This document shows positions 1 through 64,000 of a stretch of 64,000 bases of DNA, one piece after another; within the stretch, counting starts at the first letter, position 1, and every line of letters starts with the position of its first letter. The DNA comes from Robiginitomaculum sp. GTDB taxonomy: Bacteria; Pseudomonadota; Alphaproteobacteria; Caulobacterales; Maricaulaceae. The stretch spans positions 1-64,000 of the forward strand of contig JAJFFP010000037.1 in NCBI GenBank assembly GCA_021776595.1. The letters are read 5' to 3'. The notes under the pieces are model-generated. The model saw only the letters and a list, made by a program, of their open reading frames with translations, searched no databases and was not told the origin of the DNA. The position numbers and the translations under genes were made by a program.

Positions 1-53
1 TTAGATCAAGCTCGGTCGTAAAAGACCTTCCGGAGTCACAACCGCTTGCCGCC

Positions 54-83
54 GCCAGTGGCCTTTGGCCAAAGGCCACTGGC
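54..83. repeat. Perfect 30-bp palindrome
   Basis: The two 15-base arms are exact reverse complements with no loop, centred on TTTGGCCAAA. No T-run follows on either strand, so it is not an obvious intrinsic terminator. It lies in the gene-free stretch 1-433, about 350 bases beyond the stop of fliE. The rest of 1-180 shows nothing I can support as a gene. Confidence 0.6.
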
Positions 84-180
84 ACCCGACATCATGCAAC
101 AAAAATAACAAATGTGCAGGTGACAGCCAGATACAACCGGAGGGCGACGAAGGGCAGTGTTTGAAATTTAGAAAGAGCTT

Positions 181-393
181 ATCCCGTGCATAGACCCTCA
201 AGGGCACATCAAGGGACACTCACTACCCCTTAATGACCCTCACGCTATCCCTCAAATACCCCTTAATTGACCCAAAACGCCCTTTTATGGACCCTTAAAT
301 CAGGCTTATTGACCCTTAATGACCCTGTGTTATTTGGGGGTTGCCCGTAATTATCCCCGCCCATGCAAAGCAAGCTATACTGGTGCCATTTAG
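181..393 (+). repeat. Phased CCCT repeat element, copy 1
   Basis: Copy 1 of a 213-bp dispersed element; it aligns without length change to 21231-21443. CCCT-type motifs start at 227, 237, 249, 260, 271 (CCCA), 280, 292, 313 and 323, close to one helical turn apart. The right end (about 350-393) is a module that begins TTATCCCCGC and carries a TATACT/TATAAT-like hexamer. The element sits just downstream of fliE. No protein is encoded in it. Function unknown. Confidence 0.75.
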
Positions 394-433
394 AAGTGCA
401 GGAAGACGTTGTTTACCTGCAATCATAGCCAAT

Positions 434-745
434 CTAGATCGGCATACGCAAAATGTCCTGATAAGCGCGGATGACCTGATCACGCACGGCGATCACGGTT
501 TCCAGCGTCATTTCGGCTTCATTGACCGCGCCAACCACTTCGATCAGGTCAACCTTGCCAGTGGCCGAACCGATGGCCATTTGTTCTGCCTTGCCGGTAT
601 CCGTGGCGATGGTGCTCATCGCCTCCTTGACCATGGCCCCAAAGTCCACTTTCGCCGTGTCACCCGCTTCTGCGCCGCCGGCCGCTTTGGCCGTATTCAC
701 GGCTTGCCCATAGGCTTTTAAGGCTTGCATGGCGGTGAATGACAT
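434..745 (-). CDS. fliE: Flagellar hook-basal body complex protein FliE
   Basis: FliE joins the MS ring to the proximal rod. The 103-residue product has the usual FliE length and the conserved C-terminal half (around EAEMTLETVIAVRDQVIRAYQ), which forms the helix that packs in the rod. The N-terminal half is Ala/Gly-rich, as is common in alphaproteobacteria. It is the last gene of the minus-strand operon flgB-flgC-fliE, 11 bases after flgC. The fliQ, fliR and flhB genes that often follow are absent; a dispersed repeat follows instead. Confidence 0.95.
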   Translation of the reverse strand: MSFTAMQALKAYGQAVNTAKAAGGAEAGDTAKVDFGAMVKEAMSTIATDTGKAEQMAIGSATGKVDLIEVVGAVNEAEMTLETVIAVRDQVIRAYQDILRMPI

Positions 746-756
746 AATCTATTTTC

Positions 757-1173
757 CTAACGGCTGCGGAGGAGTTCGAGTGTGCGTGACAACATGGCCC
801 GGCTGTTTTCAATCACGCTGATATTGGCTTCAAAACTGCGCTGGGCCTCGCGCATATCCATGAGTTCTACCATGGAATTTACATTGGGGTATTTGACGAA
901 CCCCTTGGCATCGGCGGCCGGGTGTCCGGGATCATAAACCGAGCGAAAATCCGATGGATCAGGCAGGGCCTTGCTCATCCGCACGGTATGGGTGCCGGTC
1001 GCGCGGTCCAGCTCTTCGGTAAAGACCGGGATTTTGCGGCGGTAAGGCTGACCATCCGGGCCGGTGGCGGTGGAGCCGGCATTGGCCACATTTTCCGCAA
1101 TGATACGCATACGCGAGCTTTGCGCGCGCATGCCGGCAGCGGCAATTTTCAGGGCAGCAGACATATCACTCAT
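757..1173 (-). CDS. flgC: Flagellar basal-body rod protein FlgC
   Basis: A proximal rod subunit of 138 residues, normal for the family. The N-terminal helix has the rod signature MRIIAENVANAGST (about residues 22-35), and the C-terminal helix ends in NSRAMLSRTLELL, both typical of axial proteins that polymerise through coiled coils. The start is supported by an upstream GGTGAGA. It lies 17 bases after flgB and 11 bases before fliE. Like other rod proteins it should be exported by the flagellar type III system, so it has no Sec signal. Confidence 0.96.
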   Translation of the reverse strand: MSDMSAALKIAAAGMRAQSSRMRIIAENVANAGSTATGPDGQPYRRKIPVFTEELDRATGTHTVRMSKALPDPSDFRSVYDPGHPAADAKGFVKYPNVNSMVELMDMREAQRSFEANISVIENSRAMLSRTLELLRSR

Positions 1174-1190
1174 GGTTCATTCTCACCTGA

Positions 1191-1634
1191 TCAACGACCG
1201 GGTCTGGATATAGCCAGACGCAACAGCCCCATGCTTTTCTCATAAAGCCCGGCGGCAGCTTCGTAGCGCATACGGGTTTCGGCCACGTGCATGACCTGTT
1301 CTTCCAGCACCACGGAATTGCCGTTCAGTGTGGTTTCCGAATCCGGCCGGGTGATGATTTTGAAATTGCCGGAAACCCCAGTGGATGACGAACCGTTGGA
1401 GCGATGGATATGCGCCGGATCGCTCACCTTCAGGCTAACATGACCGCTGCTGGCCCCGTTTTTTTGAATGGCACCTGATAAAGCCCGGCCAAAACTTTTG
1501 CTGTCAATGTCTTTGGCAACAAAGCCCGGCGTGTTGGCATTGGCGATATTACGCGCCAGCACTTTCTGGCGTTCACCAAGCATGGACATGGTGCCGCGCA
1601 GCACCTGAAAAATCGCTAAACCTTTGATACTCAT
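1191..1634 (-). CDS. flgB: Flagellar basal-body rod protein FlgB
   Basis: A proximal rod protein of 147 residues. The N-terminal helix carries RQKVLARNIANANTPGF (about residues 22-38), the rod-protein signature. The C-terminal helix (AAAGLYEKSMGLLRLAI) completes the axial coiled coil. It is the first flagellar gene of the flgB-flgC-fliE operon. The DUF924 gene 72 bases upstream on the same strand may share its transcript. Half CtrA sites (TTAA) lie at 1645 and 1672, but I see no full box directly in front of it. Confidence 0.96.
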   Translation of the reverse strand: MSIKGLAIFQVLRGTMSMLGERQKVLARNIANANTPGFVAKDIDSKSFGRALSGAIQKNGASSGHVSLKVSDPAHIHRSNGSSSTGVSGNFKIITRPDSETTLNGNSVVLEEQVMHVAETRMRYEAAAGLYEKSMGLLRLAISRPGR

Positions 1635-1706
1635 TTTGGGCCTCTTAATGCCCTAAAATGCACGGTTTATGGTTAACGGAGGATGAAAATCATACCGCTG
1701 AGCTGT

Positions 1707-2252
1707 CTAAAATGAACTGTCAGGCTGTTGTAAAAACTGTATTTCCTCTTGTGTGCTTTTACGGCCCAGCACGGCATTTCGATGCGGATAACGCCCGAAA
1801 CGGTCAATGATTGCTTTGTGAGACCGTGCAAAATCATAATTGCTCTGCAGTCCTGGCGCGTTGAACAGGGCCACAGAACGCACCTGGTCGTCCGCATCCT
1901 CACTGTGCATGAAAGGCATATAGAAAAATGCTTTTTGCGGCGCGGATAATGGTTCATCCTGACCTGCGGCAATACCGGCCTTGCTGAGGTGCAACGCCAG
2001 GTTATCGGTGCCAAAGGCCTTGGCACTATTGCGATAGAGATTGCGCGGGAACTGGTCCAGCACAATGATGCAGGCCAGCGTATCCAGAGGGGCCTCACGG
2101 GCAGTTGGTGCCGCACTGGCCAACGCCTCGTATAGCGCACCAAAGCGGTCAGATATTTGCTGATCCACCCTGGCATTACGTATGAACCAGTCTTTTTCAT
2201 TCAGCTCCATGAACCAGAATTTAATGACATCGCCCAATGCCTGAACTTTCAT
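1707..2252 (-). CDS. DUF924 family protein
   Basis: This 181-residue protein belongs to the DUF924 family, recognised from the opening (VIKFWFMELNEKDWF), the central block TLACIIVLDQFPRNLYRNSAKAF and the C-terminal HKAIIDRFGRYPHRNAVLGR. The fold is helical and TPR-like; its biochemical role is not established. There is no signal peptide or membrane segment, so it is probably cytosolic. It is divergent from fliO and upstream of flgB. Its place between two flagellar units may be accidental, since DUF924 genes are not known flagellar components. Confidence 0.9.
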   Translation of the reverse strand: MKVQALGDVIKFWFMELNEKDWFIRNARVDQQISDRFGALYEALASAAPTAREAPLDTLACIIVLDQFPRNLYRNSAKAFGTDNLALHLSKAGIAAGQDEPLSAPQKAFFYMPFMHSEDADDQVRSVALFNAPGLQSNYDFARSHKAIIDRFGRYPHRNAVLGRKSTQEEIQFLQQPDSSF

Positions 2253-2296
2253 CGCACCGCCCTATCCTGCATGTTTTTGACCCCATTAATTTATGC

Positions 2297-2311
2297 TTAA
2301 CGGAACCTTAA
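2297..2311. promoter_or_regulatory. CtrA-type box (TTAA-N7-TTAA) before fliO
   Basis: TTAA at 2297-2300 and TTAA at 2308-2311 are separated by exactly seven bases, which matches the full CtrA consensus. It lies about 50 bases upstream of fliO and also in front of the divergent DUF924 gene. In Caulobacter, CtrA activates early flagellar operons. Binding here is inferred from sequence only. Confidence 0.65.
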
Positions 2312-2362
2312 CACCGCCAGCGCGATGTTAACACCTGATTTGGTTCTGCAAGGGTGCGGGCA

Positions 2363-2668
2363 ATGGAATATTTCGATACGGGCCGGTATCTGGCGGGACT
2401 GGTGTTTACCCTTGGGCTGATTTTCGGCCTGTGGTATCTGATCCGCCGCTATGCTCCCGGCCTGGTTCGCAATGCCCCAACCGGCGGAGGCAAAAGTCTT
2501 TATATCCGTGAAGTTTTGCAACTGGACCCCAGACGCCGCGTAGTGGTGATCAATAGTGGCAAGCGCGAACATATCGTTTTGCTTGGGCTAACCGGCGATA
2601 TGTTGATTGAAAGCCGTGATGCCGAACCGGTTGAGACCGTTACCGCTCCTGAAAACAAGGCGGTCTGA
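2363..2668 (+). CDS. fliO: Flagellar biosynthetic protein FliO
   Basis: FliO is a small membrane protein that helps assemble FliP in the flagellar export gate. The 101-residue product has one N-terminal transmembrane helix (about residues 8-27, TGRYLAGLVFTLGLIFGLWY) followed by a cytoplasmic domain with the FliO pattern LYIREVLQLDPRRRVVVINSG. I chose ATG 2363 because AAGGG lies 8 bases upstream; a GTG at 2354 would add three residues. Its stop overlaps the start of fliP (TGATG), so the two are translationally coupled. Confidence 0.88.
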   Translation: MEYFDTGRYLAGLVFTLGLIFGLWYLIRRYAPGLVRNAPTGGGKSLYIREVLQLDPRRRVVVINSGKREHIVLLGLTGDMLIESRDAEPVETVTAPENKAV

Positions 2669-3411
2669 TGCACCGGGGTTTCAAAACACTACTCATCGGG
2701 TTGGCCGGGATTTGCCTGCTTATGTTGCTGGTCAATCCGGCATTGGCACAATCGGTTACCATTGATGCCGGTGATGAGGGGGCGCTGACCAATCGGGTTT
2801 TGCAGCTCATTGCCCTGCTCACGATTTTATCGCTGGCACCATCCATCGTCATTATGACCACCAGTTTTGTGCGCATTGTCGTGGTATTGTCTTTGCTGCG
2901 CACCGCATCGGGTTTGCAACAGGCACCGCCTAATATGGTGCTGACTTCATTGGCAATATTCCTGACCGCTTTCATCATGGCCCCGGTGTTCCAGCAAAGC
3001 TATGCTGATGGCATACAGCCTTTGATGAACCAGGAAATTGAACTAAACGACGCCTTCACCAAAAGCGCGGCCCCGATAAAAACCTTCATGCTGGCCCAGA
3101 CCCGCGAGGAGGATCTGGGTCTGTTTCTGGGGCTAAGCGAAGCGCCAATACCACAGAGCGCCGAAGACACACCGCTGCATATAGTGGCCCCGGCTTTTAT
3201 GATTTCTGAATTGCGCCGGGCTTTTGAAATCGGGTTTTTATATTTTATTCCGTTTTTGATCATTGATCTGGTAGTTTCCAGTATCCTCATGTCTATGGGC
3301 ATGATGATGCTGCCACCGGTGATCATTTCCCTGCCCTTCAAGTTAATCTTCTTTGTGTTGGTTGATGGCTGGCGGCTGGTGGTTGGCAGCCTGATCCAGA
3401 GCTTTAATTAG
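2668..3411 (+). CDS. fliP: Flagellar biosynthetic protein FliP
   Basis: FliP is the core of the FliPQR export gate for flagellar type III secretion. The 247-residue protein begins with a signal-like hydrophobic segment cleaved in family members (LLIGLAGICLLMLLVNPALAQ) and has conserved blocks SFVRIVVVLSLLR, AFMISELRRAFEIGFL and IIDLVVSSILMSMGMMMLPP. Start overlaps the fliO stop by one base. fliQ and fliR do not follow in this window; a von Willebrand A gene comes 76 bases later. Confidence 0.97.
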   Translation: MHRGFKTLLIGLAGICLLMLLVNPALAQSVTIDAGDEGALTNRVLQLIALLTILSLAPSIVIMTTSFVRIVVVLSLLRTASGLQQAPPNMVLTSLAIFLTAFIMAPVFQQSYADGIQPLMNQEIELNDAFTKSAAPIKTFMLAQTREEDLGLFLGLSEAPIPQSAEDTPLHIVAPAFMISELRRAFEIGFLYFIPFLIIDLVVSSILMSMGMMMLPPVIISLPFKLIFFVLVDGWRLVVGSLIQSFN

Positions 3412-3487
3412 CGTGTGAACGCATACCGATAGCAAGTGCCCGGCTTTTTTGGTATCATACCAATGAAGCAAGGATGGGGACAATCAG

Positions 3488-5140
3488 ATGCGTGCAATAT
3501 TTGTCAAAATAATCATCGGACTGGTTATGGGCCTGCTCCCTTTATCTTTTGCCCAGGCACAGGAAGAACCCTCCAAAACCATACTGGTCTTTGATGCGTC
3601 GGGCAGTATGTGGGGCCAAATCGATGGCAAGGCAAAAATCACCATTGCCCGGTCGGTTTTTGAAAATGTGCTAAAAGACTGGCAGGCCGGTAATGAACTT
3701 GGCCTGATTGCCTACGGCCATCGGCGCAAAGGCGATTGCACCGATATTGAGCAGATCATCGCCCCCGGCCCCGTCGATAAAGATGCCTTTATGACGGCGC
3801 TGAACAGCCTAAACCCCAAGGGAAAGACACCCTTGTCAGCGGCGGTAAAACAAGCAGCAGAAGCGCTGAAATTTGAGGAAAATAAAGCCAGTGTCATACT
3901 GGTCACGGACGGGCTGGAAACCTGTAATGCCGACCCTTGCGCCATGGCCAGCGAACTTGAAAAGCTGGGGGTGGACTTCACCACCCATGTCATCGGATTT
4001 GATCTGGGCGAGAAAGAAACAAAGGCGGTGCGCTGCATCGCAGAAAACACTGGTGGCCAGTATTTCCCCGCCTCTAATGCTGGTGAGCTTGGCGCGGCCA
4101 TGGAGATCGTATCCGAAGCCGCAACCCATGAGTATAATGTGCTGCTGCACGGTAAAATCAACAAGGATGCAGAGGAGCTTACCGATGGTGTTTCCTGGGA
4201 AGTTTATCCCTATACCAATGGAAAACTGGCCGCAGATTACCTGACCTACTCCTATAATGCCCCCGCATCATTGAACCTGCCACCTGGCCAATATCGCATC
4301 AAAGCCGTGCATGGAAAGGCCATTGTGTATCAGGATTTTGAGGTTAAGGACGAGGGTCTTAATGAAGCTGAATTACTGTTTGGCACAGGCACCCTGATCG
4401 TCAGTGGACGCGCAGACAAAAATGCCAGCGAGCCGGTTGGCAAGGAATGGGATATTTATCCGATCATCGATGGCGAAGTTTCAAAAAAATATATCGGATT
4501 CTCCTACCACGTTCCAGCGACTTTTATCCTGCCAGCGGGAAAATACCGCATCAAGGCGATATACGGCAAAGCCATCGTATATAAGGATGTTGAGATAAAA
4601 ACCGGCGAAACCACCAAGGCCGTTATTATCTTTAATACCGGCACGCTGGAAGTCAGTGGCCTAGCCGGGCAGAGTTCACAAAAACCCGTCGGCAAGGAAT
4701 GGGATATTTATCCGATCATCGATGGCGTAGTTTCAAAAAAATATATCGGATTTTCCTACCGTATTCCGGGTAAATTTATCTTGCCCACCGGCCAATACCG
4801 CATCAAGGCAATATACGGCAAAGCCATCGTATATAAGGATGTTGCCATTAAGGCAGACGAAACCACCAAGGCTGTCATTATCTTTAATACCGGCATGCTG
4901 GAAGTCAGCGGCAGAGCTGGCGGCGCACAGAAGCCCGTCGGCAAGGAATGGGATATTTACCCCATGGTGGATGGCCAGCCCGCCAAAAACTATCTGACCT
5001 ATTCTTACAAAACCCCGGCACGTTTCATCCTTCCCGCCGGTGATTACTGGATCAGGGCCATTTATGATGGCAAAACCTATACGCAAAACGTCACCATTAA
5101 AACGGATACAAGCGCCAGCATTGTGATGCAATTTGACTAA
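3488..5140 (+). CDS. Secreted von Willebrand factor A protein with four C-terminal repeats
   Basis: The 550-residue product has a signal peptide ending near AQA (residues 1-25), then a vWA domain (about 29-210) with a complete metal-ion-dependent adhesion site: DASGS at 36-40, Thr114 in GKTPL and Asp141 in VTDG. From about residue 214 come four repeats of about 84 residues, with shared positions such as KEWDIYPxxDG, SYxxP and GKAxVYKD. Each looks like an extracellular beta-sandwich of the PEGA or carboxypeptidase-regulatory kind. Repeats 2 and 3 are almost identical. It probably binds a surface ligand. The AAGGATGGGG before ATG 3488 supports the start. No partner gene is adjacent. Confidence 0.8.
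   Translation: MRAIFVKIIIGLVMGLLPLSFAQAQEEPSKTILVFDASGSMWGQIDGKAKITIARSVFENVLKDWQAGNELGLIAYGHRRKGDCTDIEQIIAPGPVDKDAFMTALNSLNPKGKTPLSAAVKQAAEALKFEENKASVILVTDGLETCNADPCAMASELEKLGVDFTTHVIGFDLGEKETKAVRCIAENTGGQYFPASNAGELGAAMEIVSEAATHEYNVLLHGKINKDAEELTDGVSWEVYPYTNGKLAADYLTYSYNAPASLNLPPGQYRIKAVHGKAIVYQDFEVKDEGLNEAELLFGTGTLIVSGRADKNASEPVGKEWDIYPIIDGEVSKKYIGFSYHVPATFILPAGKYRIKAIYGKAIVYKDVEIKTGETTKAVIIFNTGTLEVSGLAGQSSQKPVGKEWDIYPIIDGVVSKKYIGFSYRIPGKFILPTGQYRIKAIYGKAIVYKDVAIKADETTKAVIIFNTGMLEVSGRAGGAQKPVGKEWDIYPMVDGQPAKNYLTYSYKTPARFILPAGDYWIRAIYDGKTYTQNVTIKTDTSASIVMQFD
4385..4888 (+). repeat. Two near-identical 252-bp tandem units inside the vWA gene
   Basis: Units 4385-4636 and 4637-4888 (84 codons each) share long stretches of identical DNA, for example the segment coding for GKEWDIYPIIDG and the one for IKAIYGKAIVYKDV. 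The flanking units (about 4130-4384 and 4889-5137) are more diverged. This points to recent in-frame duplication. Confidence 0.8.
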
Positions 5141-5189
5141 GCCATAGCACCATCCCATAGTGCGCACCATTATAGGCGTAAGGGGTAGT

Positions 5190-6473
5190 ATGTTGCGTAT
5201 TTTTCAGATCAGCCTGATTGCACTTTTCAGTGTTTTTCTTCTCTCTTGTTCCGCGATCGGGCCAACCGTATCACCGCCTGTAGAGGCCGCCTTTACATTT
5301 TCGGGCGAAGATCAGGCCCGCGCCGCCCGCCTGGATGCCTATCTTGCCGGATTAAGAGAACAAGGCATCATGCCTGGGGCTTCCGTGCTGGTAAGCCGTA
5401 ATGGCCATGAAACCTATTTTGGCAGCTTTGGCGATCGTGACCGAGAAGCCAAAACACCTTTTACCCGCGATACCATTGTGCGGATTTATTCCATGACCAA
5501 GCCGATAACCGGCATTGCCCTGATGATGTTGTTTGAGGAGGGTAAATTTACCCTTGATGATCCAATCGCCAAATATATGCCCGAATACGCAGACTTAAAG
5601 GTCTATGCCGGCAAGGATGAAAACGAACAACCGATACTGGAGGATACGGACCGTCCGGTGAGCATACGCGACCTGATGCGCCACAGCGCTGGTATGACTT
5701 ATGGTTACTTTGGCGACACGCCCATAGACAAACTCTATCGGGAAAAGGGCCTGTTGGACCCGGCGCGCAGCACAGTAGAATTCAGTAATGATCTGGCCAG
5801 TATTCCCTTGCTTTATCAGCCTGGAAAAAAATGGCATTACAGTGTCGCGGTAGATGTGCAGGGACGTCTGATCGAAGTTCTTTCCGGCCAGACCCTTGGC
5901 GATTTTATGCAGAGCCGTATTTTTGAACCGCTGGGTATGAAAAATACAGGCTTTTCGGTTCCAGAAGGCCAGCAGGACCGTTTCGGCGCATTATACCAGC
6001 TTACCAAGGAAGGCGTAAAGCGGCTGGATGACAGCGACACCTTCAAGGCCAATCAACCATTTTTAACCCCCCAGGCGTTTCAAAGCGGCGGTGGCGGCCT
6101 GGTATCCACCATTGATGATTACATGCGCTTTGCGCTAATGTTGCAAAATGAGGGAACGCTGGATGGCAAACGTCTGCTCAAGCCGCAAACCCTGGCCATG
6201 ATGACGACCGACCAGCTTGGCGATATTGACCCCGTCGAGCTTGGCCCCGGCCAAACCTTCGGGCTTGATTTTGCCATTCGCACAACGAGCACCGATGGAC
6301 CACCCTATGCCCCTGGCTCATTTTACTGGGGTGGACTGGCCGGCACCTTCTTCTTTGTAGATCCGAAAAACGATATAACCGTGGTTTTATTTGATCAGGT
6401 TATCGGCGCCGGTGCGATCAAACTGCGCGAGCGGCTGGGCCAGGCGGTTTATGGTAATCCCAATCCTGATTGA
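5190..6473 (+). CDS. Lipoprotein serine hydrolase (class C beta-lactamase / family VIII esterase type)
   Basis: From ATG 5190 the 427-residue product starts with a lipoprotein signal ending in LLSC (Cys20). A GTG start at 5160 is possible but would bury the signal, and AAGGGG lies just before 5190. The catalytic SxxK is SMTK (Ser101, Lys104), the second motif reads YSV instead of YxN, and the third region reads WGGLAGT. This pattern fits family VIII esterases better than true beta-lactamases, whose KTG box is missing. It probably hydrolyses ester or peptide substrates at the outer membrane. It follows the vWA gene and ends next to the convergent chemoreceptor gene. Confidence 0.85.
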   Translation: MLRIFQISLIALFSVFLLSCSAIGPTVSPPVEAAFTFSGEDQARAARLDAYLAGLREQGIMPGASVLVSRNGHETYFGSFGDRDREAKTPFTRDTIVRIYSMTKPITGIALMMLFEEGKFTLDDPIAKYMPEYADLKVYAGKDENEQPILEDTDRPVSIRDLMRHSAGMTYGYFGDTPIDKLYREKGLLDPARSTVEFSNDLASIPLLYQPGKKWHYSVAVDVQGRLIEVLSGQTLGDFMQSRIFEPLGMKNTGFSVPEGQQDRFGALYQLTKEGVKRLDDSDTFKANQPFLTPQAFQSGGGGLVSTIDDYMRFALMLQNEGTLDGKRLLKPQTLAMMTTDQLGDIDPVELGPGQTFGLDFAIRTTSTDGPPYAPGSFYWGGLAGTFFFVDPKNDITVVLFDQVIGAGAIKLRERLGQAVYGNPNPD

Positions 6474-7847
6474 TCAGCGCACTTGTAGTAATTGATCGAG
6501 CAGCGCCACGACTTCAACAGAGGCCGCTTCCATTTGTGCCACTTCATCTTGTGCCCCTGCCCGGTCGCCAGATGCAAAAAGGGCGGCAGCACGTTTACCA
6601 TGACCATGCACACGCTTGTGTGGGTCCTGCAAAGCGGCAAAGGCGGCATTACCACGAATGGTATTATCTTCTGTTCCATCATACCATTTTCCCAGACGGC
6701 AGGAATGGTGGTCGGCAAGTTCGGCCTCGGTAAGGTTATTCAGGCCCACCAGCATTTCTGAAAGATTCTTTTTCCACATAAAATGGTCGGATTTTGCCCG
6801 CTGGCGAACAAAACCGGCAATATCGCGGCCATCAAGCTGGGCAAATTGTTCAGTGATCAATGATTCTGAGGCCCCGACCGAGGTAATCACATCATCGGCA
6901 TGATTGGCAGCAGCCTGGGCGTGTTGGGCTACAATACTGACATTTTCGGATAGTTCAGTGGTGGCCTCGGTCTGCTCGGCCAGCACCCCGGCCAGTTCGC
7001 TCATGCGCGCTGCATTGCCGCTTACCAAACCTTCTACCTCATTGACCATCTCATTGACTTTGGTGGAAAGGGTCTCGCCTTGATCGACGGCACCCCTGGC
7101 ATGGCCAACCGCTCCCAGTAATTCACTCATATCTGCGCTAAGCTGGGAAATATGCTTTTGTATGTCCTCTGTCGCAGTTTGGGTCTGGCCGGAAAGTGCC
7201 TTGACTTCACTGGCGACCACGGCAAATCCGCGCCCGGCATCGCCGGCACGAGCGGCCTCGATCGTGGCATTTAGCGCCAGCAGATTAGTCTGACTGGCTA
7301 TAGCTTCAATACTGCCGACAAATTCACTGATCTGTTCGGCTGCTTTTGAAAGCACATTCACCCGTTCTTCCATGCTGGTCATGGTGTCCGAAATCTGGTG
7401 ACTGGCGTTTTGCATTTCATCGATGGAATCAGCGCTTTCGCGACTTTTCAAAGCTGCATTTTCCATTTCCTCGGACGATGATTGCGCGGCAGAACTGATT
7501 TGCCCTATCGACGCATTCAGTTCTTCAATGGCGGCGGCCATATTGCCTGCCCGGTCATTTACCTCGCGCACACTACCGGTAATTTTAGCCACCGAGGCCA
7601 TGGAGTCACTGGCTTGCATGGAAAATCCAACAGTGCGCCCCAGGTCTTGTTCATCTCTTTTGGCAATGGCATCGGCGATCAATTGAAAGGCCGGGCGCAA
7701 ACTCGCAGGCACCTTGGCAACAATATCCACCTGGCGACCTGACACAATTTCTTGCGCAATACTTTTTAAGGCATCAGCATCTATAGGGCCATCACTCCCG
7801 GCGTGTTCAGAAATGTGGGCTTGGGGGCGTGCAGAAAAGGAAGACAT
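6474..7847 (-). CDS. Soluble methyl-accepting chemotaxis protein with C-terminal CZB domain
   Basis: This 457-residue chemoreceptor has no transmembrane segment. The signalling hairpin is plain: [23 protein letters not shown] with [15 protein letters not shown] (about residues 185-225). The last 110 residues form a chemoreceptor zinc-binding domain with [18 protein letters not shown] and PHKRVH, whose His and Cys residues match the CZB zinc ligands. CZB receptors are known to sense zinc or hypochlorous acid. I prefer ATG 7847 because GGTGA lies before it; ATG 7859 has no clear ribosome site. It follows the flgI-rod-FlbY genes and may belong to that transcript. Confidence 0.9.
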
Positions 7848-7947
7848 GTTTTTCACCATAAGAATGCCAGAGGTGCATAATCTCGCGCTTTAGGGTTACT
7901 GAAACCCTAAGATTATTCACTTGTTCGCTTGTCATTAATCCAGAAAG

Positions 7948-8391
7948 TCAGATTTGGCGGTTGAGGGTAATGGCGATGGCTGCATCGCCCGATTTCACCA
8001 ACCCGTTGGCACCATAACCTTGCATTTTGCCGCGCGTTTGTGCGGCTTCAACCGCAATCGCCTTTACCAGCCCTTCGGTCAGGGTGCGCACTACACCAGA
8101 CGCCTTGTGATTGGCATACAGAGCCGTATCAAGTTGCACGGTTTCTTCACGCAGGTTTTGTCTAAGATTTTGCGGCACATCCGACACCAGAGCGGGATCC
8201 TGACTGATCCTGGCGATCTCCAGCCGATAGGTGTTCGCCAGTGCATTTTTTTCTTTGGCAAAACTGGCCGCCTCATGGGGCGTGCGCGCCTCAAACAAGG
8301 CGGTTTCACGCTCCACCAGACCGCGCAAGCGCTGGGTGAGCACAATCATCTGCTCCACCCTGTCTGCGCCATTATGCGCGTGCAGTGCCAT
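7948..8391 (-). CDS. Flagellar FlgN/FlbY-type protein
   Basis: This 147-residue, mostly helical protein resembles the FlgN-like chaperones, called FlbY in Caulobacter. Visible features are a long N-terminal helix (VEQMIVLTQRLRGLVERETALFE), a middle coiled-coil segment, and a C-terminal tail GYGANGLV typical of this alphaproteobacterial group. FlgN escorts hook-associated proteins to the export gate; the role of FlbY is less clear. Its start overlaps the stop of the rod-binding gene by one base. The order flgI, rod-binding protein, FlbY matches that in Caulobacter. Confidence 0.75.
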   Translation of the reverse strand: MALHAHNGADRVEQMIVLTQRLRGLVERETALFEARTPHEAASFAKEKNALANTYRLEIARISQDPALVSDVPQNLRQNLREETVQLDTALYANHKASGVVRTLTEGLVKAIAVEAAQTRGKMQGYGANGLVKSGDAAIAITLNRQI

Positions 8392-8732
8392 TATGATTGC
8401 CTTTTTTGTGGCTCAATACCTTGCATACGCAAGATCTCTGTCTTGAGCTGATCGGAAAGGCCGATACCGCCATTTTGGGCAAAAACCTTGGCATATTCTT
8501 CATGCAGCAGGCCGGAAAAGGCTTTTTCACCGGCCCCGCCGCCAAACGGTCCATCGCTTTTCAGCCCGGCAAACATACCTTGCAGCATCTGGCCCAGAAA
8601 AAAAGATTCAAATTCCTTGGCGACTTTTTCAGCCTGCGCTTCGGTGCGCACCCCGGTAATATTGGGCGTATTGGCGGGCTTTGCCGCCAGCGTCTGGGCT
8701 AAAAAGGCGTTGGATGCAAACGCGTCAGCCAT
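8391..8732 (-). CDS. Rod-binding protein (FlgJ N-terminal domain / CheL type)
   Basis: The 113-residue product corresponds to the rod-binding domain of FlgJ without the muramidase domain, as is usual in alphaproteobacteria (CheL in Caulobacter). The family block is EKVAKEFESFFLGQMLQGMF (about residues 35-54), followed by GEKAFSGLLHEEYAKV and a C-terminal helix LSDQLKTEILRMQ. It should cap or scaffold rod growth in the periplasm. A separate peptidoglycan hydrolase would be needed to open the cell wall and is not seen here. It is tightly packed between flgI and the FlbY-type gene. Confidence 0.88.
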   Translation of the reverse strand: MADAFASNAFLAQTLAAKPANTPNITGVRTEAQAEKVAKEFESFFLGQMLQGMFAGLKSDGPFGGGAGEKAFSGLLHEEYAKVFAQNGGIGLSDQLKTEILRMQGIEPQKRQS

Positions 8733-8735
8733 GAC

Positions 8736-9857
8736 TTATAGAACCTCAATCTCGGCTTGCAGGGCACCGGCAGCCTTGATGGATTGCAAAATCGCGATCA
8801 TATCACGCGGTGTCAGGCCAAGGGCATTCAGACCCTCTACCAGATCGCTCAGTGCCACCCCGTTCTTGATAACAATCAAACCGGTGCCATCTTCTTCTTC
8901 AACACTAACGCTGCTGCGCGGCACCACTTTGGTTTCGCCGCCTTGTGAAAACGGTCCGGGCTGGCTGACCTGTGGGGTTTCCTCAACCGAAATGGTCAGA
9001 TTGCCCTGGGCGATGGCCACCGTGCTGACCCGCACATTCTCGCCCATCACAATAATGCCGCTCACCTCATCAATTACCACTTTTGCCGGCAGGTCTGGCT
9101 CAACACGCAATTGCTCAACTTCTGCCAGCAAGGATACCATATCGCCATTCCAGCTTGGCGGGCGCGTCAATTGCACGGAGGTCGGGTTCAGGGCCACAGC
9201 CAGTGGCAGGCCCGCATAGGTGTTTATAGCACCCGCCATACGCCGGGCTGTGGTCAGGTCCGGGTTACGCAAAGACAAACGCAAGGTTGATTTTCCCGCC
9301 AGATCATACGCGATTTCACGCTCGACAATGGCACCATTGGAAATGCGCCCCGATGTGGGCACGCCCTGCGTTACCGTTGCCGCCTCACCACCAGCGCTAA
9401 AGCCGCCAATAGCGACCTGGCCCTGACTGACCGCATAAACCTCACCATCAGCCCCCATCAGCGGTGTGACCAACAACAGGCCACCCTGCAGGCTCTGCGC
9501 ATCGCCCATGGCCGAAACCGAGACGTCAATACGCGATCCATTGGTGGCAAAGCCGGGTAAATTGGCCGTGACCATGACGGCAGCCACATTATCGGTCTTC
9601 AGCTTGGCATCACGCGTGTTTACGCCCAGCCGTTCCAGCATGGATTCGAGACTTTGCTTGGTAAATGGGGAATTGCGTAGACTGTCGCCCGTGCCATTAA
9701 GCCCAACCACCAGCCCATAGCCCACCAGCAGATTTTCCCGAACCCCTTCAATATCGGCTATATCCTTGATCCGCGATCCGGCAACAAGTTGACCTGGATG
9801 CAGGGTGAATAGGATACCGGCCAAAACACTCGCCAGAACCGACCTGATACTTTGCAT
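8736..9857 (-). CDS. flgI: Flagellar P-ring protein FlgI
   Basis: FlgI forms the P ring around the rod in the peptidoglycan layer. From ATG 9857 the product is 373 residues with a Sec signal (MQSIRSVLASVLAGILF) and the mature start SRIKDIADIEGVRENLLVGYGLVVGLNGTGD, diagnostic for FlgI. The end LVEGLNALGLTPRDMIAILQSIKAAGALQAEIEVL is also typical. An upstream ATG (9878) would place seven residues before the signal. A sigma-54-like site lies 36 bases upstream, and fliX is divergent. It leads the operon flgI, rod protein, FlbY-type protein and possibly the chemoreceptor. Confidence 0.97.
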   Translation of the reverse strand: MQSIRSVLASVLAGILFTLHPGQLVAGSRIKDIADIEGVRENLLVGYGLVVGLNGTGDSLRNSPFTKQSLESMLERLGVNTRDAKLKTDNVAAVMVTANLPGFATNGSRIDVSVSAMGDAQSLQGGLLLVTPLMGADGEVYAVSQGQVAIGGFSAGGEAATVTQGVPTSGRISNGAIVEREIAYDLAGKSTLRLSLRNPDLTTARRMAGAINTYAGLPLAVALNPTSVQLTRPPSWNGDMVSLLAEVEQLRVEPDLPAKVVIDEVSGIIVMGENVRVSTVAIAQGNLTISVEETPQVSQPGPFSQGGETKVVPRSSVSVEEEDGTGLIVIKNGVALSDLVEGLNALGLTPRDMIAILQSIKAAGALQAEIEVL

Positions 9858-9892
9858 AAACACACCCCAATGGATCAATCTACAGAACCCCT

Positions 9893-9909
9893 TGCGAAAG
9901 TCATGCCAG
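9893..9909 (-). promoter_or_regulatory. Sigma-54-type promoter for flgI
   Basis: Read on the minus strand, CTGGCATGACTTTCGCA places GG and GC at the -24 and -12 positions with the correct spacing of YTGGCACG-N4-TTGCW, with two mismatches. It lies 36 bases from the flgI start. In Caulobacter, sigma-54, FlbD and FliX control this flagellar class. Confidence 0.6.
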
Positions 9910-10031
9910 TTTGGGTTACGAATCCGGGTTTATTTATTGTTGTATTTCAACGCATTATTAGACCCAAACTTAATCTTGCTCGGCCCCCGGCAATAATGTT
10001 CCGGCAGAACTGGCCGGGTAGAATTTTATGC

Positions 10032-10046
10032 TTAATGGCGTGTTAA
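10032..10046. promoter_or_regulatory. CtrA-type box between flgI and fliX
   Basis: TTAA (10032-10035), seven bases, then TTAA (10043-10046) and C: an exact CtrA site. It lies 45 bases upstream of fliX. The Caulobacter fliX promoter is CtrA-controlled, so the arrangement is probably conserved. Binding is inferred. Confidence 0.7.
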
Positions 10047-10090
10047 CGCTCCGGGCCTCACAATGTCCAAATGGGAAAATGTGGACAGCC

Positions 10091-10513
10091 ATGAGAATTA
10101 ACGCAACCGGGCGCACACGGGCCAGTGCCAAAACCAAGACAAAAAGCAAGGCCGGCAGCGCAGGTAATTTTACCCCCGATAGTGTCGGCACCGACGAAAC
10201 CAGCCGGGCGGCCTCAACCGCGTCTGCCAGTCCAATTGCCTCTTTGGATGCGCTGATTGCCCTGCAGGGACAGGAGGATTTTACCCAGGCGCGCAGGCGG
10301 GCAACGGCCAGAGCCGATGATTTGCTGGACATATTGTCTGATGTTCGCCTTGGTCTTTTGGAAGGCGCCCTGCCTGTGCGCACACTGCAACGCCTGGGTT
10401 CAACCTTGCAGCGCGCCCGCGCCAATACTGGCGATGCCAGATTGGAAAGTCTGCTTAATGAGATTGAGATTCGCGCTGAAGTAGAAAAAGCAAAACTGGA
10501 TTTTGCGTCATAG
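10091..10513 (+). CDS. fliX: Flagellar assembly regulator FliX
   Basis: FliX couples completion of the early basal body to sigma-54 transcription by controlling FlbD. From ATG 10091 the product is 140 residues, close to the Caulobacter protein. The conserved C-terminal half is present: RRRATARADDLLDILSDVRLGLLEG and the ending RLESLLNEIEIRAEVEKAKL. The N-terminal part is low-complexity (Ala, Ser, Thr, Lys). Earlier in-frame ATGs (10028, 10079) would overlap the CtrA box or its promoter, so I reject them. It is divergent from flgI and followed by dksA, as in Caulobacter relatives. Confidence 0.9.
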   Translation: MRINATGRTRASAKTKTKSKAGSAGNFTPDSVGTDETSRAASTASASPIASLDALIALQGQEDFTQARRRATARADDLLDILSDVRLGLLEGALPVRTLQRLGSTLQRARANTGDARLESLLNEIEIRAEVEKAKLDFAS

Positions 10514-10661
10514 ACCGCGATCACTTTTTCGTTATATCTTGTTGATCTTAATAGATTATTCTTAATGTCAGAGATGATTGACGCTGCCTGCACTCTGGCT
10601 ATACTCCGCGCGATTCATCGAAGGGTTTTCCCCTTGCCCCTATCATCAGCAGGAGAGCATT

Positions 10662-11090
10662 ATGGCACTAAACGAACCTCTTGCATCTGATCTTCCCGAA
10701 GACTATGCGCCAAACGATAAAGAAGACTTCATGTGCGCGCGCCAGCAGGAATATTTTCGGCAAAAACTGATAAACTGGAAAAATGAAATTATCGCGGAAA
10801 GCCGGAGTACCATTGCCAATTTGCGCAAAGATACCGAAGCGCACCCTGACCTTACCGACCGCGCGCAAACCGAAGCCGATCGCACACTGGAGCTGCGCGC
10901 CCGTGACCGCCAGCGCAAGCTGATTGCCAAAATTGATGCGGCGCTGTTGCGAATTGAAGATGGCTCATACGGCTATTGCGAAGCCACGGGCGAGCCAATT
11001 TCGCTGGCGCGCCTTGATGCCCGCCCGATCGCCACGCTAAGCCTTGAAGCGCAGGAACGGCACGAGCAAAAAGAACGCATGGGCAAGTAA
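10662..11090 (+). CDS. dksA: RNA polymerase-binding transcription factor DksA
   Basis: DksA enters the RNA polymerase secondary channel and works with ppGpp. The 142-residue protein has the coiled coil (about residues 30-95) and the C-terminal finger block YGYCEATGEPISLARLDARP. Only one of the four usual zinc cysteines remains (CEAT, then LSLEA instead of CxxC pairs), a form I know from alphaproteobacterial DksA. AGGAGAG just before ATG 10662 fixes the start. It follows fliX by 148 bases and ends one base before a convergent gene. Confidence 0.95.
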   Translation: MALNEPLASDLPEDYAPNDKEDFMCARQQEYFRQKLINWKNEIIAESRSTIANLRKDTEAHPDLTDRAQTEADRTLELRARDRQRKLIAKIDAALLRIEDGSYGYCEATGEPISLARLDARPIATLSLEAQERHEQKERMGK

Positions 11091-11480
11091 TCAGAGCGCG
11101 CCCTTTTCCCGCAAGGCGCTGGAAAGAACCGCCAATTGCAACTCCAGGCGTTTGACCTCACGGACCACCATATTTTTATTCATTTCCATCCAGAACCATA
11201 ATTTCAACATGGCAACAAAAAAGATGGAAACCCCCATACCGGCACCCCAGAGCGCCATCATATGTGCATCATCCGTATGCAGAAAATTCCACCCGGTCCA
11301 CAAGGCAAAGCCAAGGGCCGTAAATACCAGGAACATGCCATAAATATTCCAGAAACGCATCTTTCCACGAAAGAGACCAAATATCATGGCGAACAAGCCA
11401 GGCTCGTCGGCAACAGCTTTTAGTTTCTCCAGCTCTGCACCAGACAGGGCTTTGCGGATTTCCTCATCTATATCGGTCAT
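11091..11480 (-). CDS. DUF6768-type membrane protein, partner of the ECF sigma factor
   Basis: The 129-residue protein has a short cytoplasmic N-terminus (DIDEEIRKALSGAELEKL), two transmembrane helices (about residues 45-65, NIYGMFLVFTALGFALWTGW, and 72-95) and a C-terminal amphipathic helix (VVREVKRLELQLAVLSSAL). It resembles the DUF6768 proteins that lie behind ECF sigma genes. Its start overlaps the sigma gene stop by four bases (ATGA), so the two are coupled. It may be the membrane anti-sigma factor, but no classic anti-sigma motif is visible, so this is inference. Confidence 0.65.
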   Translation of the reverse strand: MTDIDEEIRKALSGAELEKLKAVADEPGLFAMIFGLFRGKMRFWNIYGMFLVFTALGFALWTGWNFLHTDDAHMMALWGAGMGVSIFFVAMLKLWFWMEMNKNMVVREVKRLELQLAVLSSALREKGAL

Positions 11481-12016
11481 TGTTTTTCTCCTTCGATATG
11501 AGCGCGCAAGGTTTTGCGCACCGTGTAAAGTCTTGACTTGATCGTGCCCTCAGGCACCTCAAGCATGGTAGCGATCTGAACGACCCCCAGCCCCTGGCCA
11601 TAAAACATGCCGACCAGAATTCGATCATCGGGGCGCAATTGCACCAATGCGGTTCGTAAGTCCATTAGATCATGGGTATCGGCCCGCATCTCGGAAACGG
11701 GTATTTTTGCCAACGCATCCTCGCCTTTGCGGCGGCGGATTTTACCACGCAGCATATCCGTGCAGACATGGCTGGCAATGCGCAAAATCCACGCCGGAAA
11801 ACAAGCCGCATCATTAAGACGGCGCAAACTTTTGATGACTTTGAGCCAACAGGTCTGCACCGCATCATGGGCCAGATCGCGATCCTGGGTAAGACGCACA
11901 CAATAACGCTGTAATACTGGTGACCAGTGACGCACCAGTGCATCAAAGGCAGCACGATCACCATCCTGTGCTTTCAGCACCAACAGTTCATTGGCAATAT
12001 CATGTGCGTTGCGCAT
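11477..12016 (-). CDS. ECF-type RNA polymerase sigma factor
   Basis: This 179-residue sigma factor has region 2 (AAFDALVRHWSPVLQRYCVRLTQDRDLAHDAVQTCWLKV, about residues 22-60), a region 2.4 helix (FPAWILRIASHVCTDMLRGKIRRR) and region 4 (QIATMLEVPEGTIKSRLYTVRKTLRAHI). Regions 1 and 3 are absent, as in ECF sigmas. It is cotranscribed with a small membrane protein. The target regulon cannot be read from the sequence; the divergent msrP gene (stress repair) is a plausible but unproven target. Confidence 0.93.
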   Translation of the reverse strand: MRNAHDIANELLVLKAQDGDRAAFDALVRHWSPVLQRYCVRLTQDRDLAHDAVQTCWLKVIKSLRRLNDAACFPAWILRIASHVCTDMLRGKIRRRKGEDALAKIPVSEMRADTHDLMDLRTALVQLRPDDRILVGMFYGQGLGVVQIATMLEVPEGTIKSRLYTVRKTLRAHIEGEKQ

Positions 12017-12210
12017 TTCATTCCACTGATGACGACCAAATGGTCAAGACAGTATATAGTCGCTTGCCCGCAAGATTTGGTTCATCATAAAATAAATATT
12101 TTACGCACTCACAGCACATGAACTTGTTGTGAGCAGGCGGCATTACGGTGGTATTGTGTGCACACCTGCGCTAGATAATTGCCGGGGCATCCGTTTATTG
12201 GAGAAATTAT

Positions 12211-13188
12211 ATGTTGATCCGCCGTCCACCGGGCTTTGCGCTTAAAGACAATGATGTCACGCCACAATCGCTCTATTTGCGCCGCCGCGAGTTTCTGGCT
12301 GCTTTTGTTGCCGCCGGGGGCACGCTTGCCCTGCCGCCTGCGGCGCTGGCCAAAAGCGCCGCACAAAATGACTTTGCCGCGCTTGATGCGACCAAAACCG
12401 GCTATAGGGTCAAAGGCCCTCTTACCCCTTGGGAAGCCCTCACCAATTATAATAATTATTATGAGTTTGGCACCGGTAAGGGCGATCCGGCCCGCAAGGC
12501 TCATAAGCTGATTACCAAGCCATGGTCTGTTATGGTTGAAGGCGAAACCGATAAGCCGGGCACTTATGCGCTGGAAGATCTGGTTGACTTTAATGCACTG
12601 GAAGAACGGATTTACCGCCATCGCTGCGTCGAGGCCTGGTCCATGGTTATCCCCTGGGTCGGTGTGCCTCTGGGGCCGGTTTTGCAGAAATTTTCCCCGA
12701 ACTCGCGGGCAAAATATGTTCAGTTTTTCACCAAATTATCGCGCAAGGAAATGCCCGGCACGTTCTGGCCGGTGCTAAAATGGCCATACCGCGAGGGCCT
12801 GCGCATGGATGAAGCCTTAAACCCGCTCGCGTTTTTGGCGGTCGGCATTTATGGACGCGTTCTGCCCAATCAAAACGGCGCACCCCTGCGTCTGGTGGTG
12901 CCATGGAAATATGGCTATAAATCCATCAAATCCATCGTGCGCATCCGCTTTAGCGAAACCATGCCAGAAACCTCATGGAACATGTCTGCCCCGCGCGAAT
13001 ACGGCTTTTATTCCAACGTCAATCCGCTGGTGGACCACCCGCGCTGGAGCCAGGCGAGCGAACGTGTTATCGGTAGCCGCAGTGGCTTTGGTGGTGCACT
13101 GCAACGACGCGACACGCAAATGTTCAACGGTTATGCCGATCAGGTAGCCAGTCTATATACGGGCATGGATTTGAAAGTTAATCATTAG
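12211..13188 (+). CDS. msrP: Methionine sulfoxide reductase catalytic subunit MsrP
   Basis: MsrP is the periplasmic molybdopterin enzyme that repairs oxidised methionines. The 325-residue protein has a Tat signal (RRREFLAAFVAAGG, about residues 26-39) and the family blocks YNNYYEFGTGKGDP, YRHRCVEAWSMVIPWVGVPL (the Cys is the molybdenum ligand) and the C-terminal NPLVDHPRWSQASER. It is followed by msrQ, its membrane heme partner, after 135 bases that hold a pair of genomic repeats. The pair takes electrons from the respiratory chain. Confidence 0.96.
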   Translation: MLIRRPPGFALKDNDVTPQSLYLRRREFLAAFVAAGGTLALPPAALAKSAAQNDFAALDATKTGYRVKGPLTPWEALTNYNNYYEFGTGKGDPARKAHKLITKPWSVMVEGETDKPGTYALEDLVDFNALEERIYRHRCVEAWSMVIPWVGVPLGPVLQKFSPNSRAKYVQFFTKLSRKEMPGTFWPVLKWPYREGLRMDEALNPLAFLAVGIYGRVLPNQNGAPLRLVVPWKYGYKSIKSIVRIRFSETMPETSWNMSAPREYGFYSNVNPLVDHPRWSQASERVIGSRSGFGGALQRRDTQMFNGYADQVASLYTGMDLKVNH

Positions 13189-13202
13189 AATGGCGACTGT
13201 CT

Positions 13203-13315
13203 CCTTCTCCCATGGGGAGAAGGTTGGGATGAGAGGCTTGTGCCTGGCAAGCAATCCTGAAAATCTTCTCATCATCCATTACCCCCTCACCTTAATCCTC
13301 TCCCCAAGGGAGAGG
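13203..13315. repeat. Inverted pair of CTCTCCC/GGGAGAG hairpin repeats between msrP and msrQ
   Basis: Two hairpins in the gap: CCTTCTCCC-ATG-GGGAGAAGG (13203-13223) and CCTCTCCC-CAA-GGGAGAGG (13297-13315, preceded by CCCTCACCTTAAT). The flanks are related in inverted orientation, like a BIME built from two REP units. A related pair is at 21099-21228. These are common intergenic elements in alphaproteobacteria. Confidence 0.75.
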
Positions 13316-13323
13316 AGAAAAAT

Positions 13324-13980
13324 ATGAACCTCAAAAACACCCCCATCATCCACATGAAGAACGCGCTTTTCATTGCCCTTAGCCTGCCGGCTTTGTGGAT
13401 TTTCTGGCAATGGGCCATGTTGCTTTTGGGACAACCCAATGCCCTTGGCTTTAACCCGGTGGAGACCACCAACCGGTTTTTGGGCGATACCGCCATCCGG
13501 GTATTGTTGATTACCCTGGCCATCACCCCGTTGCGCGACCTGACCCGCCTGGCGGTGCTTACAAGGTGGCGGCGTATGGTGGGGTTATTTGCCTTTTTTT
13601 ATGTCTGTCTGCACCTGAGCAGCTATTTGGGGCTAGACCTCTTCTTTAGCTTGGCCAAGTTGTGGAAAGACATCGTAAAACGCACTTACATTACCTTTGG
13701 CATGACAGCCTTTGTTTTGCTCATTCCACTGGCTTTAACATCGACTAACAAGGCCATTCGCAGGTTGGGGCCCAAGCGCTGGGCGCGCTTGCACTGGTTG
13801 ATTTATCCTGCCGCCCTGCTGGCGGTGCTGCACCATTATTTCATGGCCAAAGGGTTTCAGATCATGCCGCTGGTGCATGGTGTTATCCTGGTATTCCTGT
13901 TGACCTGGCGCGTGGTGAAATGGGCAAAAAAGCGTTATCTGGCTACCCTTCCATCAAAACGGAAAGAGAATATCATATAA
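13324..13980 (+). CDS. msrQ: Heme-binding membrane subunit MsrQ
   Basis: MsrQ is the cytochrome b-type membrane protein that passes electrons to MsrP. The 218-residue product has about six transmembrane helices. His ligands are visible in FFYVCLHLSSY and RLHWLIYPAALLAVLHHYFMAKG. The family block VRVLLITLAITPLRDLTRL-like (IRVLLITLAITPLRDLTRLA) is present near residues 58-77. It forms a pair with msrP. Its 3-prime end overlaps the convergent flgH by 27 bases. Confidence 0.94.
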   Translation: MNLKNTPIIHMKNALFIALSLPALWIFWQWAMLLLGQPNALGFNPVETTNRFLGDTAIRVLLITLAITPLRDLTRLAVLTRWRRMVGLFAFFYVCLHLSSYLGLDLFFSLAKLWKDIVKRTYITFGMTAFVLLIPLALTSTNKAIRRLGPKRWARLHWLIYPAALLAVLHHYFMAKGFQIMPLVHGVILVFLLTWRVVKWAKKRYLATLPSKRKENII

Positions 13981-14691
13981 TTCCTGGCCGTAACGCGGGT
14001 TTTGCACGTCCGATATAGTGCCCCGACCGCCATAGGAAATACGCGCTTCGGCAATTTGTGTGTGCTCAATCACGTTATCCGAGGCAATATCCTCAGGGCG
14101 CACAACCCCGGATACCAATAGCTCACGCACTTCACTGTTAATACGAACTTCCTGACGACCGGCAATCACCATATTGCCATTGGGCAGCACCTGGGTCACG
14201 ACCGCCGCCACCGTCAGGTTGACCGATTCAGAACGATCTACCGAACCCTCGCCTTTATTGTTACTGGTAGAGCCAAGGCTGGTGAGTGATGCAGGGGAAA
14301 TGGATTTACCTAAATGCTTTTCCAGTCCGAAAAAGTTGGTCAGGTCGGAATCCTCGCCCGAAGTTCGTGTGCGTTCGGTAGAGTTTTTAATTTTGGCCTT
14401 GTCTTCAATATTGATGGCCACCGTCAATATATCACCAACTTGCTTGGCACGCTGGTCATTAAAAAATGTGCGTGCGCCAGAGCGCCACAAGGAATTTTTG
14501 GTATCATCAACATAAGCCACGGCGGGCATGGGCATGACAATGGGTTTGCGTCCATACACATTGGCCGGGTTCTCAATCGGCGTCATGTCCGGAGCTTTGC
14601 CGATCCGTTTGATACGATCAAAGGTGCCGCAGCCGCTAAGCAATATACCGCCAGCCAGAATGAGCACCACTTTTTTCATCATTATATTCAT
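13954..14691 (-). CDS. flgH: Flagellar L-ring protein FlgH
   Basis: FlgH is the outer-membrane lipoprotein that forms the L ring. From ATG 14691 the product is 245 residues with a lipoprotein signal ending LLSGC, and the conserved SLWRSGARTFFNDQRAKQVGDILTV and NGNMVIAGRQEVRINSEVREL blocks. TAGGAGT upstream supports this start rather than ATG 14715. It ends the operon flgF-flgG-flgA-flgH. Its last 27 bases overlap msrQ tail to tail. Confidence 0.97.
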   Translation of the reverse strand: MNIMMKKVVLILAGGILLSGCGTFDRIKRIGKAPDMTPIENPANVYGRKPIVMPMPAVAYVDDTKNSLWRSGARTFFNDQRAKQVGDILTVAINIEDKAKIKNSTERTRTSGEDSDLTNFFGLEKHLGKSISPASLTSLGSTSNNKGEGSVDRSESVNLTVAAVVTQVLPNGNMVIAGRQEVRINSEVRELLVSGVVRPEDIASDNVIEHTQIAEARISYGGRGTISDVQNPRYGQELYDILFPF

Positions 14692-14701
14692 CACTTTACT
14701 C

Positions 14702-15691
14702 CTAGCCCCCAACAACCGGGCCTATGTTGGCGCGGGCCCTGCCCGGTGCCGTAACCACCACATCTATGGTGCGATTAGATCGTAGATTAATCACCCGCAA
14801 AGGCTCGCCCAGCGCCGCTTCGTCCAACGCGCGGGCTTTGGCTGTCAGGCGAATTCCCGGCACCTCATAGGTAATGGTTATGATTTCACCACGATTGATC
14901 GTCATCAGGCGTTTCAGGTCCGCCTCGCGTAATGGCTTGCCCGCGCGCAAAGCCCGCCGTGTCGCCTGACCGGTAAAACTTTCCGGGTCCATAATCGTGC
15001 CTGAACGCACACTGGCTTCACGCACCTCAATCCATTGCACATCTTCGGGCCTGATTTCTTCGCCCGCCGTGTATGGACGCTTCAATGCCGGCACCGAAGC
15101 CAGACGCCAGGCGCGGCCACGCACCTCGACCGGGCGCCCGTCATCATAAGGCAGAACACGGGCACTAAAGGCACCGTTTTGCGGTGATAAATCAAACGAG
15201 ACAATGCTGGCCTCACCTTTGGCATCAAGCGGCACAAACAGGGTTTGTCCACGATTGGCCAAGGCCACTTCATAATGGATCCCATCGCCCCTTGCCGCTA
15301 ACTCTTCTTTGATCATGGTGCTCAAAACGCCGGTGCCGATCTTGGTGCCTGCCCGGCGCACGGTGACGCGTTTTAAGGATGCCGCGTTTTTCCAGACCCG
15401 TTTGTGTTTGGCAGCCATGGCCGATAACCAGGCCGGATCAAGGGAAACCATGCGGCCAGGTTCGGGCGCGCGGGTCAACACAATATCTGCCAGATCGTCA
15501 GCATTGGAAAACACATCACCAAAGCGCAAATTGGCATCCTGACTTTCGATTTGCGCCCGCAAACGCAAAGGCTCTGTCACACTGGCCTCTGCACCCAATA
15601 CCAGCGCGGCACTGGCAGCAAAGATCAGCAACACCAAGGCAACAAGCGTGGTGGTGCGGCGCAAACGCAAATGTTCAAATAAAATATTCAT
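14702..15691 (-). CDS. flgA: Flagellar basal body P-ring formation chaperone FlgA
   Basis: FlgA is a periplasmic chaperone for P-ring assembly. The 329-residue form is long, as in alphaproteobacteria, with an N-terminal extension before the SAF-like domain. It has a signal anchor (TTLVALVLLIFAASAALVLGAEA) and the C-terminal core RPYTAGEEIRPEDVQWIEV and AGKPLREADLKRLMTINRGEIITITYEVPGI. ATG 15691 is the best start; the upstream ATG at 15748 would overlap the end of flgG and precede the signal. It lies between flgG and flgH. Confidence 0.94.
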   Translation of the reverse strand: MNILFEHLRLRRTTTLVALVLLIFAASAALVLGAEASVTEPLRLRAQIESQDANLRFGDVFSNADDLADIVLTRAPEPGRMVSLDPAWLSAMAAKHKRVWKNAASLKRVTVRRAGTKIGTGVLSTMIKEELAARGDGIHYEVALANRGQTLFVPLDAKGEASIVSFDLSPQNGAFSARVLPYDDGRPVEVRGRAWRLASVPALKRPYTAGEEIRPEDVQWIEVREASVRSGTIMDPESFTGQATRRALRAGKPLREADLKRLMTINRGEIITITYEVPGIRLTAKARALDEAALGEPLRVINLRSNRTIDVVVTAPGRARANIGPVVGG

Positions 15692-15710
15692 TGCAAAAGC
15701 AACCCTGTTA

Positions 15711-16499
15711 CTAGCGGCGCAAATTGGCGCTGGTGGATAGCATCTCATCAGAAGCAGTGATGACTTTGGAGTTCATTTCATAGGCACGCTGGGCGGCAAT
15801 CAACGCGGTAATTTCCTGCACGGCATTAACATTTGAGGTTTCGATAAAGCCTTGAACAATCTTGCCAAACCCAGGGGACCCAGGGGTGCCGACATTGGCC
15901 GGACCTGAGGCGGCGGATTCCAAAAAGAGGTTATCCCCCTGCGGGTCCAGTCCGCCTTCATTAAAGAAGGTAACCACTTCCAACTGCCCAACAACGGCCG
16001 GAACCGGATTACCGGGGGTCAGTGCCTGCACCTGGCCTTGCGCATTGATAATCACATCGGTGGCATCCTGTGGAAGGGTGATGCCCGGCGCTACGGTATA
16101 GCCATCTTCGGTGGATAATTGTCCGTCACCATTGACGGCAAAATTACCGGCGCGGGTATAGGCATCATCGCCAGAGGGTAGCTGGATACGAAAATAGCCC
16201 TTGCCGCTAATCGCGACATCGAATTTATTGCCGGTTTGCGCCAGATTTCCCTGGTCGGTAATGCGATAGACCGACCCGGCCTTCACCCCCAACCCGATCT
16301 GGACACCGGTTGGCACGATCGTCCCTGAATCAGAGGAACTGGCCCCTTGACGTTCAATACTCTGATACAGCAAGTCCTGAAATTCTGCCCGCTGGCGCTT
16401 GAACGCCGTGGTGTTCATATTGGCAATATTATTGGAAATCACCTCAACATTAAGCTGTTGGGCCAGCATCCCGGTGGCGGCGGTATTTAAGGCGCGCAT
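15711..16499 (-). CDS. flgG: Flagellar distal rod protein FlgG
   Basis: FlgG forms the distal rod. The 262-residue product is of normal length and starts MRALNTAATGMLAQQLNVEVISNNIANMNTTAFK-like (the axial signature at about residues 8-35), with a distal-rod-specific region QRQGASSSDSG-like near residues 53-62 and the C-terminal YEMNSKVITASDEMLSTSANLRR. CAGGAGA precedes the ATG. It is the second gene of the flgFGAH operon. Confidence 0.98.
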   Translation of the reverse strand: MRALNTAATGMLAQQLNVEVISNNIANMNTTAFKRQRAEFQDLLYQSIERQGASSSDSGTIVPTGVQIGLGVKAGSVYRITDQGNLAQTGNKFDVAISGKGYFRIQLPSGDDAYTRAGNFAVNGDGQLSTEDGYTVAPGITLPQDATDVIINAQGQVQALTPGNPVPAVVGQLEVVTFFNEGGLDPQGDNLFLESAASGPANVGTPGSPGFGKIVQGFIETSNVNAVQEITALIAAQRAYEMNSKVITASDEMLSTSANLRR

Positions 16500-16535
16500 G
16501 TTATTCTCCTGATCCTAATTCGTTTGGCGCTGCAT

Positions 16536-17273
16536 TCAGCGCACGCTGCCAAGGCGCTCGATGGTGCGCTTGGAAAGGGTTTCTGCCTGATTGAGCATAT
16601 TGCTCACGGATTGATAGGCGCGGGTGGTTTCGATCATCCGGCTCATCTCGACAATGCCAACGACATTGGAGCGCTCCAGATGGTACTGCAGAACCTTTGG
16701 GGATTCCACGGCCAGAACTTCCAGATTAGCTGGCGCCTTGAAGCGTCCTTCGCCAACTTTTTTGAGTTTGTCCAAAGCATTAAAATTGGCAATGTCCAGC
16801 CGGGCAACCTCAAGCCCGCCGACCTGAACCGAACCATCTTTGGTGATCACCGGGGCTTCACCGTTCACATCCAGCACGATCGGCGCGCCGCCATCATCTA
16901 GCACCGCCATGCCATCCGAGGTGCTAAGTGTGCCGGTATCATTGACCGCAAAACGGCCATCGCGGGTATAGCGCTCCCCCTGCGGGGTTTCGATTACAAA
17001 AAAGCCGGGACCTTTTATGGCCAGATCAAAGGCTCTGCCGGTCTTTTCCAATTGCCCATCGGAGAAGCGGCGCGTGACCCCGGTATCTTGCACAAAATTA
17101 ATTTTAGATGGCCCGTCCAAATGCCGTGCCGACCCATCTGATACATTTTTTAGAAGCAGTTTTTCAACTTTGAAACCGGCGGTGGACATGTTGGCGATAT
17201 TGTTGGCAGTGACGTCCATTTGACGGCGCAGCACCATCTGCCGCGTAAGCCCAACCATTAGAGCGTTATTCAT
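16536..17273 (-). CDS. flgF: Flagellar proximal rod protein FlgF
   Basis: FlgF is a rod subunit of 245 residues. It has the N-terminal axial signature MDVTANNIANMSTAGFK (about residues 19-35), a central FlgEFG domain (FDLAIKGPGFFVIETPQGERYTRDG) and the C-terminal helix MIETTRAYQSVSNMLNQAE. AGGTGAA precedes the ATG. It heads flgF-flgG-flgA-flgH and has a sigma-54-like promoter 56 bases upstream. Confidence 0.97.
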   Translation of the reverse strand: MNNALMVGLTRQMVLRRQMDVTANNIANMSTAGFKVEKLLLKNVSDGSARHLDGPSKINFVQDTGVTRRFSDGQLEKTGRAFDLAIKGPGFFVIETPQGERYTRDGRFAVNDTGTLSTSDGMAVLDDGGAPIVLDVNGEAPVITKDGSVQVGGLEVARLDIANFNALDKLKKVGEGRFKAPANLEVLAVESPKVLQYHLERSNVVGIVEMSRMIETTRAYQSVSNMLNQAETLSKRTIERLGSVR

Positions 17274-17328
17274 GAGTTCACCTGCTTCTGCCGTGAAGGG
17301 CGCGTTCAGCGACCTGTGGTGATTACAT

Positions 17329-17345
17329 TGCAGGGATCATGCCAG
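17329..17345 (-). promoter_or_regulatory. Sigma-54-type promoter for flgF-flgG-flgA-flgH
   Basis: On the minus strand CTGGCATGATCCCTGCA has GG and GC at the correct -24/-12 spacing. Bases outside the core match the flgI site closely (CTGGCATGA in both). It lies 56 bases from the flgF start. The rest of the 273-base gap to fliL shows no gene; a TTAA at 17496 may be a half CtrA site for fliL. Confidence 0.55.
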
Positions 17346-17546
17346 ATATTTATAGCCTATCTTTCAATGTGTTACACCATACATATTCAGACATTACGGG
17401 CGCACTGGAACACTTCTGCCGGTAAGGCGGCAGGAAATGCCGTGATAATTCCACCGACATTGGCAGCGCAATATCCCGATTTTGGCAACATCTCCTTAAC
17501 CATAATTACGCCTATTATAAGAGAATGATTTTTTGCGGAGCATTTC

Positions 17547-18104
17547 ATGGCAAAAGAAGACGCAGAACCGGACGACGACACCGAAGATGAAGACGGTGAA
17601 GAAGGCGGGAAAAACAAAGGCGGACTGAAGAAAAAACTGCTTTTCATCGGCCTTCCTGTGCTTGTCGTGCTGTTGCTCGGCACGGCGGCTGCTTTGATGT
17701 TTCTGGGTGGTGACAAGGAAAGTGCCGATGCGGAACATGCCACCGTTGCGGGCGAAGAAGGTCATGAGGGTGCCGAAGGTGATGCCCATGGTGCCCCGGC
17801 ACCCGTGTTTTATGAGCTCCCGCCGATTTACGCCAATATCGTCGATGATGAGGGCGAAACCGCCGTGTTGAAACTGGTGGTGCTTCTGGAAGTAAAAGAT
17901 GAGGAAACCGTGGCTAAAATTGAGCCGGTATTACCGCGTATCGTGGACCGGTATCAGGGTTTCCTGCGTGAGTTGCGCATGGAGGATGTGAAGGGTTCGG
18001 CCGGTTATTACCGCCTGAAACTGGAGCTTCTGCGCCGCGTCAATCAGGCGGTGGCCCCGGTGCATGTCAACGATTTGACCATAGATACATTATTGGTGAA
18101 CTGA
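17547..18104 (+). CDS. fliL: Flagellar basal body-associated protein FliL
   Basis: FliL is an inner-membrane protein that rings the stators and affects torque. The 185-residue product has an acidic, low-complexity cytoplasmic N-terminus (residues 1-28), a single transmembrane helix (about 35-53, LLFIGLPVLVVLLLGTAAALMF), a linker rich in Glu, Gly and His, and a periplasmic SPFH-like domain ending NDLTIDTLLVN. It leads the plus-strand unit fliL-fliM-DUF6468-motE, five bases before fliM. Confidence 0.93.
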   Translation: MAKEDAEPDDDTEDEDGEEGGKNKGGLKKKLLFIGLPVLVVLLLGTAAALMFLGGDKESADAEHATVAGEEGHEGAEGDAHGAPAPVFYELPPIYANIVDDEGETAVLKLVVLLEVKDEETVAKIEPVLPRIVDRYQGFLRELRMEDVKGSAGYYRLKLELLRRVNQAVAPVHVNDLTIDTLLVN

Positions 18105-18108
18105 TAGA

Positions 18109-19290
18109 ATGAGCGACGATACTGATCAGGACGCCATGGCCGAAGAATGGGCCGCCATGGCCGAGGAAGATGGAACCGGCGGCGGAGCGGGCGCCGGTGA
18201 CGATGGTGCATCGGGTGAAGACCAGGACGCCATGGCCGCAGAATGGGCCGCCATGGCCGAAGGCGGCGATGATATGACCATTGCCGGGTCCGAAGAAGGC
18301 CCCGGTGCAGAGCGTATCCTCAACCAGGACGAAATTGACAACCTTCTTGGCTTTGAAGGCGGTGAGGAAGAAGATAGTGACAGTTCGGGCATTCGCTCGA
18401 TCATCAATACGGCGCTGGTTTCCTATGAACGCCTGCCCATGCTGGAGATTGTGTTTGACCGCCTGGTGCGGTTGATGACCACGTCTTTACGCAATTTTAC
18501 CTCCGATAATGTCGAAGTCAGTCTGGACAATATTTCCTCTATCCGCTTTGGCGATTACCTGAATTCCATTCCCCTGCCTGCCATATTGGCGGTGTTTCGG
18601 GCCGAGCAGTTGGACAATTATGGCTTGCTGACCGTGGATTCAAATCTGATTTATTCCATTGTTGATGTGCTGCTTGGCGGGCGGCGAGGCACGGCGGCCA
18701 TGCGTGTTGAGGGCCGCCCCTATACCACCATTGAGCGCCAGTTGGTGCAACGCATGATCGAGGTGGTGCTCAAAGATGCCCAGTCCGCATTCAAACCTTT
18801 GACAGAAATAGACTTTACCCTTGACCGTGTAGAAACCAATCCCCGTTTTGCCGCCATTGCACGCCCTGCCAATGCCGCCATTTTAGTGCGTCTGCGCATT
18901 GATATGGAAGATCGCGGCGGCCGAATTGAGCTGATGTTGCCTTACGCCACGTTAGAGCCCATTCGCAAAATGCTATTGCAGCAATTCATGGGCGAAAAAT
19001 TTGGCCGCGATAACATCTGGGAAAGCCATCTGGCCTCCGAGCTATGGTCAACCGCCATGGAGGTTAGCGCCGTGATTGATGAACACGACGTGCCCTTGCG
19101 CCAAATGCTGGAGCTGAAAGTCGGCGATACCCTGATGATGAATGCCACGCCGCAAAGTAATATCATGTTGCGATCCGGCAATATCAAACTGGCCAACGGG
19201 CGTATTGGACGACTGGGAAAAAATGTAGCGGTTCGTGTGCAAGATGGACTGCAACCGGACATTCGCCGCCGATTAGAGGAGCAAATGTGA
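18109..19290 (+). CDS. fliM: Flagellar motor switch protein FliM
   Basis: FliM is the middle switch protein and binds CheY-P. The CheY-binding motif LNQDEIDNLLGF lies near residues 64-75, unusually far from the start. Before it are two copies of a Trp-containing helix, DQDAMAEEWAAMAE (6-19) and DQDAMAAEWAAMAE (37-50), that resemble the N-terminal helix of FliN. The middle CheC-like domain (VVLKDAQSAF, ERQLVQRMIE) and the C-terminal SpoA domain (MLELKVGDTLMMNATPQSNI) are complete. It has 393 residues, longer than typical because of the N-terminal part. Confidence 0.97.
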   Translation: MSDDTDQDAMAEEWAAMAEEDGTGGGAGAGDDGASGEDQDAMAAEWAAMAEGGDDMTIAGSEEGPGAERILNQDEIDNLLGFEGGEEEDSDSSGIRSIINTALVSYERLPMLEIVFDRLVRLMTTSLRNFTSDNVEVSLDNISSIRFGDYLNSIPLPAILAVFRAEQLDNYGLLTVDSNLIYSIVDVLLGGRRGTAAMRVEGRPYTTIERQLVQRMIEVVLKDAQSAFKPLTEIDFTLDRVETNPRFAAIARPANAAILVRLRIDMEDRGGRIELMLPYATLEPIRKMLLQQFMGEKFGRDNIWESHLASELWSTAMEVSAVIDEHDVPLRQMLELKVGDTLMMNATPQSNIMLRSGNIKLANGRIGRLGKNVAVRVQDGLQPDIRRRLEEQM

Positions 19291-19652
19291 TGACACTGTC
19301 ACTCGGACTTGAAGGCCTGCTGGCGATATTATTGCTGGTCACGGTTTTTTACTGCTGGCGTCTGGATGGGCGATTAAACGCCTTGCGCCAAGGCCAAAAT
19401 GGCATGCGCGAAGCGATCATGGAGCTGATACAGGCCACGCAAAAAGCCGAAGCCTGTATCGAGGGCTTACGCGCCACTGCCGGGCAAAGCGGGGCAGAGC
19501 TGGATGCCAGCATCCACAGCGCCCAGAAACTGGCTGCCGACCTGCAAAGACTTGGCAGAAATGCGAATGATCATGCCCGGCCAATGGCAAGTAATGTCAG
19601 CCCGTCCCCGCGCGGCGGCGGGCTGCTGGATCGTTTAAGAGAAGCGGGTTAA
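19290..19652 (+). CDS. DUF6468 domain protein in the fliLM operon
   Basis: The 120-residue protein has one N-terminal transmembrane helix (LGLEGLLAILLLVTVFYCWRL) followed by a helical, Gln/Ala-rich cytoplasmic region. It matches the DUF6468 proteins that lie behind fliM in alphaproteobacteria; their function is not known, though a motor or stator role is likely from position. The start ATG overlaps the fliM stop (TGATG); a GTG directly before it is possible. It ends four bases before the motE-like gene. Confidence 0.8.
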   Translation: MTLSLGLEGLLAILLLVTVFYCWRLDGRLNALRQGQNGMREAIMELIQATQKAEACIEGLRATAGQSGAELDASIHSAQKLAADLQRLGRNANDHARPMASNVSPSPRGGGLLDRLREAG

Positions 19653-19656
19653 CCAA

Positions 19657-20394
19657 ATGACACGCCAAATTCGTATCCTTGCTTTTGTTGCCGTGCTGGC
19701 CATGGCTCTATTGGGCATGAAATCCTTTGAATTTACTTCGGAGGTTCTCGAATTTCTGGACCCGGCAACACCGGCCTGGGCATCATCTGGCGGTAAAAAG
19801 AAAGAAAAAAAGAAAAAAAACGAGCATGCCGCCCCGGCGCGAGCTGAAAAAGCTGATGAATATTTGGCATCGAACCAAAGAGAAGCCACAAATGAGCCAA
19901 CACCTGCGCCTTCATGTGAAGGCCCAAGCCTGGCTGAACAGGCCGGGTTAAGCGAGCAGGAACTGAATGTTTATCTGACCCTTGGTCAACGCAATAAGTT
20001 GCTTACCCGGCGCGAAAACGAAATCGCCACCCGCGAGGGATTATTACAGGTTTCCCAGCAACAAATTGATGAGCGCATAAAAACACTGGAAGCTCTAAAA
20101 GGCGATATAAATGACTTACTTGGCCAATTGGACCAACAAGAAGAGGCACAGATCCAGACCTTGATCAAACTCTATGATACCATGAAACCAAAACCGGCAG
20201 CGCAGATATTCGCAGGTCTTGATAAAGACGTTTTATTGCAGGTCGCCAGCCGGATCAAAGCGGATAATCTGGCCAAAATCATGGCCGCTATGCCTGCCAG
20301 AAAAGCCGCTGAATTAACGATGGCCATGGCCGCGCGCACTCGCCTGCCGGAAAAAGCAAAAGACCTTCCGGGCATTTCCGGCGGAGAAAAATAA
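19657..20394 (+). CDS. motE: MotE-family flagellar protein
   Basis: MotE is a periplasmic chaperone for MotC, which stabilises stators in rhizobia. The 245-residue product has a signal/anchor (residues 5-24), a Lys/Glu-rich linker (KKKEKKKKNEH), a coiled coil (about 110-165, LLTRRENEIATREGLLQV) and the MgtE-N-like domain LIKLYDTMKPKPAAQIFAGLD...LAKIMAAMPARKAAELT. This architecture is that of MotE. The neighbour motC is not in the window. It closes the fliL operon. Confidence 0.85.
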   Translation: MTRQIRILAFVAVLAMALLGMKSFEFTSEVLEFLDPATPAWASSGGKKKEKKKKNEHAAPARAEKADEYLASNQREATNEPTPAPSCEGPSLAEQAGLSEQELNVYLTLGQRNKLLTRRENEIATREGLLQVSQQQIDERIKTLEALKGDINDLLGQLDQQEEAQIQTLIKLYDTMKPKPAAQIFAGLDKDVLLQVASRIKADNLAKIMAAMPARKAAELTMAMAARTRLPEKAKDLPGISGGEK

Positions 20395-20487
20395 GGGCAT
20401 TTTACAGCCCATTAAGACGTCTGTGGTAATGGTAACAATCAGCTTTATCACAATGAACATATCTCACTTGTCAAACTGGGGCTCAAA

Positions 20488-20979
20488 ATGAGAAAATCTC
20501 ACGCGGAAGGTGTTTTGATCACCCCTCCGGATACATTACGAAAAAAAATTGGCGGCAAGCTGGGTCCTGTAGATATGGATGCGATCGCCAAGGCAGAAGC
20601 TGCCATTGTCTCCTTATCTGGTAATTTTGATGAGTGGATAAACGACGAAGTTACCAAACTTGAAAATGCCCGCAAGGGTGTGCTCAGTGAAGGCATAGAC
20701 GGGGATTCAGGACAAAGTTTATTTAACGCCGCCCATGACTTAAAGGGCCTGGGCCTCACCTATGGCTATCCATTTGTCAGCAGCATGGCCGATTCCCTAT
20801 GCTCAATTACGCTTGAAAAAGAGATTCGTGCCAAAGCACCACTGTCACTGGTCAATGCCCATGTAGATGGTATCCGGGCGGTCGTGCGCGGCCATATCAA
20901 AACCACGAACCATCCCGTAGGTAAAGCGCTCCTCAAGGAGTTATCAGACCGTGCCAGGGAATTTCTGACCAAAGCCTGA
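20488..20979 (+). CDS. Histidine phosphotransfer (HPt) domain protein
   Basis: The 163-residue protein has an HPt core with the phosphorylatable His83 in NAAHDLKGLGLTYGYP. The following helices (SMADSLCSITLEKEIRAK) complete the four-helix bundle. It has no kinase or receiver domain, so it would pass phosphate between separate partners. It follows the fliL operon by 93 bases. A role in flagellar or cell-cycle signalling is inference from position. Its stop codon lies inside a half copy of a genomic REP repeat (20975-20996). Confidence 0.8.
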   Translation: MRKSHAEGVLITPPDTLRKKIGGKLGPVDMDAIAKAEAAIVSLSGNFDEWINDEVTKLENARKGVLSEGIDGDSGQSLFNAAHDLKGLGLTYGYPFVSSMADSLCSITLEKEIRAKAPLSLVNAHVDGIRAVVRGHIKTTNHPVGKALLKELSDRAREFLTKA

Positions 20980-20996
20980 GCTTGTCCAAGGATGGA
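20975..20996 (-). repeat. Half copy of the CCTTCGACAAGCTCAGG-type REP element
   Basis: GCCTGAGCTTGTCCAAGGATGG matches one arm of the inverted repeats at 37866-37940 and 42628-42701 with one change. It contains the TGA stop of the HPt gene. It opens the 621-base stretch without genes (20980-21600); 20997-21098 and 21444-21600 show nothing else I can support. Confidence 0.7.
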
Positions 20997-21098
20997 TGGC
21001 ACCATACCCCGATATTACCCCAAAAGCGCGCCTGTGGGACAAGAGTAGGCAATCCCCCGCGTTTGAAAACAGGACACGGCCAGGAAACCAGCCACTTT

Positions 21099-21228
21099 CT
21101 TCTCCCATAGTGAGAAGAGTAAGATGAGGGGATGGAGCGCTATAAGGCATATCTTTGCATTTGCGTTTATCAACCCGCAAGCCCCTCACCCCGGCCCTCT
21201 CCCGCTTTCCTTTTGGGGGAGAGAGGAG
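21099..21228. repeat. Inverted pair of CTCTCCC/GGGAGAG hairpin repeats, second locus
   Basis: CTTCTC-N7-GAGAAG (21099-21117) and a second unit with CCCCTCACCCCGGCCCTCTCCC and GGGGGAGAG (about 21182-21228) face each other, as in the msrP-msrQ gap. It directly abuts copy 2 of the phased CCCT repeat. Confidence 0.7.
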
Positions 21229-21230
21229 TT

Positions 21231-21443
21231 ATCCCGTGCATAAACTGACAAGGGGCATTTTGAGGGTCACAACTACCCCTTAATGACCCTCACACTGTCC
21301 CTGAAATGCCCCTAAAGTGACCCTTATCGCCCTTTTATGGACCCTTAAATCAGGCTTATTGACCCTTATTGACCCTGTGTTTTTTGGGGGTTACCCATAA
21401 TTATCCCCGCCTACGCAAAGCCGCGTATAATGGGGCAATTTGA
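21231..21443 (+). repeat. Phased CCCT repeat element, copy 2
   Basis: Same length and order as copy 1. CCCT motifs start at 21277, 21287, 21299, 21310, 21321, 21330, 21342, 21363 and 21373. The 45-base end module (about 21400-21443) has TTATCCCCGC and TATAAT. It lies about 158 bases before the SulP gene. Core identity with copy 1 is high, for example an exact match across GCCCTTTTATGGACCC and its downstream neighbours. Confidence 0.8.
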
Positions 21444-21600
21444 GTGGAGAACTGTGCCCAGCCAAGGGAGCACAGAGCCTTGGCAATTGGCATGTCTTGG
21501 GAAAACCATGCAGTAACATATTGCTTTGCTACAAAACTGCCCTATGAGGGCGATCCGCTGCACACAAGTGCGCTATAGAATTCAAGAAAATGAGTAAAGT

Positions 21601-23205
21601 ATGAGAGCCTCCCTTGCCGCTTTTGTAGATCATATGTCTGGCACCTATGATAATGCAGATCGTTTCTCCCCTGGCCGCATCAAAATTGAAGTATTAGCGG
21701 GCCTGACCGTTGCCCTGGCTTTGGTTCCAGAAGCGGTTGCCTTCGCTTTTGTCGCCGGAGTACATCCACTGGTCGGGCTTTATGCAGCCTTTCTGGTTGG
21801 TCTGATTACCGCATTGCTTGGTGGACAACCGGGCATGATTTCCGGTGCCACAGGTGCACTGGCCGTGGTTATGGTGGCGCTGGTCGCCGGGCACGGCGTC
21901 GAATACCTCTTTGCTACCGTTGTCTTGATGGGCATTTTGCAAATCCTGGCCGGGGTGTTTCGCCTTGGCAAACTTATCCGTCTGGTGCCGCATCCGGTTA
22001 TGTTGGGCTTTGTCAATGGGTTGGCTATCGTGATATTTCTGGCGCAACTGACACAATTTCAGGTCGGGCCGGAAGGCGACAGGGTCTGGATGAGCGGCCT
22101 GCCACTGGCGATGACGCTTGGGCTGGTGGCGCTGACCATGGGGATCATCTGGCTGATGCCCAAAATCACCAGCGCGATACCGGCCCCGCTGGCTGGCATT
22201 GCTGTCGTTGCCGCCATAGTGATCGGTTTTGGTCTGGATGTGCCGCGCGTCGGTGATTTGGCAAGTATTCAGGGCGGTTTGCCCAGCTTTCATATCCCCA
22301 CAGTGCCGTTCAATCTGCAAACTCTTGAAATCATTTTTCCCTACGCGCTGATACTGGCCGCGATTGGCCTCATAGAGAGCCTGCTGACACTGAACCTTGT
22401 CGGTGAGATTGCCGGCAAGCACAGTGGCGGTGCCTCTCGGGAGTGTATCGCCCAGGGTCTGGCCAATACACTGACCGGCTTTTTTGGCGGCATGGGTGGC
22501 TGCGCCATGATCGGACAATCCATGATCAATGTGAAATCGGGCGGCCGTACGCGGCTCTCTGCCCTTGCCGCCGCATTGTTTTTGTTAGTGTTCATACTGG
22601 TAGCTTCCGGCCTGATTGAACAGATACCCCTCGCGGCACTGGTGGGGGTAATGTTCATGGTGGTCATTGGCACATTTGCCTGGAACAGCCTTCGCATCAT
22701 GCGTAGAATTCCACTGACTGATGCCTTCGTCATTGTTCTGGTTACGATCGTTACAGTGATGTATGATCTGGCCACAGCGGTTGTCGTCGGGGTTATTGTA
22801 TCGGCGCTCGCCTATGCCTGGAACAACGCACGGCGCATCCATGCCACCACCCGCGAAAGCCATAGCGAAGCCGGGGCCAAGGTCTATGAAATCGAAGGAC
22901 CGTTATTTTTTGGCTCCACAGATGGCTTTGCCGAGCTCTTCACCCCGGATCAGGACCCCGATGTGGTCATTGTAGACTTTATGCGCTCTCGTGTGGTTGA
23001 CCAATCCGCGCTGCAGGCCATTGAAGCGCTGGCAGGCCAGTATCAAAAACGCGGGAAAAAACTGCAATTACGTCATTTGTCCCGCGATTGTCACAAACTG
23101 TTAAACCGTGCCGGGCAACTCATGGTTGATTCAAATGATGATCCAGACTATGGCTTGGCGGTGGATTATTCTGTGCGAACCGGAATTCTGGCAGGCGGAC
23201 ATTGA
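21601..23205 (+). CDS. SulP/SLC26-family anion transporter with STAS domain
   Basis: This 534-residue inner-membrane protein has the SulP signature near the N-terminus ([38 protein letters not shown]) and 10-14 hydrophobic helices to about residue 400. A C-terminal STAS domain follows (about 420-525, [43 protein letters not shown]). Family members carry sulfate, bicarbonate or dicarboxylates; the substrate cannot be told here. It is a single gene between a repeat cluster and a cytochrome c gene. Confidence 0.93.
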
Positions 23206-23316
23206 TGGATGGGGTAGTGCGCCGTTTTGTCGCGCATAGTTTGCTTCTGGTTCGCAATCACTGCGCCTATATGAGCCAGACAAGTTTGCTTGTGTGCCAT
23301 AAAAAGGAACAAAAAA

Positions 23317-23703
23317 ATGCGTCATACAATTGGATTAATTCTAGGCACCGCACTAGCCCTTGGGCTGAGCGCCAATACAGTTTTGGCCGATGATCACGCC
23401 GCCGGTGAGGCCGTCTTCAAAAAGTGCAGGGCCTGTCATTCCATTGAACCTGGCAAGAAGCGGGTTGGCCCCAGCCTTTTTGGTGTAGTGGGGCGCACGC
23501 CCGGCACGGCAGAGGGCTTTAAATACAGCCCATCCATGATTGCATATGGTAAAACCGGCGCGGTCTGGGATGATGCTACGCTCGATAGCTATCTTGCTTC
23601 GCCGCGCAAATTGGTCAAAAAAACCAGAATGGCTTTTCCCGGAATAAAAGGCGAAGAGGATCGCAAGGCCTTAATCGAGTATCTGGAAACGCTACACGAT
23701 TGA
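23317..23703 (+). CDS. Class I cytochrome c, periplasmic
   Basis: From ATG 23317 (AAAAAGGAAC upstream) the 128-residue product has a Sec signal (to about residue 24, ANTVLADD) and a single heme site CRACH (about 36-40). The family block KRVGPSLFGVVGRTPGTAEGFKYS follows, with TRMAFPGIK giving the axial methionine. It resembles cytochrome c2/c550 soluble electron carriers. It ends eight bases before the convergent murA. Confidence 0.95.
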   Translation: MRHTIGLILGTALALGLSANTVLADDHAAGEAVFKKCRACHSIEPGKKRVGPSLFGVVGRTPGTAEGFKYSPSMIAYGKTGAVWDDATLDSYLASPRKLVKKTRMAFPGIKGEEDRKALIEYLETLHD

Positions 23704-23711
23704 GGGCGCGA

Positions 23712-24980
23712 TTAGGTTTCGCGGACACGTTTTATGTCTGCACCAAGGGCGCTGAGTTTGCGCTCCAGTCCCTCAAAGCCACGGTCAAGATGGTAGACCC
23801 GGTTTACCTCGCTCTGTCCTTTGGCGCTTAATGCTGCAATGACCAGTGATACGCTGGCACGCAGGTCTGTGGCCATAATCGGTGCACCATGCAGTGTCGG
23901 CATTCCGCGCACAATGGCTTCGCGGCCATGCACGGTGATGTCTGCACCCAGACGCGAAAGTTCTGGCGCGTGCATAAAACGGTTCTCGAATATGGTTTCA
24001 CGAATGATAGACGCCCCGTTCGCACGGCACATCACCGCCATAAATTGCGCCTGTAAATCAGTGGGAAAGCCCGGATAAGCTTGGGTTTCCACATCGGCAG
24101 CAGCACAGCGATCATTTTTCTGAATGATGCGCACGGTCTGCGCATCTACGTGCTCAACGCCTGAGTCAATGGCCCGCATTCGATCCCACAACGCCCCCAG
24201 ATGCGCAGGATCACAATTCTCGATCAGCACATCACCGCCTGTTGCGGCTACGGCAAGCGCATAGGTGCCCGCCTCGATCCGGTCCGGCACCACCCGGTGT
24301 GTTGCACCCGCCAGACTGGAAACCCCCTTGATCGTTATGGTCGCGCTGCCTGCCCCCGTAACCTTGGCCCCCATAGCATTCAAACAATTGGCCAGGTCAG
24401 TAATTTCCGGCTCCCGCGCGGCATTTTCCAATACCGTTTCACCCTTGGCCAGCACCGCCGCCAGCAGAGCGTGTTCCGTTGCCCCAACGGATACAAAGGG
24501 AAAGTTGATCTGTGCGCCCTGCAGACCTTTAGGCGCATTGGCCACCGCATAGCCTTCTTGAAGATCAATCTGCACCCCCATGGCCTCAAGGGCTTTTAGG
24601 TGCAAATCCACAGGACGCGCGCCAATGGCGCACCCACCCGGCAAGGAGACGCGGGCATGGCCCTGGCGGGCCAGCAAAGGCCCCAGCACATTAAAGGTGG
24701 CGCGCATTTTACGCACCAGATCGTAAGGCGCGAATGGCGCGGCAAGGGCTTTGGCATGAAGCCGCATCTGTGTGCCATTTTCCCGGCTAACGTCCACGCC
24801 CAGATGGGCAAGCAAATGGGCCATAAAACGGGTGTCGGCGAGATCTGGCATATTGGTCAGCGTTATGGGTGCATCACTCAGTAAAGCGGCAGCCATGAGC
24901 TTTAACGCCGAATTTTTGGCGCCATTAATGCGAACCTGTCCGTTTAAGGCATTACCGCCATTGATTACGATTTTATCCAT
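23712..24980 (-). CDS. murA: UDP-N-acetylglucosamine 1-carboxyvinyltransferase MurA
   Basis: MurA commits UDP-GlcNAc to peptidoglycan synthesis by adding enolpyruvate from PEP. The 422-residue protein has the substrate site [16 protein letters not shown] (about 19-34), the catalytic Cys117 in [13 protein letters not shown] (fosfomycin target), and [15 protein letters not shown]. Length and motifs are complete. A short basic protein gene lies upstream on the same strand. Confidence 0.98.
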
Positions 24981-25033
24981 GGCCGGGGGATAGCGGCCAG
25001 ATCAGGCCAGGGCAAGACCAAAGCAGGGCAGAT

Positions 25034-25180
25034 TTATGGTTTTACTGGTTTTGAGGGTGTGGCAGACCGGCTTGACATGCCCGCTTTACGGCGACGTAAA
25101 TTGGCGCGTAATGCCTCGGCAAGGCGTTCTTCTTTGGTCTGTGGCGAGGTTTTCTTGCGCCCGTCCGTGCTCTTGCTCAT
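25034..25180 (-). CDS. Small basic hypothetical protein upstream of murA
   Basis: A 48-residue protein rich in Lys and Arg, with a central helix EERLAEALRANLRRRKAGM and a Ser/Pro/Lys tail. Short proteins of this pattern are often annotated beside murA in alphaproteobacteria; no function is known. ATG 25180 is the natural start; longer versions would run through the tRNA promoter region. Same strand as murA, 53 bases before it. Confidence 0.65.
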   Translation of the reverse strand: MSKSTDGRKKTSPQTKEERLAEALRANLRRRKAGMSSRSATPSKPVKP

Positions 25181-25291
25181 AAAAATGCACCCATAAACAG
25201 AAGGAAGTGAGGCTATACCCTTTATCTCACCCTGACACTGGGCTATATGCGCAGCCCAACAGGCATTTGTCCATGTGCACATAGCCTGCCC

Positions 25292-25366
25292 GCCGCAGTA
25301 GCTCAGTGGTAGAGCGCGTCATTGGTAATGACGAGGTCGGGAGTTCAATTCTCCCCTGCGGCACCA
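25292..25366 (+). tRNA. tRNA-Thr (anticodon GGT)
   Basis: The acceptor arms GCCGCAG and CTGCGGC pair fully. The D arm GCTCAGTGGTAGAGC, anticodon loop TTGGTAA (anticodon GGT) and T arm GGGAGTTCAATTCTCCC are regular. The CCA end is encoded (25364-25366). Confidence 0.97.
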
Positions 25367-25388
25367 TTTTTGTTTGATCTCGCGGCAA

Positions 25389-25447
25389 TGCGCTACGCGC
25401 AGACTTCCGATGGGCCGGCAAACGATTGCCGGGGTGCAGTCGCACCC
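25389..25447. other. Cluster of three short hairpins downstream of tRNA-Thr
   Basis: TGCGC-TAC-GCGCA (about 25389-25401), CCGGCAA-ACGA-TTGCCGG (25415-25432) and GGGTGC-AGTC-GCACCC (25432-25447) follow each other. They may form a structured transcript or processing site behind the tRNA. The rest of 25448-25586 shows nothing I can support. Confidence 0.4.
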
Positions 25448-25586
25448 TGGAAGGCTTGAGAACCCTCACTCATGCGCGTTATCCGTTGTCCTACCCGGAC
25501 GCGGCTGGGATACAATATTAACACTTTGAGTTTGCTTTTTCTTTGTCATACCTCGATTTATTCGGAGTATCCAAAAAAGCGGTCAG

Positions 25587-25652
25587 TCAAAACTGGACCC
25601 GGATCAAGTCCGGGATGAAGTAGCAAGAGCCTACATCGGAATGACGCCTGTA
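25587..25652 (-). repeat. CCCGGACTTGATCCGGG-type intergenic repeat
   Basis: A stem CCCGGA/TCCGGG with loop TCAAG (near 25598-25614), flanked by ATGAAGTAGC and GGAATGACG, matches repeats seen widely between genes in alphaproteobacteria. It lies just beyond the stop of the glycosyltransferase gene and could act as its transcription end. Confidence 0.6.
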
Positions 25653-25659
25653 AAACGCA

Positions 25660-26421
25660 CTAACCCGTCTTTTTGCGTGAAGCCACTGGCCAATAGCCCG
25701 AAAGGATGCGCTCACCGGTTTTTCCGTTTTCCACTTCTTCCTGCACCCGCGCACCGATACCGGAGAGGTTATTATTGTGCATGCGATAGCAAAATAGTGG
25801 TTCGGGGATATAAACGCCGGTCCAGCCATTATCGATAATGCGGCACCACTTATCCTGTTTGGTGCCCTTGCGCACGGTTTCGTCAAACGGTGCCACCTGC
25901 TTCATGGCTTCCATCACCACCAGTGCCGGTTCGGGGATATAACTTAATGTGCGGATGAGTTCCGCATCAAAGGGTGCGGAGCGGCCCCGCTCAAGAAACT
26001 CGCCATTGGATGAAATCAGATGACAGTCCATATAGACAAAGCCTGCATGCTGTTCTTCGGCGCGCGCACGTTCCAATACGGCCATGCAGCGGACAATATG
26101 GTTGTCCATCAGATAGTCATCTGAATCCAGCAGCAGACAATACGCGCCAGATACAACTTCCATGGCCCGGTTTACCGCCGCCACTTTGCCAGCATTTTTC
26201 TTCATTTCGATAAGGGAAATATCCAGCCTGCCTTTATAGGCTTCAATCTGTTCCTTAATGATCGCAACAGAAGTGTCGGTGCTGGCATCGTCAACAATGA
26301 CAATTTCCATAGGAGAATAGTCCTGCCGTGCCAGGCTGGCAATGGTTTCACCGATATATTGGCCGTAATTATGGTTAGGAATAATAACCGATAACAGCTC
26401 AGGTGTTACAACACCACTCAT
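25660..26421 (-). CDS. Family 2 glycosyltransferase
   Basis: The 253-residue GT-A protein has the N-terminal nucleotide-sugar site LSVIIPNHNYGQYIGETIASL (about 10-30), VIVDDASTD, and the DxD motif LLLDSDDYL (about 95-103). There is no transmembrane helix. It would add a sugar to a surface glycan or lipid; donor and acceptor cannot be read. It starts three bases after the sulfotransferase gene, so the two form a small operon that may decorate a polysaccharide. Confidence 0.9.
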   Translation of the reverse strand: MSGVVTPELLSVIIPNHNYGQYIGETIASLARQDYSPMEIVIVDDASTDTSVAIIKEQIEAYKGRLDISLIEMKKNAGKVAAVNRAMEVVSGAYCLLLDSDDYLMDNHIVRCMAVLERARAEEQHAGFVYMDCHLISSNGEFLERGRSAPFDAELIRTLSYIPEPALVVMEAMKQVAPFDETVRKGTKQDKWCRIIDNGWTGVYIPEPLFCYRMHNNNLSGIGARVQEEVENGKTGERILSGYWPVASRKKTG

Positions 26422-26424
26422 AGA

Positions 26425-27576
26425 CTATACCCACTTTTCAACTGGCAGTTCCTGAGAACTGCGCGCATCACACCTAAAAATAGTGTTTGGCGCCGCTCGC
26501 AAATTCTCAAGCAGCGCAGATGTTATGCGCTCAATTTGTATTCTATCCTCGCTGACAATGGCATCCCGTTTTGCAGTGCCATCACTTTGGAAAGTGCTCG
26601 TATCAGAATCATCCTTTGAATGGAAGTGAAACTGTGTAGTCATTTCTGTGATTACCTGCGCGCCCGGTGTAAAGCCAAATCCAGCCTTCAATACTTCCCT
26701 CAAAGTATCAGGACGCAGGTTATGATAATCTAAAGCCGCCACATTATTATTGCGAAACCCTGTTACCACATTGAAATAATTGCGATAACAGTGCGTCAAA
26801 TAAGTGGTATCATCCATTTTTTGCACCTCGGACATGGCAAGTCCGGTTAAAAAACTGGCTTGAGAACGGTTTCTGGCCACTAAAGCGGCCGTTGTTTCCT
26901 TCACGACTGAAGCGATCACTTCTACGGGATCACGAAATAAAAACAGGCTTCGCACCTCTGGAAAGGCACGACTCACAAAATCAAGATAAAGGGTGTTCCA
27001 ACTGATAAACTTCACAAAACTATGCTTTTCCATTCCCAAGCGAGGCCGGGTTAGTGCAAATACAAGGTTGCGAAACTTGCGTAATGTGCTGGCATTTACG
27101 GGTAATTCATCCTGCCATTCATTGGTTAATGCTGCCCAGAAACCCCGCTGTAATGGCCCACCCTGGTTGACCACACAATGTTCCGGAATACGCGCCAGTG
27201 CCTTACCTAAAAGGGTGGAGCCACAACGTGAAGTGTGAAAAACAAAACCCGATGGCATGATTTTGTCTGTAATCAGATCATCCGCGTCCAGTATGTCCAT
27301 GGAGGAGGCAAAAGCAGTTTCAATCAACCCGGCCTGTGCCAGGCGCTCGATGGTAAACAAATGCTGCCAATCCCTGTAGGCATGTTTGCCAATATCCACC
27401 CAGTATATACGCCCCCCCCGATCTTCGTGCTGCATTGGTTCTATGGCAGCAGGGATCAGGCCGGAATTCTCGCGTATATCAGATATCGCCTGTTCATTAG
27501 ACACAGTATCGTCAAAACGTCCCGGCAAAAGACGCAAGACGACCTCATGGTCTGGCAAGGCATAAATAGGCACCAT
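26425..27576 (-). CDS. Sulfotransferase family protein
   Basis: This 383-residue protein has the 5-prime phosphosulfate-binding loop of PAPS sulfotransferases, SGFVFHTSRCGSTLLGKAL (about 108-126), and the 3-prime phosphate region LFLFRDPVEVIASVV (about 208-222). The N-terminal 100 residues are not shared with simple sulfotransferases. It may sulfate a surface glycan together with the adjacent glycosyltransferase. PAPS synthesis genes are not in the window. Start by the ATG at 27576; ribosome site is weak. Confidence 0.82.
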   Translation of the reverse strand: MVPIYALPDHEVVLRLLPGRFDDTVSNEQAISDIRENSGLIPAAIEPMQHEDRGGRIYWVDIGKHAYRDWQHLFTIERLAQAGLIETAFASSMDILDADDLITDKIMPSGFVFHTSRCGSTLLGKALARIPEHCVVNQGGPLQRGFWAALTNEWQDELPVNASTLRKFRNLVFALTRPRLGMEKHSFVKFISWNTLYLDFVSRAFPEVRSLFLFRDPVEVIASVVKETTAALVARNRSQASFLTGLAMSEVQKMDDTTYLTHCYRNYFNVVTGFRNNNVAALDYHNLRPDTLREVLKAGFGFTPGAQVITEMTTQFHFHSKDDSDTSTFQSDGTAKRDAIVSEDRIQIERITSALLENLRAAPNTIFRCDARSSQELPVEKWV

Positions 27577-27795
27577 CGTTCTTTGGTCTTCCCCGGCAAT
27601 TGATCCAACCAGTAAACATGTTCACAGCCGGATCACACATACCCATAGCCCAAAGGGCGGTAAACGCAAAGCCCTTGCGCCGGTGCGGGGTATTTCTGGC
27701 AAAACCTTCCCCTTCATGCAGCTTTTCCTTGCAAGCGGTGCAAGGGTTTGACAGTTTGCGCGCCAATCCTACCCATCTCGTGTTTGGAGTGCACT

Positions 27796-29202
27796 GTGCA
27801 AAGAACCCCGGTTCAGGCCTACGGCCAATGGCTAGCCAATACGCCCGATAATTGGCCACAGGAAGCCCGTCATTCCGCCTTTCGTGAATTGATTGACCAG
27901 ATCGGCGTAACCGTGCCCGGCACACGTGAGCCAGCGGCACGGATTGCTGCAAAAGTGGTAAGCGCGTGGGGCACCGGTTCCAGCGCCGCTGCCGGGCAGA
28001 GAAATCGCCTAGCGGCACCCTGGGCTGCGCTGGTAAACGGCACGGCTGGTCACGCGCTTGACTTTGATGACAATTTTGATCCCTCCAAGTCTCATGCGAC
28101 CACGGTTCTGTATCCTGCCATACTGGCACTGGCAGAACAGGAAGGTAGTCGTGGTGCCGCCTGTATTGACGCCTATATTTGCGGTCTGCAAATTATTGGC
28201 AAGATCGGTCAGGGCGTAAACCCCTACCACCGTGATCGCGGCTGGCATGCCACGGCAACGCTTGGAGCCATGGGGGCTGCGGCGGCCTGCGCCCGCCTTT
28301 TGCAACTTGATGAGCAGCAGGCTGCCTATGCCCTGTCACTGTCAACCAGCATGGCCGCCGGATTCATGTCGCAATTTGGCACTATGGCCAAGCCCCTGCA
28401 CGCCGGACTGGCCGCTAAAGCGGGTGTCATGGCTGCCTGTCTGGCCCGCGCGGGTCTGGATGCCAGCATGAATACTTTTGACAGCGAAATCGGGCTTAAC
28501 CGGCTGATGGTAGGCCCCGATTATGAAGCACTGCGTGATGGTCTGACTGCGCCGGATCACGGGCATACCATGACGTTTGAGACCACTAATGTTGGCGAAC
28601 CATTGTTGATTACCGAACATGCTTTTCGGGTTAAACGTTTTCCCAATTGTGGCGCATCTCACCGGGCGCTGGATGGCCTTTTAATCCTGCGTGAACAACA
28701 TGGATTTAGCGCTGATGATGTATTCCGAATAGACATCACACTGCCACAAGTGCATGTGAATAATTTGATGTATCATGACCCGCAAGATCCCTTGCAGGCT
28801 AAATTTTCGTTTGAATATGCGCTTGGCACCGCGCTGCTGACCGGGGATTTCACGCTGGCTGATTTTACACAGGAGGCGGTCATGCGTCCTGAGGTGAAAT
28901 CATTATATCCGCTCATTCACCTGCATGGTGTGGATGCCCTGGAAGGGGCGTGCCCAACCGAGGTGAAAGTCACCCTGCATAACGGGCAAATACATGAGAC
29001 CGTGCGCACGATGCCCCTTGGCAGCAAGGCAACGCCCTTCACAGACGCACAATACTGGTCAAAGTTTGAAAGCTGCACTGCGCCTTATATGAACGAGATG
29101 GACTTACAGGGATTAAAAGCTGCCCTTATGGATTTCTCTGACCTGAAAAACATCGCCACCATGACCGATTTCTTAGCCCGAAAATTTGCGGAGCCATCAT
29201 GA
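27796..29202 (+). CDS. MmgE/PrpD family protein
   Basis: The family includes 2-methylcitrate dehydratase, cis-aconitate decarboxylase and iminodisuccinate epimerase. The 468-residue protein has AALVNGTAGHALDFDDNFDPSKSHATTVLYPAILAL and RGWHATATLGAMGAAAACARLL, and RFPNCGASHRALDG in the C-terminal part. I chose GTG 27796 because GGAG lies 8 bases upstream and the earlier ATG adds a poor extension. Its stop overlaps the next gene (ATGA). Other propionate-cycle genes are absent, so a methylcitrate role is unlikely. Confidence 0.88.
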   Translation: MQRTPVQAYGQWLANTPDNWPQEARHSAFRELIDQIGVTVPGTREPAARIAAKVVSAWGTGSSAAAGQRNRLAAPWAALVNGTAGHALDFDDNFDPSKSHATTVLYPAILALAEQEGSRGAACIDAYICGLQIIGKIGQGVNPYHRDRGWHATATLGAMGAAAACARLLQLDEQQAAYALSLSTSMAAGFMSQFGTMAKPLHAGLAAKAGVMAACLARAGLDASMNTFDSEIGLNRLMVGPDYEALRDGLTAPDHGHTMTFETTNVGEPLLITEHAFRVKRFPNCGASHRALDGLLILREQHGFSADDVFRIDITLPQVHVNNLMYHDPQDPLQAKFSFEYALGTALLTGDFTLADFTQEAVMRPEVKSLYPLIHLHGVDALEGACPTEVKVTLHNGQIHETVRTMPLGSKATPFTDAQYWSKFESCTAPYMNEMDLQGLKAALMDFSDLKNIATMTDFLARKFAEPS

Positions 29203-30029
29203 GCACGTCTACGACACAACCAACCAAGCCTGCCGTTCTGGTGTTGGCCGCCAGTCGTTCTGGGGCCGATGATCCGGTGGCACGCTTGAAGGGCACATCA
29301 CACAAATGTCTGGCCCCAATAGACGGGGTTGTCATGCTGGAGCGGGTTATCCAGACCATTTTGGATTCAGAAGTGCTTGGCCAGATTTATGTGTCCATCG
29401 AAAATGAAGACCTGTTGCGCTCTGTGCCCGCGCTTGAAAAATGGCTGACTGATGGCGTTATTCGTATGGCGCCTGTGCGTGGTAATCTTGCAGATAGCGT
29501 GTTGGCGGCGGCGAAGGTTATGGACCCGGCTTTTCCAATGATCATTACCACTGGCGACAATGCCTTGCATGCTCCGGAAATACTGCAAGATTTTGTGGGC
29601 CAGTTTTTGGAACTGAAAGGCGATGCTGCCGCTGGTTTTACCACCGCCGAAACGGTTATTGCAGATTTTCCAGAAGTGGGTCTGGCTTATCACCGCCTGA
29701 AAGACGGTGGGTATTCTTCGTGTAATTTATATGCCTTTCGGTCGGCAAAAGCATTGGAGGCAGTGCGTATATTTGAAGGCGGAGGGCAATTTGGCAAGCG
29801 CCCCATGCGCATTATCAAGGCCTTTGGCATTTCACCGTTTATTTTATACAAATTTCGCCTCGCCACCCTTGACCAGCTCCTGCATGGCATTGCGCGCAAG
29901 CTGGGCATAACTGCGGATATTATCATGCTGCCCTATTCATACGGACCCATAGATGTGGACAATATACAATTCTTTGAAATCTCAGAGAAAGCCTTAAAAG
30001 AACGCCGTCTGGCCGCACAATCAAATTGA
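29199..30029 (+). CDS. MobA-like nucleotidyltransferase family protein
   Basis: The 276-residue product has the NTP-transferase start VLVLAASRSGADDPVARLKGTSHKCLAPIDG (about 13-43), a variant of the G-x-G-x-R loop with Lys at HKCL, and DNA (TTGDNALHAPEIL) at the metal site. It may activate a sugar or alditol as an NDP derivative. It overlaps the MmgE/PrpD gene by four bases, so the two act together in an unknown pathway. It precedes the phage-spike-like genes by 98 bases. Confidence 0.78.
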   Translation: MSTSTTQPTKPAVLVLAASRSGADDPVARLKGTSHKCLAPIDGVVMLERVIQTILDSEVLGQIYVSIENEDLLRSVPALEKWLTDGVIRMAPVRGNLADSVLAAAKVMDPAFPMIITTGDNALHAPEILQDFVGQFLELKGDAAAGFTTAETVIADFPEVGLAYHRLKDGGYSSCNLYAFRSAKALEAVRIFEGGGQFGKRPMRIIKAFGISPFILYKFRLATLDQLLHGIARKLGITADIIMLPYSYGPIDVDNIQFFEISEKALKERRLAAQSN

Positions 30030-30126
30030 AGCCATCCGTATCAACCGGGGATAATGTAAACTAATCCGAGGGCTGTGCCTTTGACCTATTCTTGTGGCTC
30101 ATTAATGAGGCTCGCAAGGAAAAATC

Positions 30127-30846
30127 ATGAGCGAAACCCCCAACCTGAATATGCCCTATATTCTTGAGGCGCAGGCACAAAAGCACGTCACCCATAATGA
30201 AGCGATCCGGTCGCTGGACGCATTGGTTCAGCTGGTTGTTGAGGATCGCACACTGGATGCACCGCCAGCCACGCCTCAGGAAGGGGCGCGCTATATCATT
30301 GCCAGTGTCGCCAGTGGGGTCTGGACCGGTAAAGAAACGCAGATCGCCGCCTGGCAGGATGGGGCCTGGGCATTTTTTATCCCAAATACAGGATGGCAAG
30401 CCTGGATCAACAATGAAGCCCTGCAACTTTATTTTGATGGCGCTTCATGGCAGCAACACCCGAAAGGGCCGAGCTTAATCGCCAACACCTCCCCTATGCT
30501 GGCGCAAACCCGTTTTGAAATTCTCGAAGAAGAAGTTTCCCTTACCGGACCATTCACAGACAGCGCCATCATCATACCTGACCGGGCCATTGTGTTGGCG
30601 GTAACCACCCGGACAACGCAAGCGATCACCGGCGCCAGCAGTTATGATTGCGGCATTGTTGGTGCGCTTAGCAAATATGGTGCTGCCCTTGGCATTGCAC
30701 TGGACAGCACCAATAGCGGTGTGACCGGCCCCACGGCATTTTATGCAGACACACCGGTGCGCCTAAGCGCCAACACCGCAGATTTTATAGGCGGTAAAGT
30801 GCGCATGGCTATTCATTACATGATGTGTAGCGCACCAACCTCCTGA
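30127..30846 (+). CDS. DUF2793 domain protein, GTA/phage head-spike type
   Basis: The 239-residue protein begins with a typical DUF2793 domain (about 1-115): SETPNLNMPYILEAQAQKHVTHNEAI, then EGARYIIASVASGVWTGKETQIAAWQDGAW. DUF2793 occurs in phage and gene-transfer-agent proteins, including, as far as I recall, the Rhodobacter head-spike fibre. The C-terminal half is Ser/Thr/Gly-rich and may form a small beta-rich tip. It lies directly before a spike-base gene. No capsid, portal or terminase gene is in the window. Confidence 0.8.
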   Translation: MSETPNLNMPYILEAQAQKHVTHNEAIRSLDALVQLVVEDRTLDAPPATPQEGARYIIASVASGVWTGKETQIAAWQDGAWAFFIPNTGWQAWINNEALQLYFDGASWQQHPKGPSLIANTSPMLAQTRFEILEEEVSLTGPFTDSAIIIPDRAIVLAVTTRTTQAITGASSYDCGIVGALSKYGAALGIALDSTNSGVTGPTAFYADTPVRLSANTADFIGGKVRMAIHYMMCSAPTS

Positions 30847-30892
30847 TTTATTTACCCTTTCACAACTACACCACGCAACCAAGGACAAAACA

Positions 30893-31156
30893 ATGAGTGA
30901 TCAATTTTCATATACCGCCACCGGCATGAGTGGCCCTGCGACCAATGCCTTTGCCATTACGCCTGACGATGCCAGTAATCTTGGTCAAACCACCCGCGCA
31001 CTTTACACTGGCAGTGGCGGCGACATAGCACTGGTAATGCAAGGCGGTGGTACCGTCACTTTCAAAACCGTTCCGGCCGGTATAATCCTGCCACTACGCG
31101 TCAATAAAATACTGGCCACCGGCACCACCGCCACTGATCTTTGCGGGCTTGTATAA
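30893..31156 (+). CDS. Spike base protein of the RCAP_rcc01079 type
   Basis: The 87-residue product matches the family of small head-spike base proteins first seen in Rhodobacter capsulatus GTA: GPATNAFAITPDDASNLGQTTRALYTGSGGD, FKTVPAGIILPLRVNKILATGTTATDLCGL. These form a beta-barrel base on capsids. ACAAAACA precedes the ATG without a strong ribosome site. Its stop overlaps the next start (TAATG), so translation is coupled to the fibre gene. Confidence 0.8.
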   Translation: MSDQFSYTATGMSGPATNAFAITPDDASNLGQTTRALYTGSGGDIALVMQGGGTVTFKTVPAGIILPLRVNKILATGTTATDLCGLV

Positions 31157-32442
31157 TGATCGGGTTTGAAACCGGCATCATGCAGTCCGGCTATACCGGG
31201 CGCTGGTGGCCTGATGGTGCCACGCTGGCATTAAATTTCACACGCCCGGCGCGGGCGATGACGAATAATGTCCCTGCGAGCCTGGCATCAATCATGACGA
31301 CTAATCGTTCAAGCAGCGCCGTAGCGAAGAATCTGGATGGCAGTTTGGTCGCGTTTTTGGCCAATGAGCCGCGTGTTACGGACAGGGGTTTATTGATTGA
31401 GGAAAGCCGGACCAATGAACTAACCGAGAGTGAATCTTTAACCGGGGAAGCAAATTCAAACACCACCCTTGCTGCCTCTACACTCACCGCGCCACATGGA
31501 CTTGTTGCCGGGACCAGCGTTGTGTCGGATACAACTTCCACCTTGGTAAAGAGCATACGATTTGACACGTTATCAACAACGACAATTACCTTCTCAGGCT
31601 ATTTCAAGGCCAACGGTAATGACTTCATGCAGATTGCACATGAATCATCAGGTAATTTTTATGCAAACTTTGACCTGTCCGATGGCACCATTGGCAATGT
31701 AGGGGTAACCACAACAGCCAGCATAGAAAATGCAGGCGATGGCTGGTGGCGATGTATTACCACTATGATGCTCACAAGCGCTTCCTCTGTCCGCGCAGCA
31801 ATCATCGACAGCAAAACGGCAGCGGCCTTTGCAACCAGCACAGCAGCAGTTGGGAACGGGTTTTACGCTTTCGGCGTTCAGTCGGAAGAAGCCGATACTG
31901 CATCAAGCTATATTCCCACATCTGGATCATCCGTTACCCGTGTCGCTGATGATATAAGACTTGTGCAAAGCGGATCATTACCATTTGCCGGGTTTAACTC
32001 TGCTGAGGGCACAATAGTAGTTGAAGCGCAGGTTCAGAACCTGGACGGTGTCCAGCAAGCTGCCTATAGCTTTGATGATAACACAGCAAACATTTGGCTA
32101 TCTGCCGGGGTCAAACTGGGTGGCGGCACAAATGATGAAATTGCATTTTATGCACACAGTCCCAGCTCTGACGAGGCCTGGATCCGTCATGCAAGTGCAG
32201 CAGTCTCCAACACCAACTATCGATTGGCGAGCGCCTGGAAAGAAAATGATTTTGTCAGTTCGGTTAATGGTAACACTGCACTTATCGATACTAATGGCAT
32301 TGTGCCTGCAGTGACAAACCTTCGTCTGGGTAATCATTTGAAATCTGGAGTTGGTTACCTTAATGGCTATTTACAATCACTGACTTACTTTCCATATCGC
32401 ATTTCCAACGCTGAACTCCAGATGTTCAGTGCAAGTATATAA
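31156..32442 (+). CDS. Phage/GTA-like spike or tail fibre with lectin-type fold
   Basis: The 428-residue protein has the pattern of phage fibre proteins with concanavalin-like domains: GLLIEESRTNELTESESL (about 76-94), FSGYFKANGNDFMQI, GDGWWRC, SYIPTSGSSVTRVADDI and the C-terminal YLNGYLQSLTYFPYRISNAELQ. The N-terminus has WWPDGATLALNFTRPARAM. It is coupled to the spike-base gene and would bind a cell-surface glycan. The stretch looks richer in A and T than its neighbours, which suggests a mobile origin. Confidence 0.78.
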   Translation: MIGFETGIMQSGYTGRWWPDGATLALNFTRPARAMTNNVPASLASIMTTNRSSSAVAKNLDGSLVAFLANEPRVTDRGLLIEESRTNELTESESLTGEANSNTTLAASTLTAPHGLVAGTSVVSDTTSTLVKSIRFDTLSTTTITFSGYFKANGNDFMQIAHESSGNFYANFDLSDGTIGNVGVTTTASIENAGDGWWRCITTMMLTSASSVRAAIIDSKTAAAFATSTAAVGNGFYAFGVQSEEADTASSYIPTSGSSVTRVADDIRLVQSGSLPFAGFNSAEGTIVVEAQVQNLDGVQQAAYSFDDNTANIWLSAGVKLGGGTNDEIAFYAHSPSSDEAWIRHASAAVSNTNYRLASAWKENDFVSSVNGNTALIDTNGIVPAVTNLRLGNHLKSGVGYLNGYLQSLTYFPYRISNAELQMFSASI

Positions 32443-32509
32443 ATCAAGCAAAGATTGATTATCAGGAGCGGGCATGCTTACCTGCAACCAGTAAAATTTG
32501 GGGAAAAAT

Positions 32510-33598
32510 GTGAAGTGGATTATGGTTCTTGTCGCGTTTATCGCCCTTGGTATGGCCGGCATAACCTTTGATGTTTTTTCAATTATTCCAGGCAGCAATA
32601 ATGCAAGTCATATTGAGAAAACCCTGCAAACTCATGCTTCCCTTGGCTTGCACTCCGCCGGGCTGGACTGGGCGCACGTAGAAATGAACGGGCAAAGCGC
32701 AGTTCTGGGGGGTAAAGCCCCATCTGATAATGCACGCCATAAAGCTATTGATACGGTTCTTCACAGTGCAGGCAAAGGCGGGCTATTCTTTGGTGGCATC
32801 ACACGGATAAATGCAGAGCAGTTGCAAATTGCAGCGCCAAAAAAATCTTTTATCTGGCAAGCACAAAAGCAGCCAGGCCATGACTGGCGTTTGTCGGGCA
32901 AATTATCGAGTTCTGACACCAAAAAAGCCATATTGGCATTGATCTCCAATCCGGCAACCGATTCTCAGTATAACCTTACAGATACTTTAACTATTGAAGC
33001 GGGCGTCCCATCGGCTTGGGATAAGACGGCGATCAAGCTGACACGCTCCTTGACGCGGCTTGAAAACGGAATAGCGGAAATGATTGACAATAACATTTCA
33101 CTACAGGGCCGCACCAGCGATGCAAAGATAAAAACAGAACTGGAAAAACGCTTTTCCAATATACCGGCACCGGCAATTGTCTCTATAAACATTGAATTAG
33201 TCGAGCCAACCACAACCGAACCAAAAATAGATGAGGCATTGGTTTGCCAGCGGCGTCTGAACCAGACGATGACAAAAAACACTATCCGTTTTGCCTATTC
33301 CAAGGCAGACATTACCCCGGACAGTTATGCCGTGCTGGATCAGATTGCAAAAATTGGCAAAGACTGTGCCGCCTTTAAATTTCAAATATCCGGGCATTCG
33401 GATAATCTTGGCGATGCCACCTATAATGACTGGCTCTCTGGACTACGGGCACAAGCTGTCAGAAAGTATCTGATCAGAAAAGGCGTTGCAGAAAATCAGT
33501 TGATGGCGCGTGGCGTTGGTTCTCGCGAACCATTATGCCGGAAAAATACACGTTCTTGCCGAAGCCAGAACCGGCGGATAGAAATAAATGTGCAATAG
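32510..33598 (+). CDS. OmpA-family protein with N-terminal membrane anchor
   Basis: From GTG 32510 (TTGGGG six bases upstream) the 362-residue product has an N-terminal transmembrane helix (MVLVAFIALGMAGITF), a middle part with BON-like stretches (for example VEMNGQSAVLGGKAPSDNARHKA and NNISLQGRTSDAK), and a C-terminal OmpA domain (about 255-360, TIRFAYSKADITPDSYAVLDQIAKI, ISGHSDNLGDATYNDWLSGLRAQAVRKYL). The last binds peptidoglycan. Cys pairs (CQRR..., CRKNTRSC) may form disulfides. Not clearly linked to the spike genes. Confidence 0.82.
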   Translation: MKWIMVLVAFIALGMAGITFDVFSIIPGSNNASHIEKTLQTHASLGLHSAGLDWAHVEMNGQSAVLGGKAPSDNARHKAIDTVLHSAGKGGLFFGGITRINAEQLQIAAPKKSFIWQAQKQPGHDWRLSGKLSSSDTKKAILALISNPATDSQYNLTDTLTIEAGVPSAWDKTAIKLTRSLTRLENGIAEMIDNNISLQGRTSDAKIKTELEKRFSNIPAPAIVSINIELVEPTTTEPKIDEALVCQRRLNQTMTKNTIRFAYSKADITPDSYAVLDQIAKIGKDCAAFKFQISGHSDNLGDATYNDWLSGLRAQAVRKYLIRKGVAENQLMARGVGSREPLCRKNTRSCRSQNRRIEINVQ

Positions 33599-33613
33599 GC
33601 GAAGGAACGCACC

Positions 33614-34105
33614 ATGATCTGGCTTGTAATGCAAATGTGGGTTTTACTGGCGTTAGGATTCCTCGTCGGCCTGCTATTGGGTTTATGGATTGGACACCGC
33701 CCCCCGCGAAAGGTTGACGTAGAAGCCGATAAGGAATTGGCAAATTTGCGGGCGCGCATTGAAGAATGCGATGCAGAAAAAACCAGATTGCGTGCCAAAT
33801 TGCTTGAATTTGAAACTGAACGCGCCGGATCTGCGCCTGAACAACCCATCGGCGAGACCGGGCCGCATTATTACGACTCACCCACCGATGGACCGCCTGA
33901 TGATCTGAAAATCATCAAGGGCATTGGCCCGCAACTGGAAAAAATGCTGAACGAAATGGGCATTTATTATTTTCATCAGATTGCTGCCTGGACCGATGGA
34001 CAGGCCGCCACCATTGATGATCGCCTGCGCTTCAAGGGGCGCATTTTACGTGATAACTGGCGCGGACAGGCCAGTGCGCATGCTTCGCGCCGTATGCGTT
34101 CCTGA
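33614..34105 (+). CDS. Membrane-anchored helix-hairpin-helix protein
   Basis: The 163-residue protein has one N-terminal transmembrane helix (about 5-27, VMQMWVLLALGFLVGLLLGLW), a coiled coil (about 40-68), and a C-terminal HhH/H3TH domain, DDLKIIKGIGPQLEKMLNEMGIYYFHQIAAWT (about 95-126). This domain resembles those added to ribosomal protein L21 or respiratory chain subunits in alphaproteobacteria. Its role is unknown. GAAGGAACG precedes the ATG. It lies 15 bases after the OmpA-family gene. Confidence 0.75.
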   Translation: MIWLVMQMWVLLALGFLVGLLLGLWIGHRPPRKVDVEADKELANLRARIEECDAEKTRLRAKLLEFETERAGSAPEQPIGETGPHYYDSPTDGPPDDLKIIKGIGPQLEKMLNEMGIYYFHQIAAWTDGQAATIDDRLRFKGRILRDNWRGQASAHASRRMRS

Positions 34106-34171
34106 TCTGGCTAATTCTTTAATAGGAAGATATAATTTCTGTTCACGCTGATTTGCTATTAGGAAAACCTC

Positions 34172-34252
34172 ATGAGCGCACTGATTGCTATTATTGTTGT
34201 TGTCGCCATATTTGCTGTGCTTAACCTTGTGGAATATGGCCGTCTGGACTAA
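34172..34252 (+). CDS. 26-residue single-span membrane protein
   Basis: ATG 34172, after AGGAAA with seven bases spacing, opens 26 codons that encode an almost wholly hydrophobic segment (residues 2-20, rich in Ile, Val, Ala, Leu) ending EYGRLD. One helix with a charged tail is the shape of small membrane subunits. I cannot assign a partner. It is the only reading frame between 34106 and 34259. Confidence 0.5.
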   Translation: MSALIAIIVVVAIFAVLNLVEYGRLD

Positions 34253-34259
34253 GTGGGTT

Positions 34260-34895
34260 TCAGCTAGTGCTTTCACGAAGCATTTTAGCAAGCGTTGCTG
34301 GTTCCTGCGCCCCGGACACGCCGCATGATCTGGCAATAATGAATGTCGGCACGGCGCTTACGCCTATGCTCTGGGCTTCGCTGACTTCGCGTTTGATCTG
34401 ATCCACATCCCGATCACTGGACAACAGTTTTGCCAATAAGGGTTCATCAAGGCCAATCTGTCCGCCTATCTTTGCCAGAACCTCAGGCTTTCCCACATCC
34501 AGCCCTTGATTAAAAAAGGCCGCGAATAAAGCCATTTGCGCTTCCATTCCTTTTTCCTGACCTTCGGCCCAGCGGATCAAACGGTGGGCATCCAGTGTAT
34601 TGGGGCGTCTGGTAATCCTGTCAAAGCGAAAATCTATGCCGACACGCGCGCCAGCATCCTGCAAATGTTCCATTCCGGCTTTTCGCGCCGCTTTATCGGG
34701 AAACTTGCGGTCCATAAAATCATGGTAATCCAGCCCCTCTTTGGGAATACCCGCATCCAGAAAAAAAGGCCGAAATGCCAAGTTCACCTGCAACTCACCT
34801 TCCAGGGATTTGATCGCCTCTTGTGCATTTCGCAGGCCGATCCAACACCAGGGGCAGACCACATCGGAAACCATATCAAGGGTTGTTTTTATCAT
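34260..34895 (-). CDS. DsbA-family oxidoreductase, FrnE-like
   Basis: This 211-residue thioredoxin-fold protein has the active site CPWC in SDVVCPWCWIGLRNA (about residues 12-17), a long helical insertion and the cis-Pro loop GVSAVPTFIIAR. FrnE-like enzymes act as cytosolic disulfide oxidoreductases or isomerases. No signal peptide is seen. ATG 34895 is preferred over a TTG six bases upstream. It is 13 bases after the KAS III gene on the same strand. Confidence 0.9.
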   Translation of the reverse strand: MIKTTLDMVSDVVCPWCWIGLRNAQEAIKSLEGELQVNLAFRPFFLDAGIPKEGLDYHDFMDRKFPDKAARKAGMEHLQDAGARVGIDFRFDRITRRPNTLDAHRLIRWAEGQEKGMEAQMALFAAFFNQGLDVGKPEVLAKIGGQIGLDEPLLAKLLSSDRDVDQIKREVSEAQSIGVSAVPTFIIARSCGVSGAQEPATLAKMLRESTS

Positions 34896-34908
34896 TGGCA
34901 AAATATCA

Positions 34909-36033
34909 TTATCGTTTGCGCACCACTACAGTGCCCGCGCTATACCCCGCCCCAAATGAGCAGATCAATCCCAGATCGCCTCTGGTAAAATCTTCATGGT
35001 GTTTATGAAAGGCAATGATGGAACCTGCCGAGGAGGTATTGGCATATTCATCCAGAATAACCGGTGCATCTTCCTCGCTGACTTCATGGCCCATCACCTT
35101 TTTGGCAATAAAATGGTTCATGGATAGATTGGCCTGATGCAACCACAGACGTTTTAATTGCGCCGGAGCAAGGTCCAGTTCGGCCAGATGCTCGACAATC
35201 ATATTGGCAACCAGCGGCACGACCTCGCGAAAGACCTTGCGGCCTTCCTGCACAAACAATTTGTCTTCCTTGCCAATGCCTTCAGGGGCCGCACGGTTCA
35301 AAAAACCAAAGTTATTGCGGATATTGTTGGAAAACCTGGTTTTCAATTTGGTGCCAAGAATATCATACGCAGCACCATTGGCGCGGCTTTCTTCCTCTAC
35401 CAGAATAGCCGTTGCCACATCACCAAATATAAAATGGCTGTCGCGATCGCGGAAATTCAGATGCCCGGAGCAAATCTCCGGGTTACAGACAAGCACTGAT
35501 TTTGCCTGCCCGGAGACAATCATGCTCTGCGCGGTCGAAAGCCCGAAAGTGGCCGATGAGCACGCCACATTCATATCATAGCCAAAGCCATTATCCATGC
35601 CCAAGGCATCCTGCACCTCGACAGAGATTGCCGGATAACCCCGTTGCAAATTGGAACAAGCCACCAGCACGGCATCAACGTCTTTAGCCTCACGCCCGGC
35701 GGTTTTTAGCGCATCCCGCGCAGCGTTTACCGCAATTTCGGCCAAAATGGAGATTTCCTCATTGGGCCGCTCGGCAATCCGAGGCGCCATGATCGCGGGA
35801 TCAAGAATTGACTCTTTTGAAATCACATAACGGGATTTGATCCCGGACGCCTTCTCGATAAAAGGGGCGGAGGATAAGGGTTTGGGTTCCACCTCGCCCT
35901 TCTCTATCTCCCCGGCGTGTTCTTTGTTCCACGCTTCTGCCCATGTGTTATAGCTTGTGACCAGTTCATCATTGGAAATGCTTTGCGATGGTGTCCAAAG
36001 ACCCGTTGCGCTTAATACGGCACGCTTATTCAT
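34909..36033 (-). CDS. Beta-ketoacyl-ACP synthase III family protein
   Basis: The 374-residue thiolase-fold enzyme has the catalytic triad of FabH-type synthases: Cys in MNVACSSATFGLSTAQ, His in WLHQANLSMN and Asn in EYANTSSAGSI. It is longer than FabH, with an insertion near residues 30-60, like FabH homologues in alphaproteobacteria that are not linked to the fab operon. It may start or condense an unusual acyl chain. CAGGAAA supports ATG 36033. Confidence 0.9.
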   Translation of the reverse strand: MNKRAVLSATGLWTPSQSISNDELVTSYNTWAEAWNKEHAGEIEKGEVEPKPLSSAPFIEKASGIKSRYVISKESILDPAIMAPRIAERPNEEISILAEIAVNAARDALKTAGREAKDVDAVLVACSNLQRGYPAISVEVQDALGMDNGFGYDMNVACSSATFGLSTAQSMIVSGQAKSVLVCNPEICSGHLNFRDRDSHFIFGDVATAILVEEESRANGAAYDILGTKLKTRFSNNIRNNFGFLNRAAPEGIGKEDKLFVQEGRKVFREVVPLVANMIVEHLAELDLAPAQLKRLWLHQANLSMNHFIAKKVMGHEVSEEDAPVILDEYANTSSAGSIIAFHKHHEDFTRGDLGLICSFGAGYSAGTVVVRKR

Positions 36034-36099
36034 AAATTTTCCTGCCAAATGTTACAAAACGCTTTTACGCCTTTTGAGAAAAAAGACCAGTGGAGCCCT

Positions 36100-37188
36100 T
36101 CAGGCCAGTATCAACTTAAAGTCTTTACGCATCAATCGCGGCTCGACTGTCATGCCCATCAGGGTCTCAGCCCCGATCTGCTTTAGCAGTTTATCGGCGG
36201 CATTCTTTTCTGCACCGGATAGCCTGGTATAATGATCCAGCACCCTTTGCAGCATCCATAAGGGGTAGGGAAACACTGCCCGGTCTTCTTCAACACCGCC
36301 AATGGTGTATTTATGAAAACCGGTAATGCGTGGCAGCTCGCGCACACCGGGGTTATCCGCAACCCATTTTTGCAAATCCTTGAGACTATCCAACAAGATT
36401 GGCAATTGCTCACGCGCAAACATTTTCAGGGTTGGAAGCAGGGTTTCAGGGATCTGATCATTATCAAGAAATTTGCCATGCAAAGGATGCTGCGGTGCGT
36501 GAGTACGCCGGGCCCAGTCGGCTACACGGGGAGCGACTCGCTCCATTATTTTCCCCGATGCCGGGTCGCGATAATTATGCGCATAAAGCGGGCCAAGCAG
36601 GCCGTAATCACCTATGGACGGACGATTGCCGAACAAATACGGGTGCTGGGCCAGATGCGCATCAAAGGACCGTAGAAAATCCTCATAGGTTTTTTCAATT
36701 GCCGGGGCGGTCTTGGGCGTGATACCCAAAAATGGCAATGAACCTTTGAACTTTTCGGCAGCTTTTTTGCCAAGCGCATAACGCTCCTCTTTGGGCAATT
36801 CCGGAAACGCCGTGTTGCCAAATTCCTGATAGGCAAAATCCTCATTATAGGCCCAGCGATAGTGCATGGCCGCGATCAACAGCCATTCATCGCCAAACAG
36901 CTCCAGTATCAGGGCTGCCAGCTTCTGGGTGGCACCTTCCGGGTAAACAGATGGCCCGCCCTCCTGCGCTTCCAGATAATCTATGATATCGGTCGTATCC
37001 TGCACGGTTTCGTCGTCCGGGGTGATCAGCACCGGCACCATGCCATAACCAAGGCGTGGCAGGATTTCATTCTCATAAACTTTGCGATTGGAAAGCACCT
37101 CACGATACGGCACATTTTTCCAGCGCAAATACCCGCGCGCCTTGCCAGAATAAAGCGATAACGGAGCAGCCAGTAATTGATATGTCAT
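36100..37188 (-). CDS. Glutathione S-transferase family protein
   Basis: The 362-residue product starts with a thioredoxin-like GST N-domain (PLSLYSGKARGYLRWKNVPYREV, about 9-31; VPVLITPDDETVQDTTDIIDYLE, 51-73) and a helical C-domain (PYLFGNRPSIGDYGLLGPL, about 200-218). It is longer than classical GSTs because of a C-terminal extension. Substrate unknown. I start at ATG 37188, 13 bases after the DsrE gene; ATG 37233 would overlap it. Confidence 0.85.
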   Translation of the reverse strand: MTYQLLAAPLSLYSGKARGYLRWKNVPYREVLSNRKVYENEILPRLGYGMVPVLITPDDETVQDTTDIIDYLEAQEGGPSVYPEGATQKLAALILELFGDEWLLIAAMHYRWAYNEDFAYQEFGNTAFPELPKEERYALGKKAAEKFKGSLPFLGITPKTAPAIEKTYEDFLRSFDAHLAQHPYLFGNRPSIGDYGLLGPLYAHNYRDPASGKIMERVAPRVADWARRTHAPQHPLHGKFLDNDQIPETLLPTLKMFAREQLPILLDSLKDLQKWVADNPGVRELPRITGFHKYTIGGVEEDRAVFPYPLWMLQRVLDHYTRLSGAEKNAADKLLKQIGAETLMGMTVEPRLMRKDFKLILA

Positions 37189-37201
37189 TGGCACTATCCA
37201 A

Positions 37202-37741
37202 TCAAAAAGGATTAAGCGAATAACCTTCTGCATTCAGCAGGGCATGGGCGGTCATCGCCGAAAGTGACATCTGCACACCCGGCAGTAAATCTTCGTTTTC
37301 TATGCCATAATACGCAGCACTTTGGCCACAAACGTAAAACCGTGTGCCATTGGCAATCAGGGCCGCCACCAAAGGCGCATTGGCGTTTAGCGCATGTTCT
37401 TTTTGGGTGCCGTAATATTCATCTTTGGTAACATCGGCGGCCCCTTGCCCATGCAGCACTACGGCCAGTTGGATGTTCTCTGGCTTCACACCAGCGGCCA
37501 GGTGCATGTTGATAAACCGTGCCACCGTATCCAGTGAACGATTAACCTCACCCGCCTTAGCCCCCTTGGAAATATCAAAGCGAACTTTGAACACCATCTC
37601 TGCGGGGATGGGCTGGTCAGACTTCACAGTGGCAATCTTGCCATATCCGGGAATTAACGGGCCATCATGGAACGCCTCAGGTCCGGCAAAGGCAGGGGTA
37701 GAAAATGCTAAAAGTGCGAAAAACGATAAAATGAACCGCAT
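37202..37741 (-). CDS. Periplasmic DsrE-family protein
   Basis: A 179-residue protein with a Sec signal ending AFA (residues 1-19). The rest has the DsrE/DsrF-like fold: INMHLAAGVKPENIQLAVVLHGQGAADV and FYVCGQSAAYYGIENEDLLPGVQMSLSAMTA, where the Cys matches the sulfur-carrier position of the family. It may handle sulfur or act as a small redox protein. It is upstream of the GST gene and probably cotranscribed. Confidence 0.85.
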   Translation of the reverse strand: MRFILSFFALLAFSTPAFAGPEAFHDGPLIPGYGKIATVKSDQPIPAEMVFKVRFDISKGAKAGEVNRSLDTVARFINMHLAAGVKPENIQLAVVLHGQGAADVTKDEYYGTQKEHALNANAPLVAALIANGTRFYVCGQSAAYYGIENEDLLPGVQMSLSAMTAHALLNAEGYSLNPF

Positions 37742-37865
37742 GGATGTATCCTCAATTACTGGCTAATATCTTTGCCAAATCTAAAGACAATAAAAGTCAA
37801 TGTCATGGGCTTTTATGGTATTTTGACGTATCAGGATGCCGAGGGAACTAACCTACATACAGGTT

Positions 37866-37940
37866 GCTATCCTTCGACAAGCTCAGGATGAGGCATGGAT
37901 ATTACTTTACCGCCTCATCCTGAGCTTGTCGAAGGATAGC
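37866..37940. repeat. Perfect 29-bp inverted repeat, CCTTCGACAAGCTCAGG type
   Basis: The arms 37866-37894 and 37912-37940 are exact reverse complements with a 17-base loop. The sequence is of the type found in many copies in alphaproteobacteria. It lies just downstream of the rpoD stop (37964) and could stop or stabilise its transcript. Other copies are at 42628 and 20975. Confidence 0.85.
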
Positions 37941-37963
37941 TTGCGACCGGTCGAAAGGCTAAA

Positions 37964-39961
37964 TCAAGTATCCAAAAAGCTCCTGAGCTTCCGTGAACGG
38001 CTGGGGTGTTTCAACTTGCGCAGGGCCTTGGCTTCGATCTGGCGAATACGCTCGCGGGTAACCGAGAATTGCTGACCGACTTCTTCCAGCGTGTGATCGG
38101 TATTCATACCAATACCAAAGCGCATGCGCAGCACCCGCTCTTCTCGCGGCGTCAGGCTGGCCAGCACCCTAGTGGTGGTTTCGCGCAAGTTGGACTGAAT
38201 CGCCGCATCCACCGGAAGGATGGCATGCTTGTCCTCAATGAAATCGCCCAGATGACTGTCTTCTTCATCGCCAATGGGGGTTTCAAGACTGATCGGCTCC
38301 TTGGCGATTTTCATCACTTTACGCACTTTTTCAAGCGGCATGGAAAGTTTTTCGGCCAGCTCTTCCGGCGTGGGCTCGCGCCCGATCTCGTGCAGCATCT
38401 GGCGCGAGGTGCGCACCAGCTTGTTAATGGTTTCTATCATATGCACCGGTATGCGAATGGTGCGGGCCTGATCAGCAATCGATCGGGTAATCGCCTGTCT
38501 GATCCACCAGGTAGCATAGGTGGAAAATTTATAGCCCCGACGGTATTCAAATTTGTCCACCGCCTTCATCAGGCCGATATTGCCTTCCTGAATGAGATCC
38601 AGAAATTGCAAACCTCTATTGGTGTATTTCTTGGCGATCGAGATCACCAGACGCAGATTGGCTTCGACCATTTCCTTTTTGGCCAGAGCTGCTTCGCGCT
38701 GACCTTTTTGCACGGTTTTTACGATCTGACGGAACTCGTCAATCGTCACGCCGGCATCTTGGGCTAATTGCCCCACCAGACGACGAAGGCGGCGCACCTG
38801 GTCGGCCTCACGCTCGATAAATTTCGCCCATGCCTTGGAAAGTTTGGCCACATCTTTTTCCCAGTTAGGGTCCAATTCATGACGAAAATAATGTTCCAGG
38901 AATTGCTTGCGCGGCACACCATGGCCATCGGCAAGACGCAATATCCGTCCCTCCAGCCCAACCAGACGTTTATTGATAGCGTATAATTGCTCAACCAATG
39001 CCTCAATGCGATTATTATTCAAATGAATGGCTTTCAGGCGGGTTATGATAGCGTCCTGAATTTCAGTGTATTTACGCCGTGACTGCGCTGTCAGGTCTTT
39101 GCCCTTGAGTTGTGCATCTATCAACTTGCCTTGCAGCTTGTTAAAGGTCTTGAAATCAGCGGCGATGGCGTCCAGTTCAGCCACCACGCCTTCGCGCAAT
39201 TCGGCTTCCATGGCAGAGATCGACAGATTTACCTCATCGTCATCATAATCATCGTCATCATCAGAGGTGCTTTCACCTTCTTTGGCTTCTTCACCCTCGG
39301 CAGGCTTTTCCTCGTCTTTCTCGTCTGTCTTTGCCTCCGGCTTTACTTCGGCCTGCACCTCGCCAGCGGCATCATCACCGGCATTATCTTCTTCAGCGCC
39401 ATGGCGGGCCGCAAAAGTAGTATCCAGATCGATAATATCACGCAGCAGGATACGCCCCTCTGACAACTCCTCGCGCCAGACCATTATCGCCTCAAAAGTC
39501 AGAGCACTTTCGCACAGGCCACGGATCATGGTATCGCGGCCCGCTTCAATGCGTTTGGCAATAGCAATCTCGCCTTCGCGGGATAATAGCTCCACCGTGC
39601 CCATTTCGCGCAAATACATGCGCACCGGATCATCGGTGCGATCCGCCGCCGCTGTAGTATTACCTGTGCGCACCACAGTATTTGCCCTGCGCGGCGCTAC
39701 TGCTTTGCCAGGCTCATTCTCGGCATCTTCGGAATCAACCAGATTAATGCCCATTTCAGACAAGAGAACCATGATGTCCTCAATGCGTTCCGAACTGACC
39801 TCGCCAGAAGGCAAGGCCTTGTTCAACTCTTCATGTGTGACAAACCCACGAGTTTTGGCCAGCATAATCATTTTTTTTACGCTGCTGTCGGAAAGGTCCA
39901 GCAATGGCCCGTCCTGATTTTCCGTCGATGTAGCTTTTGAAGCTTCTGCGGCCTTGACCAT
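37964..39961 (-). CDS. rpoD: RNA polymerase primary sigma factor RpoD
   Basis: The housekeeping sigma-70 of 665 residues. It has region 1.1 ([23 protein letters not shown]), region 1.2 ([22 protein letters not shown]), a long acidic insertion (about 190-250, rich in Glu, Asp and Lys), region 2 ([56 protein letters not shown]) and region 4 ending [29 protein letters not shown]. dnaG lies upstream on the same strand, as usual in this class. Confidence 0.99.
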
Positions 39962-40053
39962 ATATCACCTATCCCCACCACCGTGCCCGGCACGATAGTG
40001 GTAATCCCTGCTCACCGGGCGAACCCGTATTATACCCATGCTGCAACGCCTCG

Positions 40054-41874
40054 TCAGGCGCCACTCTCATCGTCTTCGCCAGCTATTGCAGATCGCTGCG
40101 CAATCCCAAGTGCCCGCAGGCCGCTCTGGTCATCGCGCTTCAGACCTTCCAGCATTTGTTGCACCCGCAAAGCCTGTTCATCCACAGATCCCAGCCTCCC
40201 GATCAGCGTTTGCGCTGCCTGCAGCCAGCGTTCAATGCGATCAGTCAGAGATTGTTCCAGAACAGGTATCGTGCGTCGCTCCAGTGTTTTAAGATCGTCT
40301 GCAAAACCTTTCCCGGTTAAATGGCGATGCAAACTCGCCCTGTCAACACTTGTCCCGGTCACCCAATGTTCCAAAATGGCCTCTTGCAGACGAATTAACC
40401 CTTCATCACTAAGGGGTAAATTGGCAAAAGTCTCATCCACCTCAGCCAGCATTTGCGGTTCCGCCACAATTTGCGCCAGTAAAAACCTTTGTTCGGCAAG
40501 GCCTGACGCCTTCCGCTTGGCGATATTGCGTAAATCTGTGGTGGGAAAAGCACGGGCAGAAACACGTCCGGAATGATACTTTGGCGTACGGCGAAAAAGT
40601 GCATCGATACGCGAAAAAAACTCACTGATATAAAAACCGGAAACCTCTTTATTGCCGATCTCACTGGTAATTTCCCGCAAACGCTTTTTCAGTCCGGCCC
40701 GCGATTCAGGTGTATCAAGGGGAACGCGTGACTTTTCACGCTCCCACAACACATCCACCAGTGCTCTTGCTTCGCGTAACACGTCTTCCATGGCCGCCCG
40801 GCCGCGTTTTGCGATCATATCATCCGGGTCAAGTCCGGCTGGCAAAAATGCAAATTTCAGCGTCCGGCCCGGCTCCAGCATGGGCAAAGCGCGGTCCAGT
40901 GCCCGGTGCGCCGCCCGCTGGCCAGCACTATCCCCATCAAAGCAAAGGACAGGCTCCGGCCCCGCCTGCCACAACAGCCGTAACTGTTCCTCGGTCAGTG
41001 CCGTTCCCAATGGGGCCACAGCATGCTCAATCCCGGCGCGCGCCAACGCAATGACATCCATATACCCCTCGGCGACAATGAGTCCGTTTGCGTTGGCCTT
41101 GCGCATCGCTGCACGGGCCTGTGGATAGCGATATAAAGTGCGCCCCTTGTGAAACAGCGGCGTTTCGGGCGAGTTGAGATATTTCGCCTTGGCATCAGCC
41201 GATAAAGCCCGCCCGCCAAAGCCAACCAGCCGCCGCCGGGTATCATGAATGGGAAACATCACCCGGTCACGAAAGCGATCATAAGGCGCTTTGCCATCCT
41301 CTGGCGCAATCAACAGCCCTGCCTCTATGAGGGCACCAAGGCTCGCCCCTTTTTGCAGCAGGTAATCTTTTAATGCCGTGCGCGATGACGGCGCATAGCC
41401 CATACCAAAAGTAGCCCATACCTTCTCGTCCAACCCACGGTTATCAAGATAATGACGGGCATGACGACCCCGAACGCGACCAAGTTCAGCCGCATAAAAC
41501 CCTGCCGCTTCCTCCATCCATTCCAGGAGGCCTTTCTGGCGCATTTCCTTTTTTGCCGCTTCCGGGTCCGGTGCCGGCAGGGCCATGCCCGCTACGCCTG
41601 CCAGACGCTCCACGGCTTCGGTAAAGCTAAGCCCCTCGGTTTCCTGAAACCAGGAGATAACATCCCCATGCTTTCCCGATGAAAAGCAATGGTAAAAGCC
41701 CTTCTCGTCATTAACGAAAAAGCTGGGGGTTTTTTCCTTGTTAAATGGCGACAGCCCTGCAAATTCGCGGCCCTGGCGGCGCAGCTTCACCGTCCGCCCG
41801 ATCACCTCGGACGGCTTGATACGGCTTTTCAGCTCTTCAATAAAATCTTCGCCAAAGCGCATGTGTTTTGCCAA
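40054..41874 (-). CDS. dnaG: DNA primase DnaG
   Basis: The 606-residue primase makes RNA primers for replication. It has an N-terminal zinc-like domain (about 35-65, GLSPFNKEKTPSFFVNDEKG and HCFSSGKHGD), a Toprim core (NGLIVAEGYMDVIALARAG, CFDGDSAGQRAA) and a C-terminal DnaB-binding part. Three of the four usual zinc ligands (CxxH and CxxC) are replaced (SPFN, CFSS). I believe this is common in alphaproteobacteria. Upstream of rpoD, 92 bases. Confidence 0.97.
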   Translation of the reverse strand: MAKHMRFGEDFIEELKSRIKPSEVIGRTVKLRRQGREFAGLSPFNKEKTPSFFVNDEKGFYHCFSSGKHGDVISWFQETEGLSFTEAVERLAGVAGMALPAPDPEAAKKEMRQKGLLEWMEEAAGFYAAELGRVRGRHARHYLDNRGLDEKVWATFGMGYAPSSRTALKDYLLQKGASLGALIEAGLLIAPEDGKAPYDRFRDRVMFPIHDTRRRLVGFGGRALSADAKAKYLNSPETPLFHKGRTLYRYPQARAAMRKANANGLIVAEGYMDVIALARAGIEHAVAPLGTALTEEQLRLLWQAGPEPVLCFDGDSAGQRAAHRALDRALPMLEPGRTLKFAFLPAGLDPDDMIAKRGRAAMEDVLREARALVDVLWEREKSRVPLDTPESRAGLKKRLREITSEIGNKEVSGFYISEFFSRIDALFRRTPKYHSGRVSARAFPTTDLRNIAKRKASGLAEQRFLLAQIVAEPQMLAEVDETFANLPLSDEGLIRLQEAILEHWVTGTSVDRASLHRHLTGKGFADDLKTLERRTIPVLEQSLTDRIERWLQAAQTLIGRLGSVDEQALRVQQMLEGLKRDDQSGLRALGIAQRSAIAGEDDESGA

Positions 41875-41971
41875 TTACCCGGTTGGAGAAGATAAATCTT
41901 ATACGGAGAAAGGGAAAGGAGAAATGCGGGGGCAATCGCGGTTGTTCACAAGAACGCCCTGTGGATACGTA

Positions 41972-42002
41972 TTGACAATTATCTATTTATTTTGTATATA
42001 CA
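41972..42002 (+). promoter_or_regulatory. Sigma-70 promoter with operator palindrome for the brnT-brnA locus
   Basis: TTGACA (41972-41977), 17 bases, then TATATA (41995-42000): a near-ideal promoter. The -10 lies within the palindrome TGTATATACA (41993-42002), a likely site for autorepression by BrnA. The start of brnT is 45 bases downstream. Confidence 0.65.
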
Positions 42003-42046
42003 TGTTGCTTGACGTAATCCGGGGGACATTAATTTAGGAATTCGTC

Positions 42047-42349
42047 ATGCACGATATGAAATTAGAATTTTCCAGTTTTCATTGGGATGAAAATAAACGC
42101 TCGGTAAATTTAGTAAAGCATGGCATCGACTTTCTGGATGCTGTCACAATTTTTGAAGACCCAGTTTTCATCAAACCATCGAGCTTTGAATAAGAGGAGC
42201 GACACATTGTCGTTGGTATTTTAGATACGATCACTATCGCGGTTATATTTACAATACGAGACGGCAATTGCAGAATTATTTCTGCACGGTGTGCAAGGAA
42301 AAATGAGCGAAGAGAATATCGTGACCTATACCCGGGAGGAACTGGATAA
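42047..42349 (+). pseudogene. brnT: brnT toxin gene interrupted by a stop codon
   Basis: Read through, this frame encodes a 100-residue BrnT-like ribonuclease toxin: FHWDENKRSVNLVKHGIDFLDAVTIFEDP before the stop, and EERHIVVGILDTITIAVIFTIRDG and RIISARCARKNERREY after it. A TAA at 42191-42193 (codon 49) interrupts it at a point where relatives have a sense codon. The reading frame is otherwise intact and overlaps brnA by 47 bases, as in functional pairs. The toxin is probably not made, unless the stop is read through or is a sequence error. Confidence 0.75.
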
Positions 42350-42623
42350 ACTTCCCGATGAAACCGACTGGAAGCGCGTGCGCGCGCTTACCGATGAAGA
42401 TATTGCCAAGGCCGTAGCCGACGACCCCGATGCGGCCCCGATTGATCTGGACTGGTCGGACGCGGAACTGTGGATACCCGTCAGCAAAAAAGCCATCAGT
42501 CTGCGCGTTGATAATGATGTGCTGGAGTTTTTTCGCGCCAGCGGGCGCGGCTATCAAACCCGCATGAATGCGGTATTGCGCCAATACATGACGCACCAGA
42601 AGAATAAGAAAAAACACGCCTGA
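42303..42623 (+). CDS. brnA: BrnA family antitoxin
   Basis: BrnA is the DNA-binding antitoxin that blocks BrnT and represses its promoter. From ATG 42303 the product has 106 residues with the typical C-terminal ribbon-helix-helix part VSKKAISLRVDNDVLEFFRASGRGYQTRMNAVLRQYM (about 62-98). An in-frame GTG at 42291 is less likely, since AAGGAA lies at 42295-42300. The gene is intact although the toxin frame is broken. Confidence 0.85.
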   Translation: MSEENIVTYTREELDKLPDETDWKRVRALTDEDIAKAVADDPDAAPIDLDWSDAELWIPVSKKAISLRVDNDVLEFFRASGRGYQTRMNAVLRQYMTHQKNKKKHA

Positions 42624-42627
42624 CCCC

Positions 42628-42701
42628 CCATCCTTCGACAGGCTCAGGATGAGGTGTGTGAGAGGCTCATAAATCTTCATCCTGATCTTATCGAAGGATG
42701 G
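42628..42701. repeat. Inverted repeat, CCTTCGACAAGCTCAGG type, imperfect copy
   Basis: The left arm begins CCATCCTTCGACAGGCTCAGGATGA (one change from the rpoD copy); the right arm, 42677-42701, has TTCATCCTGATCTTATCGAAGGATGG. It begins four bases after the brnA stop and ends near the yqeY stop, between the two convergent genes. Confidence 0.75.
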
Positions 42702-42714
42702 AAGCTGTATATTG

Positions 42715-43173
42715 TCAGCTCAAAATGGCTTTGACAGCGGCGCCGGCTTTGCCAAAGTCCATGGCCCCGCCATATTTGGCCTTCAGGGCCGCCATGCACT
42801 TGCCCATATCTTTTAAGCCCGCAGCGTCTAATTCCTCGACCACTTCGCGAGCGGCAGCATCAATTTCATCATCATTCATCTGGCGCGGCATAAATTCCGC
42901 TATGATGGCGCTTTCTTCACGCTCCCGCTCGGCCAGATCGGCGCGACCGGCTTCTTCATAAATGCGGGCGCTGTCTTCACGTTGTTTGAGTAGTTTGGAG
43001 AGAATTTGCAGGATCTGGTCCTCGGCACAGCCCTCACCGACATCGCGCGTTCGTGCGGCAATATCACGATCCTTGATCGCCGCCTGCACAAGACGCAAAG
43101 TTGAAACACGAACAGTGTCTTTGGCCTTCATGGCTTCAATAAGTTTGGTCTTGATCTGATCGCGTAGCGACAT
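42715..43173 (-). CDS. GatB/YqeY domain protein
   Basis: The 152-residue protein has the YqeY fold related to the tail of the amidotransferase GatB: LRDQIKTKLIEAMKAKDTVRVSTLRLVQAAIKDRDI, EESAIIAEFMPRQMNDDEI and KDMGKCMAALKAKYGGAMDFGKAGAAVKAIL. It may bind tRNA, but its role is not settled. ATG 43173 follows AAGGGTGA; GTG 43182 is an alternative. It is divergent from carA, a usual neighbour in this class. Confidence 0.93.
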   Translation of the reverse strand: MSLRDQIKTKLIEAMKAKDTVRVSTLRLVQAAIKDRDIAARTRDVGEGCAEDQILQILSKLLKQREDSARIYEEAGRADLAEREREESAIIAEFMPRQMNDDEIDAAAREVVEELDAAGLKDMGKCMAALKAKYGGAMDFGKAGAAVKAILS

Positions 43174-43330
43174 GTTATTCACCCTTTATGTGACCGTTCC
43201 GTCACGCGTTATCATGCCCTGTCACTCATAAAATAACGCACCCGACAGAACCGCCCACCGGTTGACGCTACGAACTGCCTTGCCTAGTTTCGCGTCAATT
43301 CCAAGGCAGAAAAAACCGGAGCGTTGGCCT

Positions 43331-44542
43331 ATGACTGCAGAGCCAAAGAGTCAAGAGCACCCTAAGTCACCAACCGCACTGCTGGTGCTGGCAGATGGGA
43401 CGGTTTTTGCCGGTTTTGGAACAGGGGCTACAGGTAATGCACTGGGAGAGGTTTGTTTCAACACATCCATAACCGGCTATCAGGAAATCCTGACTGACCC
43501 CTCCTATACCGACCAGCTTTTGTGCTTCACGTTCCCACATATTGGCATTACCGGCACCAATGGCGAAGATGTTGAAGATGAAACCAACAGGCGCGGGGGA
43601 GCACCATCTGGTGCCCGTGGCGTTATCATGCGTGCCGCCCCTGGCCAGGCCGCCAATTGGCGCGCCCAGGATAACTTTGATCACTGGCTTAAAGCCCGCA
43701 GTCTTGTCGGCATATACGGTATCGATACCCGTGCACTCACCGTGCATATTCGCCGTCACGGCATGCCCCACGGTATTATCGCACACCACACGAATGGTAA
43801 ATTCGATGTGGCAAAGCTGCAAGGCATGGCGAAAAGCTGGGCCGGTCTGGAAAACGCGGACCTGGCCAAAGCCGTAACCACGACCAAACCATATCAAGCC
43901 AAAGAGGCCAAGTGGATCCTTGGCAGCGGGTATGAGCATAGCAAAGATACGGGGCCGTTGGTTATCGTGATTGATTATGGTGTGAAGAGCAATATCCTGC
44001 GCCGCCTTGCAACCCTGGACTTGCGGGTCAAGGTGGTCCCTTGCACCATGAACGTCGCTGAAATTCTGGCACTGGAACCGGGTGGGGTCTTGTTATCCAA
44101 CGGACCGGGAGACCCGGCGGCAACGGCCAGCCATGCCAGCCCGCTGATCCAGGCCCTGATCGCGGCCAACATGCCGATTTTTGGTATTTGCCTTGGGCAT
44201 CAATTGCTGGCGCTGGCGCTTGGTGCCAAGACCAAAAAAATGGAACAGGGTCATCACGGTGCCAACCATCCGGTCAAGGATTTGGCTACGGGAAAGGTTG
44301 AAATCGTCTCCATGAATCATGGTTTTACCGTGGATGAAACCACACTGCCCGCCCAGGCGATCGCTACGCATACATCACTTTTTGATGGCAGTAATTGTGG
44401 TCTGCGCGTAAAGGGCAGGCCCATATTTTCCGTGCAATACCACCCTGAAGCCAGCCCCGGCCCACAGGACAGTTTTTATCTCTTTGAACAATTCCATCAG
44501 TTAATTGCACAATCCACTGAAAGACAAACCCATGATATATAG
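43331..44542 (+). CDS. carA: Carbamoyl-phosphate synthase small subunit CarA
   Basis: CarA supplies ammonia from glutamine for arginine and pyrimidine synthesis. From ATG 43331 the protein has 403 residues: the N-terminal domain with GNALGEVCFNTSITGYQEILTDPSY and the class I amidotransferase domain with catalytic Cys in FGICLGHQLLALALGA and the triad His/Glu in QYHPEASPGP. carB is not in the window. The stop overlaps the chaN-like gene by 11 bases. Confidence 0.97.
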   Translation: MTAEPKSQEHPKSPTALLVLADGTVFAGFGTGATGNALGEVCFNTSITGYQEILTDPSYTDQLLCFTFPHIGITGTNGEDVEDETNRRGGAPSGARGVIMRAAPGQAANWRAQDNFDHWLKARSLVGIYGIDTRALTVHIRRHGMPHGIIAHHTNGKFDVAKLQGMAKSWAGLENADLAKAVTTTKPYQAKEAKWILGSGYEHSKDTGPLVIVIDYGVKSNILRRLATLDLRVKVVPCTMNVAEILALEPGGVLLSNGPGDPAATASHASPLIQALIAANMPIFGICLGHQLLALALGAKTKKMEQGHHGANHPVKDLATGKVEIVSMNHGFTVDETTLPAQAIATHTSLFDGSNCGLRVKGRPIFSVQYHPEASPGPQDSFYLFEQFHQLIAQSTERQTHDI

Positions 44543-45518
44543 AACGCTTATGATCTCAGCTTTGGTTTTTATGCTGGGTAGCGCTGCCCATTCGCATAAC
44601 GCCACAATGCAAAAGCCATGGCAGAGTTGGCAAATGCCAACCACAACATCATCGCCTCTTCTTGGAAAAATCTGGTCATATGGGGAGCAGAAATATATCT
44701 CTCCTGCAAAACTGGCAAGAGATATGGCCCAGGCTGATTTTGCGCTTTTGGGGGAAATTCATGACAATAAGGACCATCACCGGCTGCAAGCCTGGATGGT
44801 GAGCGCCATAGCCAGTGAGGGGCGCCGCCCGGCTGTGGTCTGGGAAATGTTCGATACCAGCCAAAGCGAAGCGCTGGCGCAGTTTTTGGCCAGTGAACCT
44901 GCCAATGCAGATAAGCTGGGCGCTGCCACAGGCTGGGGAAAAACCGGCTGGCCCGACTGGGCCATATATCAGCCAGTCGCAGAAGCTGCTTTGCACGCCG
45001 GTCTTGCCATGTTTGCGGGCGATCCACCGGTAAAGCTGGTGCGTGAAGTGGGTAAAACAGACTATTCAATTTTGCACGAAGGGCAGCAAGCCGCCCTGCT
45101 TTTGGACCAACCCCTTGGCAAGGAATTGCAATTTGATCTGGAAAAGCAGATCGTCACCTCCCATTGCGATATGATACCGATGGAGGCCACCGGCCCCATG
45201 TATCGCGGTCAAAGATTGCGTGACGCCATGATGGCAAAAAATATGGTTGCTGCCGGAAAAACGGACGGGGCAATCCTCATCGCTGGTAGTGGCCATGTGC
45301 GCAAGGACCGGGCGGTGCCTTGGTATTTGAAACGCCTTCAGCCCAAACGCTCCGTCCTAAGCCTCATGTTTGTCGGCGTGGAGGATGAGGACTCTGATCC
45401 GGCTAACATGGTCCCGAAGGACCCACAAGGAAACCCAGGTGCGGATTATGTCTGGTTTACACCAAAAGTATTGCGGGATGACCCTTGCGTGGCTCTGCGC
45501 AAGAAATTTGGAAAATGA
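44532..45518 (+). CDS. ChaN-family protein, secreted
   Basis: The 328-residue product has a signal peptide (to about residue 20, GSAAHS) and the ChaN domain: FALLGEIHDNKDHHRLQAWMV, RRPAVVWEMFDTSQSEALAQFL and DGAILIAGSGHVRKDRAVPWYL. ChaN lipoproteins bind heme in iron uptake in some bacteria. No lipobox Cys follows the signal here. It overlaps the end of carA by 11 bases and is followed by a peptide-binding lipoprotein gene after 25 bases. Confidence 0.82.
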   Translation: MIYRTLMISALVFMLGSAAHSHNATMQKPWQSWQMPTTTSSPLLGKIWSYGEQKYISPAKLARDMAQADFALLGEIHDNKDHHRLQAWMVSAIASEGRRPAVVWEMFDTSQSEALAQFLASEPANADKLGAATGWGKTGWPDWAIYQPVAEAALHAGLAMFAGDPPVKLVREVGKTDYSILHEGQQAALLLDQPLGKELQFDLEKQIVTSHCDMIPMEATGPMYRGQRLRDAMMAKNMVAAGKTDGAILIAGSGHVRKDRAVPWYLKRLQPKRSVLSLMFVGVEDEDSDPANMVPKDPQGNPGADYVWFTPKVLRDDPCVALRKKFGK

Positions 45519-45543
45519 ACACGATGAGCGACATTGGCAAACC

Positions 45544-47073
45544 ATGTTGAACCGCCGCCATGTGCTGGCCGGATCATCACTGCTGCCGCTGGCCTCATGC
45601 AGCCGCAAGGCAGCACCACAAAACACCTTACGTATAGGTATTGCCGGCGCACCGGATTCGATTGATCCACTACAAGGGCAATTCGCTGCTGCCGCCCTGA
45701 TTTACAAACAAATTTATCTACCCCTGACCGATTATGGGCCGGATGGCAAATTGGCGCCGGGTTTGGCTGGAAGTTGGAAGGTCTCCGATAATGGTCTGCG
45801 CTGGACGTTTGATCTTTATCATAACCAGCGCTGGTCCGATGGCGCGCCACTGACGGCACGAGATGTCCTGTTTTCTGTCCACAGGGCATTAAACCCGGAT
45901 ACCGGCTATGCGGATGCTGGCGATTTTTATCTGATCCGCAATGCCATTCAGGCCATCAATGCAGAAATTTCAGTGGAATCTGTTGGGGTTTATGTTGCCA
46001 ATGAAACAAGGATCGTTTTTGAATTAACGGCGCCTTTGGGCGTTTTTCCAGAGCTCATGCGCGAGTTTTACCCTCAGCCTGCCCACATTCTTGAACTGGA
46101 TAATAATTGGCCCCTGCCCCCGGATTTTGTAGGATCCGGTCCTTATAAAGTTGAACGGCTTAGTCAGAGCCGCATCATTTTGAACAAAAACGAATATGCC
46201 CGCCTCCCGGCGCCTATTGAAACGCTGGACATTACCTTTGTCGAGGAAGCCGCTACGCGCGCGCGGATGGTCCGCGCCAATGATCTTGACCTCATAGAGG
46301 ACCCGCCACCGAGCCAGATTGCCGACCTGCGCACCCGCCCCAATGTCACCCTGAAAGGGTGGCCAGCGCCACGTCTGGTGTATCTGAAAATCAATCATGA
46401 TCGTGCCGCCCTTGGCGATGCACGGGTGCGCCGCGCCTTGTCCCTGGGCATAGATCGCGACTTTATTGCCCATCAGGTGCTTAAAGATACGGCGCAGGCA
46501 ACTGAACACATTATTCCGGGCACCCCGCCCTCGTCCGCCCCACTGTCCGTGCGTCAGCGCGAGGCCAAAGCACTGTTGAAAGAAGCTGGCTTAGATAATG
46601 GCCTGAAGATAACCCTCATGCACTCAGGGGGATTGCGTGAGGGTGTTGCCATTGTGCTGTCCGAAGGCTGGAAAGATATTGGCATTGATTGCCCATTGAT
46701 CGGTGCCGATCCGGCGGGACTTTATACATTCATCGATGAAGGCGCTTTTGATCTGGCCATTGCCTCGTTTGACCGTGGGCTAAAACGTGAAGGCTGGCGC
46801 ATGGTCGAGCCATTTGCCACTGATGGGTTTGCCGCCAATTTCAACTGGTCCGACCAAGCCTATGATCAGGCCGTAGCAGCCACCAGAGCCGAAGCCGACC
46901 CCGCCATTCGTGACGAACTGGCGCGAAAAGCGCAAAGCATTCTCATTGCACAAATGGCCATCATCCCTGTGGTTCACGAAAAGGCGTATTGGCTTGCCGG
47001 GCCACGGTTAAAACCGTTGAATGATAGCATCGCACCGGTGCAGTGGGCGCGTCTGGAACTCCTGGAAAATTAA
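45544..47073 (+). CDS. Oligopeptide-type ABC transporter substrate-binding lipoprotein
   Basis: Family 5 extracellular solute-binding protein of 509 residues. It starts NRRHVLAGSSLLPLASC, a Tat-like signal with a lipobox Cys. The SBP_bac_5 fold is shown by LAPGLAGSWKVSDNGLRWTFDLYHNQRWSDGAPLTARDVLFSVHRAL and DARVRRALSLGIDRDFIA. No permease or ATPase genes are near. ATG 45544 fits the signal; upstream in-frame codons lie inside the chaN-like gene. It overlaps the convergent TipN-like gene by four bases. Confidence 0.9.
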   Translation: MLNRRHVLAGSSLLPLASCSRKAAPQNTLRIGIAGAPDSIDPLQGQFAAAALIYKQIYLPLTDYGPDGKLAPGLAGSWKVSDNGLRWTFDLYHNQRWSDGAPLTARDVLFSVHRALNPDTGYADAGDFYLIRNAIQAINAEISVESVGVYVANETRIVFELTAPLGVFPELMREFYPQPAHILELDNNWPLPPDFVGSGPYKVERLSQSRIILNKNEYARLPAPIETLDITFVEEAATRARMVRANDLDLIEDPPPSQIADLRTRPNVTLKGWPAPRLVYLKINHDRAALGDARVRRALSLGIDRDFIAHQVLKDTAQATEHIIPGTPPSSAPLSVRQREAKALLKEAGLDNGLKITLMHSGGLREGVAIVLSEGWKDIGIDCPLIGADPAGLYTFIDEGAFDLAIASFDRGLKREGWRMVEPFATDGFAANFNWSDQAYDQAVAATRAEADPAIRDELARKAQSILIAQMAIIPVVHEKAYWLAGPRLKPLNDSIAPVQWARLELLEN

Positions 47074-49334
47074 TCCAGCGCCGCCTCAATCAGAAGATAG
47101 GCCGGGCCATCGCCAGTGCGCAAATGGGTTTCCAGGTGCATTTTATTACTTTGTGCTGCGGCCTCGTTTATTTTTTGTCGTAACTCAGCAGCAAAACTCC
47201 GGGCCACTTCGCGCAATTGAGCATCATCGACAAAATCCGCTGCCAATGCCGCCACCGGCGCCGAGGCTTCCAGACGAACAACCTCCATCATCGCTTTTTT
47301 ACCACCCACCAGCCGGGCGTGGGCAAGGCTGCGGTAAACCTGCGCATTAAAGAGCGCCGGCGGATCAATGTCGTGAATACGAAACAATTTGACCAGGCGG
47401 TCCAGTGAATCCTGAACATCTGCCGGTGCTGGCTCGCTTGGTGTCTTGGAGGCATCATCCATATTTGATGATGCAGGTTTACCCTTGCCCATATCCATAC
47501 CTGAAAGCACATCTTTCCAGCGCCAGCCAGAGGTCACATTATTTTCGACCTCAGTATCCTTGCTGGATTCTGAATTCACCCTTGTTTTATCTTTTCTGCC
47601 TTGCGGTTCACGCGCATCATTTTGCGCCTCGATCTGCGCTTCAATAAAACTTTTTTTACGCGGCGCATCAGCTTTATTTGATTTAGCTTCAGTGCTCCGG
47701 GTTTTGGTTTGCACCACCGAAGAACCAGCAGCGTTTTTAACCGATTCTGATGTTTGGGGTTCTCGCACGGGGGCGACAAACGGGCTAGGTATTTCCATAG
47801 CCCCACCCCGTTGATCTGCGGCGGAACCCATACGCAACATAAAATCACTCAGGAGTTCGTAATTTTGGCGAATGCGGGCCTGAAAACCGGCGTCAATTTC
47901 CTCGGCTTCTTCGGCGGCAGCCCGTGCGGCCTCATTCAATCCTTCAAGACCATGGCGCAGTTTATCCTGTAAATCGCGTGCCTGCGCATCTGCGGTTTGG
48001 GGCAAGGCAGCCAGTTTTCGTTCCAAATCCTGGGTTGCTGCTTCCAGTCGCTCAAAGGTTTTATCGGCCCAGCTTGCTGCAGAGAAACTGGCCTCATTGG
48101 CTTGTTCCAGCCGTTTGGCTATAACTTCGGCATAGGCATCCAGTGCAGAACGCGCCTCTTCAGCGGCTTTTCTCAACTCTTCGGATTGGCGGGTATTGCG
48201 CTCGGCGGCCAGTTCAGTTTCCCGTTGCACATCGCGCACACTTTGTTGCGAGGTTTTCAGAACCGATTCAAAAGTGTTGGCGATGACCTCTGCACCCTGT
48301 TTGGCCACACTTTCTATCTCTTCAACACTGTGGCGTGTCATGTCGGCAAGGGCACGGGCATCCTTATGGCTTTGCGCAAAACTTTCCTGGGCGTGCTCCC
48401 TTGCCTGATCCATCTCAGCGGTGGTGGTATTTAACGATCGACTGGCATCTCCAAGAGCAATTGTGGTGCTGGATAGACGCTCTGAGGCATCATCCAGTTT
48501 AGCGGCAATGACCTTGGCGCCCTGGGTTGCATCATGGGCCGAACCGGTCAAACGCTCAGCGCTATCTTCCAGAGTTTTGGTGCTATCTATGGCATGGGCA
48601 TTGGCAATATCGGCCGCCGCTACCACCATTTTGGACTGTTCTGTAATAGCCGAAGCAATGTCAGCGGCCTTTTGATCCAGCACGATGGCCAGATCAGCAA
48701 CCGCTTCGCGTTCGCGGCGCAAGTTATTGATTAATACATCGGTGCGCTCTCGCGCACTGTTCTCTACAGCGGCAAAAGCCTCGCTATGATGCCCAAGCAC
48801 CTGTTCCATGGCCCCCAAGCGTGCCAAAGCCCCCTCAACAGCCCCATTTACGTTGGTAATTTCCGTACGCACGGCTTCGGCCATCAGGCGCGCATCATCA
48901 CGGGTGGCTTTTGCCGGGTCGGCAAAGCGGGCCGCCATCGCACCGATATAGCGCGCCGTGCTGCGAAAGCGGATCATTTCCGCAATCAGGATCGCAGCCA
49001 ACATGATAAAAATGGCGGGTCCAATGGCGACAAAGCCAAGGCTGGCCAGTCCATTGACCGGCATGGAGAGCAAACCGGCAAGACCGCCTTGTCCCAGCGT
49101 GAAGGCCAATACACCTGAAATCCAGAATATCGCCACCACCGAACCGGCGATTACAAACCAGATAGGCGAGGACCTGGTATTGGAGTCCGAAGCGGTATTT
49201 GAGGTTTCTTCCTGTGCGTTATCTTGTGCAATCAGTTCACGATCAGCGGCTGCCGATTGAGACAGGGCTTGCCCAAGCGCGCCGCCATAGGCAGCGCTTG
49301 TGGAATTTTCTCTTTCCAGTTGAACATCGGCCAT
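47070..49334 (-). CDS. TipN-like polarity protein: two membrane helices and a long coiled coil
   Basis: The 754-residue protein has a Gln/Ser/Asn-rich cytoplasmic N-terminus, two transmembrane helices (about 57-80 and 95-120), a coiled coil of about 350 residues rich in Ala, Glu and Asp (some MCP-like repeats), a low-complexity Lys/Ser/Asp linker and a conserved C-terminal helical domain (SLDRLVKLFRIHDIDPPALFNAQVYRSLAHARLVGGKKAMMEV). This resembles TipN, the Caulobacter new-pole marker, in layout, but I cannot prove orthology. GGGGGAGAAG supports ATG 49334. An exact CtrA box lies 26 bases upstream. Confidence 0.6.
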   Translation of the reverse strand: MADVQLERENSTSAAYGGALGQALSQSAAADRELIAQDNAQEETSNTASDSNTRSSPIWFVIAGSVVAIFWISGVLAFTLGQGGLAGLLSMPVNGLASLGFVAIGPAIFIMLAAILIAEMIRFRSTARYIGAMAARFADPAKATRDDARLMAEAVRTEITNVNGAVEGALARLGAMEQVLGHHSEAFAAVENSARERTDVLINNLRREREAVADLAIVLDQKAADIASAITEQSKMVVAAADIANAHAIDSTKTLEDSAERLTGSAHDATQGAKVIAAKLDDASERLSSTTIALGDASRSLNTTTAEMDQAREHAQESFAQSHKDARALADMTRHSVEEIESVAKQGAEVIANTFESVLKTSQQSVRDVQRETELAAERNTRQSEELRKAAEEARSALDAYAEVIAKRLEQANEASFSAASWADKTFERLEAATQDLERKLAALPQTADAQARDLQDKLRHGLEGLNEAARAAAEEAEEIDAGFQARIRQNYELLSDFMLRMGSAADQRGGAMEIPSPFVAPVREPQTSESVKNAAGSSVVQTKTRSTEAKSNKADAPRKKSFIEAQIEAQNDAREPQGRKDKTRVNSESSKDTEVENNVTSGWRWKDVLSGMDMGKGKPASSNMDDASKTPSEPAPADVQDSLDRLVKLFRIHDIDPPALFNAQVYRSLAHARLVGGKKAMMEVVRLEASAPVAALAADFVDDAQLREVARSFAAELRQKINEAAAQSNKMHLETHLRTGDGPAYLLIEAALD

Positions 49335-49359
49335 GCACTTCTCCCCCAAAGGGTTTATA

Positions 49360-49374
49360 TTAACAACTTCTTAA
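49360..49374. promoter_or_regulatory. CtrA-type box upstream of the TipN-like gene
   Basis: TTAA (49360-49363), seven bases (CAACTTC), TTAA (49371-49374): exact consensus. It starts 26 bases from the start codon, so bound CtrA would cover the promoter and might repress or activate. Confidence 0.6.
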
Positions 49375-49428
49375 TTCGCGCAAATTCACGCAAAAGGGAA
49401 GTCAAAAGCGCATCAAACCCACAAATTT

Positions 49429-50979
49429 TTAGTCCGCCGCCCAACGCAGAACCGGTGAACGGGCTGCTCTGGTCTCATCCAGACGGCGCAAGGGTGCCAG
49501 AACCGGCGCAGTGACAAAACGCTCCCGATCGCCAGATTTTGCCGCTTTGGCTAATGCCAGCAAGGTATCGGCAAAGCGATCCAGGCTCTCTTTTGATTCG
49601 GTTTCTGTTGGCTCGATCAACATCGCACCATGCACAACCAATGGGAAATACATGGTCATGGGATGATAACCCTCGTCGATCATGGCTTTGGAGAAATCCA
49701 GCGTGGTCACGCCGGTATCTTTCAAAAACGCATCATCAAAGAGCGCTTCGTGCATACACGCGCCATCAAAGGCCGGGCTCATTTCATCGGACAGACACGC
49801 CAGCAGATAATTGGCATTGAGCACCGCGTCTTCAGAAACCTGGCGCAACCCATCGGCCCCATGGCTCATCATATAGGCCAGTGCGCGCACGAACATGCCC
49901 ATCTGTCCGTGAAAGGCACTCATACGACCGAACGGTTTTGCCTCAGATTGCGCGGCATCTTCCACCAATGTCCAGCTGTCCCCATCAGCTTTCAGATAGG
50001 GCAACGGCGCATAGGCACTAAGACGTTTGGAAAGCACCACCGGCCCGGCACCGGGTCCACCGCCGCCATGAGGCGTGGAAAAGGTCTTGTGCAGATTGAT
50101 GTGCATGGCATCCACGCCAAGGTCACGCACACGCGTCTTGCCCATAATGGCGTTTAGATTCGCACCATCGCAATAAAAATACCCCCCGGCTTCATGCACA
50201 AGATCAGCAATTTCACAAATATCTCGCTCAAACAAACCGCAAGTATTGGGGTTGGTCAGCATAATGGCGGCCACATCAGGGCCAATTTTAGTGCGCAAAA
50301 CGTCCATATCCACGCGGCCGGTTACGTCCGCAGGCAATTCATCAATTTCAAACCCGCAAGCCGCCGCCGTGGCCGGATTAGTGCCGTGGGCGGATTCTGG
50401 CACCAGCACCCGGCGGCGCGTGTCAACTTCGCCGCGATCCTTTAAGGCCTCACGGATACACATCATCCCGCACCACTCCCCGTGAGCACCGGCCTTTGGC
50501 GACAAAGCCACTGCGTCCATGCCGGTAATCGCCATCAACCAGTGTGATACTTCACCCATTAGGGCCAAAGCGCCCTGCACAGTGGATTGTGGTTGCAAGG
50601 GGTGAATATCGGCAAAGCCCGGCAGACGCACCACTTTCTCATTGAGGCGCGGATTGTGCTTCATGGTGCACGACCCTAGCGGATACAGGCCAAGGTCAAT
50701 GGCATAATTGCGTTGTGAAAGGCGCACATAATGGCGCAAAACCTCTGGCTCGGATAAACCTGGCAGGCCGATTTTATTATCCCGCTCCAAGCCATCAAGA
50801 CGGCTTTTACAATCCGGAATCGGGGGGAAATCAACACCGCATTTCTCCAGCCCGCCTACTTCGTGCAGGAGCGGTTCCTGCTGCAACAGGCCGCGCGATC
50901 CCGAAAACGTCTTAACATCCTGACCGGCATCATTTTGATTGGCTGGTGCCGTTGGCCGCCCTGTTGAATTCATGGCCAT
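49429..50979 (-). CDS. gcvPB: Glycine dehydrogenase (decarboxylating) subunit 2, GcvPB
   Basis: The C-terminal half of the P-protein of the glycine cleavage system, as a separate subunit of 516 residues. The PLP-binding Lys is in HINLHKTFSTPHGGGGPGAGP (about 280-300). Other marks are YPLGSCTMKHNPRLNE and VPESAHGTNPATAAACGF. It decarboxylates glycine with GcvPA. Its start overlaps the gcvPA stop by one base. Last gene of gcvT-gcvH-gcvPA-gcvPB. Confidence 0.98.
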   Translation of the reverse strand: MAMNSTGRPTAPANQNDAGQDVKTFSGSRGLLQQEPLLHEVGGLEKCGVDFPPIPDCKSRLDGLERDNKIGLPGLSEPEVLRHYVRLSQRNYAIDLGLYPLGSCTMKHNPRLNEKVVRLPGFADIHPLQPQSTVQGALALMGEVSHWLMAITGMDAVALSPKAGAHGEWCGMMCIREALKDRGEVDTRRRVLVPESAHGTNPATAAACGFEIDELPADVTGRVDMDVLRTKIGPDVAAIMLTNPNTCGLFERDICEIADLVHEAGGYFYCDGANLNAIMGKTRVRDLGVDAMHINLHKTFSTPHGGGGPGAGPVVLSKRLSAYAPLPYLKADGDSWTLVEDAAQSEAKPFGRMSAFHGQMGMFVRALAYMMSHGADGLRQVSEDAVLNANYLLACLSDEMSPAFDGACMHEALFDDAFLKDTGVTTLDFSKAMIDEGYHPMTMYFPLVVHGAMLIEPTETESKESLDRFADTLLALAKAAKSGDRERFVTAPVLAPLRRLDETRAARSPVLRWAAD

Positions 50980-52328
50980 CAGAGCACCTCCTGCAATGCA
51001 GTCTCAAGGGCGTCAAAGTCCGTATCCAAAGTAGTTTCGGTTACACTGATCAGCAATAGATCATCAAATTTTCCTGCACCAAAAAGGCGCGCCGCCGGTA
51101 TGCCGCCCAGCACACTTTTTTTGGCCATGGCCTCGACAATTTCAGTGGCATCACCTGATACGCGCACGGTGAATTCGTTAAAGAAACTGGTATTCAATAC
51201 TTCCACGCCATCAAGTGCGTTTAGCCGATCAGCCAGGGCGCAGGCGCGGGCATGGTTTAATTTTGCCAATTTTCGAAAACCTAATTCACCCAGCAAGGCC
51301 AGATGAATGGTAAAGGCCAGTGTGCACAGCCCGGAATTGGTGCAAATGTTAGAGGTCGCCTTTTCACGCCGGATATGTTGCTCGCGTGTGGACAGGGTCA
51401 GCACATAGCCAGGCTTGCCATCGGCATCCACGGTTTGCCCGGCAAACCGCCCCGGTGCCTGACGGATGAATTTGCGATCATTCCTGCAGGCAAAAAGCCC
51501 CACATATGGCCCGCCAAAACTAAGTCCGTTGCCAATGGATTGCCCTTCAGCGGCGACAATATCGGCCCCCATTTCGCCGGGACTTTTGATCAGCCCCAAT
51601 GAAACCACCTCTGTTACGACCGCGATCAGCAATGCCCCGGCTTCGTGGGCGGCTTTGGACAAAGGCTCCAAATCCACCAGCTCACCAAATACATTGGGGT
51701 TTTGCACGACGATACAGGCGGTGTCTTCATCCAGTGCCTCCACCATTTTGGCATCCGCACCCATGGCCGGGTCAAGCGCCTGAACACGCATGGTTTGCCC
51801 CTGCAAAGCGGTTTGCACGGTTTGCGCATATTGCGGATGCAGGCCGGGGGCGAGAACACATTTGCCGCGTCTTGTAATACGCCCGGCCATACGCACCGCT
51901 TCGGCGGTGGCGGTTGAGCCATCATAAAGCGAGGCATTGGCCACATCCATGCCAGTTAATTGCGCGACCTGTGTTTGAAATTCAAACAAGGTCTGCAATG
52001 TGCCCTGGGCGATCTCCGGCTGATATGGTGTGTAGGCGGTTAAAAATTCCGAACGCTGGATTAGATGATCCACACTGGCCGGTACATGATGGCGATAGGC
52101 ACCACCACCGCAAAAAAACGGGGCCTCACCGGCATTTAATGAACGCCCGGAAAGCGCAGTAAAATGTCGTTCCACCGCCATTTCCGTGGCATGTTCCGGC
52201 AAGTTCTCAAGCAAGCCATCAAGGCGGGCTTTTGCCGGAATATCCGCAAACAGATCGTCAATAGAGGAAACCCCGATGCGGGCCAGCATGGCTGCCCGGT
52301 CATCTTCATTTAACGGCAAATAACGCAT
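50979..52328 (-). CDS. gcvPA: Glycine dehydrogenase (decarboxylating) subunit 1, GcvPA
   Basis: The 449-residue N-terminal half of the P-protein. It has GGGAYRHHVPASVDHLIQRSEFLTAYTPYQPEIAQGTLQTLFEFQT and DVANASLYDGSTATAEAVRMA, typical of the family. It pairs with GcvPB to form the functional enzyme. Ten bases after gcvH on the minus strand. Confidence 0.98.
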   Translation of the reverse strand: MRYLPLNEDDRAAMLARIGVSSIDDLFADIPAKARLDGLLENLPEHATEMAVERHFTALSGRSLNAGEAPFFCGGGAYRHHVPASVDHLIQRSEFLTAYTPYQPEIAQGTLQTLFEFQTQVAQLTGMDVANASLYDGSTATAEAVRMAGRITRRGKCVLAPGLHPQYAQTVQTALQGQTMRVQALDPAMGADAKMVEALDEDTACIVVQNPNVFGELVDLEPLSKAAHEAGALLIAVVTEVVSLGLIKSPGEMGADIVAAEGQSIGNGLSFGGPYVGLFACRNDRKFIRQAPGRFAGQTVDADGKPGYVLTLSTREQHIRREKATSNICTNSGLCTLAFTIHLALLGELGFRKLAKLNHARACALADRLNALDGVEVLNTSFFNEFTVRVSGDATEIVEAMAKKSVLGGIPAARLFGAGKFDDLLLISVTETTLDTDFDALETALQEVL

Positions 52329-52338
52329 GCCTGATCAC

Positions 52339-52710
52339 CTATTCTCTGGTAAATTCGCCATAAGCGGCTTCATCCATCAAGCCGGACAGCTCGGACGCAT
52401 CGGCAATGGTCATTTTGAAAAACCAGCCAGCGCCTTGCGCATCTTCATTGACGGTTTCCGGGGCATCTTCCAGCGCCTCATTGGCAGCGGTGATTTCGCC
52501 GCTGATCGGGGCATAAATTTCGCTGGCAGATTTAACCGATTCGACCACCGCGATGTCTTCGCCTTTTTTTACGGTTTTGCCGATTTGTGGTAATTCGACA
52601 AACACCACATCGCCAAGCTGGCCTGCCGCATAGGTGGAAACACCCACCGTGGCATTGCTACCTTCTACACTTAGCCATTCATGATCTTTGGTAAAATAAA
52701 GTTTACTCAT
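52339..52710 (-). CDS. gcvH: Glycine cleavage system H protein
   Basis: The 123-residue lipoyl carrier protein. The lipoylated Lys lies in [19 protein letters not shown] (about 60-78). The start [12 protein letters not shown] is classic; longer frames to 52791 would run into gcvT. It shuttles aminomethyl groups between P, T and L proteins. The gcvT gene is 13 bases upstream; gcvPA follows. Confidence 0.98.
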
Positions 52711-52723
52711 CTTAATACCCCTT

Positions 52724-53851
52724 TTAACCCCTGTAATAATTTTGCGGAACGAATGGTAATTTATAAACTTCTGCCGGATGCGCCTTGCCACGCACCATCA
52801 GATCAAGTTTTGTGCCCGGTTGTGCCAGATCAGTGCGCACATAGCCCATGGCCACTGGTCCGCCAAAGGTGGGGCCAAACCCACCAGAGGTGATCGTGCC
52901 CACGTGCGCACCATCAAGGTGAATATGTGTGCCCTCGCGCGCCGGGGCGCGGCCCAGCGGCTTGATACCTACGCGTTTTTGCGCCGTGCCTTCAGTCAAT
53001 TCCCCTAAAATCCGCTTCGCACCCGGAAAGCCGCCGCTTTGGCGTCGTGCCTTGGGTATGGCCCAATTCAGAGAGGCTTCAACCGGGCTGCGATGCTCAT
53101 CAAAATCATGACCAGAGAGGCACAGGCCCGCTTCAAGGCGCAGACTGTCCCGCGCCCCCAGCCCGATCGGTTTCACCAGCTTGTTTTTAAGAAGCAGCCG
53201 CGCCAGATCCTCGGCGACACCGGCTTTTACAGAGATTTCAAAGCCGTCCTCGCCAGTATAGCCTGAACGGCTGATATGACATTCAATGCCGCCAATTCTA
53301 GTGGCTTTGGATTGCATAAAAACCATATCGCACGAATCATCGCAAAGTGGTTGCAGAACTTCGGCAGTTTTGGGTCCCTGCACCGCGATCAGCGCCCGGT
53401 CAGCCGCTGTTTCCAGGCGAACCCCATCAGGTAACTGGGATTCGATCTGGGCAAAGTCTTCTTTTTTGAAAGCTGCATTGACCACGATCATCAGCCAGCC
53501 TTCAAAATGCGGATGGATGGATCGCGTGACCATCAGGTCATCCATAATCCCGCCTTCATCCGTCAAGAGCAGCGTATAGCGTTGCTGCCCCGGCTTCAGG
53601 TTGACAAAATCACCGGGCATCAACGCTTCCAGCGCTCGCGCCGTAGTTTCATGATCCGGGCCGACCACAAAAGCCTGCCCCATATGCGAAACATCAAACA
53701 GGCCACAATTAGCGCGGGTCCATTTATGTTCTTTTAGTATGCCATCGGGGAATTGCACCGGCATGGCATAACCAGCAAACGGCACCATTTTGCCGCCCAG
53801 TTCTTCCATAAGCGACGCTAGCGGTGTGCGTTGTAAACCATCTTGTTGCAT
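52724..53851 (-). CDS. gcvT: Glycine cleavage system T protein (aminomethyltransferase)
   Basis: The 375-residue T-protein transfers the C1 unit to tetrahydrofolate. It has [41 protein letters not shown] near the start, [12 protein letters not shown] in the middle and [21 protein letters not shown] near the end, with the Asp of the folate site in the N-terminal part (FDVSHMG). It leads the operon, and a tandem glycine riboswitch lies in its leader. Confidence 0.98.
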
Positions 53852-53894
53852 TGTCTGCCCCGACAGTATGACCCCGGCGTAAACTGCCGGAGGC

Positions 53895-54092
53895 CCCCGC
53901 TGTCCTGGTACCTGAGAGATTCACAAAAGCCGCATTATTGCGTCCCTATGCTTACTCCTTCGGTGCGACACTAAATGCCGCTTTCCAGCGTGCCGATCCC
54001 TTCGCGGTCCTTGGTGCCTGAGAGTTTCCGGGGCGGTTGCTCCTTCGGCGCCAGCTTTGTCTTTTGGAGGCTGGACTCTCCCGCGAAGATCG
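53895..54092 (-). promoter_or_regulatory. Tandem glycine riboswitch upstream of gcvT
   Basis: On the minus strand, aptamer 1 starts near CGGGAGAGTC (54085) and has CGCCGAAGGAGCAA and ACTCTCAGGCACC; aptamer 2 has CCGAAGGAGTAAGC and ATCTCTCAGGTACC. These are the paired conserved cores of the gcvT motif. Between the riboswitch and gcvT is a GC-rich hairpin (CCGGCAG-TTTA-CGCCGG-like, near 53871-53891) that may be the expression platform. Glycine binding would switch on the glycine cleavage operon. The rest of 53852-54176 holds no gene. Confidence 0.92.
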
Positions 54093-54176
54093 TTCTGGTC
54101 GGCGCCAAACAAAACGTGCGCTGATGGCGGTGCATTAACACGGGCAATCGGGGGCGGCAATGGCCAGTGTGGGCGA

Positions 54177-54449
54177 TCAGCGAAAATAATCCCAGATGGA
54201 AAGCAGGCCCAGCACAAGAAAGATCAGACCGGCAATCAAGGACAATGGCAACTTTTCCAGCCAGTCCTGTGCCGCTTTACCCAACAGTACCGCCAGCGCA
54301 CTGGACAGCACCAGTGCGGCGGCCGAGGCCACAAACACATACCAGCGATTGACCTCTTCCCTGGCGGAAAAGGCCAAAGTGGCAATTTGCGTTTTATCCC
54401 CAAGTTCTGCCAGAAAAATGGCGGCAAAAATAATCAGATAACGTTCCAC
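54177..54449 (-). CDS. TMEM165/GDT1 (UPF0016) family protein, half-size
   Basis: The 90-residue membrane protein carries one copy of the UPF0016 repeat with the motif ELGDKTQIATLAFSA (about 15-29). Family members are manganese or calcium exporters/exchangers and usually contain two such repeats of about 90 residues each. A half-size form is known and should act as a dimer. It has three predicted helices. It is upstream of the riboswitch on the same strand, but probably transcribed separately. Confidence 0.85.
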   Translation of the reverse strand: MERYLIIFAAIFLAELGDKTQIATLAFSAREEVNRWYVFVASAAALVLSSALAVLLGKAAQDWLEKLPLSLIAGLIFLVLGLLSIWDYFR

Positions 54450-54545
54450 TGAGCAGGCCTTTCATTGTGAAAGTCCTGCCTATCCCTGCCTTGGAAGATA
54501 ATCAACCACGGCCTGTCCTGATTGATTATTTAAGGAAAACCCTGA

Positions 54546-55148
54546 TCAGGATTTTGACTTTCTGTATTTATCGTTCAGCCCAATCCCGGCCAGGATCATT
54601 GGCAGTATTTTTTCCAGCCGCCGCTCTTTGGTTGTGGCTTGCTTTGCTTCACTGATATAGTCGGCATATTCGCGTTTCAGACCCGGACGCAAGGCATCAA
54701 ACGCATCTTTCATCGTTTCATCCAAAGACAAGACTGTCGATAATTCGTATGGAATGACAATTGGTTTATTGCGTTCTGGCGTTATTGATTTCCCGGCTTT
54801 TGCCAGATCAATCGCTTCATGAATATAGGCTGTTACCAAACCACTATCGATATTTTCCATTGACGCCATACGCCATTGGCGCAGCGCTCTGGTTTTGCCT
54901 TCCTGTGCATTGATGAGGACTTTGTTTTTGTCAGCCAATAATACGCCCTGATGGAACCAGAGACCAAAATAATCCTTAAACGCGCCAAGTCCGACAATAT
55001 TTTTCCCGTCAAAAGTATAACAGGGCGCACCCCATTTTATTTTCTCAACCAACTCGGTGCCACACAAAATCTCTCGCAAGGCCAACACTTCATTCTGCCA
55101 GTTGCGAGGCGTATTGAAATACTCATCAGGTGTTTTTTTGGCGTTCAT
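54546..55148 (-). CDS. DUF1801 / YdeI-like protein
   Basis: The 200-residue protein has a DUF1801-type domain (TPDEYFNTPRNWQNEVLALREILCGTELVEKIKWGAPCYTFDGKNIVGLGAFKDYFGLWFHQG, about 5-65) and a C-terminal YdeI/OmpD-associated-like part (LKREYADYISEAKQATTKERRLEKILPMILAG). Function unknown; YdeI has been linked to antimicrobial peptide resistance. ATG 55148 is the natural start, 16 bases after the mutL stop. Confidence 0.82.
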   Translation of the reverse strand: MNAKKTPDEYFNTPRNWQNEVLALREILCGTELVEKIKWGAPCYTFDGKNIVGLGAFKDYFGLWFHQGVLLADKNKVLINAQEGKTRALRQWRMASMENIDSGLVTAYIHEAIDLAKAGKSITPERNKPIVIPYELSTVLSLDETMKDAFDALRPGLKREYADYISEAKQATTKERRLEKILPMILAGIGLNDKYRKSKS

Positions 55149-55164
55149 ATCCTGCAGCCTCCCA

Positions 55165-56961
55165 TTACCGCCTTCCAAACAGCCGCTCTATGTCTTTCAG
55201 TTTCAGCTCAACATAGGTTGGGCGGCCATGATTACACTGGCCCGAATGCGGCGTGGCCTCCATCTGACGCAGCAGCGCATTCATTTCAGTGGCATTTAAT
55301 CTTCTCCCGGCACGCACAGAGCCATGACAGGCCATGCTTGAACAAACTTCCTCCAGGCGTTCTTTAAGCGACAGCGCGCTGTCAAACTCGGCCAGATCAT
55401 CAGCCAGATCGCGCACCAGACGCGCTGCATCCACATTGCCCAAGAGCGTCGGCGTTTCACGCACCGCAATGGCCCCGGTGCCAAAGGCCTCGATGGACAG
55501 GCCAAGCTCGGAAAGTTCTTCGGCGCGGACCAGCACACGGGCGGCACTGGCCTCATCCAGTTCAACAATTTCGGGCACCAGCAAGGCCTGCGCCGCCACG
55601 CCAGAAGCGGCCAGTGCCTTTTTCATTTCTTCATAGACAAGGCGCTCATGGGCGGCGTGTTGATCGACAATGACGATACCATCTTGCGTTTGTGTCACAA
55701 TATAGGTTTCGTGGACCTGTGCCCGCGCGGCCCCAAGGGGAAGATGCTGGGTTTCTTCCGGTCGCACCGCCTCCGGCATTTCATGATGCGCCGAAGGGGC
55801 ATCAAAGGCAGAAAAGCGCGCATTTTCTGCAAAAGACGGTCTGGGAGCGCTCTGGTGTGGCCATGCCGCCGATGGTGAGTAATCCTGCCCTTCTGGCCGC
55901 GCCCGACCCAGCGCAAAGCCCGCCGTTGTCGTCGACGCCCGGTGCCCGGCACCTGCCAGCCCATGACGCAAAGCGCCCACAATCAGGCCGCGCACCAGCC
56001 CCGGATCGGCAAAGCGAACCTCTGCCTTGGCCGGATGCACATTGACATCCACCTGATGCGGATCAAGATCAACAAAAAGCGCCAGCACCGGATGACGATC
56101 CCGCGCCAGAAAATCTGCATAGGCCCCACGCACGGCCCCGTGCAGTAATTTATCGCGCACCGGACGGCCATTAACGAACAAATACTGGTGTCGCGCCGAA
56201 CCCTGATTATAGGTCGGCAGGCCGGCAAAACCGGTAATGCGCACCCCTTCGCGGACCTGATCAATTTCGATGGCATTCTCGCCAAAATCCCGGCCCAATA
56301 TATCGTCAAGCCGGGCTAGGCGCGCTGTCTCGTCCCCGCCCCTGGCCATCAGGCGAAGTGAAGTGCGCCCATTATTCGACAGGGTAAAAGCCACATCGGG
56401 GCGGGCCATGGCCAGACGCTTGATGACGTCCGATATGGCCATGCTTTCGGCGCGCTCGGATTTAAGAAATTTCAGACGGGCCGGCACCGCAAAGAAAAGA
56501 TCACGCACTTCGATAAGGGTGCCGCTAAGGCCCAATGGCGGGGCCGGTTCCGGCCCGCTTTGCTGTCCGCCTTGCAGGCGCAAGGCCCAGGCGTCCTTGC
56601 CAGCGCGCCGGGAGGTGATGCAAAGCCGGGCAACAGAGCCAATACTGGGCAGTGCCTCACCACGAAACCCCATGGTAGAGATGGCCAGCAAATCCCAGCT
56701 TCCATCCTCCGCCGGGGCCAGCTTTGAGGTCGCATGGCGCTCGACCGCCAAAAGTAATTCCTCTTGGCTCATCCCGTGGCCATCATCATTGATGACTATG
56801 CGCGCCTTGCCGCCTTCTTCAATGGTGACCTCTACGCTTTGCGCCTGCGCATCCAGCGCATTTTCCACCAATTCCTTAACCACGCTGGCCGGGCGTTCGA
56901 CCACCTCGCCAGCGGCGATGCGGTTTATGGTTTCGGGGGGCAGTCGGCGGATAATGCTCAT
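55165..56961 (-). CDS. mutL: DNA mismatch repair protein MutL
   Basis: The 598-residue protein has the GHKL ATPase start ([25 protein letters not shown], about 14-38; DDGHGM) and the C-terminal dimer domain. The endonuclease motif DQHA(x2)E(x4)E is present as [12 protein letters not shown], with [12 protein letters not shown] and QCNHGRPT. So this MutL probably nicks DNA, as in organisms without MutH. It follows on the minus strand with a 16-base gap to the DUF1801 gene. Confidence 0.98.
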
Positions 56962-57046
56962 GGGGTATATGTTGCCGTGCTGGGCATAGGCGTCAAGAGA
57001 GGGGGACGGAATTTGACAAAGGTAAGGTTTTTTAATACATAACCAT

Positions 57047-57394
57047 ATGGCTATATATCAACATCAACTTGATCTGGTTTTTGGGGCGCTGTCAGACACC
57101 ACCCGGCGTGGCATATTGGCACAATTGTCAGAGGGTGAATGCAATGTCTCATCTCTGGCAAAACCTTACAATATTTCTCAACCTGCCGTTTCTAAACACT
57201 TACGAGTGCTGGAGCGTGCCGGCCTTATCAAGCGCACTAAAAAAGGACGTGAAAATTATATTCGCGTAAATGCCGATATCGCCCGACAAGCTCGCGACTG
57301 GATTACTTACTATACTAAATTCTGGACCAGACAATTTGATACTGTCGAAGAATATCTTGAAAGAAATGAGGCTAAATATGAGCACGAAAACTAA
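57047..57394 (+). CDS. ArsR-family transcriptional regulator
   Basis: The 115-residue winged-helix regulator has [60 protein letters not shown] (about 11-70). It lacks the metal-binding Cys motifs of ArsR or SmtB. It belongs to the group paired with AHSA1-type genes; the next gene overlaps by 17 bases. It may repress its own operon. Confidence 0.93.
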
Positions 57395-57839
57395 TTTTGA
57401 AAACGGCACCTTGATCGTAACACGCATATATAATGCGTCGCGCGAAGCGGTGTTTGATGCATGGGTCAACACTGCCAAAGTTGAGCAATGGTGGGGGTGC
57501 GCCGACACAACCAATGTAAAGTCAGAAATTGAGCCACTTGTTGGTGGCAAATTCGTCCATGAGATGACCCTAAAAGGGAAGCATATTATTCCCGGAAATG
57601 CTGTATTTACTGAATTTTATCCTCCGGCGCGACTAGCCTATGCCTCCGGTGATGCCAATGATCCCATGTCGGTTTCAGTAGAGTTTATCGAAGTGGATAG
57701 CGGTACACTCGTGCGTCTTGTCCATACCGGCATTCCCGACATGCGGGTTGAAGGCGATGTTGAACTTAGTGAAATCATCCGGGGTGGCTGGACGGCCGCC
57801 TTTGGCAAGCTGTGTGTATTTATGGAAAAACAGGAGTAA
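57378..57839 (+). CDS. SRPBCC/AHSA1-family protein
   Basis: The 153-residue protein has the START-like AHSA1 pattern: TLIVTRIYNASREAVFDAWVNTAKVEQWWGCADTT (about 10-44), PLVGGKFVHEM and GGWTAAFGKLCVFME. These bind hydrophobic ligands in a helix-grip fold. ATG 57378 is inside the ArsR gene end. It is the second gene of an ArsR-AHSA1 pair, a common arrangement; the ligand is unknown. Confidence 0.9.
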   Translation: MSTKTNFENGTLIVTRIYNASREAVFDAWVNTAKVEQWWGCADTTNVKSEIEPLVGGKFVHEMTLKGKHIIPGNAVFTEFYPPARLAYASGDANDPMSVSVEFIEVDSGTLVRLVHTGIPDMRVEGDVELSEIIRGGWTAAFGKLCVFMEKQE

Positions 57840-57848
57840 TGTCATTCC

Positions 57849-58178
57849 ATGACTGATACTGGCCACGATCCAACTATGCCCATCCGTGCCAAAGCGGCGA
57901 GTTTTGCCAATGTTGTTGAAGGCACGGCTTGTTCGCAGACCTCATTCAAGGTGAAACAGAATGCCTTTTTGTTTATCGGCATACAGGTCGGTCGCTATAA
58001 AGCCATGTTCAAACTAAAGGCCTCGCGCGGTCAGGCCGCCGAACTGGCAACAAAAGAACCAGATTGTTATGCCATTGGTACTGGGGTATGGGCGACGGTT
58101 CGATTTACAGAGGAAAAGCCCTTACCAAAGAAAGTTTGGGAAAAATGGCTCAATGAAAGTTATCAACTGTGCTTGTGA
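57849..58178 (+). CDS. MmcQ/YjbR family protein
   Basis: The 109-residue protein has the YjbR-like pattern SFANVVEGTACSQTSFKVKQNAFLFIGIQVG, YKAMFKLKASRGQAAELATKEPDCYAIGTGVWATVRF and WEKWLNESYQLCL. The family may bind DNA, but its function is unknown. It begins nine bases after the AHSA1 gene, so it probably shares the ArsR-controlled transcript. Confidence 0.83.
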   Translation: MTDTGHDPTMPIRAKAASFANVVEGTACSQTSFKVKQNAFLFIGIQVGRYKAMFKLKASRGQAAELATKEPDCYAIGTGVWATVRFTEEKPLPKKVWEKWLNESYQLCL

Positions 58179-58204
58179 ATTAAAAAAGAACACTCATTCA
58201 CTCG

Positions 58205-59956
58205 TCACTCCCCCTGCCCCTCTATCCAGCGATCGATCTCGGCTTCCAGCATGGCCATGGTGATGGAACCATCGGACAGCACTTCATCGTGAAAAGCGCG
58301 CACATCGAATTTATCCCCAAGCGCTTCCTCTGCTTTTGTGCGCAGGCGCACAATGGTCAGCTCGCCAATTTTATAACCCAGCGCCTGCCCCGGCCAGGAG
58401 ATATAGCGGTCCGTCTCGGTTTCGATATTGTGCAATGCCAGCGCTGAATTCTCTTTCAGGCACGCCATGGCCTGCTCGCGGGTCCACCCCATAGCATGAA
58501 TACCGGTATCCATAACGAGGCGACAGGCGCGCCACATTTCATAGGTCAGGCGGCCGAAATTCTCATAGGGCGTGGTATACATGCCCATTTCCAGCCCCAG
58601 TTTTTCCGCATAAAGCCCCCAACCCTCGCCAAAAGCGGTCAGATACAGGTTTTTACGAAATTCCGGCACATTTTCCAATTCTTGCGCCAGCGCAAACTGG
58701 TGATGGTGGCCCGGTACCGCCTCGTGCAGGGTCAAGGCTGGCAGCTCGTATAATGGACGCTGATCGAGCGCATAGGTGTTGACCATATACCCGCCAGCGC
58801 GGTGGTTGCGCACATCCCCTGGCCAATAGCGCGCCGTGGTATAATGCGGCGCAATCGCATCCGGCACCGGACGCACGCCATAGGGCAGGCGCGGTAATTT
58901 ACCAAACATGGAAGGCATCGCATCGTCGGCTTTTTTGGCGATCCAGGCCGCATGACGCAACAAAGCCTCTGGCGTTTTTACGTAAAACTGCGGGTCAGTG
59001 CGCAAAAAATTCAGAAATTCGGCAAAGGTGCCCTCAAAACCGGTCTCCATAATGACCTGTTCCATTTCTTTGCGTATCCGGGCGACTTCGCTCTTGCCAA
59101 GCTCGTGAACCTCATCCGGCGTCATGTTTGTGGTGGTGAATATACGCACCAGTTTGGCGTAATATGCCTTGCCGCCCGGCACATCGGAAATGGCGATGCT
59201 GGTGCGGGTTTGGGGACGGTATTCTTCTTCCATAAAGCCAAGCAGGCTTTCATAGGCCGGGCGCACTTTGTTTTTTACCGCATTTGCAAGTTCGGCATTT
59301 AAGGCTGCCCGCTCGTCTTTGCCCATGGATTTTGGCAAAAAGGCAAGCGGCGCCGCAAAATCAGTGTAAAAATTCTCATTATCCAGTGTGCCCTTGATAG
59401 TGGCAATCACGGCATCAACCACCAGTGCCGGCTGGGTAATGCCGCTTTGCAGACCGGCGCGCATATTATCCTTGTGTTGATCCAGATAGGAAGGCAGCGC
59501 CGCCAGCCGCGCGATCCAGGCTTTGGCCTCTCCTGCATTGGTGGTCCGGGTGGAACGCGCCAGTGACGTTGCTTCGGTGTGAAAGCCCGAATCATTGGTA
59601 AAGGGCAGCGCCGCTTCGTTAAAGCTGGCGCGCGAAAGGCGTTCATCCAGCACAAAATCCAAAAGCCCGGCAGTGACTTTTTGGCCCTGTTCAAGGTCGC
59701 TTTGGTCAATAGCTTCAAGACGTTTGGCAAAACGGGCATTAATGGCGGCGCGGCGCGCCCTGGCACTGGCGCTAATGTCCGGCCATTGCGCCAAGGCCGC
59801 TAAATCCCCCTCCCGGCCTGCCATCACCGGGTTTTCACGCATATCAAAAGCACGCACATCTCGGATAAGGGATTTTAACGCAGCTTCCTGCGCCAAAACC
59901 GGACCTGCCATCAATAAAAACCCGACTACCAGTGTTTGTAATATACGTATCATCAT
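58205..59956 (-). CDS. Secreted DUF885 family protein (putative metallopeptidase)
   Basis: The 583-residue product has a Sec signal (MMIRILQTLVVGFLLMAGPVLAQ) and the metal motif HEAVPGHHHQFALAQE (about 408-423), with YAEKLGLEMGMYTTPYENFGRLTYEMWRACRLVMDTGIHAMGWTREQA further on. DUF885 proteins are thought to be zinc carboxypeptidase-like enzymes. I chose ATG 59956 because AAGGGA lies five bases before it. It is divergent from a serine hydrolase gene with 60 bases between. Confidence 0.88.
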   Translation of the reverse strand: MMIRILQTLVVGFLLMAGPVLAQEAALKSLIRDVRAFDMRENPVMAGREGDLAALAQWPDISASARARRAAINARFAKRLEAIDQSDLEQGQKVTAGLLDFVLDERLSRASFNEAALPFTNDSGFHTEATSLARSTRTTNAGEAKAWIARLAALPSYLDQHKDNMRAGLQSGITQPALVVDAVIATIKGTLDNENFYTDFAAPLAFLPKSMGKDERAALNAELANAVKNKVRPAYESLLGFMEEEYRPQTRTSIAISDVPGGKAYYAKLVRIFTTTNMTPDEVHELGKSEVARIRKEMEQVIMETGFEGTFAEFLNFLRTDPQFYVKTPEALLRHAAWIAKKADDAMPSMFGKLPRLPYGVRPVPDAIAPHYTTARYWPGDVRNHRAGGYMVNTYALDQRPLYELPALTLHEAVPGHHHQFALAQELENVPEFRKNLYLTAFGEGWGLYAEKLGLEMGMYTTPYENFGRLTYEMWRACRLVMDTGIHAMGWTREQAMACLKENSALALHNIETETDRYISWPGQALGYKIGELTIVRLRTKAEEALGDKFDVRAFHDEVLSDGSITMAMLEAEIDRWIEGQGE

Positions 59957-60016
59957 GGCCATCCCTTTTGCATCTGCACGCTTGCCTATCGCTTCTTTTA
60001 TCGGCATCAAGACCCG

Positions 60017-61150
60017 ATGAACAGTCTGCCCTTGTCAGGTATCTGCGCGCAAGGCTTTGAGCCGGTCCGTAATGCCTTTACCGAAATTTTCACTACTGGC
60101 GCAGAGCGCGGTGCCAGCCTTGCTATTCTGGTTGATGGCGAGGTCATGGTTGATCTGGTTGGCGGCTTTGCTGACCGGGCAGAAAATGAGCCCATGACCG
60201 CGGCCAGCCTGATCCCGGTTTTTTCCTGCTCCAAGGCAATCTCATCGCTCGTCATTGCCAAAACAGTAAGCGAAGGCGCGCTTAACTACGAACAGAGCGT
60301 GGCTAGCCTCTGGCCGGAATTTGCCGCCAACAGCAAAGACAAGGTTACCGTTGGCGAGGCGCTTTCCCATCAGGCGGGACTGTGCGCCATTCCCGATAAC
60401 TGGGCGCCAGAGGACTGGTTTGACTGGGACAAAACCTGCGCCCGCCTGGCCGCCATGGCCCCGCTCTGGCCCTTGGGCGAAGGCTCTGGCTACCACCCGG
60501 TCACTTGGGGTTATATCGCTGGCGAGATCATCATCCGCGCCACCGGGCGCACCATCGGCACCATTTTACGCGAAGATTTGTGCGCCCCGAACGACATTGA
60601 TTTTTGGATCGGCCTGCCCGATGCGGAGCATGACCGCGTGGCCCAGACCAGCAAACCCGGCCGTATGCCCAATTTTGGCACCCTGAACGAATTTCAAAAA
60701 CTGGCTTTTCTAAAACCCTGGTCCTCCCCCGGCAGACGCGGTGGCGCGGCCTGGCGGCGCATGGAAATTCCTTCCGCCAATGGTCACGGCACCGCCCGTT
60801 CCATGGCTGAACTGATTAGCCTTTATGCCAATAATGGCCGATTGGCACAGATGCAGATCATCGATCCTGGCACCCTGAAAAGCGCAACACAGTCACGCAT
60901 TTGCGGGCCAGATCGGGTGCTGCCCAATGATTTATGTTTTGGCGCTGGCCTGATTTGTAATGCACCTGGTCGTCTGGTTTATGGTCCTGGCCTGCGCACG
61001 GTAGGCCATACCGGTTTTGGCGGCTCGTGCCTGTTTGCCGACCCGGATCAACGGGTCAGCTTTGGTTTTGCCACAGCCAAACAGGATGCAGAACTGGTGC
61101 GCGATGACCGGGCCAAACGCCTGATTGCTGCGCTATATGAGTGCCTTTAA
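60017..61150 (+). CDS. Serine hydrolase, beta-lactamase class C family, cytosolic type
   Basis: The 377-residue protein has the SxxK motif SCSK (about 70-73), a YHPVTWGYIAGEII block in place of YxN, and GHTGFGGSCLFADP in the third motif region. There is no signal peptide, which fits cytosolic esterases of the EstB type. A substrate cannot be named. It begins 60 bases from the divergent DUF885 gene and ends with a four-base overlap with the convergent prmA. Confidence 0.88.
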   Translation: MNSLPLSGICAQGFEPVRNAFTEIFTTGAERGASLAILVDGEVMVDLVGGFADRAENEPMTAASLIPVFSCSKAISSLVIAKTVSEGALNYEQSVASLWPEFAANSKDKVTVGEALSHQAGLCAIPDNWAPEDWFDWDKTCARLAAMAPLWPLGEGSGYHPVTWGYIAGEIIIRATGRTIGTILREDLCAPNDIDFWIGLPDAEHDRVAQTSKPGRMPNFGTLNEFQKLAFLKPWSSPGRRGGAAWRRMEIPSANGHGTARSMAELISLYANNGRLAQMQIIDPGTLKSATQSRICGPDRVLPNDLCFGAGLICNAPGRLVYGPGLRTVGHTGFGGSCLFADPDQRVSFGFATAKQDAELVRDDRAKRLIAALYECL

Positions 61151-62025
61151 CCGGCTCTGTTCATTACCAGCACCCGCCATTCACCCAGTGCATATTCTTT
61201 AATAAATATAGCGCCTTGCGCCGCATACGCAGCCTGCACCCGTGCCGCCTGATGGTCCAGTATGCCAGAGAGAATCACCACTCCGCCGGGTGATGTAGCG
61301 CCAACAACATCTGTGGCCAGTTCAATAAGCGGATTAGCCAGAATATTGGCAAAAATCAAATCGAATTGCATGTTTTTCAATACGTTATGATGAAAACCAT
61401 CGGCCACAGCCAGTTCGATCTGCTCTGCTACCGCATTGGTATTCGCATTTTCACGGGCCACTTTTATAGCAATCGGGTCTATGTCGGTGGCCAGAATTGC
61501 CGCTCCCGGCAACACTTTGGCCGCAGCAATGGCCAGCGTCCCCGCCCCGGTGCCAAGATCAAGAACGCTTTGCGGAGCGTCCAACCCAAGGCGGTCTTCA
61601 AACGCCAGCAGACAGCCTTTGGTGGTGCCGTGATGACCAGTGCCAAAGGCTTCGCCTGCCTCGATCAGGATAGAGACAAGCATAGCATCATTTGGTGTTT
61701 CATGATGCGCCCCGTGCACATAAAATCGCCCGGCCTGCACCACCGGTAAACCTTCCAGCGATCTGGCAATCCAGTTTTCATCAGCCAATGCTCCGCCCGC
61801 CATGGTGAAACCCGGATCAGGCTTGCAAGATTTCATAAAATGATACGCCATGACTTCATCTGCAAACAATAATTGCAAACGACCCTTCGGTAAATTTTCC
61901 TCGAACACCGAAAGCGCCAGCCAGCACGGATCATCCGCCGCATCCAGAACCGCCGCCCAGGTTTTTAGCGCCTCAAACGGGCCAGTATAACTGACCTGCC
62001 AGAACGGTGCTTGCCGCCCGCTCAT
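61147..62025 (-). CDS. prmA: Ribosomal protein L11 methyltransferase PrmA
   Basis: The 292-residue SAM-dependent enzyme has EAFGTGHHGTTKGCLLAFE, the SAM site SVLDLGTGAGTLAIAAAKVLPGAAILATDIDPIA and the NPPY-like NILANPLIELA. It trimethylates L11. From ATG 62025 its start overlaps the MerR gene stop (ATGA). The pairing with a metal regulator is probably incidental. Confidence 0.95.
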   Translation of the reverse strand: MSGRQAPFWQVSYTGPFEALKTWAAVLDAADDPCWLALSVFEENLPKGRLQLLFADEVMAYHFMKSCKPDPGFTMAGGALADENWIARSLEGLPVVQAGRFYVHGAHHETPNDAMLVSILIEAGEAFGTGHHGTTKGCLLAFEDRLGLDAPQSVLDLGTGAGTLAIAAAKVLPGAAILATDIDPIAIKVARENANTNAVAEQIELAVADGFHHNVLKNMQFDLIFANILANPLIELATDVVGATSPGGVVILSGILDHQAARVQAAYAAQGAIFIKEYALGEWRVLVMNRAG

Positions 62026-62453
62026 TGCACGGTGCCGTGCGCAGAGCTGGTGCATAAGTCATGATTGGCCAGGGTTTCAATCACCCGGCAATGGGCCGTA
62101 ATGGTGCCGTCACAACACTCCACCATACGCGTTAGCTCTCTTTTCAGACTGTTCAGCGCCGCGATTTTGGTCTTTACCGCTTCCAGATGCGCCCGCGCAA
62201 TCGAATCGGCGGCCGTGCAATCGGCCAGCGGGTGATCGCTGAGGTCCAGCAAGGTGCGTATCTGCTCCAGCGAAAACCCAAGCGCCCGCGCATGACGTAT
62301 AAAGGAAAGGCGTTTCACGGCTTCCTCATCATAGCGCCTTTGCCCGCCTGTGGTGCGATCAGCAACAGGCATCAGGCCCAATTGCTCATAATATCGTATG
62401 GTCTGCACTTTGGCCCCGGCCCGCTTGGCCAAAGTGCCAATAGATATATTCAT
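62022..62453 (-). CDS. MerR-family metal-responsive regulator (ZntR/CadR type)
   Basis: The 143-residue protein has the MerR HTH (IGTLAKRAGAKVQTIRYYEQLGLMPVADRTTGGQRRYDEEAVKRLSFIRHARALGFSLEQIRTLLDL) and Cys at about positions 79, 113, 114 and 122, near those that bind Zn or Cd in ZntR/CadR. It should bind the 19-bp-spacer promoter of the divergent transporter and activate it on metal binding. Longer starts to 62831 would run through that promoter, so ATG 62453 is right. Confidence 0.9.
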   Translation of the reverse strand: MNISIGTLAKRAGAKVQTIRYYEQLGLMPVADRTTGGQRRYDEEAVKRLSFIRHARALGFSLEQIRTLLDLSDHPLADCTAADSIARAHLEAVKTKIAALNSLKRELTRMVECCDGTITAHCRVIETLANHDLCTSSAHGTVQ

Positions 62454-62464
62454 GATTTTTTCCC

Positions 62465-62495
62465 TTGAACCTACAGCCACTGTAGAGATTAAGGT
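62465..62495 (+). promoter_or_regulatory. MerR-type promoter with 19-bp spacer for the CDF gene
   Basis: TTGAAC (62465-62470) and TAAGGT (62490-62495) are 19 bases apart, the over-long spacing typical of MerR targets. The dyad CTACAG-CCA-CTGTAG (62471-62485) sits in the spacer as the operator. The transcript should start near 62502. Confidence 0.85.
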
Positions 62496-62525
62496 AGGCA
62501 AATCAATATGACCAAGGATAATATC

Positions 62526-63146
62526 ATGAGCGGTTCCTGCGGCGACAATTGCGATACTTTTGATGGTGCCAGCGCCAGGTATAAGCGTGCCCTTTGGGCC
62601 GTCATCGCCATTAACGGCATCATGTTTGTGGTCGAGATGAGCGCCGGTTTTGCTTCCCAGTCCACGGCGTTGCGCGCCGATGCGCTTGATTTTCTGGGTG
62701 ATACGCTCACCTATATGCTTTCTCTTCTCGTGATTGGCATGAGCCTTCACATCCGCGCCAAAGCCTCCCTTATCAAAGGCATCAGTCTTCTGGCCATGGG
62801 CCTGTTTGTGGCCAGCACCGCCATCTGGCAAATATTTTCCCCCGGATTACCCGAAGCACCGATGATGGGCGGCATTGGATTTTTGGCGCTGATGGCAAAC
62901 CTGCTTAGCGTATTTATCCTGCTGCGCTTCAAAGATGGTGATTCCAATGTGCGCTCGGTCTGGCTGTGCTCACGCAATGATGCCATAGGCAATATCGCAG
63001 TTATGGGCGCAGCCCTGATGGTTGCCCTCACTCAAAGCCATTGGCCTGACTTGATTGTTGCCCTGGCCATGAGCGGCCTGTTTCTTAGCTCCGCCTGGCA
63101 GATCATCAGCCACGCCAGAGCCGAGTTGAAGCCTCAAATTGCATGA
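62526..63146 (+). CDS. CDF-type cation efflux transporter without cytoplasmic domain
   Basis: The 206-residue membrane protein has six helices of the cation diffusion facilitator core and no C-terminal cytoplasmic domain. Metal-site residues are ADALDFLGD in helix 2 (Asp replaces His) and SRNDAIGN in helix 5. The N-terminus has a Cys pair (GSCGDNC). I prefer ATG 62526 with AAGGAT before it, since ATG 62508 would leave only about six leader bases after the predicted transcript start. It is controlled by the divergent MerR regulator, so a toxic metal (Zn, Cd, Co or the like) is the probable substrate. Confidence 0.85.
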   Translation: MSGSCGDNCDTFDGASARYKRALWAVIAINGIMFVVEMSAGFASQSTALRADALDFLGDTLTYMLSLLVIGMSLHIRAKASLIKGISLLAMGLFVASTAIWQIFSPGLPEAPMMGGIGFLALMANLLSVFILLRFKDGDSNVRSVWLCSRNDAIGNIAVMGAALMVALTQSHWPDLIVALAMSGLFLSSAWQIISHARAELKPQIA

Positions 63147-63183
63147 TTATATCAGGCTCCGGCCAACCGGGCAGAACCTAGGT

Positions 63184-63416
63184 TTATCCCCGGTTTCATG
63201 AGGGGTATTATGGGTCAACAAGGCTCATTTATAGGACGATAAAAGGATGATAAGGGACAATTTAGGGACATTTGAGGGACAGCGTGAGGGGTAATAAGGG
63301 GCACCTGTTATCCCTCAAGGGTTAATCCAAAGAATTTTTTATAAATAAGTTTAATGCACCATAGACTTATCCCCGCCCACCAAAACGCGCGTATAATCTC
63401 GCAATTTGGGTTGAGT
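63184..63416. repeat. Phased CCCT repeat element, copy 3 (core inverted)
   Basis: Read on the minus strand, 63190-63315 holds the core with CCCT-type motifs in the same order as copies 1 and 2 (CCCCTTATTACCCCTCACGC, then TGTCCCTCAAATG). The end module at 63367-63416 (TTATCCCCGC, TATAAT, CGCAATTTGGG) is on the plus strand, as in the other copies. So the core is flipped relative to the module. It lies next to the tadC stop, with no gene in 63147-63428. Confidence 0.65.
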
Positions 63417-63428
63417 ATTTACCTGTTA

Positions 63429-64000
63429 TTATTTTCCCATATCCTGAAAACGGATAATCGCCGGGCCGAGGATCACCACAAACAGAACCGGCAGAAAAAA
63501 TACAATCATGGGAACGGTCAGTTTGGCGGGCAAGGCAGCGGCTTTCTTTTCCGCCTGGGCCATCCGCATATCGCGGTTTTCCTTGGCCATAACCCGCAAA
63601 GAAGTGCCAAGGGGCGTGCCATAACGCTCAGCCTGGATAAGTGAGGTGGCCACCGCTTTTACGCCTGGGTGGTTGGTGCGCCGGGCAAGGTTTTCATAGG
63701 CCTGTCGTCGTTCGCCAAGATAACTCAGTTCGGCCGTGGTCAGTGACATTTCCTCTGCCAGCTCAATCGAATTGGTGCCCACTTCGGCTGCAACTTTTTG
63801 AAAAGCAGCCTCGATCGACATGCCAGCTTCCACACAGATCAGCAACAGATCAAGCGCGTCCGGAAATGCCCGCATAATGGACTCGCGCCGTTTGGAAGCC
63901 AGATTGGTCAGGTAAATTACGGGGGCATAATAACCAATCACCGCCAATACCAGGGCCATGGCCAGACGCGTCATTGGTGGCTTGCCCATATCATTAAGGA
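63429..64000 (-). CDS. Type II secretion F-domain protein of the TadC type, 5-prime end outside the window
   Basis: TadC is an inner-membrane platform protein for Tad (Flp) pilus assembly. The visible 186 residues hold RAFPDALDLLLICVEAGMSIEAAFQKVAAEVG, the F-domain signature, YGTPLGTSLRVMAKENRDMRMAQAEKKAAALPAKLTVPMI and a C-terminal membrane helix. Full-length TadC is near 320 residues, and the frame stays open to the window edge, so the first part is missing. tadB is probably upstream. Confidence 0.9.
   Translation of the reverse strand, partial: LNDMGKPPMTRLAMALVLAVIGYYAPVIYLTNLASKRRESIMRAFPDALDLLLICVEAGMSIEAAFQKVAAEVGTNSIELAEEMSLTTAELSYLGERRQAYENLARRTNHPGVKAVATSLIQAERYGTPLGTSLRVMAKENRDMRMAQAEKKAAALPAKLTVPMIVFFLPVLFVVILGPAIIRFQDMGK

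Follow-up and report, generated by a model that had tools for sequence, protein, structure and literature searches.

The repeated element described here is best read, from its sequence and with a probability of roughly one half, as a dispersed promoter preceded by a head-to-tail array of sites for a putative binding protein, all on one face of the helix. It is probably a repeated platform from which this putative protein would switch on or shape a mostly noncoding transcription. The upstream part of the proposed promoter cassette, about 110–150 bp long, consists of about ten directional TGnCCCTTAW sites arranged head-to-tail on one helix face over 10–11 turns, with a sigma70-type -10 (TATAAT) and a poor -35 about 49 bp past the array. 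A sequence-specific DNA-binding protein may coat or wrap the array, and the firing of the -10 would probably depend on the bound or wrapped state. Judging from the layout, the transcript would be a noncoding or leader RNA, that is, a boxA-bearing RNA in the relative G014 and, in most copies elsewhere, an antisense RNA entering the 3' end of the neighbouring gene, and it may sometimes be the mRNA of the neighbour itself. The array, its phase and polarity, the -10 profile, the linkage to boxA and the recurrence beside the same genes have been computed. Strand polarity together with a fixed word points to sequence-specific recognition, the kept phase to a double-helical lattice, and the -10 together with boxA to transcription; from these we infer protein binding, transcription, activation and function.

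The element and its copies in the window

The window is the whole stretch of DNA analysed, namely the 64,000 nt at positions 1–64,000 of contig JAJFFP010000037.1 (GCA_021776595.1), from a Robiginitomaculum-like MAG. R1, a sequence-only covariance model made from an alignment of 28 copies of this genome (including the three of the window), marks just three places in the window, and these are exactly the three copies of the original prediction (Table 1), an observation which has been confirmed and proved wider than described, its interpretation as a whole being partly supported.

Table 1. Coordinates of the parts of the three window copies and of the ORFs beside them
Feature	Position	Strand	Remarks
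Copy 1, phased array	179–326	+	TTATCCC start, then CCC-type units every ~10.75 bp; R1 match in the window scan 133.4 bits, E 1.3e-40
Copy 1, end module	351–391	+	TTATCCCCGCC..TATACT..GCCATTT; -10-like hexamer 376–381; pattern match spans 351–381 and is absent from shuffles
Copy 1, neighbour ORF, presumably fliE-like	434–745	-	3' end faces the module; gene-call heuristic
Copy 2, phased array	21229–21376	+	R1 120.8 bits, E 1.1e-36
Copy 2, end module	21401–21442	+	TATAAT 21426–21431; GCAATTTG to 21442
Copy 2, ORF on the 3' side, which we take to be a SulP-type transporter	21601–23205	+	Module faces the gene start here
Copy 3, left outward -10 module	63135–63151	-	Minus-strand reading TATAATCATGCAATTTG; overlaps ORF 62508–63146 at its stop codon
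Copy 3, phased array	63201–63335	-	Inverted with respect to copies 1 and 2; R1 90.9 bits, E 2.5e-27
Copy 3, right outward module	63367–63408	+	TATAAT 63392–63397

The 213-bp stretches of copies 1 and 2 align without gaps at 80% identity, and the predicted C-run steps (10, 12, 11, 11, 9, 12, 21 and 10 bases) are indeed identical in both. The three places stood and their limits had to be corrected, the array of copy 1 starting at 179 and copy 3 running from 63135 to 63408. Copy 3 had been described as inverted in its core, which is right for the array, placed on the minus strand at 63201–63335, and falls short of the element, which is larger and bears outward -10 modules at both ends. Its CCCT steps of 21, 10, 12, 11, 11 and 52 suggest that some units have been lost. 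In a phasing scan of the window (115-bp stretches, both strands, step 5), 28 stretches had at least eight C-runs and a vector strength of at least 0.8, every one of them in copies 1 and 2, copy 3 staying below this bar. The end-module pattern TTATCCCCGCC..TATAMT, with up to three mismatches allowed, gave three matches in the window, all mismatch-free, and none in 100 shuffles; in the whole genome, the 11 perfect TATAATNNNGCAATTTG sites all adjoin arrays. The idea of a single element of 213 bp had to be abandoned, since there is no fixed extent and the array, spacer and end module vary independently among copies. The TTATCCC start and the GGGGATAA found 3' of the array look inverted, and the outer ends vary.

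Other repeats are associated with the element. In many copies of the genome three further hairpin repeat families (CCCTCCGG..CCGGAGGG, CCCTCACCCC..CTCTCCC and CCCGG..GGGATGACAC) abut the array start (TTATCCC) and form mosaics with it, as at 21180–21228 of the window and at loci L002 and L010. At L016, L018, L019, L021, L026 and L029, and also at L160 and L161 of G003, array and -10 module are separated by an inserted further hairpin repeat (GTGCTATCGC type), which is doubled in some copies.

Distribution across genomes

Searching the genome and its relatives, as the original prediction had proposed, revealed about 40 copies in this genome (G000) and further copies in other genomes of the genus. 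BLAST with copy 1 returned 41 matching pieces in the 2.63 Mb of the genome, and R1 gave 42 matches among those listed. In the genus, 11 of 18 genomes had R1 matches at E<=1e-3, with 3 to 42 each among the matches listed; when completeness of 90% or more and contamination of no more than 5% were required, the array was present in 8 of 11, so that some good genomes are without it. Matches were obtained in 6 of 59 genomes of the family and in 5 of 299 of the order, every one belonging to this genus (1 of 54 genera), although the order-wide scan used stricter filters, scored ten candidates per genome and may have passed over weak matches. Among the relatives of the fliM of the window, the best seven (81–91% identical) are all MAGs labelled Robiginitomaculum, and other fliM relatives with this label are 73–78% identical. 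Membership of a known tRNA-derived or mobile family, which would have gone against the original prediction, was not found: Rfam gave no match in the window copies or in the elements of 16 loci, where tRNAs appeared only elsewhere in the loci, and copy 1 had no match among phage and plasmid records. In the literature searched, nothing describing this element was found.

The quantitative analysis used 128 arrays from R1 matches at E<=1e-3, that is, 39 of 42 in G000, 37 of 38–39 in G010, 19 of 28 in G003, 17 of 29–34 in G002, 9 of 11 in G017 and 7 of 14–20 in G014, the match counts being taken from those listed. The copies found in G004, G005, G006, G007 and G012 are outside this set, and R1 was built from copies of G000, so that copies with other spacings may be under-sampled.

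Helical lattice and repeated word

The unit of the array is a directional TGnCCCTTAW, repeated on a lattice of 10.5–10.75 bp in all six genomes measured, with a small cumulative drift in most; the copies of the relatives were found with the model of the own copies, which favours similar spacing, and the pattern is partly shared by descent. In 6/6 genomes the CCC autocorrelation has maxima near 10.7, 21.5, 32, 43, 54 and 64 bp, and between them it is at or close to zero, least cleanly in G002 and G017. The best period was 10.75 bp in four genomes and 10.5 bp in two (G014 and G017), and in all six the periodic power was 3- to 12-fold above the maximum reached in 100 mononucleotide shuffles. Moreover, the vector strength averaged 0.90 over the 128 arrays, against 0.32 expected. 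In G000 the standard deviation of the n-step distance stays at 0.98–1.17 bp for n=1–8, where a random walk predicts 2.45 at n=6, and in G010 it stays at 0.92–1.32 bp over the same range; in G003, where the correlation between successive steps is +0.24, it climbs from 0.98 and reaches 2.4 at n=8. When the steps of arrays with at least six C-runs (39, 37, 17, 17 and 5 arrays) were permuted, the real mean phasing exceeded that of the permuted arrays in 200/200 trials for G000, G002 and G003, and the phase lock fell inside the permuted range for G010 (0.909, permuted maximum 0.913) and G017 (0.875, maximum 0.891). Measured between C-run centres, the step pattern is unique to one array in 36/39 cases in G000 and 37/37 in G010, and the array lengths of 32 own copies (135–138, 147–149 and 160 bp) differ by steps of about one turn. 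The predicted phasing on one face persists in other species even where the copies have diverged, so that the loss of phasing named in advance as fatal to the prediction was not the outcome.

The array is also strongly polar, with 608 CCC runs versus 48 GGG runs in four relatives. The C-run is followed by T in 89% of units and has G at -5 in 66%, and WW and SS dinucleotides alternate in antiphase (WW from 0.05 to 0.63). One unit of the array consensus has GGC in place of CCC, and no separate 36-bp central break is evident. No clear 10.75 periodicity was seen in the end module, and a consensus fold of the array as RNA contained 5 pairs, not one of which showed changes on both sides. CtrA, whose motif is TTAA-N7-TTAA, was raised as a candidate by the TTAA recurring at about 11 bp and was rejected, the CCC and the next T being the most fixed letters. 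DnaA boxes, which are TTATCC-like words, were considered as another candidate.

End module and boxA units

The end module has a sigma70-type -10 profile. Taking GGGGATA as the only anchor (present in 34 of 82 copies of the relatives) and an offset fixed blind to the -10, the columns 40–45 bases past it read T.88 A.79 T.50 A.62 A.68 T.79 in these 34 copies, which come from four relatives, and a conserved AATTT comes next; the profile resembles the classic -10 weighting. In the own genome the same fixed-offset test gave a weaker profile (T.62 A.69 T.62 A.54 A.85 T.62, 13 copies), and by eye the -35 is poor. Among modules above a set score, the -10 most often lies 48–50 bp past the end of the array, G003 being without a clear mode. 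Distances other than 47–50 bp, which often contain nested insertions, showed no helical phase (n=30 after collapsing repeats, R 0.22, p 0.24). Varied spacings out of helical phase argue against a simple face-dependent activation, and helical coupling of array and -10 was discarded as a supported reading on account of these unphased distances. A simple promoter and terminator scan of a single G014 locus (L148) performed no better than on shuffles.

A second line of evidence comes from G014, where the boxA word GCTCTTTGACA occurs 45 times versus once for the reversed-pattern control, the five other genomes having 4–7 each. Array words, GGGATAA and a -10 lie upstream in 19 of 20 newly fetched G014 boxA sites, the -10 being TATATT in one and TATAAT in the rest; the remaining site sits in a long ORF without any of the three. 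Five G014 loci fetched through R1 have the same array/-10/boxA layout, with an imperfect GGGATAA in one, and two further ones are cut by contig ends. In all, 24 array-linked boxA units were read (L313–L332 and L145–L150), and G014 perhaps holds about 43 (45 words less the rrn one and the one in a gene). Of the seven boxA words of G000, four are placed just past an array, three of these having been read. Together with the -10 column profile, the array-linked units favour a transcript start at the module, one of the options originally put forward, as far as sequence can indicate.

The longest ORF starting near boxA ranges from 19 to 108 codons at differing places in the 24 G014 units, and the RNA therefore looks noncoding. 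Strict terminators were found in 7 of the 24, versus a mononucleotide-shuffle mean of 1.4 and maximum of 4, and RNAalifold gave no conserved structure (0 pairs) for the leaders of 22 of the 24. Leader variants seem to be shuffled between copies, as by gene conversion. The word GCTCTTTGACA also precedes 16S in G014, and the units resemble rRNA leaders and other Nus-factor leaders in carrying it, as that 16S leader does; in the units it lies 3' of a -10. Unlike them, the units are present in many copies, have no rRNA downstream in those read, and have a promoter region that by eye differs from the rrn upstream region. An origin from the rRNA promoter was considered and dropped, the region upstream of the G014 16S having the boxA word and, by eye, no array; 16S was found in 1/6 genomes. 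For comparison, the gamma-proteobacterial boxA is GYTCTTTAANA (PMC5725501).

Genomic position and DNA topology

Genes are called on both sides of 96 of the 128 elements by a codon-usage heuristic trained on the window, and their order is convergent in 45, '--' in 23, '++' in 20 and divergent in 8. Among the adjacent gene pairs of the window, 10 of 62 are convergent (p 2e-12 for the difference, elements at shared places being non-independent and the baseline being one window). The right-hand gene lies on the minus strand, facing the module with its 3' end, in 85 of the 121 copies with a right gene called. In G010 it points toward the module in 16 of the first 20 copies, and 13 of those 16 genes end at most 21 bp from the best -10 match, some matches being weak. 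A promoter firing into the 3' ends of genes is odd, and counts against the promoter reading. Nor does a common regulon emerge, since the ORFs to the right of the copies in G000 resemble, by eye, a mixture of housekeeping genes.

The coincidence of the array period with the published 10.75-bp GC period of E. coli gyrase sites makes a role of gyrase or in topology the main rival, which we consider possible, if unlikely. The array would be a strong wrapping site for gyrase or a cooperating nucleoid protein at the places where positive supercoils collect (gene 3' ends and between convergent genes), as proposed for BIME-2 in E. coli. The E. coli gyrase motif covers 130 bp with nucleosome-like arms of periodic GC at 10.75 bp, BIME-2 has properties of strong gyrase sites, and phased consensus DNA binds gyrase strongly, yet gyrase works slower on it (PMC6379681); positive supercoils are enriched between convergent genes (PMC8360656). 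Like strong gyrase sites, the array alternates between GC and AT with a period of 10.75 bp along some 130 bp, this being its best period in 4/6 genomes, and the antiphase of WW and SS as well as the excess of convergent neighbours are what such a role would lead one to expect. Nevertheless, anisotropic bending needs neither a strong strand polarity nor a CCCT word, and, unlike gyrase sites, the array is a strand-polar CCCTTA repeat with an adjoining -10 module and no separate 36-bp central region evident in its consensus, though one unit reads GGC. In addition, gyrase would leave the -10 profile and the boxA linkage unexplained, and the restriction to one genus is odd for a universal enzyme. 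The two readings can be combined, in that a promoter sensitive to supercoiling would lie next to an array wrapped by gyrase or another protein. If gyrase were the reader, each of the dozens of copies would be an evolved gyrase site with good phasing.

Evolution and possible mobility of the copies

The neighbouring genes recur across genomes. When the proteins flanking the 128 elements were compared, 72 pairs of loci from different genomes shared a gene on the same side and strand, versus 9 pairs in other configurations, chance right-right pairs being estimated at well under one per genome pair (about 35 elements and 2600 genes per genome). Arrays at the same place are on average no more alike than arrays at different places, the clearest exception being those of ruvC, which rank first in 6 of 10 comparisons; the pairs L142–L201 and L153–L184 also rank first. 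Within-genome copy identity is 0.80 in G000, 0.80 in G002, 0.79 in G003 and 0.90 in G014, versus 0.72–0.76 between genomes, and no clear excess is seen in G010 (0.753) and G017 (0.749). We read this as suggesting old positions with sequence turnover or gene conversion, the phase and the word being kept. Arrays are placed directly before ruvC in five genomes (L220, L163, L176, L199 and L159), where they end 6–13 bp before the ORF without a TATAAT module; these are possibly the oldest site or an operator.

The element could also be a non-autonomous mobile repeat, a mosaic of the MITE or BIME kind that has spread through the genus and whose copies are tolerated when they lie behind genes, its phasing and promoter serving its own spread or being relics. 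This is an unlikely account of the whole. The greater likeness of copies within G000, G002, G003 and G014, the lack of extra likeness between same-place copies, the hairpin repeats on the left flanks and the changed orientation of the array relative to the modules in copy 3 are in its favour; however, the 72 shared-neighbour pairs and the retention of phase despite divergence speak for selection, the copies of G010 and G017 are not clearly more alike within their genome, and copy 1 has no phage or plasmid match. BIMEs are built from palindromic REP units. The present element resembles BIME-2/REP of E. coli in being intergenic, behind genes and mosaic with other repeats, and differs in its core, a directional direct-repeat array whose consensus fold has 5 pairs instead of palindromic units. 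BIME-2/REP have been proposed as gyrase sites (PMC6379681), and Correia repeats are described as dispersed, able to make a promoter at either or both ends and able to bind IHF (PMC2649163). The likeness to these repeat enclosed elements of Neisseria lies in the dispersal and in the end promoter, here putative and present at both ends in copy 3, whereas boxA units in one relative and neighbour genes common to species set the present element apart. We know of no ten-turn phase-locked array in Correia repeats.

Termination and operator readings

As RNA, the array would be C-rich and G-poor with C-runs every ~11 nt, and could serve as the rut site of a Rho-dependent terminator for the left-hand gene, a spacing which suits the binding sites of the Rho hexamer. 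The predominance of C over G on one strand, the mere 5 pairs of the consensus fold and the location behind genes agree with this possibility. Nevertheless, it is quite improbable, since a rut site belongs behind the gene that it terminates and 31 of 96 elements have a left gene oriented away from the array, and since a low-drift phase would be expected of a double helix and not of a flexible RNA. Binding of MraZ, or of another ring-forming AbrB-fold protein, to the array as an extended operator is highly improbable, because the three CCC boxes that precede mraZ in G000, G002, G010 and G014 at intervals of about 10 bp, and that share with the array a spacing of about one helical turn, read CCCAT, against some ten CCCT units with T after the C-run in 89%, and are spaced at 10 bp instead of 10.75. 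The MraZ operator consists of TGGGN/NCCCA boxes at 10-bp steps, and the boxes at L306–L309 (three CCCAT, ~10 bp apart, upstream of mraZ) are like it.

Significance

The promoter with an upstream one-face array may, as a tentative proposal, represent a dispersed enhancer of a novel kind, in which tens of like-built, strand-polar arrays, each on one helical face over at least 10 turns, would drive noncoding transcription (boxA RNAs and 3'-end antisense) from positions shared between species and under concerted evolution in several genomes, so that one putative protein could govern both transcription and supercoiling at the ends of many genes at once. To our knowledge, long phase-locked enhancer-like arrays repeated around a bacterial chromosome have no precedent. 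If a dedicated protein coats the arrays, one cis element would link chromosome topology, 3'-end or antisense transcription, and noncoding RNA. Furthermore, the conserved lattice offers a direct handle, by means of half-turn insertions, to separate wrapping from sequence recognition.

As a minor observation on the window, tandem glycine riboswitch aptamers are located at 53896–54093 on the minus strand.
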